Source: Chamaesiphon sp. 336R_metabinner_41 (GTDB taxonomy: Bacteria; Cyanobacteriota; Cyanobacteriia; Cyanobacteriales; Chamaesiphonaceae). From it: a DNA stretch of 46,615 nt. The first letter of the stretch is position 1. Each line of letters starts with the position of its first letter. The notes beneath the pieces were generated by a model. The model was given only the letters and a program-made list of their open reading frames with translations, made no database searches and was not told where the DNA came from. The stretch covers positions 1 through 46,615 of the forward strand of contig JANYDE010000021.1 in the NCBI GenBank assembly GCA_025359915.1, given 5' to 3'. This document shows positions 1-46,615 of the stretch, piece after piece. The translations under genes were made by a program, and so were the position numbers.

Positions 1-80
1 GACACTTTTTTTGTGATATTTGAGTTTGGATGATTAATAAAAATTATAACTGATGCCGATCGGCTCCTAATTGCTGATGG

Positions 81-106
81 ATTCAATTCGATCGATCGAA
101 TTGAAT
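81..106. repeat. 26-bp perfect palindrome beyond the CRISPR trailer
   Basis: A perfect inverted repeat with arms ATTCAATTCGATC and GATCGAATTGAAT and no loop. It lies 45 bp beyond the leader-distal CRISPR repeat. It could end the pre-crRNA transcript arriving on the minus strand, but no T-run follows it there, so a factor-independent terminator is doubtful. The rest of 1-150 shows nothing I can name. Confidence 0.6.
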
Positions 107-150
107 GCCATTTTATTGACTTATTCAGCAAGCCCTAGTTAGCCACGGCT

Positions 151-477
151 GTTCCAATCCTCATCCAGCCCGAAGACTGGATGCAATCAAACACCTGGCG
201 GAATCCAGTCCACAACAGCGTTGGTTCCAATCCTCATCCAGCCCGAAGACTGGATGCAATGTTTGGGATCAAAACTAGGGTCACCAAAACCGGCGTTCCA
301 ATCCTCATCCAGCCCGAAGACTGGATGCAATTAAATCCCTACCTGGATTTGAGTATCTTGGGTGAAGTTCCAATCCTCATCCAGCCCGAAGACTGGATGC
401 AATCTGTTATTACTTTATTAGTTGATTGGTAGACGATCCTGTTCCAATCCTCATCCAGCCCGAAGACTGGATGCAAT
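151..477 (-). CRISPR. Type I-C CRISPR array: 5 repeats, 4 spacers
   Basis: Five identical 37-bp repeats lie at 151-187, 224-260, 295-331, 367-403 and 441-477. They are separated by spacers of 36, 34, 35 and 37 bp. On the minus strand each repeat folds as CATCCAGTC, loop TTCG, GGCTGGATG: nine pairs with one G.U, closed by a C(UUCG)G tetraloop. The stem is followed by AGGATTGGAAC, exactly the 11-nt 5' handle that Cas5d leaves in type I-C systems. Transcription is therefore on the minus strand, in line with the cas genes, with the leader on the cas2 side. The array is short and all copies are identical, including the leader-distal one. Confidence 0.97.
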
Positions 478-654
478 GGCGGACATTTCAAACCTGCTGA
501 TATCAACAAGTTCAACAACAACCGCCGCGATCCTATTATTCCTCATATCTGTAGACAGATCGACATAACAGTAAAAAACAGCTCAAACACTGATGACACA
601 TACGATCGCGAACCTCCCAGGAATTTGACCATCACTATAGGTTCGCGCCGAGAT
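478..654 (-). promoter_or_regulatory. CRISPR leader with inverted repeat
   Basis: This is the segment between the cas2 stop and the first repeat, which fits a leader that drives array transcription and spacer acquisition. It contains a 9-bp perfect inverted repeat, CGCGAACCT at 607-615 and AGGTTCGCG at 639-647, 31 bp apart just after cas2. It also has a small stem (ATCTGT/ACAGAT) at 547-560. Assignment rests on position and on array orientation; no promoter elements were identified with confidence. Confidence 0.7.
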
Positions 655-945
655 TCAAAGAATTAATGGCTTGTCAAAATCAGTATAACCGTCTATGCCA
701 AAACAGAATAGATGCTCCTCCCTTGGTGTAGGCAATCGATAGACTCGGATACTATCTAGAGTAGGCTCGATCGTCTTTGTCAATCGATCGCGTAGAGTCT
801 CATACTGACTATCACTCACCCGACATTCAAACACCGATAACTGTACTCGTTGCCCATAATCCTTACAGACAGTCGCCACTTTCCGCAACCGCCGCCGCCC
901 TTCTTTCGTTTCCGTATTCACATCATAGGTGACTAAGATATCCAT
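655..945 (-). CDS. cas2: CRISPR-associated endonuclease Cas2
   Basis: Cas2 is the structural partner of Cas1 in the spacer integration complex. The 96-aa protein begins MDILVTYDVNT, with the conserved N-terminal aspartate after the first beta strand (D8), and continues with a basic RRRLRKVA helix and the VQLSVFEC strand typical of the family. The reading frame is open 15 codons further upstream, but that extension overlaps cas1. The ATG at 945, 4 bp after the cas1 stop, gives the normal family length and start. It is the last gene of the cas operon, directly before the leader. Confidence 0.96.
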   Translation of the reverse strand: MDILVTYDVNTETKEGRRRLRKVATVCKDYGQRVQLSVFECRVSDSQYETLRDRLTKTIEPTLDSIRVYRLPTPREEHLFCFGIDGYTDFDKPLIL

Positions 946-949
946 AAGC

Positions 950-1981
950 TTATTTCTGTATAAAAGGTTGATAACTGGGTACGTCGCCACGTAAATGACG
1001 GGCTAATAATCGGGATTGAACGTGGGGAATCAATCCAAATGGAGCTTTTGAATCGATAATTTGATGCTGAACTTCTTCCTGTTTGCGATTTTGATAAGCT
1101 TCTAATAAAGTTCGCCGTGCATCATCGACTAGATGTACCGCCCCACCTGGACGAGTCACAAAATCTTTGGGTTGAATTTGTTTGCGATTGATCAGACTCA
1201 GGACTAATCTATCCGCAAATGGAGCGCGAAATTCTTCCATCAAATCTAGAGCTAGAGCAGGTCTACCAGGGCGCAGAGTATGCAAGAAACCCATTTGGGG
1301 ATCGAGTCCTACGCCTTCACAAGCTGACACACAATCATTTTTTAGTAATGTATAAACGAATGATAATAACGCATTAATTGGATCGCGGGGTGGGCGTTTG
1401 TTTCGATCGAGCAATGCAAACGTTTCCCGATTTGCGCGGATCATGCCTGTAAAGCTGCCAAAATAGGTTTTAGCCGCATAACCTTCGATTCCCCTCAAAG
1501 TATCTAAATCGGGGGCTAGTTCAGCCTTCTGAATCGATTCTGCATGAAGTTTAGCAGTCTTGGTTAGTTGTGCTTTATCTTCTGAATCTTTTGCTTCTCG
1601 TGCGGCTCTCATCACTACAGTGCGGGTATTTTGGAGTTTACCAGCTACCATGTAACGCGCGATCGCTAGAGTAGCCCGAGCATCTCTCACCACCTCATGT
1701 TGAGCATGTCTCAATAATACATTTCCCGTCGTCGAACCCGCCAATCGTCCTTTAAATCGACCAAATTCTGACAACCAGACTAAACTGCGTCCGTCTTCCC
1801 CACAACGATGAATTAAATAGGGACTCATCAGCACATTTCCAAAGGTGACAATACTCCCCAAATGATGGAGCGGAATTTGTTTTTTAACATCCTTTTCAAT
1901 CTCAACTTTGAGCGTTTCATGATCGAGACGCAAATATGCACCTTGAGTTTGGATGTAGAGCGTATTTAGAAGTTGTTTCAT
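950..1981 (-). CDS. cas1: CRISPR-associated integrase Cas1 (type I-C)
   Basis: Cas1 is the metal-dependent integrase that inserts new spacers at the leader end of the array. The 343-aa length is usual for type I-C Cas1. Visible hallmarks are the all-beta N-terminus (LYIQTQGAYLRLD), the helical-domain motif GIEGYAAKTYF with the presumed metal-binding Glu at 166, His234 in GFLHTLRPGRPALALD, and an acidic LMEEFR segment around 246-252. It lies 64 bp downstream of cas4 and 4 bp upstream of cas2, so the three adaptation genes form a compact unit. All expected catalytic residues appear intact, so adaptation should be possible. Confidence 0.97.
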   Translation of the reverse strand: MKQLLNTLYIQTQGAYLRLDHETLKVEIEKDVKKQIPLHHLGSIVTFGNVLMSPYLIHRCGEDGRSLVWLSEFGRFKGRLAGSTTGNVLLRHAQHEVVRDARATLAIARYMVAGKLQNTRTVVMRAAREAKDSEDKAQLTKTAKLHAESIQKAELAPDLDTLRGIEGYAAKTYFGSFTGMIRANRETFALLDRNKRPPRDPINALLSFVYTLLKNDCVSACEGVGLDPQMGFLHTLRPGRPALALDLMEEFRAPFADRLVLSLINRKQIQPKDFVTRPGGAVHLVDDARRTLLEAYQNRKQEEVQHQIIDSKAPFGLIPHVQSRLLARHLRGDVPSYQPFIQK

Positions 1982-2045
1982 GATAATAAATTTAATTGAA
2001 TATATTAAAACCGAACATACACAAACATCCTAGAAATGTTGGGTT

Positions 2046-2684
2046 TCATTCTTCAACCCAACCTACCGTAAAAGGATTATTTCTAAGACTAGATCTGGCA
2101 AAATTGGCGATCGAATCCGGCATACAAGCATCAATCAAAGAACAGTCATCACAACGTTTGTCATTAACAGGTGGTGGTAGTTTTTGACTAATTAAAATCT
2201 CACGAGTAGCGATAATTATCTGTTCGGTTTGGGTGCGTAATTTAGCATCGATTTTTACTTCTCGCCGCCGCTTCGAGCCAGCATGATAAATCGCACCTAA
2301 TGGCACATCACAACCGAGCATTTCCTCCAAACAAAGAGCTTGAGCGCAAAGCTGAATATCGTCAGCGAGTCTTGGTTTTTTACTACCAGACTTGTATTCC
2401 ACTGGATAGGGAATCTCCTCGCGATTAAACTCAACCACATCAGCAATTCCCCGAATCCCCAATCGATGACACCATAGCGGTAAAGCGCGTTCTACCCGCA
2501 CATCATCAAGTTGTTCGTCGTCGGGAATATCGACCTTTTCATGGACTCTTTGCCCCCGCAGCGTGTAGATATTTTCATCCCAAACTTGCTCGATATGAAT
2601 CAACGCAAATTGACGCGGACAATAAGCATAGTGCTGAAGAGCACTAATCATCACATAATCTTCTGAATCTGGCACAATAGGCAC
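2046..2684 (-). CDS. cas4: CRISPR-associated exonuclease Cas4
   Basis: Cas4 trims prespacers and helps select those with a correct PAM. The protein has the PD-(D/E)XK nuclease core with GIADVVEF (Asp82) and PVEYKSG (Glu96, Lys98). It also has the four cysteines expected for an iron-sulfur cluster: Cys22 in YCPRQ, and Cys178, Cys181 and Cys187 in CDDCSLIDAC. The longest start is GTG at 2684; an in-frame GTG at 2675 and an ATG at 2651 are alternatives, but the ATG would remove residues usually seen before the YCPRQ segment. It sits between the Uma2 gene and cas1. Confidence 0.95.
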   Translation of the reverse strand: MPIVPDSEDYVMISALQHYAYCPRQFALIHIEQVWDENIYTLRGQRVHEKVDIPDDEQLDDVRVERALPLWCHRLGIRGIADVVEFNREEIPYPVEYKSGSKKPRLADDIQLCAQALCLEEMLGCDVPLGAIYHAGSKRRREVKIDAKLRTQTEQIIIATREILISQKLPPPVNDKRCDDCSLIDACMPDSIANFARSSLRNNPFTVGWVEE

Positions 2685-2748
2685 AAAAAATAGGTATCTT
2701 TATTTACAGAGTACCCATTTGATGAAGTATATCGATCGCTATTCTGTT

Positions 2749-3324
2749 TTATAATCCAGTTAAAACTTGTTGAGCAGTTAAATTAAATTGACTAAATTGA
2801 GGCGATACGATAATTTGTTCGGCTGTATAAACTTGTTCTTCGTACAATCCTTCCACCAGTTCTAGAATTGTCACCTTATTTAAAATTGGATCGACAATCC
2901 AATATTCAGGAATCTGTCTAGCTGCGTATTCAGATCTTTTATAGCGATAATCTCTTTTTTCTTGTTTGGGACTGACTACTTCCACAACTAAAGTAGGTGG
3001 TGGCATATCTGCCAAAATTGTCGATCGATTAGTTTCGCTCAATTCTAGTTCCAAATCTTCAGAAAGAATTGTTAGATCTGGTATACGTGCAGTTGCTCTA
3101 CCACCCATTACAGAGATTGCAATTTGATTTCTCAATAATTTCGTTGGTATTCCTAATTTTAGAAAGTAAGCTAGTAAAGATATTGAAACTTGCTGATTTT
3201 GATGGCTTTCTGGAGGCATAGGGATGAGTTCTCCATTTACAAGTTCACAAAGAGTATCGTTGCCATCGTCGTAGTTGAGGTATTCCTCAAGGGTCATTAA
3301 CTTAGTCTGAGTTGCAACAACCAT
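2749..3324 (-). CDS. Uma2-family putative restriction-endonuclease-like protein inside the cas operon
   Basis: A 191-aa protein of the Uma2 (DUF820) family, a PD-(D/E)XK-fold group greatly expanded in cyanobacteria whose cellular role is mostly unknown. Seen here are the N-terminal [11 protein letters not shown] and [10 protein letters not shown] segments, an IPDLTIL strand with an acidic residue, VVEVVSP with a core Glu, then YRYKRSEYA and IPEYWIVDP. It lies co-directionally between cas7 and cas4, where type I-C operons normally have nothing, with 64 bp to cas4 and 112 bp to cas7. A 33-bp palindromic repeat lies on its upstream side, which suggests insertion of a mobile cargo gene. A CRISPR function is possible but unsupported by the sequence. 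Confidence 0.9.
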
Positions 3325-3391
3325 AGATTTTAACCTACCTATATTTAGGGATAATCTAACTAATACCTATTTTAATCGATTTCTTCTCCCC

Positions 3392-3424
3392 AGATCCCCG
3401 ACTTCTTTAAGAAGTCGGGGATCT
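3392..3424. repeat. 33-bp palindromic dispersed repeat, copy 1
   Basis: Two perfect 16-bp arms starting AGATCCCCGACTTCTT flank a single T. The element lies 12 bp after the cas7 stop, in the cas7-uma2 gap. A degenerate copy is at 40602-40635 beside mutS. Its position allows a role as intra-operon attenuator or RNA-processing hairpin, but its dispersed nature points to a repeat family. Confidence 0.9.
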
Positions 3425-3436
3425 AGCTCAGATAAT

Positions 3437-4573
3437 TTACTTAACTAAGGAAGTTAAGGTTACACCACTTGGTAGATTATCCTCTTGGATTGTCACAGTA
3501 TAATCAGTAAATTTGCGAGGTACATTTACAGATGATTTCAATTCTGGTTTGATTCGATCGAATAACACATGTGCGGGAGCATTACCGAGCTTATTATCAT
3601 GAGAAAAGATGTGTAAACCCCGCAAAGCCATTAATCCGCGACTGGCAGATCGATCGAGATCCCACATATTCATTAAAGCATCCCAAAATAATTTTAGGTC
3701 TGTTTTATCTACTCCAGTTTGAGCAGCTAAACAAGGGGAATAGAAACCATAGCCCCGATATAAACCGTAGGGGATTAGTGTTTTACGTCCCATTGTTTGC
3801 ATCTTATCTCGATCCTTACCATCGGTGACAGCCATCCGGGTAATTGAAAGATCTTGAGGTTGCACTTCGTCAAGAGAACGGGAGAATGTTAACTGAATTG
3901 GGCCGCGTACTTGCCCCGCATTTAGTCCCGTACTCATCACAGCACCAAACATTCGCACATCGTAAAATTCACCACACATCCAATTTCGTGCTTTATCGAT
4001 ACTTTCACGACTCTTGTTTGCTTTACCTGCTTTTTTAACTAGATCGTCAATGAACTTCTTGAGTGGTTTGTTAGCTTTGAGTTGGTCTTCGATTGATTCT
4101 AATTGTTCATCCAATTCACTTTTGCTCAATTCACCACTATAAGTTAAACTTGTGACCACATCAGTCGCATCTTCAGCATCGCCATCGGTTAAGGTAAATG
4201 ATGGTAATAGATGAATAATATCTTTTAATACTAGCGCGATCGCTGGGTCTTTAACTATATCAGTAGCAGGTTTGCCCATTGACAATTTTTCAGCCACATA
4301 AGCCTTACGAATTTGGTCATTTAATACACCATGATGTTCGACAAAAATCTTCAGACGGGCTGCTTCGGCTTCGCTAGCTTCGTATTGAGCATAGGTAGAA
4401 ATATAGTTGCGAATTTTTCGTTTGAGACAAACATCCGTTACTAATCCGTGCGATGTTTCTGAATCAGTGCGCGGTAAATTTCCGGCATCAGGATCGCCAT
4501 TAGGATTTCCATCAGTGACATCGAATAATAAAACAAAATCGTGACGATATTCGGGGTTTAGATAAGCAGTCAT
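3437..4573 (-). CDS. cas7: Type I-C Cascade backbone subunit Cas7 (Csd2)
   Basis: Cas7 polymerises along the crRNA to form the backbone of the type I-C effector. The family signature is near the N-terminus (FDVTDGNPNGDPDAGNLPR, then DVCLKRKIRNYI), followed by FYDVRMFGAVM and RGPIQLTFSRS. The chosen ATG at 4573 has GGAG 6 nt upstream; a TTG four codons earlier is open but overlaps that site. At 378 aa it is longer than the roughly 290 aa usual for Csd2. The surplus is a charged, probably helical segment between about residues 105 and 195 (LDEQLESIEDQLKANK region). An 81-bp palindromic element separates it from cas8c. Confidence 0.96.
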   Translation of the reverse strand: MTAYLNPEYRHDFVLLFDVTDGNPNGDPDAGNLPRTDSETSHGLVTDVCLKRKIRNYISTYAQYEASEAEAARLKIFVEHHGVLNDQIRKAYVAEKLSMGKPATDIVKDPAIALVLKDIIHLLPSFTLTDGDAEDATDVVTSLTYSGELSKSELDEQLESIEDQLKANKPLKKFIDDLVKKAGKANKSRESIDKARNWMCGEFYDVRMFGAVMSTGLNAGQVRGPIQLTFSRSLDEVQPQDLSITRMAVTDGKDRDKMQTMGRKTLIPYGLYRGYGFYSPCLAAQTGVDKTDLKLFWDALMNMWDLDRSASRGLMALRGLHIFSHDNKLGNAPAHVLFDRIKPELKSSVNVPRKFTDYTVTIQEDNLPSGVTLTSLVK

Positions 4574-4605
4574 AGTATTCTCCAAAAAAGTAATGTATGC
4601 GTGGT

Positions 4606-4686
4606 GTAGGGTGTGTTAGGCGTAGCCGTAATGCACCAAAGCATGGAATATAAAAGGTGCGTTACGCTGTCGCTAACATACCCTAC
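4606..4686. mobile_element. 81-bp palindromic MITE-like element at the cas8c 3' end
   Basis: The left arm begins GTAGGGTGTGTTAG and includes GTAATGCACC. The right arm mirrors it, with GGTGCGTTAC and CTAACATACCCTAC. The arms pair imperfectly around a short AT-rich centre. Elements of this appearance recur in many cyanobacterial genomes. Its right edge overlaps the end of cas8c: the TAG stop of cas8c (4683-4685) lies inside the terminal GTAGGG, so the element supplies the stop codon. Confidence 0.85.
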
Positions 4687-5111
4687 GATGTAGATTTTTT
4701 TGCTGCTTCTGCTCGGTTGTGTGCCCGTTGATGGTAATATCCCAAAGCAAATAACCCTTGTTGGTGCATTTTTAAAGTTTTCGGAAAAGTTCGAGTATGA
4801 GCTTCCAAATTAGGCGGTGCAATTTTGAGTATAATTTCTTGAATTCGGGTATCGATGGCACTGTAAGCACCAACTTTATTTTTCCGAAGTTTAGCTAGAT
4901 GATTAAAAGAATTCTTCACCAGTGCTGGAAAAGCGGTTGCAGGGGTGGTAGAAGCGGCACTATAGTATCTATCCACCAAGGAAGCATTAACTTTGCCGAG
5001 AGCTGCTTTTTGCAATCCTTCCAACTCTGCCAACAGTCGCCCACAGTGGTAAGCTCTATCGTCTTGCTCTTGTAAATTAGGCTGGGGGTTCATTTGTTCC
5101 ATATCAGTCAT
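4683..5111 (-). CDS. cas11c: Predicted internal small subunit Cas11c within cas8c
   Basis: In studied type I-C systems the small subunit Cas11c is translated from an internal start in the 3' part of cas8c. Here three closely spaced in-frame ATGs at 5111, 5102 and 5093 encode MTDMEQMNPQPNLQ, just before the conserved YHCGRLLAELEGLQ helix. They would give proteins of 142, 139 or 136 aa, near the expected size. A GGAA lies 3 nt upstream of the third ATG and no strong ribosome binding site is visible, so the exact start is undecided. This is a prediction from family knowledge; the coding frame is that of Cas8c. Confidence 0.5.
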   Translation of the reverse strand: MTDMEQMNPQPNLQEQDDRAYHCGRLLAELEGLQKAALGKVNASLVDRYYSAASTTPATAFPALVKNSFNHLAKLRKNKVGAYSAIDTRIQEIILKIAPPNLEAHTRTFPKTLKMHQQGLFALGYYHQRAHNRAEAAKKSTS

Positions 5112-6449
5112 CGCATCGGTGCCAAGTTTAGTGGTGAGAGCTAGTTTGATCAGTGCAGCGCGGGGGTATGTGACTTTACCCTCAGCACGATTTCGTTGTA
5201 CGGCTCTGGTGAGTAAATCATCTGGGATGGGTAGATGCTGGAGCGCGTTACGAATTAGCGCAGTCGGGACTTTTGGCAACATCTCTTTAGTCGCATCGCG
5301 GTAAGCACTAGCCGCCAAAGCATATACCCCCAAAGGTTTACCAACCTCCCCATAAGCATCGATAATTTTGTGCGCGAGAAACCATAATTTGAGATTGGCT
5401 TTGACTGTCGGTACAGTGGTTTCCAACCAGTCACGCACAACAGCCCGCGCAACACTGGCGGAAAGTGCGAGAGCATAAAATTGATTAACATCCGTTCCAT
5501 AGACTTCTTGCCCTTGAGCGGCTGAATCTAGCAGATTTTTTACTACTTGAGGATCGGGATGCTCTATCGCACCTAGCAAGTCCATCTCTTCTGGCTCTCG
5601 TGTCCAAAAAACATAGGCTGTATTACCAACTGATAAGCGAGTATTTTTACCAGAAAGCAGATGATTGAGAGCTTTTGTAAACTTCTCAGCAGCTTCACGA
5701 GAAATTGGTGAAGTTAATGAATTTGCTAATCCATAAGAAGTAAAAGCTTGAGCATTTGCAGATACTAATGCCGTACCAGAAGGCTGTCCACCAAATAATC
5801 CTTTCACTAAGAAAGGCAATCGTTGTTCGACAGCTTTTTTCTCGCCAGTGACTAAACAAGTCATGACGTGGCTCTTGATTTTCCCCGATTCAGATTCTTC
5901 ACCGCCAGAAGTATAATTAGCCCAAAACTCCTGAATGCTGATAAAGTTCTCAGCAGCATTTGCCGGAATCTTACCACCTACTCGAAATGTAATATTTTCA
6001 GTAGGATCGAATTTTTTAGCATCTAGTAGCTGTAGAAACTCGCCTCTCGCTTTTTCCAACTCTATGGGAGAATTAAGGAATTTTGCGATCGCAATCATCG
6101 TTAATTCATTAGTCGCTTCTGCACAGGATTGAATCAATATTTTAAATTGCTCGTGACAATCTATCAGCCGATCCGGTTTAGTAGCTGCTCTACCAATTTC
6201 TAAAATATATTCGCTAGTATCTAGCAGTAATTTAGGTTTTACCCCAACAGTCCGACCAATATCAGGAGCAACAATTTCTCGTCCCTTTTTAGTTTCTTTT
6301 TGGCTATGATCTTTCCAGCAAATACTGCCTTCAAATATGCCGTCGGTTGTCAAGCTAATTAACCATGCTACCCGTCGCTGGTTATACATCGCAGGTGGTA
6401 AGTTCTCCATCTGCTGTTCTGCATACTCTTTTAACTTAGTGAGAATCAT
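4683..6449 (-). CDS. cas8c: Type I-C Cascade large subunit Cas8c (Csd1)
   Basis: Cas8c recognises the PAM and starts target unwinding in the type I-C effector. The 588-aa protein begins MILTKLKEYAEQQ and contains Csd1-like segments: AWLISLTTDG, SSG-rich central stretches, NTAYVFWTRE, NQFYALALSASVARAVVRDW, and YHCGRLLAELEGLQ near the C-terminus. Its ATG overlaps the cas5 stop by 4 bp (ATGA), so the two are translationally coupled. The last codons run into an 81-bp palindromic element, which provides the TAG; a few native C-terminal residues may have been lost or replaced. The C-terminal ~140 residues probably also yield Cas11c from an internal start. Confidence 0.95.
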   Translation of the reverse strand: MILTKLKEYAEQQMENLPPAMYNQRRVAWLISLTTDGIFEGSICWKDHSQKETKKGREIVAPDIGRTVGVKPKLLLDTSEYILEIGRAATKPDRLIDCHEQFKILIQSCAEATNELTMIAIAKFLNSPIELEKARGEFLQLLDAKKFDPTENITFRVGGKIPANAAENFISIQEFWANYTSGGEESESGKIKSHVMTCLVTGEKKAVEQRLPFLVKGLFGGQPSGTALVSANAQAFTSYGLANSLTSPISREAAEKFTKALNHLLSGKNTRLSVGNTAYVFWTREPEEMDLLGAIEHPDPQVVKNLLDSAAQGQEVYGTDVNQFYALALSASVARAVVRDWLETTVPTVKANLKLWFLAHKIIDAYGEVGKPLGVYALAASAYRDATKEMLPKVPTALIRNALQHLPIPDDLLTRAVQRNRAEGKVTYPRAALIKLALTTKLGTDAMTDMEQMNPQPNLQEQDDRAYHCGRLLAELEGLQKAALGKVNASLVDRYYSAASTTPATAFPALVKNSFNHLAKLRKNKVGAYSAIDTRIQEIILKIAPPNLEAHTRTFPKTLKMHQQGLFALGYYHQRAHNRAEAAKKSTS

Positions 6450-7144
6450 CGAACTGGCAGCCTCAATTTATTTTTCTCGACTAATACTCCATTTTTTAGT
6501 TCAGCATGAAAGAACTTAGGTTTAGCACTACCACTCGTTACTTGCGATCCGTTTTCATCGTGGGTGAGATAATCGATAGATTGTCCGTCTCCAGATATAA
6601 ATTCAAGATCTAATAACATCAAGCCTAAATCGTCAGTTCGATCGATCGGTTTATCCTCATCTGTCGGCATGTCAAAATATGCACTAAATTCTCGCGTCCC
6701 AAAATAAGGTTGATGATGACATTGACCTTTTTTTACTCGTCGTCGAAACTGATCGCGATATTTAGCGACATCTGCATTAGTATGTTTTTTGAGGTTAATA
6801 TCAGTCTTAATAATATAACCAACATCCCTTAAACAAAGAGTATGACGTTGTGCGCGATCGTCATCAGCAAAATATCGATAATCGGGACTTTTTGCCGAAC
6901 TTGCACTCTGCCAAGTATTTACTTCATTCCTGAGAATAGAGAAGTGTTTAATTGGCTTCAATACTTCGATCGATCGAATCGAATAACTAAACTCTGGTTT
7001 CCAAAAAATCGCTTCCAAAATCCCCCGCGCCGCACTCGGAGTCATCACTTCATAACTAACGCGCTCGGCTCCAAATTCTGGACGAGTAAAGCAAGCAAAA
7101 TCGCCAGTCACTTTGACTGTTAGTGGTGAGTCTCGTTCACCCAT
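6446..7144 (-). CDS. cas5: Type I-C Cas5 (Cas5d), pre-crRNA processing endoribonuclease
   Basis: In type I-C, which lacks Cas6, Cas5d cuts the repeat hairpin at its 3' base and stays bound to the 11-nt 5' handle. The protein starts MGERDSPLTVKVTGDFACF and has the family pattern ...FGAERVSYEVMTPSAARGILEAIFWKP, then RDVGYIIKTDI and a central FGTREFSAYF. I chose the ATG at 7144 because AGGA lies 9 nt upstream; a TTG at 7162 would add six residues and overlap the preceding ORF. Length is 232 aa, normal for Cas5d. It follows the 62-aa ORF by 5 bp and overlaps cas8c by 4 bp. Confidence 0.95.
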   Translation of the reverse strand: MGERDSPLTVKVTGDFACFTRPEFGAERVSYEVMTPSAARGILEAIFWKPEFSYSIRSIEVLKPIKHFSILRNEVNTWQSASSAKSPDYRYFADDDRAQRHTLCLRDVGYIIKTDINLKKHTNADVAKYRDQFRRRVKKGQCHHQPYFGTREFSAYFDMPTDEDKPIDRTDDLGLMLLDLEFISGDGQSIDYLTHDENGSQVTSGSAKPKFFHAELKNGVLVEKNKLRLPVR

Positions 7145-7149
7145 AGGTT

Positions 7150-7338
7150 CTATTCCTGCCAATGTGAGTTACATATAGAGTACCCAGTATTGCAGTAAGG
7201 ATCTACCAAATTTTCCAATTCTTCGATTTTATCTGCTTGGGGCACTACAACTTGATGGATGAGATCTTCGAGCCGTTTGAGATCGTGCTTGAGGATTTCC
7301 ACCTGCTCGACTAGGTACAGCGGGGAGATTTGCGTCAT
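7150..7338 (-). CDS. Small hypothetical protein, first ORF of the cas5-cas2 operon
   Basis: A 62-aa ORF (MTQISPLYLVEQVEILKHD...) that I do not recognise. The first 45 residues are heptad-like, with leucines, isoleucines and many charges, suggesting a short coiled coil; the tail has two cysteines (DPYCNTGYSICNSHW). Its stop lies 5 bp before the chosen cas5 ATG, and the cas5 ribosome binding site falls in its last codons, which fits translational coupling. No good ribosome binding site precedes its own ATG. It is the first reading frame downstream of the predicted crRNA-guided control site. It may be a true accessory protein or just leader sequence. Confidence 0.45.
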   Translation of the reverse strand: MTQISPLYLVEQVEILKHDLKRLEDLIHQVVVPQADKIEELENLVDPYCNTGYSICNSHWQE

Positions 7339-7375
7339 AAATGTTGCTGGAGATTGATTGATAAATCTAATTTAG

Positions 7376-7396
7376 CAGACACAACAATAAATAGAA
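7376..7396 (-). promoter_or_regulatory. Predicted Cascade operator: PAM plus partial protospacer for the crRNA-like RNA
   Basis: On the minus strand a TTC (7396-7394), the usual type I-C PAM, is followed by TATTTATTGTTGTGT (7393-7379). Against the guide of the upstream crRNA-like RNA, positions 1-5, 7-11 and 13-15 are identical and only 6 and 12 differ. Those are the bases that flip out in type I crRNA-target duplexes. Matching stops after position 15, too short for efficient Cas3 recruitment in known systems but enough for binding. The site is 41-55 bp upstream of the 62-aa ORF, where a promoter for the cas5-cas2 operon would be expected. I could not fix a clear -35/-10 pair. Confidence 0.75.
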
Positions 7397-7417
7397 TCAT
7401 AAAAATTAAGTTTTTAG

Positions 7418-7504
7418 GAAGCGGAGCCGATAACCCCGCTTCACCTATATATTACAGAACAAAAAATAGTTCCAATCCTCATCAGCGGCTAATTGCCACT
7501 AATG
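7418..7504 (-). ncRNA. crRNA-like regulatory RNA (CreR/CreA-type) in the cas3-cas5 gap
   Basis: Read on the minus strand: a 5' arm CATTAGTGGC (7504-7495), loop AATTA, and a 3' arm GCCGCTGATG (7489-7480). These make ten pairs, two of them G.U. Next comes AGGATTGGAAC (7479-7469), identical to the 11-nt handle of the array repeats. In all, 15 nt (GATG plus the handle) match the true repeat. The stem sequence differs but the fold is kept. A guide of about 26 nt follows from 7468, beginning TATTTTTTGTTCTGT, then a 9-pair hairpin with arms GAAGCGGGG (7442-7434) and CTCCGCTTC (7426-7418). That hairpin resembles the 3' stem kept on mature type I-C crRNAs. The unit has no second handle. The ends of the transcript are inferred from structure. 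Confidence 0.8.
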
Positions 7505-7649
7505 CTTGAGACTTCTAAGCTTATCATGAGCATTCTCGCATCTGGTATTACTGCGACAACCCGTGGGTACCCATTAAGGGCACCCCTACAGGTTGCCTGT
7601 GTAGCAAGGTAGATTGTTTTAACGATCGAGATCGAACCCAAAATACAGT
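7505..7649 (-). other. Gap between cas3 and the crRNA-like RNA
   Basis: No substantial reading frame. On the minus strand a hairpin GGGTGCCC-TTAAT-GGGTACCC (7585-7565, one G.U pair) follows cas3 by 64 nt and has no T-run after it. An 8-codon ORF (ATG at 7574, stop ending at 7548) overlaps it, with AGGGG about 8 nt upstream. This stretch should contain the promoter of the crRNA-like RNA, unless that RNA is cut from the miaB-cas3 transcript. No promoter is evident. Confidence 0.4.
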
Positions 7650-9899
7650 CTACAGCATTAAATCTGCTGGATCGTAATCGATCGATCTCGCACCAATCCC
7701 AATCCCCTTAACGGGGTGATAAGTACCGCCCCAGACATATAATCCAGGTGCTATTTCAGCACATAGCTCTTTCGCTTGCAGAAACTCATAATTTCGCAGG
7801 CTAACCATATAGGGTTGTAAAAAGCGATAGTCTCCTGCGTTTATATCTCGATAATTAAGCTCCCGTAGGCGTTTTCGCACCTTATCGTCATACTCAATAA
7901 TGACTGAGGTAGTGTCATCACTAATCAATCGAAACTTCTTAGCTACTTCTGGAAAGTCTAACCGCTTGCGTAAATCCTGAATCTGATGAATATCTACGCC
8001 AGGTTGATAGAGACACTGAAAATATTCTTCAAAAATACTAGGATCGTGGAGATTGAGATTTTCTCTTTTTAGTAAGCGGATAGTTTCATCTACTGCTGTT
8101 TGATATTCTCCTTGCGGTACCTTGCCTTCAGCGGGATGAAAAATTACTACTCTACCCAATCCTAGCTTTCCTTCTCGATTGCATCTTCCTGCGGCTTGGA
8201 CGATTCGATCGAGTGGCCCCACGGCACGATATACTGCTGGAAAATCTAGATCTACGCCAGCTTCAACAACTTGAGTAGAAACTAAGATACATGGAAGGTT
8301 ATTTTTCAATCTTGCTTTGACTGTCGCCAAAACTTCCCGCCGATGTTTACCACAGAGTAATGTGGAAAGGTGGAAAATATCTGCTCTGTCGAAATCTTCG
8401 CTATGACTATTTAAAGTATCTAAAACAGCTAAAGTATCTTTGCGAGTATTTAAAACAATTAAAGCTTGATGATGCTGGTGAGTGATTAAATCGTCGATTA
8501 ATTCACTCCACAACCAACCTTGAAGATGTAGCTCATAATTTACTCGCTGAAGACTCTGAAAGTGCTGGATGGCTAAATCTGGAGCGATAATATCGCGGAT
8601 ATTTTTCAATCCTTTCAAATATCCCGTGTCTCCACTGAATGCTGGTTGTGTCGCGGTACAAAGAACTACTGTTACCTGATATCGATCGCATAATTCGCCC
8701 AATACACTTAAAATTGGTGATAGTAAGCCGACGGGCAAAGTCTGAACTTCATCTAAGATAATTACACTCTTAACGATATTATGCAGCTTCCGACATTTGC
8801 TAGGGCGGTTAGCAAATAAACTTTCAAATAACTGCACCGTGGTAGTAACAATTAATGGTGCATCCCAATTTTGAGTAGCTAATCTAGCTTTAGCATACTG
8901 CTGTCTAGCATCATCATTAGTTTCCTCTTGATCGTTTTGATAAAACTGTTCGGTATTAGCCGCACTATGATGTTCTAGTACCGTATTATCACCTAAAATA
9001 TCTCGATAAACATTTACTGTCTGCTCGATGATACTAGTATAAGGTACAGCAATAATCACCCGATCGAGTCCATATTTGAGTGCATGTTTGAGCGCGAAAG
9101 CTAAACCGCTGAGGGTTTTACCGCCGCCAGTCGGTACAGCTAATCGAAATACTCCACCAGGTAATTCAGCCGCATCGGTACAAGCTTGATAAACTTCTCG
9201 CCGAACTTGATTGACTGATGATATCTCGGCTGATTGAATTACTTTTTCTCGATCGATTTTAAGCTTCGTCCATAAATCTGTTAGATCGATTCTCTTACAG
9301 AGAGGCTCCGCCAAAAATTGTTGTCTCTGAATCGTTTGTTCTGGTTTAAAATGCTCTTCAGTATCTAAGTAATCTGCATCGACTAAACAAGAAAATAATA
9401 ATCGAGTTAATAGATCGTAGCTGTAACAATCTGTAAGTAAACTTCGTACTAAAGGATTAAAATCTTCATCGATCTGCAATTTTCCTAATTCTTGCTCGGC
9501 ATTAGCACAAGCAACTTTATAATCTTCTTCATGCTTTGGATCGTCAAACTTACTCTTAAGTGTCGCCTTTGCTGGTAGTCCAGCATGATGCCCATAAATT
9601 AACAAAGCTAGAGGAGTTAGTTTGTATAAGTCCCAAGCAAGTTTAGCTCCATGAATAGCATGTGGAACTTTTTTGATATACGAACCAGTTCCACTATGGC
9701 ACTCGTCTAAATACGTCTGAAAATTAGGATTATACTTACCTAAGTCATGCCATAAGCCTGCGTAGTAACCTAATTTCCCTACCTTAAACTTATCGGCAAA
9801 TTTCTCAGTTAAATTAGCAACGTCACCCAAATGCTGCTTGAGTTTGTGCCATTGATCATCACCTTTGCCTGGAGTGTGAGCATTAAACTTATATTTCAT
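7650..9899 (-). CDS. cas3: CRISPR-associated helicase-nuclease Cas3 (HD domain fused)
   Basis: Cas3 degrades DNA bound by the type I-C effector. The 749-aa protein has an N-terminal HD nuclease domain (His23, HDLGK at 51-55, GHHAGLP at 103-109). An SF2 helicase follows: PTGGGKT at 256-262 (Walker A), DEVQ at 383-386, LCTATQP, and QVVEAGVDLD with QAAGRCNREG (motifs V and VI). All key residues look intact. It begins 10 bp after the miaB stop and may be co-transcribed with it. It is separated from the other cas genes by a 311-bp gap, so the interference nuclease may be expressed independently of the effector and adaptation genes. Confidence 0.97.
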   Translation of the reverse strand: MKYKFNAHTPGKGDDQWHKLKQHLGDVANLTEKFADKFKVGKLGYYAGLWHDLGKYNPNFQTYLDECHSGTGSYIKKVPHAIHGAKLAWDLYKLTPLALLIYGHHAGLPAKATLKSKFDDPKHEEDYKVACANAEQELGKLQIDEDFNPLVRSLLTDCYSYDLLTRLLFSCLVDADYLDTEEHFKPEQTIQRQQFLAEPLCKRIDLTDLWTKLKIDREKVIQSAEISSVNQVRREVYQACTDAAELPGGVFRLAVPTGGGKTLSGLAFALKHALKYGLDRVIIAVPYTSIIEQTVNVYRDILGDNTVLEHHSAANTEQFYQNDQEETNDDARQQYAKARLATQNWDAPLIVTTTVQLFESLFANRPSKCRKLHNIVKSVIILDEVQTLPVGLLSPILSVLGELCDRYQVTVVLCTATQPAFSGDTGYLKGLKNIRDIIAPDLAIQHFQSLQRVNYELHLQGWLWSELIDDLITHQHHQALIVLNTRKDTLAVLDTLNSHSEDFDRADIFHLSTLLCGKHRREVLATVKARLKNNLPCILVSTQVVEAGVDLDFPAVYRAVGPLDRIVQAAGRCNREGKLGLGRVVIFHPAEGKVPQGEYQTAVDETIRLLKRENLNLHDPSIFEEYFQCLYQPGVDIHQIQDLRKRLDFPEVAKKFRLISDDTTSVIIEYDDKVRKRLRELNYRDINAGDYRFLQPYMVSLRNYEFLQAKELCAEIAPGLYVWGGTYHPVKGIGIGARSIDYDPADLML

Positions 9900-9909
9900 C
9901 TCAGCAAAA

Positions 9910-11262
9910 TTATTCGAGTTTCGTTACCATATCACCTGTGAGACTAAATGCGCGCACCTCACTAATTTTGACAGGGACGACTTTTCCACGGAGTTCTTCA
10001 ATATCGCCGTTGAAGAATGTGAGGCGATTGCCGCCAGTTCTGCCAAGCACTTGGTCGGGATTTTTGGTGTTGCGTTCTTCCACTAGGACGGATTCTACTC
10101 GATCGAGATACCGCCCAGATCGCTCGATCGCCGTTTGAGAGACGAGATGATTGATTCGTTGGAGTCTGTCGAGTTTGATTTCTTCACTGAGTTGATTTGT
10201 CCACACCGCCGCAGGTGTATTGGGGCGGGGGGAATAGGCGGCTGTATTCACCATGTCAAAGCCGATATCGGAAATTAAGGTGAGGGTGCGTTCAAATTGC
10301 TCCTCGGTTTCGCCAGGAAATCCGACGATCGCATCGGCACTGACCGACGCATCGGGCATATACTGACGAATAGTATCGATAATCCGCCGATATTTTTCGT
10401 GGGTGTAGCCCCGTGACATCGCTTTGAGGATGTCGTTATCTCCTGACTGGAAGGGGATATGGAAATGTTCGCAGACTTTGGGCAATTCATGACAGGCTTT
10501 GATCAATCGCTCTGTAAAGTAGCGCGGATGACTGGTAGCGAACCGAATCCGCTCGATCCCTTCGATATCATGAATATAGTAGAGTAAATCTGTCAGTGTG
10601 TTCAGATGGCGACCTTCGGCTGTCGAGCCAGGTAAATCTCGCCCATAAGCGTCGATATTTTGACCGAGGAGGGTGATTTCCTTGTAGCCTTGACGGGCTA
10701 AATCTTTGATTTCTGTCCGAATCGCTTCAGGCGTGCGGGACTGCTCGATCCCGCGCACATTTGGTACCACGCAGTAGGTACAGCGTTCGTTACAACCGTA
10801 GATCACGTTTACCCACGCAGTCACGCTACTATCGCGTCGCGGTTTGGTAATATCTTCGATGATGTGAATCGGCTCAGTGGCGACTACCTGTGCGCCAGCA
10901 AATACCTGCTGTAAGAGGTCTTCCAGGCGATTTGCGTGTTGTGGCCCCATAATGATGTCGAGTTCGGGAATCCGCCGGAGCAAGGCTTCTCCCTCCTGCT
11001 GGGCGACGCAGCCTGCCATAATCAAGATCAGATCGGGATTATCTTTTTTGCGACGGGTTTGTTTGCCTAGATAGGAGTAAACTTTTTGCTCGGCGAGATC
11101 CCTGATGGTACAGGTATTGTAGAGTACTAGATCTGATGTAAACGGATCGTCCGACCATTGAAATCCCATGTCTTCGAGTATTCCACCCATGCGCTCGGAA
11201 TCAGCTTTGTTCATCTGACAGCCAAATGTGGTGATGTGATAGCTTCGATTTGCAGGAGTCAT
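9910..11262 (-). CDS. miaB: tRNA-2-methylthio-N6-dimethylallyladenosine synthase MiaB
   Basis: MiaB is a radical-SAM methylthiotransferase that adds the 2-methylthio group to i6A37 in tRNAs reading UNN codons. The 450-aa protein has the N-terminal UPF0004 domain with three cysteines for the auxiliary 4Fe-4S cluster (Cys15, Cys51, Cys85). The radical-SAM motif CNERCTYC has Cys157, Cys161 and Cys164. Further signatures are [11 protein letters not shown] and [14 protein letters not shown]. The C-terminal ~65 residues, ending in [18 protein letters not shown], form the TRAM domain. It is a housekeeping gene; the unusual point is that cas3 follows it by 10 bp on the same strand. Confidence 0.97.
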
Positions 11263-11424
11263 GGGGGAGGGGGGAAGAATTGGTTGAGGCGTGGGACTCC
11301 ATTATAGGCGATCGAATGTATAGCTTAGTTCTCATTCGCGTCGTCGATCGTGCTGAGACTCAATTTTTTTCGGCTGAGTTACAATTTTTGTATCCCCGTG
11401 TTTTCCAACCTTACTGTTTAACTA

Positions 11425-12213
11425 ATGAGACAATACTGGCAAAAATTGATAATTTTATTAGTTGCGCTGGGTGTGACAATTGCGCAGCCTGGATGGAGCG
11501 ACTCGCCACCAGTTCGGGATCCAGTCTTTTCTGAAGCTTTTTGTTTGAAAATATTTGGCGAAGTTGCAGAAAAGGCGAGGTCTAGCAGTTGGCAGATCTC
11601 CGATCGTGATCGACATATATTAACTCAATGCCGTACCAAATTTCCACCTACCGCAAATTCCCAAATTCCGCTCCCAACAGCCGATGAATGTGTCTATGTC
11701 GTCAAAACTCTGGTAGAAGGTGGTTTGAGTAAGGTCAAAGAAATAGAATTGCCAGAAGAACAGGTAAGATCGATCGAACGCTGCGATGAGGTGATCAAAT
11801 ATTATTCGCTATCATCCGAAAATATGTTGCCGACATTAAAATCTAGCGATAAGATTGTTGTCGATCGAACTATCTATCAAACTCAAGTACCACAGCGGGG
11901 AGATATTTTGGCATTAAATTCTCCCCATCCTACTCAGTCAGATCAATACCCAGAACTCTTAACCCGCAGAGCCATTGGATTACCGCGTGAAAGAATTAAG
12001 ATTGAGCAGGGAATTGTGTATATTAACGGCAAATTGTACAAGGAAAATTATGTTACTCAAGCTGTTGACTTCAATAAATCTATTTCTGTACCTGAGAATA
12101 AGTATCTAGTCTTAGATGACAATCGGACTAGCTCGACAACTAAATCCAGTTGGAGTCTCGTTTCCCGCGAAGCAATCGTCGGTAAAGTTGTTTGGCATTT
12201 TGGGAGTAAGTAG
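11425..12213 (+). CDS. Signal peptidase I homologue lacking the catalytic Ser/Lys dyad
   Basis: A 262-aa protein with an N-terminal hydrophobic segment (KLIILLVALGVTIA, about 7-20), then about 110 residues of unassigned sequence with four cysteines, then a C-terminal S26/LepB-type domain. Conserved boxes are recognisable: SSENMLPTLKSSDKIVVDR, RGDILAL, TRRAIGLPRERIKI, LDDNRTSS and AIVGKVVW. Where active enzymes have S-G-S-M-x-P the sequence has S-E-N-M-L-P, so the nucleophilic Ser is Asn133 (codon 11821-11823). The general-base Lys of KRVIGLP is Arg181 (codon 11965-11967). It should therefore not cleave signal peptides by the known mechanism. It may bind signal peptides or serve as a periplasmic scaffold. 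It is divergent from miaB. Confidence 0.88.
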   Translation: MRQYWQKLIILLVALGVTIAQPGWSDSPPVRDPVFSEAFCLKIFGEVAEKARSSSWQISDRDRHILTQCRTKFPPTANSQIPLPTADECVYVVKTLVEGGLSKVKEIELPEEQVRSIERCDEVIKYYSLSSENMLPTLKSSDKIVVDRTIYQTQVPQRGDILALNSPHPTQSDQYPELLTRRAIGLPRERIKIEQGIVYINGKLYKENYVTQAVDFNKSISVPENKYLVLDDNRTSSTTKSSWSLVSREAIVGKVVWHFGSK

Positions 12214-12343
12214 GTTTTAGTGGTTTAGTGGATAGTGGTTTGGTGAATGAATTACTGCATTGGTGGTGTGTCAATACGGTAAGCGCAAAGCGCAGGCTGT
12301 GCCTACGGCAGGCTAACGCCAAGACCGCACTTTTCACTATTCA
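12214..12343. repeat. Heptad-type and dispersed repeats between convergent genes
   Basis: Short direct repeats of the TTTAGTGG/ATAGTGG type follow the signal-peptidase-like gene, and AGTGAATAGTG-type sequence lies near the hmpF end. The AAGTGCGGTCTTGG motif, read on the minus strand, recurs as AAGTGCGGTTTTGG near 33523. This looks like non-coding repeat sequence between convergent genes; no clear terminator was found. Confidence 0.55.
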
Positions 12344-14068
12344 CTAAATTGGTGTACCATGAACTAGATTATTGAGCAATGATTCGATGTGCTCCATCGC
12401 TTGTTGGTTCTCTGGTTGGTGTTGGGCGGCATCTGCTAAACCACCTAATTGTTGCTTGAATGTATTGATATGATCTTGTAATGGCTGAATCATTTCTTGA
12501 TACAATTCAATTTTAGCAACTAGCTCGGTAGACATTTGCTTGGTGGCTTGATGTTGGAGTTCTAGTTCTTGAACTTGTTTGGATTCGCGGAGATAAGCCT
12601 CCACTTGTTGTTCAATTTTAGCCTTGGTTTGTTCGATCGTGCCGCGCAGATTTTGGATATCTGTTTCCATTTCAGTTATTTCTGATTGCTGCTGTTGGCG
12701 ATTGTTTTCCAATAGAGCCAAAATAGCTTCCCATTCGATCTGCGATTTGTCGGCTGCTTCCGGTGCATGACCTTGGCGTTGACGCAAAACTCGATTGTGA
12801 ATTTGCAAGAAAGTTTGGCGTTCGCGCATCGTTTGACGTTGACCATCGAGGGTATGGTCGAGCATATTATAGCCATCTTGTTCGTCAGCTAATTCGGCTT
12901 CCAATTTAAGTTTGTCAAATTCATTGGCTGTCGAGATTGTTTGACGAAGTTCGTCGATTACGACTTGCTTTTCTTGCAATTCTTCTTCTTCGAGATGGAC
13001 AAAATGTACCGATCGATCTACTTCAGCTTGTAGGCTAATTACCGTCGATTGCAATTCACTAATGGGCATTGCTTCCAACAGATCGATATCAATTTTTTGG
13101 GTGTCGCCGATATCGGTACCACCACCTTTAGACATCAGATAAATTTTCTGATAATTTTCTTGTTCGATTTGGAGTCGGATCGTCAGACGTTGAACATATT
13201 CTTGTTGCATACTGAGGGTATGCTGTTGAACTTCCCAAGCAGTTTGGGTTTCTTCGAGCGAAGTTTGTAACTCTTGAAGTTGTTGTTTGCGACGATCGAT
13301 TTCCTGTTGTTGCCGATCGAGTTCAGCTTTGGTTTCGAGGACTCGTTGTTGCAATTGTTGGAGTTGAGCGGTATGTCGATCTAGTAATTCCTGTTGAACT
13401 TCGATCGCACTAACAGTACTTTCTAATTGTTGGGGATTTAACGAACTAGTTGCACTACCTAATTGATGCAATGCCGCCCGAATTTCCATTACTTGCTGTT
13501 CGCTCAAAGCACCAGATCCACCACCCATCGACTGCTGCTGTTCGAGTTGCTGCTCTTTTTGTTGCAATTGCTCCCACCGCGCCGCTAATTCCTGCCGAGA
13601 CTGCTCGTGCTGTCCGAGTGTAGCTTCCAAAGCCTGCGCTTCTTGGGTCAATCTGTCGAGTTCGGCACGAGTTTGTTCTAAATCTTCTTCCCGTCCATAA
13701 ATTTCTTCCTGCCGCAATTGCAATTGCTGACTTTGGAGACTCAGCGATTGTCGCCAGCTCTCAATTTCATCAGCTTCCTTTTTATATTTCTCAATTTGGC
13801 GCGAGAGATTTTGGAGAATTCCCACCAGATGCTTCCCAGCCTCGCGTAATTGCGATTGAACCTGGCGATTGGCATTCATATCGACCAGCACCAAGACCCC
13901 TGGACTGTAGTTATTTGCCTCCTCAGGCGCGGCAACTAGTTCTTCACCTGGAATTGCACTCCAGTTTTGTTCGCTCCGCTGACAGGCTAATAGCTTAAGT
14001 TCAGCCTTACTTCTACCGCTAATATTAAACCCAGATTTTGGCTTTTGGACTTCTGCTAGATACAACAC
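12344..14068 (-). CDS. hmpF: Pilus motility taxis protein HmpF
   Basis: HmpF is a cyanobacteria-specific coiled-coil protein that, in filamentous species, gathers at cell poles and is needed for type IV pilus activity and directed motility. The 574-aa product starts with the family hallmark VLYLAEVQKPKSGFNISG and continues with AELKLLACQRSEQNWSAIPGE and VLVLVDMNANRQVQ. Almost all of residues 90-540 is a glutamine- and glutamate-rich coiled coil. I start it at the GTG at 14068, with AAGGGA 8 nt upstream. The frame is open for 47 more codons, but those encode a family-unlike hydrophobic stretch. It is divergent from hmpBCDE, as in other cyanobacterial hmp loci. Confidence 0.93.
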   Translation of the reverse strand: MLYLAEVQKPKSGFNISGRSKAELKLLACQRSEQNWSAIPGEELVAAPEEANNYSPGVLVLVDMNANRQVQSQLREAGKHLVGILQNLSRQIEKYKKEADEIESWRQSLSLQSQQLQLRQEEIYGREEDLEQTRAELDRLTQEAQALEATLGQHEQSRQELAARWEQLQQKEQQLEQQQSMGGGSGALSEQQVMEIRAALHQLGSATSSLNPQQLESTVSAIEVQQELLDRHTAQLQQLQQRVLETKAELDRQQQEIDRRKQQLQELQTSLEETQTAWEVQQHTLSMQQEYVQRLTIRLQIEQENYQKIYLMSKGGGTDIGDTQKIDIDLLEAMPISELQSTVISLQAEVDRSVHFVHLEEEELQEKQVVIDELRQTISTANEFDKLKLEAELADEQDGYNMLDHTLDGQRQTMRERQTFLQIHNRVLRQRQGHAPEAADKSQIEWEAILALLENNRQQQQSEITEMETDIQNLRGTIEQTKAKIEQQVEAYLRESKQVQELELQHQATKQMSTELVAKIELYQEMIQPLQDHINTFKQQLGGLADAAQHQPENQQAMEHIESLLNNLVHGTPI

Positions 14069-14711
14069 GTTAATATTCCCTTGTCTTATATAAATAAATT
14101 TAGGTTTTGTCGAGCATACAGAATCGAATAAGTGAATCCATATTATAAATCTGAGCCAACGGACAGTTTGAGCAGTTGTCCCAACCACTATATATACAGC
14201 AACTGCCAACTGTCATCAGCATGAAATTCTGGAAATGTGCAGTTTCTCGTTGCTACTAGACTGGGAAGGCAAACATCGCCTTACTCTATTATTCCCACTC
14301 CCAGCCACCATATCCACATCGATTGCCAAATGTCTTCAGCAGAGAATATCGCAAGAATTTCGATCGATCTTGGAGATTATGAAACAAATCAGTGAATGTG
14401 TGGGAAAACTGAATGTAGCGGACAAAAATTTAGCAAAGGTGCTCAAAATTGGTCGAATCTCTGATCAGATCCCCCTCCAATCTACTTTTATCAGTAATTT
14501 TACCGATACTAAGCTGAACCATCGACCCGCTGAAAGTTGCCTCTGTAGAGAGATTTAGTCATCATGCATCTAGTTTTTGGAGAATGTTCTTATAATTATT
14601 AGCTATGAAACTTATTTATGCTTTGTAACAAATATCAACAGTTTCAGACCCATCCCCTTTCTTCTCTTCCCCTTTTGTTAGTATCCATCTACCTTATTGA
14701 TTAGCAGATAT
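14069..14711. other. Divergent intergenic region between hmpF and hmpB
   Basis: 643 bp that must hold the divergent hmpF and hmpB promoters. A 107-codon plus-strand ORF (14235-14558) has no recognisable family and is not called. An imperfect direct repeat of about 40 bp occurs at 14181-14220 and 14301-14340 (shared GCCAA and TCAGC cores, 120 bp apart). In better-known hmp loci an hmpA gene (PatA-type regulator) would precede hmpB; I see no remnant of it. Before hmpB the sequence is pyrimidine-rich. Confidence 0.5.
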
Positions 14712-15077
14712 ATGAAAACAGTTCTAGTTGTGGATGATAGTACCGCCCAGCGGGAAATGATCAAAGAGCTACTCCAAGCTAGTGGGATGACCGTCAATGT
14801 CGCTATGGATGGAGAACAAGCGATCGCCGTCGCACTGGAAATTATTCCAGATATTGTCGTCCTCGACGTGGTTATGCCCAAAATGAATGGTTATGAAGTT
14901 TGTCGAAAACTTAAATCAGATCCCAAAACTCAAGATGTGCCAGTGATTTTATGCAGTTCCAAAAGTGAGGATTTTGATAAACATTGGGGGATGCGACAAG
15001 GTGCTGATGCTTATGTCTGTAAACCGTTTGAGCCAGTAGAATTACTCAGCACAATCAAACAGTTATTGCGAAAGTAA
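14712..15077 (+). CDS. hmpB: CheY/PilH-like response regulator HmpB
   Basis: A 121-aa single receiver domain that would accept phosphate from the HmpE kinase and act on pilus output or serve as a phosphate sink. It begins MKTVLVVDDSTAQREM, with the acidic pair in VVDD. It has the phospho-acceptor Asp in VVLDVVMPKMNGYEVC, a Ser-rich switch strand (VILCSSKSED) and the conserved Lys in YVCKPFEP. The ATG at 14712 gives the standard receiver start; an upstream ATG at 14697 would add five residues. The last third of the gene is part of a 137-bp tandem duplication continuing into hmpC. Confidence 0.93.
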   Translation: MKTVLVVDDSTAQREMIKELLQASGMTVNVAMDGEQAIAVALEIIPDIVVLDVVMPKMNGYEVCRKLKSDPKTQDVPVILCSSKSEDFDKHWGMRQGADAYVCKPFEPVELLSTIKQLLRK

Positions 15078-15254
15078 GCCAGAGGTAATGGTGCTCAATT
15101 TAGATTTCTTGACCAGTATTTTCGGGCATGAGACAAGATGTAGATACCTAGGTCTGCAAATATTTCGAGCCAGTAAAATTACTCAGCAAGATCGAACAGT
15201 TATTGCGAAAACAAGCGAGAGGTAATGGTGCTCAATTTAGATTTTTTGACCAGT
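14981..15254. repeat. 137-bp tandem duplication at the hmpB/hmpC junction
   Basis: Unit A (14981-15117) and unit B (15118-15254) align without gaps; by hand count 113 of 137 positions agree. Each unit contains the 3' end of hmpB, the ribosome binding site AGAGGTA and the first ten codons of hmpC. In unit B the hmpB part is dead: an in-frame TAG replaces a Tyr codon, and the original stop has become CAA. In unit A the hmpC start (ATG 15088) opens a short frame that runs into unit B. The hmpC start region and the ACTCAGC and AGTTATTGCG blocks are almost unchanged, while the rest has drifted. Confidence 0.93.
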
Positions 15255-15755
15255 GAAGATGCGCCCACGACTACTAACGTAGAGATGGGCAGTCGCGATG
15301 GAGAATTATGTTTGCGGTTTGATGTACCGTCGGGGAATGAGTTTGCACTGGCTGCTTCTGGTGTGCGAGAAGTAATGTCAGTTTATCCCGATCGAATTAC
15401 GCCAATTCCCAATGCTTCGCCATTTTTCTTAGGCACATATAACTGGCGCGGGCAAGTAATTTGGGTCGCAGATCTCGGTCAATTTCTAGGCGACCAACTA
15501 TTGGTAAATACCGATCGCTCTGAAGTTTCGTTATTAATTGTCGAAGAGCAAGAAATCATCATGGGTTTTGCCGTCAGGACGGTGATTAATACCGAATGGT
15601 TGAACGTAGATCGGATCGTTTCTCCCGATCTCGATCTGCCGCCAGCGATGCGGGCATTCGTTACAGGCGTTTATAGCACAACTGGATCGGATACACCCGA
15701 ACTCAGATTACTCGATCGAGTAGCCATTATCCGTTCTACTCATTGGACTATTTAA
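15225..15755 (+). CDS. hmpC: CheW-like adaptor HmpC
   Basis: A 176-aa CheW-domain adaptor that would link the HmpD receptor to the HmpE kinase. After a short acidic N-terminus come the CheW features LCLRFDVPSGNEFALAASGV, MSVYPDRITPIPNASPFFLG, YNWRGQVIWVADLGQFLG and ELRLLDRVAII. Its ATG is in unit B of a 137-bp tandem duplication, preceded by AGAGG. A second, older start with the same ribosome binding site lies 137 bp upstream but leads only to a short dead-end frame, which could waste initiation events or modulate hmpC translation. Confidence 0.92.
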   Translation: MVLNLDFLTSEDAPTTTNVEMGSRDGELCLRFDVPSGNEFALAASGVREVMSVYPDRITPIPNASPFFLGTYNWRGQVIWVADLGQFLGDQLLVNTDRSEVSLLIVEEQEIIMGFAVRTVINTEWLNVDRIVSPDLDLPPAMRAFVTGVYSTTGSDTPELRLLDRVAIIRSTHWTI

Positions 15756-15820
15756 CAATTAAATAAAGGTTATAAAAACACACGGCTTATCAAAATAGCT
15801 AGTTATTGACAGGAACTAAA

Positions 15821-18697
15821 ATGATTTCTAACTCCGACTACACGCAAGACTATACTCAAGAATATCAACTGGCTGAAGCTGCTTATTTACAAGGAAACTA
15901 TGAAAAAGCAGCAACAATTATCGATACTCTAGTCACCAAATTCCATAACGATCCCAGCGTGCGACTATTGCGCGGGCACATCTACTGCTATGGTTTATAC
16001 CAATATGAGATTGGTAAAAAAGAGTACGAATATGTGCTGACTATTTCCGAGGATGCTGAATTTCTCCAATTTGCCCATAGTGGCTTGGAATATGCCAATT
16101 CTTGTCTGAGCCAAGTCGATCCTCAATCTGCGCAAATCGATCTAGGCAAGTTCAATGATGGCGATTCCGGCGGACATTATCGCAAAACTACGGATTCAGC
16201 CGAATTGTTGACCTGGAGACAACCAGAAGATCTCACCGCTGACGAAGATTTCGATCTTGCTGCCCTCAATTTTAATGTGGATATATCGGGACAATTGTTT
16301 CCCAGCCAAGCGACAGACTTTTTCTCTGCCGACAACAATTCGTCACCACAACCGCTGTCCCAAATCAGTACTGGAGTGGCAACAGGGTTTTTTAACAACG
16401 AACAAGAAACGCTGACCGATGCGTTCGCTTTTGGTTATACCCAGGATGAAACTGAATCAGAAACACCAGAGACAGGTCTGTTTCACGCTTTCGCCGAAGC
16501 CGAAAAGTCTGATGGTGGCGATGATACCGGATTTTTCAATATTTCACCAGCAGCTAATCGCGCCTTTGCCAGTTTCGATCCGGATCGATCGATGACTGTA
16601 GATACCCCTGAAGCGCAGATCGATGAACCAGTTGCCGATCTTCAGCCGCAGCACGACGATCGTGTCGAGCTGGCAGATCGTCCAACGATGTTTTTTCCAG
16701 CCAGTGCTTCAGTAGTTAGTGCCAATCCAGCCCCAGAACGCGGACAGGCGGACTTTTCGGTGGAAGATATCTCTGACGCGCTCAATGAGATCAGTGGTGC
16801 TCTACCACTGGCTTGGCCGCCAACAGACCGATCTGCCGATTTCGTCAATCGGACAAATGAGGATCTGAGTACGGACTCTGCTACTCCCCGCCAGTTTGAC
16901 CAATATCCAGATTCTGACCATACTGCTAATTTCATGGATTTTGAGAAGTTACAAGCTTTTCAGAATTCTTTTCAACCGCAACCAGATCGTTCGGTTGAAT
17001 CACCGTCTTATCCAACTGCGAATGAGGGTGAAGGATTTTCAAGTAGCAATAGTAGTGGAACTCAATCTGGATTTTTCGATCTCCCAGATGATTTTCTCGA
17101 ACCACCGGCTCGTTCTTCCCTCGATCTGCCTAAATCTTCAGCCATGTTTGATGATAGCTCGACATTTATCAATGGAGTATCGATTTCCGGTATCAAAACG
17201 CCCCAACCCACTGCCAGCACTATCTATCGGGATGATAATCCACCGATGACTAGCATCAACTCCGTTAAAGGTATTTTTGCTCCGTTTGAAAATGCCTCAT
17301 TCCAGAAAAAACAGTGGTTGATCTCTGGTGCCGCTGGCATCGGTGCAGCGGTGGCAATCGCTGGAGTTACCTTCGCTAGTAGTCTCACCCTCTCCAAACA
17401 GGAAGAAGCAGCTCTAGTGCCGTTACAACGCTCCGGCGCAATCATGATGGTGCTAGGTGGTCTGGCTAGCTTTGGGATCACCAAAATCCTTACTGGTCGC
17501 TATACCAAGCAGGTAAATCGCAGTGTCCGAGATCTCCAATCCAATTTCGAGCAAGTAGCACAGGGCAATATGTCCGCACGGGCAACTGTATCCTCGCAAG
17601 ATGAATTGGGCACATTATCTTCATCTTTCAACTACATGTTGCAATCGGTTGTGACTAGTAACTCAGAAGCCCAACGCAAAGCAAGAGAGATGGAACTTGC
17701 CAAAGATGAGCTACAACGCCAAGTAATTCGCCTCCTCGACGATGTAGAGGGTGCCGCACGGGGAGATCTCACCGTGAAAGCGGAGGTCACTGCGGACGTG
17801 CTGGGTGCGGTTGCTGACTCATTTAACTTGACGATCGATAGTTTGCGCCAGATTGTCCAACAGGTACAAGTTGCGGCGGTGCAGGTGAACCAAGGTTCGA
17901 CGGAGAGTGAAGCGTTTGCAAGACGACTATCCTCTGACGCACTCAGTCAGGCGGAAGAACTCGCTGTCACGGTGAACTCCGTCCAAATGATGACTGCTTC
18001 GATCAAACGGGTAGCCGAAAGTGCGCGGGAATCGGAAGAAGTCGCGCGGACAGCATCTTCAACCGCATTGCGTGGTGGTGAAGCGGTAGAACGGACGGTT
18101 GCAGGTATTCAAGAGATTCGGGAAACGGTGGCGGAAAGTACGCGGAAAGTAAAACGGCTGGCGGAATCTTCCCAACAAATTTCTCAAATTGTTTCGGTAA
18201 TTTCGCAGATTGCTTCGCGTACCAACTTACTCGCACTCAACGCCAGTATTGAGGCGGCGAGAGCGGGGGAATCGGGCAAGGGGTTTGCCATCGTTGCCGA
18301 TGAAGTCCGGCAGCTAGCCGATAGAAGTGCTAAAGCTCTGAAGGAAATCGAGCAAATCGTACTCCAGATTCAAAGTGAAACTGGCTCGGTAATGGCGGCG
18401 ATGGAACAAGGGACACAGCAAGTTATCGCTGGTACCAAGCTGGCAGAAGAAGCCAAACGATCGCTCGATGACATCATTCAAGTATCCAGCCGAATCGATG
18501 CCTTGGTGCGATCGATTACCACTGATACGATCGAACAACGCGAAACTTCCAAAGCCGTTACTGAAGTTATGCAATCGGTCGAGATTCAAGCTCAGTCTAC
18601 TTCCCAAGAAGCTCAGAAGGTATCTTCCTCCCTCGAAAACCTCGTTGTCGTCGCCCGAAATCTACTTACTTATGTCGAACGATTTAAAGTCGAGTAG
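15821..18697 (+). CDS. hmpD: Methyl-accepting chemotaxis protein HmpD (PilJ-like)
   Basis: A 958-aa membrane receptor of the pilus chemosensory system. The first ~80 residues look TPR-like ([19 protein letters not shown]). A long acidic low-complexity region with recurring GFFN/GFF motifs runs to about 490. Two transmembrane segments follow (around 498-522 and 538-557), then two HAMP-like regions ([37 protein letters not shown]). The coiled-coil signalling domain has the hairpin tip [19 protein letters not shown] near 797-815. The ATG at 15821 has AGGA 6 nt upstream; a TTG five codons earlier is less likely. It has no large periplasmic sensor, so input is probably cytoplasmic. Confidence 0.94.
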
Positions 18698-18764
18698 GAG
18701 GTTAGGGATTAGGGGATAGGGCATAGGGAATAGCAAACAAGAGGACACAAGTGTCCAACACCCG

Positions 18765-18829
18765 ATCCACTATCCACTATCTACTATCCACTATCCACTA
18801 TCCACTATCCCCTATCCACTAATCCCTAG
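18765..18829. repeat. Heptanucleotide tandem repeat (STRR-like) before hmpE
   Basis: About eight copies of a 7-bp unit (CCACTAT and variants such as CTACTAT and CCCCTAT) end 2 bp before the hmpE ATG. Short tandemly repeated repetitive sequences with 7-bp units are known in cyanobacteria. The array leaves no room for a Shine-Dalgarno sequence, so copy-number change here would alter the hmpE leader directly. Confidence 0.85.
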
Positions 18830-18831
18830 TT

Positions 18832-21800
18832 ATGGAAAACGATCGCATCCTAGGCTACTTTTTAGAAGAAGCTGTCGAACACTTAAGCACGATCGAGCAA
18901 GGCTTACGCAACTTGCCCGAAACAGTCAAACAGCCTGCTACGATCAAGGAACTGTTTCGGGCGGCGCATTCGATCAAAGGTAGTGCTGCTATGCTAGGGT
19001 TAGTTGATGTTCAGCAGGTGAGCAACCAATTTGAAGCCAATTTCAAGTTGCTCAAAGAACAGCCTCAAATCGCTGTCGATAAACATTTACAATCATTATT
19101 TCTGGACAGTTTTGGGTTTCTGGCAGCAGGAATCGAGGAAATCAAGGTATCGAAAGATCCTTACCGCAAAGATCCCGCGACACCAGATCCGATTGGCGAT
19201 CCAGTATTTGAAGAACTAAAAGCTTATCTTCAACATCTGCTCTCAACGGGAACTCCCGCACCAATTAGTCCAAAAAATACTACCCGCGATCCGGCAATCG
19301 AGCAGGTTTTTGGTGAATATGTCACCCGCAAACTTGATGAAATTATTAGTCTTTGTCTCCAACCAGATCGAGCAGCGATTCGCAGTGATATCCAAAAGAT
19401 TTGCCAAAAGTTAGGTAGCTTGGGCGAAAATTTTGAGATCTTGGAATGGACGAATCTATTTTCAGCTTGTCGGCTGGCAATTGCCAATCCAGCTAATCCT
19501 TTGCCTCAATTAGGTGAAACTATTAGTGTTGCTGTTAAACAAGCCCAAATTTTAGTTTTAGCTGATCGATATCAGGCGATTGGGATCACTCCAGATTTAG
19601 CCGACTCGATTGGCAATCGTCATCTGACAGCACCGCTAATCACCGAAAATATTGAGACTTGGGAACTAGATAAATCTATTAATATCGATCATAATACCAC
19701 CCAAAAATTGATTGGTAAAGATAATCATCCGATCATTCTACAACAACAGCAACAGACAGCTACTCCCGTATCGATCGATCGTCAAGCTCGATCGCTGGAA
19801 TTTAATGCTGACGATCGTTTCGTCGGCGGCGAAGTTTGCGCTTTAAATAGTTCAGTTGCCTTCTCCGATCTAGAGATTCATTCCGACGCGATGGAATTGA
19901 ATGAATTCATGAATTTACTTAGTGATGATATGCCGACAGAGGGAACTTGGATGCAAGAGGATGATTTCTTCGAGAGCGAACTCCCGTTGAAAGATTTTGA
20001 TGAGTCCATGTTTTTTCAGACTGAACTTACCACCAATAATGTCAAACCAAACGAAGAAAAAATAGCGGCTGTCACCTATGATGAAGAGACATTCTACAAT
20101 GCCGATTTCGAGGATGTTAATCAGAGTGGAATGGTTGATTTCTTGTCAACTACCCAACTAGCAGCAGTTCAAGATCTACCTCTAGTTTCGGATTTCGATC
20201 TGAGTAGTGTCGATCGTCAATTACAGCCAGATCTCACTCCAACCCAAGATCTAGATCTGCCTGTACCAGATTTTAGCCTGGATCGTCCGATGAGCGAGTT
20301 ATTTCCCACAGTCCCAGCACCTGAAAATTGGAATGACTTAAATATTGCAAATGATATCGATAACCAGAGTAGATCCAATGATTTTCCGCTCGATCTTCAA
20401 GCAGCAACAGTAGCTCCAGATCGACAATTGGTAGACTCGTTGGCGGAGCCGCTCCTCTCACCAGACAGAACAAAAATCGATCCACTAAATTTCGCTGATG
20501 AGATTGATTCATCAAGTTCAGATATCTTAGCTTTTGAGAACTTGAACGATCGAGAATTGATCGAATCTGCGATCGAACACGATCGAATTACGGCTGAAAA
20601 TAACAAGGAATTGGAAGATTGGCTCGATAATACGATCGGCGACTATGATGTTGATGATGTCAATGAAAATTTCGATCTAGATTCTCTCAATATCGATCTA
20701 ATTTCATCTGAAGAGGATGAATTAAAAAATCTAGAACTCAATGGCTTGATGAGCTTAGGCGATCGAACTGAGGCTTCTGCTAGTTCGACACTATTAGACA
20801 CATCTATTAATAATGATTTCAGTGATTTAGACCTAAATGGGTTCATCAGCTTAGATGCTCAACCTGAAACTGCTGTCGATCTAACCAGCCCATCTGTTCC
20901 TAATGATTTTAGTGATTTAGATCTAAATGGTTTAATTGCTTTAGACATTGACAATGATACCGCTGCTAGTTCGACACGATTAGACACATCTATTAATAAT
21001 AGTTTCAGTAATTTAGATCTAAATGGGTTCATCAGCTTAGATGCTCAACCTGAAACTGCTGTCGATCTAACCAGCCCATCTGTTCCCAATGATTTTAGTG
21101 ATTTAGATCTAAATGGTTTGGGTGGTTTAGATATTGATGATGAAAATATTGCGAACATAGATATCGACAACTTAGCAGCTTCAAACTTCGACAATCTGTC
21201 TGAACTAGACTTCGATCTGGACAATCTTGGTACCGATATCACCAGTCATGAACTAACAGACTTTGGCAATATATTGGGAGATTTCCCAGACTCTAATCTC
21301 GATGATCCGATGGATGATTTGGATGCACTGCTGGGTATTGAAAATAGCTCTGTAACAGCAACAGAATCTATATTTGACGATCTGGATGCGCTAATGATGA
21401 GTGCTCCCGCCACTGCTAGCCCAGCGACGAATCTTGACGATCTTGATGCATTATTTGCAGCTCCTACTTCAATTGTTAGCCCAACAGCTAACCTCAATTC
21501 CGTAGCTCAAACTCCGGCATCAATTGCCAATCCACTGGCAAATAACACCAGCCAAAAGCCAGCAGACCGACGATCCAAACAGTCGCGGACATTCGAGCAA
21601 ACCATGCGGGTTTCCGTTCGACATCTCGACAATCTCAACAACTTAGTCGGGGAATTAGTCGTCAACCGCAACACCCTAGAGCAAGATCAAAATCGGATGC
21701 GACAGTTTGTCGAAAAACTCCTCTCCGAAGTCCAAAAGCTCAATGATGTCGGTAAGCGGATGCAAGATCTCTACGAGCGATCTTTGATGGAAAACTCGCT

Positions 21801-23532
21801 CATCGCCAGTCGTCAACAACATAAAGCTCCCGTCGTACCCAGCCCTCAAATTGGCAACGACGATATCAGTAATAGTGGCAACCTGATGGAATACGATCCA
21901 TTAGAAATGGACAGGTTCACGCCGATTCACTTGCTATCTCAGAAGATGATCGAGTTGACAGTCCGAGTTCGCGAGTCCACGGCAGATATTGAATTTGTTG
22001 TCGATGGCAGTACCGAAGTTACCCGTACACTACGACAGATTACCGGACAACTTCAGGAAGATTTGACCAAATCACGGATGGTACCATTTGCTCAAACAGC
22101 AGATAGATTGCAACGCGGTGTGCGCGATAATGGTCTCAAATATGGCAAACAAGTCGAACTAACTGTCGAAGGGCGCGATACCCTGATCGATAAAGTAATC
22201 CTGGAAAGTCTGACAGATCCATTAATTCATATGGTGAATAATGCGATCGCCCATGGAATTGAATCGATCGAAACCAGACAAGCTGCTGGCAAATCGAGCG
22301 AGGGCAAAATCATGATTCGTGCCCTCCATCAAGGGAACCAAACCATCATTTCTATTTCTGATGATGGTGCGGGTATCAATACCGAACGAGTCAAACAAAA
22401 AGCGATCGAGAAAGGGATTATTACCACTCAAAAAGCAGCAACGATGTCCAAATCGGAGATCTACGATCTGCTGTTTCTACCGAGCTTTTCCACCAAAGAT
22501 CAAGCGGATGAACTGGCTGGACGCGGTGTCGGGATGGATGTCGTGCGGACGAGTATCACTGAGATTCGCGGTACGATTACCACCGAATCGCAACTAGGTG
22601 TCGGCACTACTTTTACGATCCGATTACCACTAGCCCTGAGTATTGCCAAAGCATTAATTGCTGTCAATAATAAGAACAATATCGCCTTTCCAATGGATGG
22701 AGTCGAAGATACTCAGGATGTCAGCCCAGAGCAAATTCAAACAAATAGTGATGGCGAACAGTGCATCTTCTGGCGCGATGAAATGATGCCCTTCAAACCC
22801 TTATCGGACTTGCTAGGATTCAATCGTCCCTTAGCCCGTAATAATTTCTATGCCACCAATGAAGATGATAGCGATCTAGTATCGATCCTGATTCTCCGTA
22901 GTGACGGCAATCTAATGGCAATCCAGGTTGACAAAATTATTGGCGACCAAGAAATCGCGATCAAACCGCTCCAGGGGCCAGCATCCAAGCCACTAGGAAT
23001 TGCTGGAGCGACAGTCATGGGAGATGGTAGAATCATTCCGATCGCGGATGTGATGGAATTAATCGCCCTCGCCAAAGGTACCCTGTCTCGTCAGGTGTCG
23101 GCTGAGTGGACAACTCAAATGACCACTCCGACTGTCGAACTCCCCGAATCAATGGTACTGATCGTCGATGACTCGATCACTGTTCGAGAATTGCTCTCAT
23201 TGACCTTCAAACGGGCTGGCTACCGCGTTGAACAGGCTCGCGATGGTCAAGAAGCCTGGGACAAGCTCAGAGCTGGTCTACCGTGCGATATCGTCTTCTG
23301 CGACATCGAGATGCCGCGCATGGATGGACTGGAATTCCTCTCGCGCATCCAAAAAGATGTCGCCCTCAGCAAGGTACCTGTTGCGATGCTAACCTCACGT
23401 GGTAGCGACAGGCATCGCCAAATTGCCGCTCAACTCGGTGCCAGTGGCTACTTTATCAAACCATATCTAGAAGAAGCTCTCCTCGATGCCGCGAAACGGA
23501 TGATCAAGGGAGAGGTGTTGGAGATTGTTTAG
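18832..23532 (+). CDS. hmpE: CheA-like hybrid histidine kinase HmpE (PilL-like)
   Basis: A 1566-aa hybrid kinase of the pilus chemosensory pathway. Residues 1-120 are an HPt domain (AAHSIKGSAAMLG, phospho-acceptor His46). A very long acidic linker (about 280-900), rich in LDLNG, DDLDAL and DFDL motifs, includes a 62-residue tandem duplication from about 650. From about 920 come the dimerisation helix (MRVSVRHLDNLNNLVGELVV) and the ATPase (HMVNNAIAHG near 1133, ISDDGAGI near 1175, GRGVGMDVV near 1231). A CheW-like domain (1266-1420) and a receiver (LIVDDS; FCDIEMPRMDG with the acceptor Asp near 1491) follow. The ATG at 18832 lies directly after a heptanucleotide repeat and has no ribosome binding site. 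Confidence 0.95.
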   Translation: MENDRILGYFLEEAVEHLSTIEQGLRNLPETVKQPATIKELFRAAHSIKGSAAMLGLVDVQQVSNQFEANFKLLKEQPQIAVDKHLQSLFLDSFGFLAAGIEEIKVSKDPYRKDPATPDPIGDPVFEELKAYLQHLLSTGTPAPISPKNTTRDPAIEQVFGEYVTRKLDEIISLCLQPDRAAIRSDIQKICQKLGSLGENFEILEWTNLFSACRLAIANPANPLPQLGETISVAVKQAQILVLADRYQAIGITPDLADSIGNRHLTAPLITENIETWELDKSINIDHNTTQKLIGKDNHPIILQQQQQTATPVSIDRQARSLEFNADDRFVGGEVCALNSSVAFSDLEIHSDAMELNEFMNLLSDDMPTEGTWMQEDDFFESELPLKDFDESMFFQTELTTNNVKPNEEKIAAVTYDEETFYNADFEDVNQSGMVDFLSTTQLAAVQDLPLVSDFDLSSVDRQLQPDLTPTQDLDLPVPDFSLDRPMSELFPTVPAPENWNDLNIANDIDNQSRSNDFPLDLQAATVAPDRQLVDSLAEPLLSPDRTKIDPLNFADEIDSSSSDILAFENLNDRELIESAIEHDRITAENNKELEDWLDNTIGDYDVDDVNENFDLDSLNIDLISSEEDELKNLELNGLMSLGDRTEASASSTLLDTSINNDFSDLDLNGFISLDAQPETAVDLTSPSVPNDFSDLDLNGLIALDIDNDTAASSTRLDTSINNSFSNLDLNGFISLDAQPETAVDLTSPSVPNDFSDLDLNGLGGLDIDDENIANIDIDNLAASNFDNLSELDFDLDNLGTDITSHELTDFGNILGDFPDSNLDDPMDDLDALLGIENSSVTATESIFDDLDALMMSAPATASPATNLDDLDALFAAPTSIVSPTANLNSVAQTPASIANPLANNTSQKPADRRSKQSRTFEQTMRVSVRHLDNLNNLVGELVVNRNTLEQDQNRMRQFVEKLLSEVQKLNDVGKRMQDLYERSLMENSLIASRQQHKAPVVPSPQIGNDDISNSGNLMEYDPLEMDRFTPIHLLSQKMIELTVRVRESTADIEFVVDGSTEVTRTLRQITGQLQEDLTKSRMVPFAQTADRLQRGVRDNGLKYGKQVELTVEGRDTLIDKVILESLTDPLIHMVNNAIAHGIESIETRQAAGKSSEGKIMIRALHQGNQTIISISDDGAGINTERVKQKAIEKGIITTQKAATMSKSEIYDLLFLPSFSTKDQADELAGRGVGMDVVRTSITEIRGTITTESQLGVGTTFTIRLPLALSIAKALIAVNNKNNIAFPMDGVEDTQDVSPEQIQTNSDGEQCIFWRDEMMPFKPLSDLLGFNRPLARNNFYATNEDDSDLVSILILRSDGNLMAIQVDKIIGDQEIAIKPLQGPASKPLGIAGATVMGDGRIIPIADVMELIALAKGTLSRQVSAEWTTQMTTPTVELPESMVLIVDDSITVRELLSLTFKRAGYRVEQARDGQEAWDKLRAGLPCDIVFCDIEMPRMDGLEFLSRIQKDVALSKVPVAMLTSRGSDRHRQIAAQLGASGYFIKPYLEEALLDAAKRMIKGEVLEIV
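20779..21150 (+). repeat. 186-bp in-frame tandem duplication inside hmpE
   Basis: Copy 1 (20779-20964) and copy 2 (20965-21150) are nearly identical over their first ~155 bp and diverge near the end. Each encodes 62 residues with two LDLNG-type acidic motifs (NGFISLDAQPETAVDLTSP in both). The 62-codon unit keeps the frame, so the kinase linker is simply lengthened. The high identity suggests a recent event. Confidence 0.93.
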
Positions 23533-23904
23533 TGGTTTAGTGGTTTAGTGGTTTAGTGGTCTAGAGCATTTCTAGAATCTTGCTCCTCCCCTTGGAAAGG
23601 GGAGGTTGGGTGGGGTATAGATCTACGCATCATCTCAAATTGTTATCAAAATGAAGGCTAGTAAACTTGTGTGTATACGGTAGCTTTATAAGGGGCGGTT
23701 GTCTTGACGCGCTAAACCGTCGGGGAACCCGACGAGCGCGCGTCGCTGGGAGAGGTAAAGATCTGTAGCCGTAATTGAGCGCATTGCGATAGTACCTATT
23801 TTAAGTAAGTTGACAAAATTAATTACACAAGATTTTGACTAGATACCTTTTCTCTAAGAGATTTGAAAATCTTGAGTATGCAATTAATTCTGTCCAGGTA
23901 CTTA
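23533..23904. repeat. Repeat-rich intergenic region after hmpE
   Basis: No gene is supported in these 372 bp. From 23530 there are four 8-bp TTTAGTGG-type repeats. A segment at 23581-23637 matches, in reverse, 43184-43240 in the atpB-atpC gap (shared GATGATGCGTAGATCT and CCTTTCCAAGGGGAGG blocks). A strong hairpin at 23708-23740 has inner arms CGTCGGG/CCCGACG around GAA and outer arms CGCGCT/AGCGCG, without a T-run. The remainder is AT-rich. The region separates convergent genes and looks like a graveyard of small repeats. Confidence 0.7.
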
Positions 23905-24522
23905 TTATTTAATTCGTGACTTTCTTGCCTGTTTAATGGGCATTTTTTTTTGTTTGGATGGTGCTTTTAGTTGAGGGTTGCGTGCGCGTAGCTTCGCCTG
24001 TGACGAGTCGAATAGATTGCGCAGTGGAGATCGCTTGTATGTCGATACCAACCAATCACTAGAATAGTGGCTCATTGCGCCCAATTCCAAACCACAAAAT
24101 AGCGCGATATAGACAGATGAATTGGAGGCGATCGAATGTTGGAATATCCCAATTAGCTCTTTGCCTGTATAAGTCTTACCACCAGCTAATTGATTGATAG
24201 CTAGATAAAATAAACCAATTAATCCCAACCAAAAACTTAAGTATAGTATTCGTCCAACCGTCCCGACAATTGGCCCATGTGACCAGATCGATCGATGTTT
24301 AATTGCCTTTTGATATGGTCGCCACAACCACCGCAATTTACCCCAACGTTTGTAATGAAAGGAGTATAAATCTAAGTCTGGCCCAAAAATTAGCCCACTA
24401 AACAGAAACCCACCCGACACCCAAAATGCTAAGTCGGCGCGGGCAGTTGTCAGCAGTGTTCCGCCCGCGATTAACGGCAAACTCCACAGCGTTACTCGAT
24501 CGTGTGTACGTCCAGAAGGCAA
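23905..24522 (-). CDS. DUF2227 family putative metal-binding membrane protein
   Basis: A 205-aa protein of the DUF2227 family, annotated as a putative metal-binding protein in cyanobacteria; its function is not known to me. The N-terminus MPSGRTHDRVTLWSLPL carries a conserved His-Asp pair. GPDLDLYSFHYKRWGKLRWLW and KHRSIWSHGPIVG add Asp and His residues that could coordinate metal. Hydrophobic segments lie around 33-47, 88-107 and 135-147, so it is probably membrane-associated. The C-terminal ~40 residues are strongly basic (KAPSKQKKMPIKQARK). It is probably monocistronic, 106 bp downstream of the amidotransferase gene. Confidence 0.8.
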   Translation of the reverse strand: MPSGRTHDRVTLWSLPLIAGGTLLTTARADLAFWVSGGFLFSGLIFGPDLDLYSFHYKRWGKLRWLWRPYQKAIKHRSIWSHGPIVGTVGRILYLSFWLGLIGLFYLAINQLAGGKTYTGKELIGIFQHSIASNSSVYIALFCGLELGAMSHYSSDWLVSTYKRSPLRNLFDSSQAKLRARNPQLKAPSKQKKMPIKQARKSRIK

Positions 24523-24628
24523 AGTTAATTAGTGGATAGTGGACAGTAATAAAGACTCAACTCGTATTGAGCAACTGTAAATAGCTGATTCGATCGAAGA
24601 TTGGGATGACGTTATGACTAAATTTACC

Positions 24629-25417
24629 CTAGATCGGTTGGATTTGGATCTCCAGATCTTTACTAACAGTGATGATGCTTTGCATCGGACAAGTTTGCCA
24701 ATTACCCGCAAAGATTGGTTCGGATGCAAGAATCACTGAATCTGGATAATCATCACTATCTTTAATCCAATATAGCGAAGGTACCGTCGCTCGATGGGCG
24801 AAGCGAGAAGCAATTAATCTGTCGCCGTCGCTAATCACAATATTCGCCGAAATCGTCGTCCGTTCTACTTCGACTAAATCGCGCAGAATGTGCAAGGTTC
24901 GCTGGAGTGCGGTTTCTAAGGGAAGTTCGGGATGAGTATGCAGTTCGTTAGAAAAGAGCGCGAAGATATGCTCAGAATCAGTGGTACCATCGATCGATTG
25001 ATAGATATGCTGGTGCAGTTTGTCCCGAATTTGTTTGTACAAACCACTGCGGAACTTATCGATAAATCCGTTATGGATAAATAATAATTTACCATCCCGA
25101 AATGGTTGACAATTGCTCAAACTTACTCCTTGTCCAGGAGTCGCACTGCGGACATAGCTCAACATACAGCCAGTTTCGACATATCGACTCAGATAGGGGA
25201 GATTGATATCAGTCCAAATTGGTTGAGTATGTTTGTAAATAAACGGATCTGGATCTCGTTGTGGATCATACCACCCAATTCCAAACCCATCAGCATTAAT
25301 CACGCCTGCGGTCATTTCACGGGGTTGATAACTTTGGACGATTAATGAATGCTCTGGTTGCGCAATTAATCGATCGAGTGATTGGGGGATACCCTGGTAA
25401 GCTAGTAAGCGGCACAT
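24629..25417 (-). CDS. Class II glutamine amidotransferase (EgtC-like)
   Basis: A 262-aa Ntn-hydrolase. After Met removal the catalytic nucleophile would be Cys2 (MCRLLAYQGIP). Supporting signatures are ADGFGIGWYDPQRD, YVRSATPGQGVSLSNCQPF, FIHNGFIDKF and GTTDSEHIFALF. Stand-alone proteins of this kind resemble EgtC, the gamma-glutamyl hydrolase of ergothioneine biosynthesis. No egtB or egtD lies nearby, so substrate and pathway are open. It could equally be a YafJ-type amidohydrolase of unknown substrate. The next gene upstream is chlP, same strand, with a terminator between them, so it has its own promoter. Confidence 0.85.
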   Translation of the reverse strand: MCRLLAYQGIPQSLDRLIAQPEHSLIVQSYQPREMTAGVINADGFGIGWYDPQRDPDPFIYKHTQPIWTDINLPYLSRYVETGCMLSYVRSATPGQGVSLSNCQPFRDGKLLFIHNGFIDKFRSGLYKQIRDKLHQHIYQSIDGTTDSEHIFALFSNELHTHPELPLETALQRTLHILRDLVEVERTTISANIVISDGDRLIASRFAHRATVPSLYWIKDSDDYPDSVILASEPIFAGNWQTCPMQSIITVSKDLEIQIQPI

Positions 25418-25554
25418 TTAGGAGTTGGGAGATAGGATCTGTAGGGGCGGGTTTATACAATCGATTGCGTTCATACTAGAGATGTCATTTAAAACCCGCC
25501 CTCCCCTCATGTAAATAAAAAAACTATAGCATCAGTGGCACAAATATTTGCTGA

Positions 25555-25582
25555 CAAAAAAGGTAGGTACTAGTACCTACCT
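25555..25582 (-). terminator. Rho-independent terminator of chlP
   Basis: A perfect 22-bp palindrome (AGGTAGGTACT/AGTACCTACCT) starts 26 bp after the chlP stop. On the minus strand it is followed by six or more T residues. This is the classical arrangement for intrinsic termination of the chlP transcript. Confidence 0.9.
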
Positions 25583-25607
25583 AAGCTTTAAAGTGTGAGT
25601 TGAACGG

Positions 25608-26834
25608 TTACGGAGCTAACGCATTACCACGGAGTAAACTGCCGATCGTTTTAGCGGTAATTTTCATCTGGGTAATGGGATTAGCAACTGTGACAGTCTT
25701 GTAGAGATAGCTGTCGAAAGTTAGCTTCTGAACGTCGATATCGCTGCACATTTCGACGAACGCTTCGCGAGTCGCATCGGAACGGTAGAATACTCGTTGG
25801 AGAATATCCAAGACAGTGTAAGTCAAGCCGTAAGCTTTATCCCACTGTTTGATATATGCCTTCAGATCTGCTTCTGTCGGGATTTTCGCACCTTGCTCAG
25901 AACGTTCGACGATCATTTCTGCACACATCCGTCCAGATTTAGCTGCAAAGTAAATACCTTCGCCCGAAGATTTAGTTACATAACCAGCAGCGTCGCCAAC
26001 TAGCGCACAACGTCCGACTACCCGCCGTGGGCGTGGGTGCTCAGGAATTGGGTGAGCTTCAACTTTGATGATAGTGCCGCCTTCGAGCTTCTTAGCCGCC
26101 CGTTTGCGGATTCCGGCTTGCAATTGCTTGATCGAAGCTTTGTGTACCTTCATCGTCCCAGTACCGACCGCTACGTGGTCGAATTTAGGGAATACCCATG
26201 CATAGAAATCTGTGGAGACATCATCACCGACATACATCTCAGCGAGACTATGGTAGTAAGCCATTTTGTCTTCGGGGAGTCTGATCCGCTCTTGGAACGC
26301 GATCGCATAGTTGTAGTCTCCAGCATCCATTGCTTTAGCAACACGGGAATTGGCACCATCAGCACCGATCACTAGATCGACTTTCAGTGTCTTAGCTTCG
26401 CCTTCTAAGCTACCACTAGAGTGATCTGCATAGTGCAGCACATAAGGATCTGTAGTGTTCAGCCCAGGCATTTCCAACTTATGGACAGTACCATTAATTA
26501 ATTTAGCACCAAGTTTCTCAGCTCGATCGCGCAAAAATCCATCTAGGACTTCCCGCCGACACATGCCAATATATTCACCAGGCTTGAGAGTTTGACCGAT
26601 ATCGACTTCAATATTAGAAGGCGAAATCATCTTCATCTGCCGCACTTCTCGATCGATAATGTGTGATGGTAAGTCAAATTCAGCCACCATGCAAAGAGGA
26701 ATCGCACCACCACAAGGCTTGGCGTTATCTAATTTGCGTTCAAATAAATAAGTTTCAATACCAGCTTTCGCCAACACTTCAGCGGCGCAAGAACCCGCTG
26801 GACCAGAACCGACAACAGCAACCCGTAGTACCAC
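25608..26834 (-). CDS. chlP: Geranylgeranyl diphosphate/geranylgeranyl-chlorophyll reductase ChlP
   Basis: ChlP reduces three double bonds of the geranylgeranyl chain to make phytyl for chlorophyll a and tocopherol. The 408-aa flavoprotein has the Rossmann FAD motif VAVVGSGPAGSCAAEVLAKAG and an ERK segment. The family signature AKPCGGAIPLCM follows, then VIGADGANSRVAKAMDAGDY and the second FAD region GRCALVGDAAGYVTKSSGEG. Length is typical. The start is GTG at 26834, with an AGAGAG-like site upstream. It is divergent from the thioredoxin-like gene, sharing a 216-bp promoter region, and is closed by a clear terminator. Confidence 0.97.
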   Translation of the reverse strand: MVLRVAVVGSGPAGSCAAEVLAKAGIETYLFERKLDNAKPCGGAIPLCMVAEFDLPSHIIDREVRQMKMISPSNIEVDIGQTLKPGEYIGMCRREVLDGFLRDRAEKLGAKLINGTVHKLEMPGLNTTDPYVLHYADHSSGSLEGEAKTLKVDLVIGADGANSRVAKAMDAGDYNYAIAFQERIRLPEDKMAYYHSLAEMYVGDDVSTDFYAWVFPKFDHVAVGTGTMKVHKASIKQLQAGIRKRAAKKLEGGTIIKVEAHPIPEHPRPRRVVGRCALVGDAAGYVTKSSGEGIYFAAKSGRMCAEMIVERSEQGAKIPTEADLKAYIKQWDKAYGLTYTVLDILQRVFYRSDATREAFVEMCSDIDVQKLTFDSYLYKTVTVANPITQMKITAKTIGSLLRGNALAP

Positions 26835-27050
26835 AGCTATACTCTCTTTTCAATGACTTTTGCTTACACTGACGGATGTTAGCACGGACTCTCCTGGGGG
26901 GTGCTGCGAAATCCCCTCAGTCGGTCAGAATTGAAATATTCCTTTATATAAAGACATATTTGGATATCAAATATTTGAGGAATTAGCTAAATCCGATCGA
27001 GAGTTGAGGCTGTATACCTAATAGAACCATACAGCAGCTCGATTATTCTT

Positions 27051-27644
27051 ATGAAATTATTATCTCCTTCTACTATCTTAGCGATCGCCGCAACTCTCAC
27101 AGCTACTACTTTCGGAGCTGTCGCTGCAATCAAAAATATTTCCACCTCTTCGAGAGAGTTACCTGCTACTGCAACATTAATTGCCAAAGGAGAAACTTCA
27201 CCTCTGGCTAAAAAACTTCAGGGTAAACCTGTCGTTGTGGATATCTACGCCACTTGGTGTCCTGGGTGCAAAAACATTGCACCGACACTCTCTCAACTGC
27301 GACAACAGTACGGTACAACAGCTAGTTTTGTTGTATTTAACGTTAGTGATGCTAAAACAACCAAAGCTTCGATGAAAATAGCGACAGAATTAGGCTTAAC
27401 TAGCTTTTTTAATGCTAATAAATCGAAAACATCGACAGTTGCAATTATCGATCCCGCTACTGGCAAAATCATGAAACAGTTTCATAATAACGCTGAAATC
27501 TCTGACTATAATAGCGTACTCGATCTCGCGATTGCCCAAGGTCGTGGTGGTGATGCGATGGGTCATGGCGATATGATGAAAAAACCTGACCCTATGAGTC
27601 ACGGCGATGCGATGGGGCAAGGTGATGCCATGAAAAAACCTTAA
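27051..27644 (+). CDS. Membrane-anchored thioredoxin-like protein with Met/His-rich tail
   Basis: A 197-aa extracytoplasmic thioredoxin-fold protein. A hydrophobic N-terminal anchor or signal (about 5-27) is followed by the redox centre in IYATWCPGCKNIAP (Cys70, Cys73) and a thioredoxin core ending near 162. The last ~32 residues are unusual: repeated D-A-M, H-G-D and M-K-K-P units (GDAMGHGDMMKKPDP...), with eight Met and two His, suggesting soft-metal binding such as copper. It is followed by a CcdA-like membrane protein that would supply electrons, then sigma and anti-sigma genes on the same strand. Targets may be periplasmic or lumenal disulfides; that is inference. Confidence 0.88.
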   Translation: MKLLSPSTILAIAATLTATTFGAVAAIKNISTSSRELPATATLIAKGETSPLAKKLQGKPVVVDIYATWCPGCKNIAPTLSQLRQQYGTTASFVVFNVSDAKTTKASMKIATELGLTSFFNANKSKTSTVAIIDPATGKIMKQFHNNAEISDYNSVLDLAIAQGRGGDAMGHGDMMKKPDPMSHGDAMGQGDAMKKP

Positions 27645-27671
27645 TAGTTATTTTAATGAGCCAATCTGTGG

Positions 27672-27712
27672 ATAAGTTTGTTGGATCGGGATTTCCAATC
27701 TAACAAACTTAT
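27672..27712 (+). promoter_or_regulatory. Hairpin between thioredoxin-like and ccdA-like genes
   Basis: Arms ATAAGTTTGTT (27672-27682) and AACAAACTTAT (27702-27712) are perfect. The stem continues inward for four more pairs with one G.U. Only a weak T-rich stretch follows, so it may be a leaky terminator or a processing site that lowers expression of ccdA and the sigma factor relative to the thioredoxin. Confidence 0.6.
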
Positions 27713-27738
27713 TTAATCCCTCGCTAATTCGCCAACTC

Positions 27739-28584
27739 ATGATGATAGATAAACACGATCTGATCAAAGTAACTAAAACACGTCCATATTTACCCAAATG
27801 GTTGATTTTGTTGAGCTTAGGAATTTTTACAACGATTACGATCGTTTTGACTAAAAATTCCGCGCTCTTTCAGCCGTTAGAAGACATGATTTCTCATGGT
27901 GAAAATCAGTATCAAAAATGGGGCGAGAGTCAACCGCTGACTAATCCGTGGTTGTTGATTCCTTTCGCGGCTGGGGGTGGTTTACTGGCGAGTATTTCGC
28001 CCTGTATTTTGGCGATGCTGCCAGTTAATCTTAGTTATATCGGTACACTGAATGTCAAATCTCGGCGGGAAGCCCTCTGGAATGCCACTGGATTTGTGTT
28101 GGGTGTCGTGACGATCTTGAGTATATTTGGGTTGTTTTCGTCCGTCGCAGGGGCAGTAATGGTCGATTTTAGAGGCTATATCAATCTCGCTGTTGGGGTG
28201 TTGATTATCTTGATGGGTTTGAGTATTGGCGGATTATTTCATCTACCGCTGCCCCAATTCCAGGTTTCGTTACCACCGTTTGCAGGTACTTATGGGGTGG
28301 GTTTGACGTTTGCGCTGATTAGTTCTCCCTGCGCGAGTCCTGTATTGTTTTCGGTGTTAGCGGCAGCGGCGGCGACTGGTTCGCCAGTATGGAGCGTGTT
28401 GACGATGGTGGCTTATGCATTGGGTTATACGGCGGTGATTTTTGCGACTAGTTTATTTGCAGGGTTGATGAAATTTACGCGCCAGATTTTGGTTAACTCC
28501 GATGCGGTGATGCGTTGGGGTGGGCTAGCATTAATCCTCATGGGTGGGTATTATGTGGTTTCGGGTGTTCTCTGGTTTCTCTAA
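27739..28584 (+). CDS. CcdA/DsbD-like transmembrane electron-transfer protein
   Basis: A 281-aa polytopic protein of the CcdA family, which carries reducing power across the membrane to extracytoplasmic thioredoxins. After a 70-residue N-terminal extension with one transmembrane helix (about 21-38) come the helices of the core, with the paired cysteines in SISPCILAMLP (Cys89) and ISSPCASPV (Cys198). Other helices are GFVLGVVTILSIFGLFSSV, INLAVGVLIILMGLSIG and ALILMGGYYVVSGVLWF. The neighbouring thioredoxin-like gene is its likely partner. The stop is 4 bp before the chosen sigma-factor start, implying coupled expression. Confidence 0.9.
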   Translation: MMIDKHDLIKVTKTRPYLPKWLILLSLGIFTTITIVLTKNSALFQPLEDMISHGENQYQKWGESQPLTNPWLLIPFAAGGGLLASISPCILAMLPVNLSYIGTLNVKSRREALWNATGFVLGVVTILSIFGLFSSVAGAVMVDFRGYINLAVGVLIILMGLSIGGLFHLPLPQFQVSLPPFAGTYGVGLTFALISSPCASPVLFSVLAAAAATGSPVWSVLTMVAYALGYTAVIFATSLFAGLMKFTRQILVNSDAVMRWGGLALILMGGYYVVSGVLWFL

Positions 28585-28588
28585 ATCC

Positions 28589-29146
28589 ATGCTCACTGAT
28601 GAGTCCGATCTTCAAGTCTTGACGGCATTGCGACAGGGTGACACCAATGCTTTGGGTATCATCTACGATCGATATGGTACGGCTGTTTATCGATTGGCTC
28701 TCAAAATCCTGGCTAATCCTAACGAAGCTGAAGATCTCACTCAGGAAGTATTTCTGGCTTTTTGGCGGGGGATAGATAAATACGATGTCGATCGAGGTAC
28801 ATTGGTAGTATTCTTGCTGACAATCACTCGCTCTCGCGCTCTAAATCGGATTAAACAGCAAGGCTCTCAGCAGAATTTGAGTCAACGAGTGGGAAATTAT
28901 CTACCTAGAAACGATCACAATCCAGGGCTGGAATCACTCAATCTGTCGGAATTGAGAGAACGGATGAGTTTGGCATTACAGGAACTTCCCATCACCCAAA
29001 AACAAGTCCTCGAAATGGGTTACTACCAAGGTAAAAGTCAATCTGAAATCGCCCAGGAACTAGATTTGCCAATAGGTACCGTCAAAACGAGATCGCGTCA
29101 GGGATTGCTTAAACTTCGACAATTTTTACAGGATTTAGTAGAGTGA
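28589..29146 (+). CDS. ECF-type RNA polymerase sigma factor
   Basis: A 185-aa group 4 (ECF) sigma factor. Region 2 is DTNALGIIYDRYGTAVYRLA through EAEDLTQEVFLAFWRGIDKY, and region 4 is LQELPITQKQVLEMGYYQG with the helix-turn-helix QSEIAQELDLPIGTVKTRSR. I use the ATG at 28589, just after ccdA; upstream ATGs at 28544 and 28553 would overlap ccdA. The anti-sigma gene follows after 8 bp. Location beside a thioredoxin/CcdA pair suggests a redox- or metal-responsive regulon, but no promoter motif was matched to test it. Confidence 0.94.
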   Translation: MLTDESDLQVLTALRQGDTNALGIIYDRYGTAVYRLALKILANPNEAEDLTQEVFLAFWRGIDKYDVDRGTLVVFLLTITRSRALNRIKQQGSQQNLSQRVGNYLPRNDHNPGLESLNLSELRERMSLALQELPITQKQVLEMGYYQGKSQSEIAQELDLPIGTVKTRSRQGLLKLRQFLQDLVE

Positions 29147-29154
29147 ACTAAACA

Positions 29155-29961
29155 ATGTCAGACATCGCCGCCTCCAATCCATCCGAATTTTCACCAGAGC
29201 TGCTTGCTGGTTACGTTTTAGGCGATCTCACCCCTTCAGAAATCGCGCTTGTCGAGGTATATTTAGCCGCACATCCCGAACAGCAAGCCGAGGTTGCGAG
29301 TCTGATGTTGCCATTAGATTTATTATCTCTAACCTTACCAGCAGATCATCCGCCAGCATCACTACGCCAACAAATTCTGCAAGTTGCAGCGGCGGAAATT
29401 GTTGCAACGACTAAACCGATTCAACAGTTGGAAGCCAAGTCTCGACAGTCGTGGACATTGATAAAATCAGTTGTTACTGGACTAGGATTGTTGTTAGTAG
29501 CTGGTTTAGGCTGGAATAACTATCGTCTCAGTCACGAACTAGCCGCATTAAAGCAGGATCTCCAAATTTCCCAAGTCGCTCTGAATAAACAGCAATCTCC
29601 AGACAATTTAGCTGTTGTCAGCCTGCTACAAGAACCAAACAATCGTTTTCTCACGCTCAAGAATATGGAAGGGAAAACGGGAATGGGCATGGGTAGCCTG
29701 GTAATTGTACCGAATAAATCTTCTGCCGTATTAGCTCTCCAACAAATTAAACCACTGCCGCCAGGACAAGTCTATCGGATGTGGGCGATAATGGGTGAAA
29801 AAGAGATGAATTGTGCTGACTTCTTGCCAGATGCAAGTGGTAAAGTATTGAAGCAGATTTCGCTCAATCATTGGGAAAAAGCGAAGAAAATCATGATTAC
29901 GATCGAGCAAAAACAAGCTAAAGAAGCTGAAGGCGAAATTGCGATCGAAGGTGAGATTTAG
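29155..29961 (+). CDS. Membrane anti-sigma factor (RskA-like C-terminal domain)
   Basis: A 268-aa single-pass anti-sigma factor. The cytoplasmic N-terminal domain has the LLAGYVLGDLTPSEIALVE signature that would bind the sigma factor. It lacks the HxxxCxxC zinc motif, so it is not a direct thiol sensor of that class. A transmembrane helix lies at about 101-120, followed by a coiled segment and an RskA-type extracytoplasmic domain (LVIVPNKSSAVLALQQIKPLPPGQVYRMWAI). Its partner is the sigma gene 8 bp upstream. Release of the sigma factor would require a signal on the outer side of the membrane, plausibly relayed by the neighbouring redox proteins. Confidence 0.92.
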   Translation: MSDIAASNPSEFSPELLAGYVLGDLTPSEIALVEVYLAAHPEQQAEVASLMLPLDLLSLTLPADHPPASLRQQILQVAAAEIVATTKPIQQLEAKSRQSWTLIKSVVTGLGLLLVAGLGWNNYRLSHELAALKQDLQISQVALNKQQSPDNLAVVSLLQEPNNRFLTLKNMEGKTGMGMGSLVIVPNKSSAVLALQQIKPLPPGQVYRMWAIMGEKEMNCADFLPDASGKVLKQISLNHWEKAKKIMITIEQKQAKEAEGEIAIEGEI

Positions 29962-30002
29962 CCGATAGAATTATAGTGAGAAAATACGGGAAGAATAGGT
30001 GA

Positions 30003-30623
30003 ATGAACTTACCCTCAGCCGAACATAGCGATTCAGCGACGATTCTATTTATCGATTATGAAAATGTTACCCAAGTAAAACTATCTAGCCTTCAGCAACC
30101 AAACCTCAAAATATTCATTTTTGTTGGCTGCGCTCAGGCAAAAATTCCGTTTGAGCTAGTCAGGGAAGCACATCAATTAGGTGCGTCGGTAGAATGGATT
30201 GGCGTAGAAGGAACGGGACCCAATGCTTTAGATTTTCATATTGTTTTTTATCTCGGTCAAATTAGCCTTCAGGCTCCCACCTCTAACTATATAATTCTCT
30301 CACGCGATCGAGGTTTCGATCCATTAATTCAACATCTGGCTAAACTTGGTATTTCCTGTCGGCGGATCGACAGGTTGGAACTATTATCTGGTGAATCTGA
30401 TGTTACTATTTCTCAAGAGTTCTTATCAGAGATCGCCTTATCCAAATTAGCTGTTGTTGCTGCGAAAAGTAGACCGAAAAAAAGATCGACTTTATACACA
30501 TACATTAAATCAATTCTCACTAAATATCACCCTAGCGATGCTGAGATTAAGCAACTGCTCGACACCTGGTTTATCAATGGGAAAGTTGTCGAAGTTAAAG
30601 ATAAAATCAACTACAAATTTTAA
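30003..30623 (+). CDS. PIN/NYN-like nuclease-domain protein
   Basis: A 206-aa protein with a PIN-like fold. Acidic residues expected at the metal site are Asp18 in LFIDYENV, Asp77 in NALDFHIVFYLG, and Asp102/Asp106 in ILSRDRGFDPLI. The C-terminal ~50 residues (STLYTYIKSILTKYHPSDAEIKQLL) look like a small helical nucleic-acid-binding module. It starts 41 bp after the anti-sigma gene on the same strand and may be the last gene of that transcript, although its family is not otherwise tied to sigma regulation. Substrate is unknown; RNA is a reasonable guess. A palindromic element follows it. Confidence 0.82.
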   Translation: MNLPSAEHSDSATILFIDYENVTQVKLSSLQQPNLKIFIFVGCAQAKIPFELVREAHQLGASVEWIGVEGTGPNALDFHIVFYLGQISLQAPTSNYIILSRDRGFDPLIQHLAKLGISCRRIDRLELLSGESDVTISQEFLSEIALSKLAVVAAKSRPKKRSTLYTYIKSILTKYHPSDAEIKQLLDTWFINGKVVEVKDKINYKF

Positions 30624-30657
30624 CTCTTGTTTTATTCTATCTATTTGATTCGCTGCG

Positions 30658-30857
30658 TAGATTTTACCCCACCCCGCATCTTCGGGGAGCAGGGTGGTTT
30701 CATACAATAAAAGAAAAATGCAAAAACCCTTATGCTTAGTCACCAACCGCCCTGAAATGAATTTCGGGCTAACGGCAAAAGTCCACTGAAGTGGACTGAG
30801 TGATTTTTCTTCTGGTGTATGAAACCACCCTCTAAGGAGGTTGGCGGGTAAAATCTA
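30658..30857. mobile_element. 200-bp MITE-like element with complex terminal inverted repeats
   Basis: Outer arms are TAGATTTTACCC (30658-30669) and GGGTAAAATCTA (30846-30857). Inner arms share AGGGTGGTTTCATACA and AAGAAAAAT, each mirrored in the right half. Between outer and inner blocks each arm has its own small hairpin (CCCCG/CGGGG left, CCTC/GAGG right). The centre has two further hairpins: GCCC...GGGC at 30749-30769 and GTCCACT/AGTGGAC at 30781-30796. No ORF is present. Its right edge supplies the TAG of the solute-binding protein gene. Confidence 0.85.
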
Positions 30858-32045
30858 GACTACAACTTTAAGCTGACGAATTTCTTGCCATTGTCGATCG
30901 TATTGTGCCTTGCTCACATCTGAGATTGGATAGATAAATTCACTTTTATCTAAAATAGCTTTAGGCGGCAACATCAATAAATTCTTGCGAACATCAGGGA
31001 TGATTTCACTAGGATTTAGACTAGTCATTAGGGGCGATACACTAGATGTCAAAAGTGAGATCTGATTGCTGACTTTTGGTTGTAAACAGTAGTCGATCCA
31101 TTGTTGACTTAACTTAGCTCTTTTGGTCGAGATTGGGTTAGTTCGACTTGCTGGCTGTACCCAAAGATCTGTAAAGATCGCCGTACCAGAATTAGGAACT
31201 ATCGCTCCCATATTTGGGTTCTTTTGAATCAGATCGATCGCGTCTGAAGACCAGCCGACAGCGGCCCAGGTATCGCCCATAATTAGTGGTTGGAGATAAT
31301 CGTCAGAACTATAAAACTTGACCTGTTGATGGAGCTGTTCGAGAGCGAATTTGAGATTTGCTGCCTGATTGAGATCGGGGGAATTGTATGAATATCCCAA
31401 TTTTTTCAAAGTCAAACCAATTACTTCACGCGATCGATCTAATAACGAAATCCGCTGTTTTAACTTTGGATTCCAGAGATCTGCCCAATCAGTAGGGATG
31501 GGAATATTTGCATCCACAAACTTGTCCCGACGATAGATAATGACCGTCGTGCCCCAGCGGTATGGTACGCCCCAAACTCGACCAGTAGAACTACTATTTC
31601 CACGATCGTCTCGTTGTGCTATTTCATGCCAGCGAGAGTCTAGCTTACCCCAATTCGCGAGATCTTTAACTTCGATCGGTTGAATTGATTTTTCCTGAAT
31701 CGCTGTTGCTAACCAAGCATCACCCATGCTCGCCAAATTGGGAATATATTCGGGAGATTTAGCTGGAGCAAATAGTGGCACTTTAAACCCCTTCGCTTCA
31801 GCCGTCCCCATTTTATAGCAGTCTCGAAGCTGGATCAGAATCTCTTTAAATTGACCCTCTGCAATCAATTCTACTCTGGGATTAGCAGGCTGAATCGATT
31901 TACTAAACTCACCCAATAATTGAGATGGAATCGAGTTTTTTAGTGCCAATAATCGCAAGACTTGCCGATCTGACTCTTGACAACTAGTTAAGCCACTCCC
32001 CAAGGCTAGACTACTGAGAGTGGTTAGGAAGGCTCTGCGGTGCAT
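30855..32045 (-). CDS. Extracellular solute-binding lipoprotein (polyamine/PotD-like)
   Basis: A 396-aa periplasmic binding protein. The N-terminus MHRRAFLTTLSSLALGSGLTSC has a basic start, hydrophobic core and lipobox-like LTSC. The body resembles spermidine/putrescine-type binding proteins: YRWGTTVIIYRRDKF, TDWADLWNPKLKQRISLLD, GDTWAAVGWSSDAIDL, and ISTKRAKLSQQWIDYCLQPKV near the C-terminus. No permease or ATPase genes adjoin it, so the transporter is encoded elsewhere or the protein is an orphan. The stop TAG is formed by the first three bases of a MITE-like element; the native C-terminus could originally have been longer. Confidence 0.85.
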   Translation of the reverse strand: MHRRAFLTTLSSLALGSGLTSCQESDRQVLRLLALKNSIPSQLLGEFSKSIQPANPRVELIAEGQFKEILIQLRDCYKMGTAEAKGFKVPLFAPAKSPEYIPNLASMGDAWLATAIQEKSIQPIEVKDLANWGKLDSRWHEIAQRDDRGNSSSTGRVWGVPYRWGTTVIIYRRDKFVDANIPIPTDWADLWNPKLKQRISLLDRSREVIGLTLKKLGYSYNSPDLNQAANLKFALEQLHQQVKFYSSDDYLQPLIMGDTWAAVGWSSDAIDLIQKNPNMGAIVPNSGTAIFTDLWVQPASRTNPISTKRAKLSQQWIDYCLQPKVSNQISLLTSSVSPLMTSLNPSEIIPDVRKNLLMLPPKAILDKSEFIYPISDVSKAQYDRQWQEIRQLKVVV

Positions 32046-32180
32046 AATTAGGAAATAGGGGATAGGGAATAGAAACTAGAGAATAGGGTTTACAATCCAG
32101 AAGATAGGGTGCCAGAATGTGAGAAACACAAACAATTTTGACCATCCTCTACCCTCTATCCCCTATCCTCTATCCCCTGA
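32046..32180. repeat. Heptad-like repeats between purD and the solute-binding protein gene
   Basis: On one side are ATAGGGGATAGGGAATAG-type repeats. On the other are CTATCCCCTATCCTCTATCCC-like repeats, inverted relative to the first. The two sets could pair into a long imperfect hairpin. They belong to the same 7-bp family as the array before hmpE. Confidence 0.6.
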
Positions 32181-33440
32181 TTACAATGCCCTCTGAGCAA
32201 TATCCTGACGATAATACATGCCCTCAAAGGTAATTAATCTTACTCCTTGATAAGCACGCTCGATCGCAGTGGCAAAATCTGGCGCGATACTTGTCACACC
32301 CAATACCCGTCCGCCATCGGTGAAGACTTTCTTTTGATTGACTTGAGTCCCAGCATGGAAAACAGTCGTGCCCTCCGTAGTTGCCGAATCCAATCCCCCA
32401 ATCACCTTACCGCGTTCGTAATTTCCAGGATAACCATGAGCCGCCATCGTAACACAAGTCGATACAGCAGATTTCCATTCGATCGGTGGTAAAGCAGCTA
32501 GTCTTTGTTCAGTGCAGGCTAGTAATAAGTCTACCAAGGAAGTAGCTAACAATGGCAAGATGGCTTGAGTTTCTGGATCGCCAAATCGACAGTTAAATTC
32601 CAACACCTTAGGCTCGCCATCTGGAGTAATCATCAGTCCAGCATACAGCACGCCACGATAGTCGATACCCTTGCGCTTGAGCGTCGCAAGAGTTGGCTCT
32701 AGGACTTCATTCTGGATTCTAGTCATCAGAGCTGGAGTTCCGAGGGGAGCTGGTGCATAAGCACCCATCCCGCCTGTATTTGCTCCTGTATCGCCATCGC
32801 CAATCCGCTTATGATCCTGAGCTGGTAACAAGGCACGAATCGTCTTCCCATCTGTCAGGGCGATGACTGACAATTCTTGCCCAGTCAGATATTCTTCGAT
32901 CAGTAGCGTCCCATAATTTTGCGCAAATAATAGCTCGACAGCAGTCAGAGCCTCTAGCAAAGTTTCGGCAACGATTACGCCTTTCCCTGAAGCCAATCCA
33001 TCAGCTTTCACCACAATTGGTGCGCCGTGATGCTCGATATAGGCTCGTGCAGTGGCTAAATCTGTGAAAGTTGCCGACTTTGGTGTCGGGACTCCAGCTT
33101 CCTCCATAATCGATTTTGCCCAGGTTTTGCTAGACTCAATTTGAGCACCTGCGCGAGTTGGACCAAATACAGGAATCCCACGATTTTGGAGATAGTCCAC
33201 AATTCCTAACGATAGTGGTAATTCTGGCCCGATAATTATCAATGAAACCCCGTTTACTTCCGCAAATCTGGCAATTCCAGCAAAATCATCGACTCTGAAT
33301 GAAAGATTTTGACAACGATCCATCATTGCCGTACCGCCATTGCCAGGTACGCAGAGGACTTGAGTAACTTGAGGAGATTGCAACAAAGTCCAAACGATGG
33401 CATGTTCTCGACCACCATTACCAACTACTAAAATTTTCAC
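32181..33440 (-). CDS. purD: Phosphoribosylamine-glycine ligase (GAR synthetase) PurD
   Basis: PurD catalyses the second step of purine synthesis, joining glycine to phosphoribosylamine with ATP. The 419-aa protein starts MKILVVGNGGREHAI. It has GPELPLSLGIVDYL, GPTRAGAQIESSKTWAK, the ATP-grasp segment VVKADGLASGKGVIVAET, the family signature HKRIGDGDTGANTGGMGAYAP, and the metal-binding VLEFNCRFGDPETQ. Length and motifs are typical. It lies upstream of the solute-binding gene on the same strand, separated by repeats; a functional link is unlikely. Confidence 0.97.
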   Translation of the reverse strand: MKILVVGNGGREHAIVWTLLQSPQVTQVLCVPGNGGTAMMDRCQNLSFRVDDFAGIARFAEVNGVSLIIIGPELPLSLGIVDYLQNRGIPVFGPTRAGAQIESSKTWAKSIMEEAGVPTPKSATFTDLATARAYIEHHGAPIVVKADGLASGKGVIVAETLLEALTAVELLFAQNYGTLLIEEYLTGQELSVIALTDGKTIRALLPAQDHKRIGDGDTGANTGGMGAYAPAPLGTPALMTRIQNEVLEPTLATLKRKGIDYRGVLYAGLMITPDGEPKVLEFNCRFGDPETQAILPLLATSLVDLLLACTEQRLAALPPIEWKSAVSTCVTMAAHGYPGNYERGKVIGGLDSATTEGTTVFHAGTQVNQKKVFTDGGRVLGVTSIAPDFATAIERAYQGVRLITFEGMYYRQDIAQRAL

Positions 33441-33698
33441 CGACTCTAAATTCTCCTAGACTTTATTGCTAATCCTTCTTTACACTTTATCATCAGATGG
33501 GAGATGGGAGATGGGAGCGAAAAGTGCGGTTTTGGGGTTTCCCATGCGAGAGCACCTTTTCAAGACAGATAGGAGATGGGAGAAGATAGTGGATAGTGAA
33601 TACTTTATAATTTTTGGTCTATGTCTCTGTTCTTCTAATTTCTAACGTTTAACTACAAAACCTTCTTTCTCCAATCTCCCTTCTTCAATCTCCCATTT
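33441..33698. repeat. Divergent purD/hisS spacer with tandem repeats
   Basis: GATGGGA units repeat in tandem at about 33496-33517. The segment ATGGGAGATGGGAGCGAA recurs near 45051-45068 upstream of atpB, and AAGTGCGGTTTTGG echoes the region before hmpF. The hisS start is preceded by pyrimidine-rich TCTCCC repeats rather than a ribosome binding site. Promoters for both genes must lie here but none is clear. Confidence 0.6.
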
Positions 33699-35081
33699 AT
33701 GAAAATCAATTTCTCTACTCCCAGCGGTTTTCCTGAATTTCTCCCTGGTGAAAAGCGACTAGAACAGCACCTGATGGATACAATTCGGCGGGTGTATGAA
33801 AGTTATGGTTTTACACCGATCGAAACACCTGCTGTCGAGCGGCTAGAAGTCCTCCAGGCGAAGGGAAACCAGGGTGATAACATAATCTACGGTTTGCAGC
33901 CGATGCTCCCGCCTAATCGCCAAGCAGAGCGGGATGAGGCAGGGAAGGGTGATACCGGAACGGAAGCGCGAGCGTTGAAATTCGATCAAACCGTGCCGTT
34001 GGCGGCTTATATTGCCCGTCATCTCAACGATTTACACTTTCCCTTTGCTAGGTATCAGATGGATCTGGTATTTAGGGGGGAACGAGCGAAAGATGGACGG
34101 TATCGTCAATTTCGCCAGTGTGATATTGACGTGGTGGGGCGGAAGGAATTGAGTCTACTTTATGATGCTCAAATGCCTGCAATTATTGCGGAGATTTTTA
34201 GTCAAATTAACATTGGCGATTTTCTGATTCGGATTAATAATCGCAAGGTATTAACAGGATTCTTTAGTTCATTGGGTGTTTCACCCGATCGCATCAAGGT
34301 TTGTATTAATATTATCGATATGCTCGAAAAGGTCGGTGTAGCTAAGGTATTAGCAGGTTTAGCAACTCAGGGTTTATCGCCAGAGCAATCTCAACAGGTA
34401 ATTGATTTTATCAGCATCAAAGGTGATGTCGATCTAGTCCTCGCTGCTCTAAATGAATTTGGTGATAAATTACCAAATGCTGACCAATTTAAGTTAGGAA
34501 TTGAGGAATTAACTACAGTAATTAATGGTGTGCGAAATCTCGGCGTGCCCGAACATCAATATTGTATCGATCTATCGATCGCCCGTGGATTAGACTACTA
34601 TACAGGTACGGTTTATGAAACTACCCTAATCGGACATGAAGCCCTCGGCAGTATCTGTTCTGGCGGTCGATACGAAGAGTTAGTCGGCACATTTTTAGGT
34701 GAAAGTATGCCAGGAGTGGGGATATCGATCGGACTTACTCGTCTAATTTATCGCTTACTCAAGGCTAATATTTTGCAACCATTAGCACCCACACCGACTC
34801 AAGTAATGGTCTTAAATCTTCAGGAAGATTTGATGCCAATCTATCTCCAAGTTTCCCAACAACTTCGCCAAGCCGGAATCAAAGTCGCCACTGCTTTTGA
34901 TAAACGCCCACTCAAAAAACAATTTGCCCTAGCAGACAAACAAGGAATAACTTTTTGCGTCGTTATTGGTGAACAGGAAGCTGCAAATAAGCAGTGCATC
35001 TTGAAGAATATGACAAATGGCGAACAAATTGTGGTTTCGATCGACAATTTAGCTACTGATGTAAAACAGCAACTGAAGTGA
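33699..35081 (+). CDS. hisS: Histidyl-tRNA synthetase
   Basis: A 460-aa class II aminoacyl-tRNA synthetase. Class motifs are visible: motif 1 around RVYESYGFTPIETPAVE, motif 2 as FRGERAKDGRYRQFRQCDID, the histidine-specific LDYYTGTVYE and SICSGGRYEELVG, and motif 3 GVGISIGLTRLIYRL. The C-terminal anticodon-binding domain has VMVLNLQEDLMPIYLQVSQQLR and FDKRPLKKQFALADKQGI. An Arg/Glu-rich loop (PPNRQAERDEAGKGDTGTEA) precedes the LKFDQTVPLAAYIA segment and looks like a lineage insertion. The retained histidine motifs argue for HisS, not the regulatory paralogue HisZ. Confidence 0.93.
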   Translation: MKINFSTPSGFPEFLPGEKRLEQHLMDTIRRVYESYGFTPIETPAVERLEVLQAKGNQGDNIIYGLQPMLPPNRQAERDEAGKGDTGTEARALKFDQTVPLAAYIARHLNDLHFPFARYQMDLVFRGERAKDGRYRQFRQCDIDVVGRKELSLLYDAQMPAIIAEIFSQINIGDFLIRINNRKVLTGFFSSLGVSPDRIKVCINIIDMLEKVGVAKVLAGLATQGLSPEQSQQVIDFISIKGDVDLVLAALNEFGDKLPNADQFKLGIEELTTVINGVRNLGVPEHQYCIDLSIARGLDYYTGTVYETTLIGHEALGSICSGGRYEELVGTFLGESMPGVGISIGLTRLIYRLLKANILQPLAPTPTQVMVLNLQEDLMPIYLQVSQQLRQAGIKVATAFDKRPLKKQFALADKQGITFCVVIGEQEAANKQCILKNMTNGEQIVVSIDNLATDVKQQLK

Positions 35082-35093
35082 AATAGCGATTTG

Positions 35094-35144
35094 CTTAGTG
35101 GTGGTTTCTCAAATTGGTAATCGATTTGCAAAACCACCACTAAG
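35094..35144. terminator. Hairpin between convergent hisS and crtH
   Basis: Perfect 14-bp arms CTTAGTGGTGGTTT (35094-35107) and AAACCACCACTAAG (35131-35144). A nested CAAAT/ATTTG stem lies in the loop. It is placed between converging genes and could end transcription from both sides, but T-runs are weak. Confidence 0.6.
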
Positions 35145-35219
35145 AATTGTAGTCATACGATTGTGGAGAGCGCAGAATTAGGCGTTCGGTTTTGATTTTT
35201 AGTCCCCAAAATTGTCCAT

Positions 35220-36758
35220 TCATATTCCCAAATCTGCCGCAATCCGGTGAGCGCAAGCAAACCCCGAAAATGCCACAGCATTTAAACCTTGTCCAGGGAA
35301 AGTACTATCTCCCACACAATACAATCCAGGTACCGCCGTGCGATTGAACGGCATATTCAGCAATCCTGGTAACTTGCGGCGGGGAATTGGCCCATAGCTG
35401 CCATCAGCACGCCCTAGAAAGCGTCTATGAGTGCGTGGAGTACCAACCTCCATAAAATCTAAACCCGCATTGATACCAGGGAAAATTCGCTCCAATCGAT
35501 CGAGCATTACACCCGCTCGTTCTTCTTTTTTAGTATTATATTCACTCGGACTTAAACCCTCCCAATCACTCATCCAACTAGGTGTAAAAGCATGAATAAT
35601 CTGATGTCCTTCAGGAGCCAAACTCGGATCGAGCAAAGTAGGAATAGAAACAAAAATTGTCCCTTCTGGCTCCTCCATTTGTGTCCAATCTTCTAGCAAT
35701 ACATGGTGGCACTCAGTCCCCGCAGGCAATACTTTGGCATCTACGCCCAAATGTAGACTTAAAAAAGCGGGGGATTTTTGATAACGCTCCTGCCATTTCT
35801 GTTCCTTCTTGGGCATTTCTGCCGCTGGTAATAGTTGCTCAAAAGTATCCCAGCGCGTTGCATTAGAAACAACCTTCTTGGCGTAGAAAGTCTTGCCATT
35901 TGCTAATTTTACCCCAACAGCTTTGCCCTGTTCGGTGATGATTTTTGTCACCCGCGATTTATAGTGAATTTCACCACCAAATTTAAGTAATCCCGATACT
36001 AACTTCTCAGCTATTTGACCCACACCTCCTTTTGGATAATTTATGCCACCATAATGTCGATCGGAAAATACCATCCCCGCATTAATCATCGGAGTCATTT
36101 CCGCAGGTACTACCGACCAAATATAGCATTCGATATCGATGAACTTCAGGACATCTGGATCCTTAATATACTTACGAGCAATATCACCCACATTCAAAGG
36201 CAAATATTTAACTAATCCCAGACATGCCGCCGGATGTTGAAAGAAAACACGAGTCAAATATCGCAACTCTTCCAGCGATAATAAATCCATTGCATTCAAA
36301 CAATTAAATACCTGCCAACACTCATCATAAAACTGCCTAATTCCCTTTGCTTCATTTGGAAATTTGACAAACAATCCTTGTAAAAACTGCTCGTAATCCT
36401 GATGAACCTTAATATCTAAATCATTCGGTAAATGATACTGAACCTGCACCGGATCGGGAATCGTCTCGATACTTTCTCCCACCGCCGCTAATGCACGAGT
36501 CAATAAATTAGTCGTACCCTGCTTCCCAAATCCAAAAATCATCGAAGCACCAACATCAAATCGGTAGCCTTCTCGATCGAAATATCCCGAACTCCCGCCC
36601 GGAATCAAATACCGTTCCAACACCAGCACTTTTGCACCCTTAGCCGCCAACTGAGTCGCCGTCACCAGTCCGCCAATCCCCGAACCGATAATAATTGCAT
36701 CAAAAGTAGTTCTATCGCCTAGGGGCACATCAGCGTTGGGATTAGCACTCACAGTCAT
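35220..36758 (-). CDS. crtH: Carotenoid (prolycopene) isomerase CrtH
   Basis: CrtH isomerises poly-cis lycopene to all-trans lycopene in cyanobacterial carotenoid synthesis. The 512-aa flavoprotein has the FAD motif [20 protein letters not shown], then [20 protein letters not shown], which is family-typical. [18 protein letters not shown] and the C-terminal [21 protein letters not shown] complete the signatures. This pattern and length fit CrtH better than phytoene or zeta-carotene desaturases. It is monocistronic and convergent with hisS. Confidence 0.94.
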
Positions 36759-36790
36759 AAATTAATCTGAAAAACTCTAGATATCATACT

Positions 36791-37609
36791 CTATCCAATT
36801 TTACATTTCATCACATCGGGATCTAGTTGCACTAAATTCTGAGCCTGTGCTACTGGCATCCGCCATGTTGCCCGCTCAAAAAAATCATCCATTAAGGGTG
36901 GAATAATAGATTTTCGGATGATGCCTGTATTCTTCATCAATTCTAAGTTAATTTTAAATTCTTTTGTACACTTGCTTCTGTATTTTACAGATCTTTCTCT
37001 GAGTTGATCGGGGTTTAATGGTTCTAGTCCTAACTTGGCTGAATAACTAAGCCTCATATGATAGTCAATCATTTCAGCATACTTAACTTCTGCTATCATA
37101 GGTTCTTGACTTTTGATTACTCTGCTCTGATTGATTTGTGGAACTTGCTCTATATATCTTTCCTTTGTATTAACATTTGTCAACACAAAAAATACATCTC
37201 CTGTTACTTTATTTACAGTCAGGTCAAAAGTAAAAAATTCAAAATCTAGTGTTGTATATATTTTGTCTACAAAATTGTGTGAATGAAATGATGGTGCAAC
37301 CGCAATTAACTTAACGGGTTTTCTATAGTCTATCCCATTTAATCGTGGCTTATTCTCGATCAAGCCATGATAATATCTAGTGAGCTGTTGAACAACATAT
37401 CTATCTTCTGTATTCTTCAACTCAATGATAGTCAATTTTCCTTGATTATCTGTTGCTAAAACATCACAAATTTCAGTCCCAATTCTATACTGCCTAGAGA
37501 TTGGAGATAAATTCAGTAATTTATCTAAGTGAATAAATACAAAATTTTCAAGCTCTGTCTCACTTTTGAATTTAAAGTCCCCTTCTTTTGTCTTGATTAT
37601 CGCGCTCAA
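36791..37609 (-). CDS. PD-(D/E)XK nuclease-like protein (NucS/DUF91-type)
   Basis: A 272-aa protein whose N-terminal half has a restriction-endonuclease-like core. TEICDVLATDNQGKLTIIELKN supplies Asp49, Glu63 and Lys65, and VVQQLTRYYHGL supplies the following Gln (residue 75). This arrangement is seen in NucS and DUF91-type nucleases. The C-terminal half (residues 165-272) is not recognised. The gene is visibly more AT-rich than its neighbours, and an orphan antitoxin-like ORF lies beyond it, so it may have been acquired. It could act in DNA repair or in defence; nothing here decides between them. Confidence 0.72.
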   Translation of the reverse strand: MSAIIKTKEGDFKFKSETELENFVFIHLDKLLNLSPISRQYRIGTEICDVLATDNQGKLTIIELKNTEDRYVVQQLTRYYHGLIENKPRLNGIDYRKPVKLIAVAPSFHSHNFVDKIYTTLDFEFFTFDLTVNKVTGDVFFVLTNVNTKERYIEQVPQINQSRVIKSQEPMIAEVKYAEMIDYHMRLSYSAKLGLEPLNPDQLRERSVKYRSKCTKEFKINLELMKNTGIIRKSIIPPLMDDFFERATWRMPVAQAQNLVQLDPDVMKCKIG

Positions 37610-37749
37610 TGGTAAAAGCTACCTCTTTATGGATCATTAGCTAGTATTCCCATTTATAGCTACAGATACAACATAACCCACAATACAATTTCTTCAGTCC
37701 CAACGCAATTGTATTGTGAATCTCAATTGCGACATGATCCGTAACCCGA

Positions 37750-37944
37750 CTAGCTCATGATTTCAGCTACTGACTTAGGTTTCAATTTGCCCGATCGCAC
37801 ATCTAGTGATGCTTGTCGTGCATATTCTGCTAATTCAGTTCTGCGGATTTCAGATTTATGTGTTTGGATTGCTATCACAAGAGCTTCTTGCTCTTCACCA
37901 GGCAAGTCTAGCGCAGCTTCTAAGACTTGTTGCAATGTAGTCAT
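37750..37944 (-). CDS. Antitoxin-like small protein without a partner toxin
   Basis: A 64-aa helical protein (MTTLQQVLEAALDLPGEEQ...) that resembles the small antitoxin-like proteins often paired with RelE/ParE or PIN toxins in cyanobacteria. The LDLPGEEQEALVIAI segment is a typical first helix pair. The C-terminal half is charged and ends GKLKPKSVAEIMS. No toxin ORF lies on either side: mutS ends 43 bp downstream, and the 140 bp upstream holds no ORF. It is either an orphan left after toxin loss or a small protein of another function. Confidence 0.6.
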   Translation of the reverse strand: MTTLQQVLEAALDLPGEEQEALVIAIQTHKSEIRRTELAEYARQASLDVRSGKLKPKSVAEIMS

Positions 37945-37987
37945 ATGTTTACTATTGGTTTGGTTTGTTTACAGTATTAGATCTCAA

Positions 37988-40576
37988 TTATGACATCGAT
38001 TCCCGTAGTCCCAAGGCAATTTTACTATGCTCTTCAATCTGCGACATCACTTGTCGAGCGCGACTAATTACCGTTGGCGGTAAACCTGCCAATCTTCCCG
38101 CTTCAATCCCATAGGATTTACTTGCGCCGCCTGGTTGGACTTGATGGAGGAAGATAATTTGATCGGGTAATTCTTTGACTGTGACTTGATAATTTGCGAC
38201 GTTCGAGAGGATCGATGCGAGTTCGTTTAGTTCGTGATAATGGGTGGCAAAAATTGTGCGCGATCGAATTTCACTGGCTAGATATTCGGCGACTGCCCAG
38301 GCGATCGATAAACCATCAAATGTCGCTGTTCCCCGTCCAATTTCATCTAATAAAACGAGAGAATTTGCCGTGGCGTGATTAAGAATATTTGCAGTTTCAT
38401 TCATTTCGACCATGAAAGTGGATTGTCCGGTGGCGAGATCGTCTACTGCGCCGACGCGGGTAAAGATGCGATCGCATATTCCCAATGTCGCATTAGTTGC
38501 GGGGACAAAACTACCGATTTGCGCCATGATTTGGATTAGTCCAAGTTGGCGTAAATAACAACTTTTGCCGCTGGCATTTGGCCCAGTGAGGATGATTAAA
38601 TCGGGTGATTCGACACTGGGGGGGATGTGTTCGGGTTGTCCGAGTTGAGTGGAATTGGGGACGAAAAATCCAGCTAATAGGGCTTTTTCAACTACGGGAT
38701 GACGACCATCGGTGATATGGATTTCGCGACTCGGTACCATATTGGGGCGACAATAGCCTTGGGTGACGGCGATTTCTGCTAAACCGCAGAGGACATCGAT
38801 CGCGGAGATACTGCGGGCTACGGTGCGGATTTGCTCGGTGTGGGTGGCTACTATGGTGCGGAGTTCGACGAAGATTTCGTGTTCGATTCGGTTGAGATCT
38901 TCTTGGGCGGTGAGGATGCGGACTTCCCGCTCTTTGAGTTCGGGGGTGATGTAGCGTTCTTCGTTGGTGAGGGTCTGTTTGCGGATGTAGTCGGCGGGTA
39001 CTTGGTCGGCTTTGAGGCGGGAGATGCTGATATAATAGCCAAAGGTTTTATTGAAGCCTACTTTTAAATTGGCTATGCCCGTGCGTTCGCGTTCGATCGA
39101 TTCTAAGTTAGCAATCCACTGAAGATCGCCGCTGGCTGAGAGGCGCATTTCGTCGAGTTGGGTATTGATGCCAGGGCGAATAATTCCACCTTCTTTGAGG
39201 TGAATCGGGGGATGTTCTACGAGGTGGGCGGCGATATCTTGTCCCAAGGCTTCGAGTTCGGCGGGGACATGGTGGAGGGTTTTCAAAAATGGGGATTTGC
39301 CCTGGGTGGCAATAGTGGCGAGTTCGGGCAGTTTGAGGAAGGAGTCGGCGAGGGCGACTAAATCGCGTGCATTGGCTCGTCCTGATGCGGCTTTTCCCGT
39401 CAGGCGTTCGATGTCGTAGATCCGTTTGAGCAGTTGCTGGAGATCTTGGCGCAGGAAGGTGTTTTCGACGAGTTCTTGGATCGTATCTTGGCGTTTATTG
39501 ATGCTGTGAATATCTAATAGGGGTTGTAAAATCCAGCGGCGTAATGCACGTCCACCCATTGCGGTACAGGTTCGATCGAGTGCCCACAAAAGAGAACCCT
39601 GAAAGTTGCCGTCCCTAACGGTTTGAGTGATTTCTAAGTTACGGCGAGATTGATGATCTAGAACGAGATAATCGCCGAGGGAATAGGTGCGGAGCGGTTG
39701 GAGGGCGACGGGGTTACTTTTTTGGGTGGCTTCGAGATATTCTAATAAGCCGCCAGCAGCCCTTACAGCGAGCGGAAATGGCGAACACCCCAAAGATTCT
39801 AACGATCGCATTTTGAAGGTATCCAGCAGCCGTTGCTTGGCTTCTGGGAGCGTAAATGGTGCCAGGGGGCGCATGGCATAGCAGAAGCAATTGGGGAGGC
39901 TGGTAGGGAGTAAATCCGAGGTTTCACCTGGGCGCAGGAGACGGTTGAGATCTGGCGCGGCGATGGGGATGAGGACTTCTGGCGGTTGGAGCCGCATTAA
40001 TTCCTGGGTCAGCACTTCTAAATCGCTGCTCTGGGTGGTGAGAAATTCACCCGTAGAAATATCTGTATAGGCTAGTCCCCAATTATCGCCGACGAGAACG
40101 ATCGCGGCGAGAAAATTATTCCGCCGCGATTGGAGCATTTCTTCTTCCTGAATCGTTCCAGGTGTCAGTACCCGCACGACTTCCCGCCTAACTAAATTAC
40201 CTGCGGCTTCGGCGGCGGTTTCCATCTGGTCGCAGAGGGCGATCGCGTAACCTTTTTCGACTAACATGGCACAATAGCGATCGACTGCATGGTGCGGTAC
40301 GCCTGTCATCGGTACCCGTCCGATTTCTTTCCCGCCTTCCTTGCTAGTTAGTACTAATTCCAGTTCCCGCGCAATCGTAATCGCATCTTGGAAGAAAGTC
40401 TCGAAGAAATCACCACAACGGTATAACAGCAAAGCGTGGGGATATTGTTCTTTGACTTCGACATAGTGTTGGTACATCGGCGAGAGCTTTGATTTATCAA
40501 GCAACCGATAATCACCGTTGCGAATTTGGCTCTGGCTCGTGCGAATACCTGTCAAGTCGGGAATATTGTCAGACAT
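37988..40576 (-). CDS. mutS: DNA mismatch repair protein MutS
   Basis: MutS recognises mismatches and starts repair. The 862-aa protein has the mismatch-binding N-terminal domain ([16 protein letters not shown], with the Phe-x-Glu wedge GDFFE). Connector and lever domains follow, then the ATPase with Walker [14 protein letters not shown] near residue 665, Walker [18 protein letters not shown], and [11 protein letters not shown]. The ATG at 40576 is chosen; an open TTG start 11 codons earlier is less plausible, and neither has a strong ribosome binding site. Length is normal for cyanobacterial MutS1. Confidence 0.96.
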
Positions 40577-40601
40577 GAAGAGAGTGGAATAGTGGGGACT
40601 C

Positions 40602-40635
40602 AGATCCAAAGGCTTCTCTAAGAAGTCGGGGATCT
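40602..40635. repeat. Degenerate copy of the palindromic dispersed repeat
   Basis: The right half, AAGAAGTCGGGGATCTAG, equals that at 3409-3426. The left half (AGATCCAAAGGCTTCTC) has drifted from the palindrome. It lies just upstream of the mutS start, in the region where its promoter would be expected. Confidence 0.8.
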
Positions 40636-40868
40636 AGCGGGCGTAATGGCTATTTTACTATTTGCTGTTCGTGGCTAGGGGATCGATCGTTGAAATGGCT
40701 TAGACAATCTTAGCGATGTTAAGATATCCGATGATTCTGATTCTCTCCCCGTCTCCCAGTCCCCCAGTCTCTCTTCTTCCCGCTCGGATAACACACCCTC
40801 CCAAATCTGGATCGATCGAATAGGATGGAAATATACGCCTAATTTCCGATCGATGAGGTAATTTTACA

Positions 40869-41603
40869 TTGGCAGACCATCACCCATTTCTATATTATTG
40901 GTTTGCTTTCCTCGGTATTATTTTGGGTAGATATTTTTTGGTCGCTGGTGGAACCCATCTACTGATTCACTCGGTGCTAAAACAGTTTTTTGTTGATCGA
41001 GAAATATCGATCGATCCACCAGTTTGGGAGTCAATTAGACGAGATATCAAGTTATCACTACTTTCAACGGTGATTTTCGCGCTCAGTGCGGCATTTTCGA
41101 TCTTTGAGTTCGATCGAGGTGGTACATTTTTATATACTGATTTAGATAAATATGGATTCTGGTATCTAGGCTTGAGCTTTGTGGCTGTACTGCTGCTCCA
41201 AGATACTTACTTCTATTTTCTCCATCGCTTATTTCACCACCCCAAGCTATTCAAATGGTTTCATTTGGGGCACCATCTATCTAAACATCCGACACCCTGG
41301 ACATCATTCGCCTTCGATCCGGCGGAGGCAGTTTTTCAAGCGTTATTTTTAGTCGCGATCGTCTTTACAATCCCCCTGCATTTTTGGACGGCGATCGCAA
41401 TTATTATGACGATGACAATTTGGTCAGTCTTAAATCATCTGGGATTTTCATTGTATCCCAAATCGGGATACTTGAGCTGGTGGGGACAATGGACAATCGG
41501 CCCTGCACATCATTCTGTTCATCATCATAAATGTACCAAACATTATGGATTATATTTTACTTTTTGGGATCGATTACTCGGTACGCAGGACTTTAATAAT
41601 TAG
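40869..41603 (+). CDS. Sterol desaturase/fatty acid hydroxylase family di-iron membrane protein
   Basis: A 244-aa integral membrane protein with the histidine clusters of the fatty-acid-hydroxylase superfamily: LHRLFHH (119-124), HLGHH (132-136) and HHSVHHHKC near the C-terminus. Together they form a di-iron site. Hydrophobic segments lie at about 9-35, 63-80, 96-112 and 153-185. The start is TTG at 40869, with GAGG about 12 nt upstream; no closer ATG keeps the first helix. Substrate is not evident. Its stop is 3 bp before the left end of an IS630 element, so the IS inserted immediately behind the gene. Confidence 0.88.
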   Translation: MADHHPFLYYWFAFLGIILGRYFLVAGGTHLLIHSVLKQFFVDREISIDPPVWESIRRDIKLSLLSTVIFALSAAFSIFEFDRGGTFLYTDLDKYGFWYLGLSFVAVLLLQDTYFYFLHRLFHHPKLFKWFHLGHHLSKHPTPWTSFAFDPAEAVFQALFLVAIVFTIPLHFWTAIAIIMTMTIWSVLNHLGFSLYPKSGYLSWWGQWTIGPAHHSVHHHKCTKHYGLYFTFWDRLLGTQDFNN

Positions 41604-41606
41604 ATT

Positions 41607-41634
41607 TATAGCAACAGCCAGGGCTGTTAGGACG
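41607..41634 (+). repeat. IS630 left terminal inverted repeat
   Basis: Reads TATAGCAACAGCCAGGG onward. It pairs with the right end with one G/A difference. It begins 3 bp after the stop of the hydroxylase-family gene. Confidence 0.93.
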
Positions 41635-41670
41635 TAGAATAGAGTAAATACTTCACTAAATGTTTGAGCA

Positions 41671-42545
41671 ATGCCAAAACCTTACAGTTATGATTTTCGG
41701 AGAAAGGTAATCGAAGCAATTGAGTTGGATGGGCGCAAAAAAGGTGAAGTAAGTGAAATCTTTAATATTAGCCGCAACACAATTAATCTATGGCTGGATC
41801 GGAAAGAACAAACAGGGAATTTTTTACCTGAGCCAAATAGACCACCAGGAAATAATCATAAGATTACAGACTGGAAGAAGTTTACAGAGTTTGCTAATAA
41901 CAATGGAGATAAGACTCAGGAGGAGATGGCTCAATTGTGGGAGGGAGATATCAGTAAGCGGACTATTTCTCGTGCGTTGGAAAAAATTGGATTTACCCGT
42001 AAAAAAAAACTTATGGATACCTCGAACGGGACGATACAAAGCGTCAAATATTTTTGGAGCAGTTAGCCAAGATTAGCCCTGAGAGTCTTGTCTACGCTGA
42101 TGAATCTGGCATGGATAATAGAGATGAATATGCTTATGGTTGGAATAAAACTGGTCAACGGTTTCATGCACTCAAATCAGGAAGACGGCAAGGACGGGTT
42201 AATATGATTGCAGCTTATTGTGATCATCAGTTAATTGCACCTTTTACGGTTGAAGGAGCTTGTAATAGAACGGTTTTTGAAACCTGGATTGAAACTTGTT
42301 TGGTTAAATGTCTAAAACCAGGACAGTGGTTAGTAATCGATAATGCCACTTTTCACAAAGGTGGACGTATTGAAGAGTTGATTGAACAAGCAGGTTGTAA
42401 GGTGCTGTATCTGCCGCCCTATTCTCCAGATCTAAACAAGATTGAGCAATGTTGGTCATGGTTAAAAAGTCGGGTTCGTAAATGTCGCGCTCAGTTTGAT
42501 TCTCTCCGTGATGCGATCGAGCATGTCTTGAAATTAGCGTCCTAA
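41671..42545 (+). CDS. IS630 transposase expressed by -1 frameshift
   Basis: Frame 0 (41671-42066) encodes the helix-turn-helix half, MPKPYSYDFRRKVIEAIEL... and VSEIFNISRNTINLWLDRK. It breaks at a run of nine A (42001-42009), after which it would yield a 131-aa product. Shifting -1 at that run restores ...RKKKTYGYLERDD... and continues to the DDE half: VYADESGMD, WLVIDNATFHKGG and LNKIEQCWSWLK hold the three catalytic acids. The joined protein would be 291 aa, normal for IS630. Such A-run slippage is a known expression control in this family, so this is more likely programmed than a defect. The stop codon lies inside the right terminal repeat. Confidence 0.9.
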
Positions 42546-42565
42546 CAGCCTTGGCTGTTGCTATA
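42538..42565 (-). repeat. IS630 right terminal inverted repeat
   Basis: Ends GGCTGTTGCTATA. It contains the last codon and the TAA of the transposase gene. Confidence 0.93.
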
Positions 42566-42616
42566 TTTGCAAATAGATACTAGGGTATTATTTAACATTC
42601 CTGCAAATATTGCACC

Positions 42617-42649
42617 AAAAAACCCTTTAATCGATCGATTAAAGGGTTT
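42617..42649 (-). terminator. Rho-independent terminator of the atp transcript
   Basis: A perfect 30-bp palindrome (AAACCCTTTAATCGA/TCGATTAAAGGGTTT, 42620-42649) starts 26 bp after atpC. On the minus strand it is followed by a run of six T. The GATCGATC-like centre is the word that is frequent across this genome. Confidence 0.92.
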
Positions 42650-42675
42650 GTTATTAATTCACAATCTATTTTCAA

Positions 42676-43077
42676 CTAACCAGCAGCTTGAAGTCTAGCG
42701 CGTGCGCGTTTGAAAGCTTGAGTAGCTTGGATTTGTTCTTGACGAGTACTAGATTGAGTAGTAGCTACTTTTGCTTCCGCTTCAGTCAAATCTTTTTGAG
42801 CTTGTTCTTTATTAATTGATTCGCCTAATTCTGCACCGTTAACTAGTACGGTTACTTCATTATTATCAACTTCAGCAAAGCCACCCATCAAAGCGATTGG
42901 GATCCATTTATCTTTGCCAGATTTAACGCGCATTACCGCAGTATCTAAGGCGGTTAAAAGCGATGCGTGACCAGTCAAAATACCTAATTGACCAGTTGTG
43001 CTAGGTAAAATCACTTCGTCTGCTGTGCCGTCCCAGACGGTCTTATCTGGAGCAATTACTCTTACTGTTAATGTCAT
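42676..43077 (-). CDS. atpC: ATP synthase epsilon subunit
   Basis: The 133-aa epsilon subunit of the F1 rotor, which couples c-ring rotation to catalysis and inhibits wasteful ATP hydrolysis. The N-terminal beta-sandwich ([36 protein letters not shown], seen as separate motifs up to GHA) is strongly conserved. The C-terminal helical hairpin runs from about 88 ([15 protein letters not shown]) to [11 protein letters not shown]. It follows atpB on the same strand, as in other cyanobacteria, where atpB-atpC is separate from the main atp operon. A 172-bp repeat element fills the gap between the two. Confidence 0.97.
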
Positions 43078-43117
43078 GTTTTATAGTTAGTTTTTATAGT
43101 TTGGTTCGAGCTTGATG

Positions 43118-43289
43118 GCGGCGGAGATTTTACCCCCAACCCAGATCTCCTTCCCAATGTACTGTGTATGCACAAGTCTTTTGGAGATGATGCGTAGATC
43201 TCTACCCCACCCCAGCCCTCCCCTTTCCAAGGGGAGGGAGCGAAAGTCCCCCTTTCTAAGGGGGGTTGGGGGGTAAAGATCTCCGCCGC
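43118..43289. mobile_element. 172-bp hairpin-rich repeat element between atpB and atpC
   Basis: The left end GCGGCGGAGATTTTACCCC and the right end GGTAAAGATCTCCGCCGC are inverted copies with small indels. Inside are two strong hairpins, CCCTCCCC-TTTCCAA-GGGGAGGG and CCCCCTT-TCT-AAGGGGG. The inner block at 43184-43240 recurs reversed at 23581-23637. No ORF here is credible. It lies in a two-gene operon whose stoichiometry matters, so its RNA structure could affect atpC expression. Confidence 0.82.
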
Positions 43290-43302
43290 AGTCAAACAAT
43301 TC

Positions 43303-45088
<1,786 letters not shown>

Positions 45089-46129
45089 TTAGGCAATTCC
45101 TAATGCCCAATGTACGACGGCGGGATACTGACACAGAGAGCCGCTATTTTCGCTTTTGGCGACGGCGTGTTTTTGGTCGAGATAGGCGCGGAGTTTGGCA
45201 CGGATCGATCGATTATTCAAGGCTGTGAGTACCTGAGTTGCTGACTGATATCGATCGACTAAGGTTATTTGAATCATCTTATCGATGATTTCGATTAATC
45301 CTACACTAATTTCCACATCCTCCGTCCAGAGTAGTTCGCACGTCCGTGGATCTGTGGGAATTTCGTCGGGTTCTTTTCCTGTCAACAGATAAATACAAGT
45401 CATCCCCAAAGCATAGATATCACTGGCATAAACAGGACGATTGGCTAATTGTTCTGGTGGTGCAAATCCTGGCGTACCAATTGCTCTACTGTCTTCACTC
45501 TGTTTCGCCATCATCGCGGGAGAAAGGTCTTTAACAGCACCGAAATCCACCAAAACGAAGCGGAGATCGGTTTGACACAAAATGATGTTCTGGGGCTTAA
45601 TATCCCGATGAATCAGATGATGGGAATGAATGTATTCCAACCCGCCGAGCATCTGAATCAGGAATTTCTCGATCTCGACTTCCGTAAACTGTCGATCTTC
45701 GGTAACAAGCTGTGACAGAACAATGCCTGGAATATGTTCCTCAACCAAGTAACAATTAGCTCCCACGCTAAAATAATCAAGTAACGCCGGAATTTGCGCA
45801 TGACTACCGAACCGACTCAAACTCAAAGCTTCCAACTCAAATTGTTTCCGAGCGATCTCAATTAACTCAGGATCTGTACATCTCGGTGCGAATTGCTTGA
45901 TCACACACGGCGGATGTCCTGGAAGATAAATATTTCGGGCTAAAAATGTAATGCCAAAGCCGCCTCGACTCAATAATGATTGAATCAGGTAACGTTTCGC
46001 TAGACTCCGATCTTCGATCTCACCGCATTTTTCGAGGTGAATCATTGAATAATTGTCTAGCTGTGAGGGTAATACTTCTGGCGTAAAGTTAGCTAGTGGG
46101 GCAGATTTAGTGGTTACGGCATCGGACAT
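45089..46129 (-). CDS. Serine/threonine protein kinase (Hanks type)
   Basis: A 346-aa cytoplasmic protein kinase. The domain spans about 45-320: glycine loop SLLSRGGFGITF, ATP-binding Lys78 in CVIKQF, catalytic loop HRDIKPQN (Asp176), DFGAVKD (Asp195) and GTPGFAPPEQ. All catalytic residues are present. The ATG at 46129 gives MSDAVTTKSAP; an upstream start would add 19 unlikely residues. No transmembrane or repeat output domain follows, only a short tail. That tail (after about 325) is encoded by sequence resembling intergenic repeats, so the original C-terminus may have been replaced. Confidence 0.93.
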   Translation of the reverse strand: MSDAVTTKSAPLANFTPEVLPSQLDNYSMIHLEKCGEIEDRSLAKRYLIQSLLSRGGFGITFLARNIYLPGHPPCVIKQFAPRCTDPELIEIARKQFELEALSLSRFGSHAQIPALLDYFSVGANCYLVEEHIPGIVLSQLVTEDRQFTEVEIEKFLIQMLGGLEYIHSHHLIHRDIKPQNIILCQTDLRFVLVDFGAVKDLSPAMMAKQSEDSRAIGTPGFAPPEQLANRPVYASDIYALGMTCIYLLTGKEPDEIPTDPRTCELLWTEDVEISVGLIEIIDKMIQITLVDRYQSATQVLTALNNRSIRAKLRAYLDQKHAVAKSENSGSLCQYPAVVHWALGIA

Positions 46130-46522
46130 CACAATATCTATTCTCAAAGTAGAGAAGCTCCACGAACGGTGCAGATTTCGGCACAATTACAGTAGCCGAT
46201 ATTTCAACATGATACTCGGTACGCTCTCGATCGACTCTCAGCCAATTTAAGTATCTTTTGACAATTCTCTGACTTTCAGCTTGCGCTGCTAAAGATTCAT
46301 TGATTTGCGCTGTTTGCTAGCCAAGTTTCAGTTCAGCCATTTGTACTGGATGGTATAACTCACATCTTGCACCAGCGGTTTCTCCTGTCGGAGAGGCTCC
46401 GCCAACACGCTCTGGAGGTTCCCTCCAGATTGCTTGCAAGACTACTAGACCAATCCGAAATATAATACCTGAACAAAAAAGATAGCCAAATGGTAAAATA
46501 ATATTTTAATATTTTACCTAGT
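46130..46522. other. Region between the kinase and the truncated transposase
   Basis: About 390 bp without a supported gene. It holds a hairpin TCTGGAGG/CCTCCAGA at 46411-46429 next to a CTCCTGTCGGAGAGGCTCCG segment; such GC-rich hairpins are common cyanobacterial repeats. At 46492-46518 there is a 9-bp inverted repeat GGTAAAATA/TATTTTACC, just before the last ORF, which may be an operator or part of an IS end. Confidence 0.5.
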
Positions 46523-46615
46523 ATGTTAAACCCACTGCAATACATTGAAAAACATCCAAATCGATCGAAAGAAATTCTAGGTATTGAGTACGAGCAGTGG
46601 TTAGCATTAGTCAAA
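46523..46615 (+). CDS. N-terminal fragment of a putative transposase (runs off the window)
   Basis: The last 31 codons of the window, MLNPLQYIEKHPNRSKEILG and onward to the edge, resemble the N-terminal helix-turn-helix leader of cyanobacterial IS5/IS4-like transposases (hydrophobic start, then ...LGI-YEQ-L). The frame is open to the end. The assignment depends on this short stretch only, so family and completeness are uncertain. Confidence 0.5.
   Translation, partial: MLNPLQYIEKHPNRSKEILGIEYEQWLALVK

Follow-up and report, generated by a model that had tools for sequence, protein, structure and literature searches.

A lone crRNA-like unit that probably autorepresses the cas5 operon of a Chamaesiphon type I-C CRISPR locus

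The gap between cas3 and the cas5 operon of a type I-C CRISPR-Cas locus in Chamaesiphon sp. 336R_metabinner_41 contains a lone crRNA-like unit whose guide partially matches a PAM-flanked site at the head of that operon. Pairing of the same kind, in quite different sequences, recurs in seven further type I-C loci. We consider it likely, at a probability of roughly 80%, that this crRNA-like RNA autorepresses the unit formed by a 62-aa ORF (ORF62) and cas5.

A crRNA-like unit and its target between cas3 and cas5

The window, the whole 46,615-nt stretch analysed, corresponds to contig C102 in a genome of 4.23 Mb, the nearest relatives of which belong to Chamaesiphon. Its minus strand bears a complete type I-C locus in the order cas3, gap, ORF62, cas5, cas8, cas7, a Uma2-like nuclease gene, cas4, cas1, cas2 and a five-repeat array. 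PADLOC assigned cas3 (7650–9899; Cas3c, 7.7e-202), which lies upstream of the element and is not part of the unit predicted to be repressed, and cas5c/cas5d (6446–7162; Cas5c, 4.9e-60), the expected processing nuclease and handle binder, which probably starts at the ATG at 7144. Behind these come cas8c (csd1; 4683–6449; Cas8c, 1.4e-115), cas7 (csd2; 3437–4585; Cas7c, 3.8e-97), the Uma2-like gene within the cas operon (2749–3324; PDC-S03), cas4 (2046–2684; Cas4c, 4.9e-81), cas1 (950–1981; Cas1c, 1e-150) and cas2 (655–990; Cas2c, 7.5e-36). The array (151–477, minus strand) holds five copies of a 37-nt repeat, ATTGCATCCAGTCTTCGGGCTGGATGAGGATTGGAAC as given on the minus strand, and 12 further copies of the repeat are on contig C35. 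Both the crRNA-like element and its target site are housed in the 311-bp gap from cas3 to ORF62. An Rfam search of window positions 1–12000 gave no match.

The element reads along the minus strand. It begins with a repeat-like stem-loop (7480–7504) whose arms, CATTAGTGGC (7504–7495) and GCCGCTGATG (7489–7480), form 10 pairs, two of them G.U, at −14.2 kcal/mol. Next come the 11-nt repeat handle AGGATTGGAAC (7469–7479), identical to the 3′ end of the array repeat, and a 26-nt guide, TATTTTTTGTTCTGTAATATATAGGT, that begins at 7468 (7443–7468). The original prediction had placed stem, handle and guide start at just these coordinates, and all were verified on the minus strand; it had also described a stem that differs from that of the array while the handle is kept, which comparison with the five array copies confirmed. 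The guide is closed by an 11-pair hairpin, GAAGCGGGGTTATCGGCTCCGCTTC (7418–7442, minus strand), which the original prediction did not mention. It is stronger than the 10-pair stem when the strand is folded, and is a probable terminator or 3′ end structure. The folded strand reached −37.1 kcal/mol, compared with −23.2 ± 3.1 in shuffles. Across the genome the handle occurs in 21 copies, comprising 17 in arrays, the element itself and three others. A canonical I-C array unit would have a spacer between two near-identical repeats; here one degenerate repeat is followed by a hairpin. A lone repeat-like unit carrying the array handle (7469–7504) inside a cas locus is what is seen in CreR regulators.

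Guide positions 1–15 match the minus-strand site TATTTATTGTTGTGT (7379–7393) except at positions 6 and 12. Against 7393–7379 this amounts to 13/15 matches, or 13/13 counted positions, with TTC, the type I-C PAM, adjacent (7394–7396, minus strand). The site lies 41 bp upstream of ORF62, the first ORF before cas5. This match, its flank and its distance had been described correctly in the original prediction, and limited pairing between a guide and a PAM-flanked sequence ahead of cas genes is likewise as expected of CreR. The prediction had cautioned that a T-rich guide raises chance matching. When the gap sequence flanking the element, left and right, was shuffled with dinucleotides preserved, none of 20,000 shuffles reached 12 or 13 of the 13 counted positions beside TTC. 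The caution does apply if neither the PAM nor the 6/12 rule is imposed: 13/15 was then reached somewhere in the gap by 16 of 5,000 shuffles. The string TTC-TATTT-N-TTGTT has a single occurrence in the 4.2-Mb genome, at the target site, and the 18-nt form of the guide match has no second perfect match anywhere in the genome.

The target occupies the spacer of a weak promoter-like site on the minus strand (7369–7396), made up of an extended −10, TGC-TAAATT (hexamer 7374–7369), and a −35-like TTCTAT (7396–7391). This site scores 7.2, below the 95% level of shuffles (9.8), and a scan of the window's cas3–ORF62 gap for consensus promoters and terminators found none. Behind the target the gene order is ORF62 (7150–7338, minus strand), then cas5, whose likely start comes a few bp after the stop codon of ORF62. 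ORF62 scored under the Pfam cut-off and had no PADLOC match. A homologous ORF occupies the equivalent place in one other locus (L033), a remnant is left in another (L012), and relatives also occur outside CRISPR loci.

Guide–target pairing in other type I-C loci

Cas5 relatives were gathered from whole genomes and a genome collection, and their loci were screened for lone handles accompanied by a partial match next to TTC. The scan covered 107 type I-C cas loci at a threshold of at least 13/15 matches to a TTC site within 400 bp of the lone handle. Eight loci passed, the window and seven others, from a Synechococcales cyanobacterium (L018), an uncultured cyanobacterium (L033), Rubrobacteraceae (L041), Alkalinema (L047), Spirulina (L048), Spirulinaceae (L051) and Armatimonadetes (L059); two more matches (L071, L082) fall inside arrays. 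The guides are not copies of one another. They are quite different, and each fits a TTC-flanked site of its own locus, close to cas5 or cas3, cognate pairs reaching 13–15/15 and guides set against non-cognate loci at most 10/15 (mean 7.5). Markov versions of the 107 loci produced 0–1 matches over the entire set, and replacing TTC by other trinucleotides produced few, several of them array or self copies. When the PAM requirement was lifted for the eight elements, every target still bore TTC. Pairing that persists while its sequence changes is a further trait of CreR.

Type I complexes flip out every sixth nucleotide of the guide–target duplex. In the eight pairs, position 6 matched once and position 12 never (together 1/16), compared with 99/104 at the remaining positions of 1–15 (Fisher p = 5e-14 vs 6/12), so that the mismatches at 6 and 12 fit such complexes. 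Ungapped matching stops at about position 15–18 and is at background level beyond 18. Had the match arisen by plain recent duplication, its mismatches would not sit exactly at 6/12.

The typical order is stem, handle, guide of about 22–40 nt, hairpin, TTC-target, small ORF and cas5, and a hairpin was found at the equivalent place in L017, L018, L033, L036, L047, L048 and L051. This order or form varies: in L041 the target comes first, then the element, with cas3 downstream of the two, and in L059 the stem is missing or very weak. Most loci have a small ORF of 57–95 aa (in L059 an HNH protein) between target and cas5, and these belong to differing families. A promoter position of the target, weak in the window, is clear in three loci. 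In L059 the site, on the opposite strand, takes in the −10 of a strong TTGACA/TATAAT promoter from which the element is driven as well; the L018 and L033 targets overlap or abut TATAAT boxes. The TTGACA-type promoter closest to the target is tens of bp downstream of it in L017 and L047. The original prediction had staked itself on finding stem, handle and pairing conserved in relatives, and this was borne out by the seven loci, plus two with gapped pairing. At the level of sequence, the anatomy of the unit, its site, the uniqueness of that site and a pairing conserved through changing sequences are established.

The majority of scanned loci, other cyanobacterial ones included, have no such element, and the cas3–cas5 gaps of L013–L016 contain no lone handle. 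Stem, handle and hairpin are present in L036, where no target was detected; none was detected for the lone handles of L087, L142 and L144 either. Between the L036 unit of stem, handle, guide and hairpin and cas5 there is, by eye, a HicA/HicB-like toxin–antitoxin pair on the opposite strand (L036:9317–9961). In two Chloroflexi loci (L073:4780–4890 and L095:9740–9815), directly upstream of cas5, the guide that follows the lone handle has its match within its own element, in the loop or the upstream part. These two were left uncounted, the flank being TTT or TTG instead of TTC and the match being the element's own loop. Five I-C-like loci of Nostocaceae (L025–L028, L121) contain GATTGAAAC followed by a conserved TCATTTTGTTATATGCA, about 600–700 bp upstream of cas5; this handle-like string sits in a divergent cas3 gene, between its HD and helicase parts, and a search for a TTC target of it found none.

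Gapped targets and the Chamaesiphon relatives

Three loci have targets that skip or add nucleotides; two of them, L017 and L047, come from metagenome assemblies. No ungapped target was found in L017 (Chamaesiphon GL140_3, G002:C306); its target is the guide minus positions 6, 12, 18 and 24, with 23/25 matches and TTC in front. In L065, from the isolate Calidithermus chliarophilus DSM 9957, the element is antisense in the cas3–cas5 gap and the target 92 nt distant. Nucleotides are missing from this target at positions compatible with 6, 18 and 24, and one extra nucleotide lies between guide positions 9 and 10 or, in a block reading, at 12. The gapped target is beside a TTGACT/TATCTT-like promoter (L065:9680–9830). 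The Alkalinema target (L047) has two nucleotides at 18 and at 24, and its matching runs to about 35. In a register test with free sites at multiples of six, L017, L065 and L047 scored 23, 23 and 24 of 25, compared with 19, 21 and 20 of 24 in the best alternative register, the gapped placements being partly ambiguous by one or two bases. Free-gap alignment was dropped as a sole criterion because its noisy null was too high, reaching 13 and once 17, and the case for the gapped pairs is therefore built on their position, the exact handle and the outcome of the register test. An antisense candidate in L159, of the same class as L065, has 12/15 with TTC and was counted as possible only.

Indels at multiples of six suggest that targets are read block by block, an absent or additional flipped nucleotide being tolerated. 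Tentatively, type I-C Cascade might read regulatory targets as separate 5-nt blocks, with 0, 1 or 2 nucleotides of the target allowed at every sixth position. The pattern could mean either that Cascade accepts bulges or that some process copies or erodes targets exactly at the flipped positions. On the simplest reading, these guides started out as spacers acquired from the region of the cas promoter, and an indel persists only at target positions that the complex leaves unread. A limited literature search found no prior report of such indels at multiples of six.

Among the Chamaesiphon relatives, L017 was compared with window positions 655–11262. MiaB, the Uma2-like protein, Cas4, Cas1 and Cas2 share 93–97% protein identity, compared with just 40–69% for Cas3, Cas5, Cas8 and Cas7, so that cas3-cas5-cas8-cas7 appear as a block swapped between nearly identical flanks in the two Chamaesiphon. 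Element and target changed along with the effector genes, as expected of a cognate unit. The locus of the closest relative, G007 (L012:6700–7250), is decaying: cas3 is fragmented, element and target are lost and an ORF62 remnant is left, and cas4, cas1, cas2 and an array were not found on this contig stretch. With cas3 and the gap broken and the element gone, G007 was set aside as a co-variation test; its loss of element, target and most of cas3 leaves no close neighbour in which co-variation of the window's exact pair could be followed. The Uma2-like nuclease gene is retained at 90–93% identity in L012 and L017.

Lone repeats also occur elsewhere in Chamaesiphon. L143:975–1011 (G000 contig C89, 33186–33222) has a degenerate CRISPR repeat that keeps the exact handle; a PadR-like gene, with a photolyase gene next to it, starts 34 nt downstream. 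The same repeat-like stem and handle are found at the same place in other Chamaesiphon genomes (L149, L153, L154 and L155), among them G003, which has no type I-C cas5 match; only part of the handle remains in L150–L152. L142 (G000 contig C55, 33092–33102 region) is a lone array repeat distant from arrays and upstream of a 152-aa ORF, and no target of its 'spacer' was found nearby.

Predicted autorepression, its rivals and known regulators

We infer transcription, processing, Cascade loading, repression and the conditions of release. The element would be transcribed on the cas strand, its transcript ended by the hairpin at 7418–7442. Cas5 would cut at the base of the stem-loop, leaving the 11-nt handle, and the RNA would be loaded into a Cas5–Cas8–Cas7 complex. 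This complex would be directed to the TTC-flanked site at 7379–7393 through 5-nt blocks of pairing that leave positions 6 and 12 free. A paired stretch of 15–18 nt would be too short for Cas3 cleavage, so that the complex would stay bound where the ORF62-cas5-cas8-cas7(-cas4-cas1-cas2) unit begins, blocking its transcription. The resulting feedback loop would relax when the effector is scarce, occupied by array crRNAs, or inhibited. Cutting by Cas5, loading, binding and a block without cleavage are predicted because of the known behaviour of type I-C Cas5, of CreA and of Cascade at short pairing (PMC10651486, PMC8501985, PMC5904413). The autorepressor already proposed in the original prediction gains support from the guide–target pairing conserved in the seven loci.

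The complex might instead mainly repress the small ORF, a toxin or accessory gene released when Cascade fails in the manner of CreTA or CrePA, with the cas genes hit by read-through only. Most loci do carry a small ORF between target and cas5, of differing families, and protein-toxin modules of the CrePA type have been described (PMC12737573). We nevertheless regard this as unlikely: the end of ORF62 a few bp ahead of the likely cas5 start points to a shared transcript, relatives of ORF62 are found outside CRISPR loci and it matched no toxin family, target and element sit directly upstream of cas3 in L041, and in L047 the small ORF is broken by a stop while the pairing is intact. It is very improbable that the unit is a decayed repeat–spacer from an array, or from off-target spacer integration, with no present function. 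The genome has two other lone repeat-like units distant from cas genes, and G007 lost its copy, but decay would not retain handle, stem and pairing jointly, and the match of guide to TTC site is kept across phyla, in wholly different sequences, only at type I pairing positions. Less probable still is a decoy repeat that binds Cas5 or other Cas proteins, its target match being incidental; although prophage-encoded solitary repeat units of this Racr kind inhibit type I-C systems (PMC10651486), the element sits in the cas locus rather than in a prophage, and its guide–target match and PAM are conserved. Chance similarity aided by the T-rich guide, for which only the shuffles scored without the PAM could speak, is already refuted at the level of the set by the shuffles with TTC and the 6/12 rule and by the seven further loci.

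By its sequence features, the favoured autorepressor belongs with the known CreR/CreA regulators, as a type I-C form built of a single repeat and a hairpin. In a survey of CRISPR-derived regulatory elements, Shmakov et al. 2023 (NAR 51:8150) reportedly found many type I loci to contain standalone repeats whose spacers are partly complementary to cas promoters, and I-C cases of such form may already be in that survey. CreR autorepression is attributed to type I and V-A generally (PMC12737573), and a 2026 review lists it for I-B, I-E and V-A, I-C not being among the subtypes listed (PMC13131331). Like CreR, the window element is a lone crRNA-like unit in the cas locus with partial complementarity to the putative cas promoter region and predicted repression by its own effector. 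It differs in being type I-C, with Cas5 rather than Cas6 as the expected processor, in having one repeat and then a hairpin, and in the small ORF ahead of cas5.

The original prediction's parallel with CreA/CreR is apt: for one haloarchaeal I-B CreA it is established that TTC with pairing at 1–5 and 7–11 represses a promoter and that positions 6 and 12 are irrelevant, and a form with a single repeat closed by a terminator has been described alongside the more usual one with two repeats (PMC8501985). The window element shares with the CreA of CreTA the TTC PAM, pairing at 1–5 and 7–11 with 6 and 12 free, and the one-repeat form with a terminator, here a probable one, and differs in that there is no recognised RNA toxin, pairing reaches 15–18 nt and the target precedes ORF62-cas5. 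As in CrePA, the target is ahead of a small ORF; unlike there, ORF62 is co-directional with cas5, abuts it and has no recognised resemblance to a toxin. A single repeat with a handle also recalls Racr, which is phage-encoded, has no cognate target and acts by sequestering; the window unit is in the cas gap and has a cognate target.

Autorepression of this kind would extend RNA-guided CRISPR self-regulation to type I-C, among the simplest of the type I systems and one in which Cas5 does the RNA processing, with sequence evidence spanning cyanobacteria, Actinobacteria, Armatimonadota and Deinococcota. The natural pairs provide structure-independent evidence that guide positions 6 and 12 go unread, and the indels at multiples of six pose a clean biophysical question. 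Deleting or inhibiting type I-C effectors should raise cas expression, because the repressing complex would be removed.

What the first reader, a model, noticed from the sequence alone, without database searches (positions are those of the whole stretch)
11425..12213. Signal peptidase I fold with both catalytic residues replaced
The nucleophile position holds Asn133 and the Lys position Arg181, while boxes C to E remain well conserved. A retained fold with an erased dyad points to a non-proteolytic role, such as binding signal peptides, or to regulation of the active peptidase. The N-terminal 110 residues with four cysteines are not part of ordinary LepB.
Basis: partly seen in the sequence, partly recalled or inferred. 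Interest (0 to 1): 0.65.

Follow-up and report, generated by a model that had tools for sequence, protein, structure and literature searches.

The report
Signal-peptidase lookalike without catalytic residues
A cyanobacterium carries an apparently exported protein that keeps the fold of the enzyme that trims signal peptides but has lost both catalytic residues; it is maintained by selection in several related species, so it probably binds something rather than cuts it.

Summary
The 262-aa ORF at 11425-12213 (+) has a type I signal peptidase (S26) domain at residues 123-257, with Asn133 at the nucleophile position and Arg181 at the lysine position. The genome (Chamaesiphon, by kinship) has three other S26 genes with Ser/Lys intact. 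Asn is found in 4 of 9 Chamaesiphon genomes; the Lys position is Arg or Gln. These four are one clade (100/100) nested in a small family that shares an N-terminal domain with conserved cysteines and matches no known family. Other members have Ser/Lys (two Chamaesiphon) or Ala/Lys (three Leptolyngbya-like genomes). Codon tests reject neutral drift in both domains for every Asn-type pair tested, so it is not a decayed copy; the N-domain is the more constrained part in the three pairs where both were measured. The S26 model matches SipA, a known dyad-less pilus factor, as well as it matches active enzymes. Best reading: a non-proteolytic exported adaptor in which the S26 fold is a peptide-binding scaffold and the cysteine domain carries conserved function. 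Loss of catalysis is well supported; the binding role is inferred. New variant of a known kind.

The parts
11425..12213 (+). Asn-type S26 pseudo-signal-peptidase, 262 aa, complete ORF
11446..11490 (+). hydrophobic segment, residues 8-22 (signal peptide or membrane anchor)
   Evidence: Kyte-Doolittle mean 2.3 over 15 residues; no 15-residue stretch starting beyond residue 35 exceeds 0.91; export is inferred
11521..11790 (+). N-terminal cysteine domain, residues 33-122, helical in the model
   Evidence: no known family; found only in this gene family; helices 37-51, 60-72, 86-99, 101-106, 111-117
11542..11544 (+). Cys40 codon
   Evidence: invariant in 6 of 6 proteins with both Cys pairs
11629..11631 (+). 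Cys69 codon
   Evidence: invariant in 6 of 6
11689..11691 (+). Cys89 codon
   Evidence: invariant in 6 of 6
11782..11784 (+). Cys120 codon
   Evidence: invariant in 6 of 6
11791..12195 (+). S26 (signal peptidase I) domain, residues 123-257
   Evidence: structural matches to SipA, SpsB and E. coli LepB
11821..11823 (+). Asn133 at the nucleophile (Ser) position, box B
11965..11967 (+). Arg181 at the general-base (Lys) position, box D
12109..12165 (+). eroded box E (around LDDNRTSSTTKSSWSLV)

Best explanation
It is an exported pseudoprotease. An N-terminal hydrophobic segment takes it out of the cytoplasm (inferred). A roughly 90-residue helical domain with two conserved Cys pairs, probably disulfide-stapled outside the cytoplasm (inferred), is its most constrained part (shown for three species pairs). 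A type I signal peptidase domain follows whose nucleophile and general base are both gone (shown) and whose fold is retained (predicted model). It cannot cut by the S26 mechanism, yet both domains are under purifying selection (shown). The most likely working is SipA-like: the S26 domain is a peptide-binding or protein-docking scaffold for exported proteins, and the cysteine domain contacts a partner (inferred).
For: Dyad positions N/R in a gap-free alignment. Asn-type is one clade, support 100/100, inside a cysteine-domain family of 8 rows that is one side of a branch against 26 other S26 rows, 96/95.6. Asn in 4 of 4 clade members, Lys position R/R/Q/Q. Codon-model test against omega=1: 2dlnL 35.4-87.6 for the S26 part in 6 of 6 Asn-type pairs and 66.3-74.0 for the N-domain in the 3 pairs that can be tested. 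N-domain identity 75-85% against 54-57% for the S26 part. Four Cys invariant in 6 of 6. Three S26 genes in the own genome keep Ser/Lys, so the housekeeping job is covered. Structural matches: SipA 4n31_B Z 13.4, rmsd 2.4 A over 123 residues, tied with SpsB 4wvi_A Z 12.8, rmsd 2.9 A over 127. SipA itself is reported to lack the dyad, to show no detectable peptidase activity and to be essential for pilus polymerisation (PMC4049620, passages).
Against: No binding, localisation or expression data. The S26 part evolves much faster than canonical S26 orthologues of the genus (54-57% between Asn-type pairs, against 85% for one canonical pair, the own C115 copy L004 against L094), which also fits relaxed constraint. 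dS is near or at saturation, and three of six S26 omega estimates are unusable. One of the four Asn copies (G393) lacks the signal segment and the first Cys pair. No Asn-type gene was found in 5 of 9 Chamaesiphon genomes; four of those five are draft assemblies. Peptide-cleft residues were not mapped one by one.
Confidence: 0.55

Rival explanations
1. A duplicate under decay: a copy of the Ser/Lys family member moved to a new locus, lost catalysis and is on its way out.
For: Very long stem branch of the Asn clade (1.19 changes per column). Fast S26 divergence, eroded box E and patchy presence (4 of 9 genomes). G393 copy truncated at the N-terminus. The Ser-type locus itself is a deletion remnant in G391, so loss happens in this family.
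Against: Neutrality is rejected in every pair and domain tested. ORFs are intact in G000, G390 and G391, and Asn is kept in 4 of 4. The N-domain is 75-85% identical. Flanks are kept: miaB in 3 genomes, hmpF in 3.
Confidence: 0.22
2. A regulator or decoy of the active LepB: it binds signal peptides or LepB without cutting.
For: Same fold and three intact S26 genes in the same genome.
Against: No evidence of contact. In G388 a Ser/Lys family member lies about 1.9 kb from a canonical lepB, but no second S26 gene lies on the window's contig.
Confidence: 0.12
3. A helper of type IV pilus or surface-protein assembly, the cyanobacterial counterpart of what SipA does.
For: Next gene downstream is hmpF, the pilus motility taxis protein (NF038350, 482.3 bits against a 200 cut-off), followed by response-regulator-, MCP- and CheA-like genes and one that no model matched. 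The Asn-type gene is next to hmpF in 3 of 3 genomes where the junction is visible (G000, G390, G393); G391 is unresolved at contig ends.
Against: hmpF is convergent, so there is no shared transcript. The hmpF loci of the other 7 genomes have no such gene in the flanks fetched. The Ser-type members sit next to carA instead.
Confidence: 0.1
4. Still a protease, with other catalytic residues.
For: Asn is strictly kept. Ser244 is the only Ser invariant among the four Asn-type S26 domains and is Gly in the Ser-type relative.
Against: Ser244 lies in the eroded box E. Ser131 (the box B serine two residues before the nucleophile) is Leu in G393. No invariant Cys or His in the S26 part. In SipA, changes of the residue at the nucleophile position to Ala or Ser had no effect on function (PMC4049620, passages).
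Confidence: 0.06

Closest known systems
SipA (LepA) of Streptococcus pyogenes, pilus assembly factor
   Same: Signal peptidase I fold with both dyad positions replaced (Asp48/Gly85, PMC4049620, passages); non-proteolytic; among the best structural matches
   Different: Different residues at the dyad, about 20% identity, no cysteine domain in the solved chain; SipA lies in a pilus gene cluster, this gene between miaB and hmpF
SpsA of Staphylococcus
   Same: Second S26 copy lacking two conserved catalytic residues beside an active enzyme in the same genome (PMC12445088, passages)
   Different: No N-terminal cysteine domain is described in the passages seen; its sequence was not compared here
Canonical cyanobacterial LepB (three copies in this genome)
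   Same: S26 fold, boxes B to D recognisable
   Different: LepB keeps Ser/Lys and box E and the own copies have no Cys before box B
Ser/Lys members of the same cysteine-domain family (L072 of G388, L074 of G389)
   Same: Same hydrophobic start, same four Cys, S26 domain
   Different: Dyad intact and, where the sequence reaches it (L072), box E too; different locus (next to carA)

Membership tests
Type I signal peptidase (S26, active enzyme) | S26 domain above the curated cut-off | tested here: met
   PF10502 83.2 bits against 22.9; TIGR02227 88.7 against 47
Type I signal peptidase (S26, active enzyme) | Ser nucleophile and Lys general base | tested here: not met
   N133 and R181
Type I signal peptidase (S26, active enzyme) | Box E, as GDNRNNS.DS in the intact copies | tested here: not met
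   DDNRTSSTTKSSW
Type I signal peptidase (S26, active enzyme) | Fold | tested here: met
   E. coli LepB 3s04_A Z 11.6 over 128 residues, SpsB 4wvi_A Z 12.8 over 127; predicted model, mean pLDDT 70
Type I signal peptidase (S26, active enzyme) | Cleaves signal peptides | not testable with these tools
   needs an assay
SipA-like pseudo-signal-peptidase | S26 fold without the dyad | tested here: met
SipA-like pseudo-signal-peptidase | Locus with sortase and pilin genes | tested here: not met
   Immediate neighbours are miaB and hmpF; none of the 11 window ORFs scanned was named a sortase or pilin, but not every window ORF was scanned
SipA-like pseudo-signal-peptidase | Conserved peptide-binding cleft | not tested
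   cleft residues were not mapped one by one
SipA-like pseudo-signal-peptidase | Non-proteolytic function | not testable with these tools
   needs an assay

The most novel reading that the evidence does not exclude
An exported cysteine-domain plus S26 architecture in cyanobacteria whose function does not need catalysis: the nucleophile has been lost more than once (Ala in Leptolyngbya-like members, Asn in Chamaesiphon) while the architecture persists, and in the Asn lineage the new N-terminal domain, not the peptidase, is the part selection guards. It would be a peptide-sensing or assembly adaptor of the cyanobacterial envelope, possibly tied to pilus motility by its hmpF neighbourhood.
Probability: 0.25. 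Interest if true: 0.65.

Novelty: new variant of a known kind. Interest (0 to 1): 0.45.

Why it matters
Standard models name this gene 'signal peptidase I' well above their cut-offs, so the loss of catalysis goes unseen in annotation. A family that still has Ser/Lys, Ala/Lys and Asn/Arg-or-Gln members side by side is a natural experiment on how a protease becomes a binding protein, and it makes the open question of what dead signal peptidases do testable in free-living cyanobacteria.

Tried and rejected
Internal repeat: I suspected that the two Cys pairs (C40/C69, C89/C120) are a duplicated module. Profile comparison gave P 0.17, so I do not claim it.

Known fold for the N-domain: Pfam (best E 0.11 in 5 pieces), PDB sequences (best E 1) and Foldseek with a separate model (no match at E <= 0.001, best 3.0) gave nothing. 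That model is weak (pLDDT 68.2, pTM 0.38), so the fold is undetermined, not shown to be new.

N-domain elsewhere: in 388 genomes of the class, convincing matches only in G000 and G322; four further rows at E 0.001-0.009 were read as chance.

Shifted dyad: rejected by the gap-free alignment and the list of invariant residues.

Nucleophile survey: among 128 distinct S26 cores in the loci held at that point, 115 Ser/Lys, 8 Ala/Lys, 1 Thr/Lys, 2 Asn/Arg, 2 Asn/Gln. The sample is biased, as most loci came as best matches to this family. A DNA pattern for Ala in box B matched 8 of 358 genomes, 10 places; on reading, 7 places in 6 genomes look like S26, one (L219) is a 61-aa frame without other boxes and two (L212, L220) gave no frame. 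The Ser pattern matched 251 of 358; it also accepts a few non-Ser codons and misses many real genes. Eight of the 388 genomes had no match at its threshold.

Codon methods: YN00 failed with a math error for several pairs, so I used NG86, ML and a pairwise codon model of my own. Three of six S26 omega estimates ran to saturation; only the test against omega=1 is used for them.

Tree: 34 rows chosen by hand from the loci, not all. One row meant for it (L213) was not picked up by the script. The root drawn is the midpoint, so the order of Ser and Ala states inside the family is not fixed; the minimum is 5 state changes over all 34 rows.

Literature: no paper in the library holds 'Chamaesiphon' with 'signal peptidase' (0 papers) or the four terms (0 papers). 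One search listed 2 papers and one search listed 10 of 75; I read none of those. One search listed 9 papers and one search listed 3. I read passages only of PMC4049620, PMC12445088 and PMC12984324.

Full report
What is there. The ORF at 11425-12213 (+) encodes 262 residues. Residues 123-257 are an S26 domain (PF10502 E 2.7e-23; TIGR02227 88.7 bits against a cut-off of 47). In the alignment with Ser/Lys relatives the nucleophile column holds Asn133 and the general-base column Arg181, with no gap near either. Box E reads DDNRTSSTTKSSW where an intact copy reads GDNRNNSYDSHYW, so the erosion goes beyond the dyad. The protein has four cysteines, 40, 69, 89 and 120, and one strongly hydrophobic stretch at residues 8-22, about 100 residues before box B.

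The genome. The window is G000:C102. The Pfam family rings four times in the genome: two adjacent genes on C35, one on C115 and this one. The other three keep Ser, Lys and box E. Relatives of the same genus are named Chamaesiphon in the public contigs, matched to the unnamed handles by equal contig lengths (12847, 58913, 8898 and 6861 bases). That G388 is Chamaesiphon minutus PCC 6605 is recalled from its size and comes from no call.

Relatives. In the family of the window (11 genomes: 9 of the genus, 2 of another genus) the architecture occurs in two forms. Asn form: G000 (N/R), G390 (N/R), G391 (N/Q) and G393 (N/Q; first Cys pair and signal segment missing). Ser/Lys form: G388, and G389 (cut by a contig end). 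G391 also holds a remnant of the Ser-form locus with the middle part, boxes B and C included, deleted. A scan of genome contigs kept 80 loci of 161 relatives; among these I saw no further member with the cysteine domain (records near the window's own genome may be left out by that tool).

Two loci. The Asn gene lies beside miaB in G000, G391 and G393 and beside hmpF in G000, G390 and G393. The Ser gene lies beside carA in G388 and G389, and the remnant of G391 lies near carA too, with one ORF between. No family member lies within the flanks fetched at the carA locus of G000 and G392-G397 (G390 gave no carA match), nor at the miaB locus of G388-G390, G392 and G394-G397 (flanks up to 1.5 kb). 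So the Asn form is a separate copy at its own place, not the Ser gene caught in decay.

Selection. Between Asn copies the N-domain (residues 24-122) is 75-85% identical and the S26 part (123-262) 54-57% for the three pairs with both parts. For comparison, miaB is 94-97% identical between G000 and the other three, so the gene evolves fast. A pairwise codon model rejects omega=1 for the S26 part in 6 of 6 Asn pairs (2dlnL 35.4-87.6) and for the N-domain in 3 of 3 (66.3-74.0), with omega 0.07-0.10 for the N-domain and 0.15-0.23 for the three S26 pairs that were not saturated. Against a simple inversion story: the Ser pair G388/G389 also shows a slightly better conserved N-domain (85% against 76%; omega 0.17 against 0.23), so the contrast is a matter of degree.

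Tree. With 34 S26 domains the four Asn copies are one clade (100/100) on a long stem (1.19), sister to the Ser copy of G388 (99/95); all eight members with the cysteine N-domain are one side of a branch (96/95.6). Since a Ser/Lys member sits between Ala and Asn members, either the nucleophile was lost more than once or it was regained; repeated loss is the simpler biology, but the midpoint root leaves it open.

Structure. AlphaFold2 with nine family sequences gave mean pLDDT 70.0, pTM 0.60: helices at 37-51, 60-72, 86-99, 101-106 and 111-117, then the S26 strands. Foldseek and VIA-align match the S26 part (about 122-262) to SipA 4n31_B (Z 13.4, rmsd 2.4, 123 residues), SpsB 4wvi_A (Z 12.8, 2.9, 127) and E. 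coli LepB 3s04_A (Z 11.6, 2.8, 128); the first two are tied. Cys40/Cys69 and Cys89/Cys120 lie near the outer ends of successive helices, which would suit two disulfides in an exported protein; I had no coordinates, so this is inference.

Precedent. SipA of S. pyogenes has Asp48 and Gly85 at the dyad, no detectable peptidase activity, an almost entirely conserved peptide-binding cleft, and is needed for pilus polymerisation; mutating the residue at the nucleophile position had no effect (PMC4049620, passages). Staphylococcal SpsA lacks two conserved catalytic residues and is dispensable (PMC12445088, passages). An Arg at the base position is described in the 186 repressor CI of the related LexA family (PMC12984324, passages). 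A dead signal peptidase is therefore a known kind; the Asn clade, its cysteine domain and its cyanobacterial setting are the new variant.

How it most likely works. Shown: loss of both catalytic residues, retention of a detectable S26 domain, a clade of four, purifying selection. Predicted: fold. Inferred: export, disulfides, peptide or protein binding by the S26 cleft, partner contact by the N-domain. The hmpF neighbourhood is a lead towards pilus biology, weakened by convergent orientation and by its absence in the seven other genomes.

Verdict. The feature is real and under selection, of limited taxonomic reach, and belongs to a known kind.

Noticed in passing
window 658-9899 and L098 2508-12164: A type I-C CRISPR-Cas locus next to miaB. 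Between the window and G391 the effector genes differ strongly (cas3 50%, cas8c 40%, cas5 62%, cas7 69% identical over 212 aa) while the genes matching window 658-990, 953-1981 and 2049-2684 (which look like cas2, cas1 and cas4; names recalled), a 191-aa gene and miaB are 93-97% identical: it looks like an exchange of the effector module alone.
   Followed up: partly
L029, L075, L076, L177, L203 (Ala) and L150 (Thr): S26 proteins with a long membrane-spanning N-terminal part of two similar blocks that have Ala or Thr at the nucleophile but keep Lys.
   Followed up: partly
L213: An S26-like protein with Ala at the nucleophile and a lipoprotein-like start ending in LTAC.
   Followed up: no
L011 and L012, 953-1315: In both Leptolyngbya-like genomes a 120-aa gene resembling glyoxalase/VOC proteins (recalled resemblance) overlaps the start of the Ala-type S26 gene by 4 bases, so they are probably cotranscribed.
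   Followed up: no
L102 8125-8629 (G391): Remnant of the Ser-type gene with an internal deletion near carA, in a genome that has an Asn-type copy elsewhere.
   Followed up: yes
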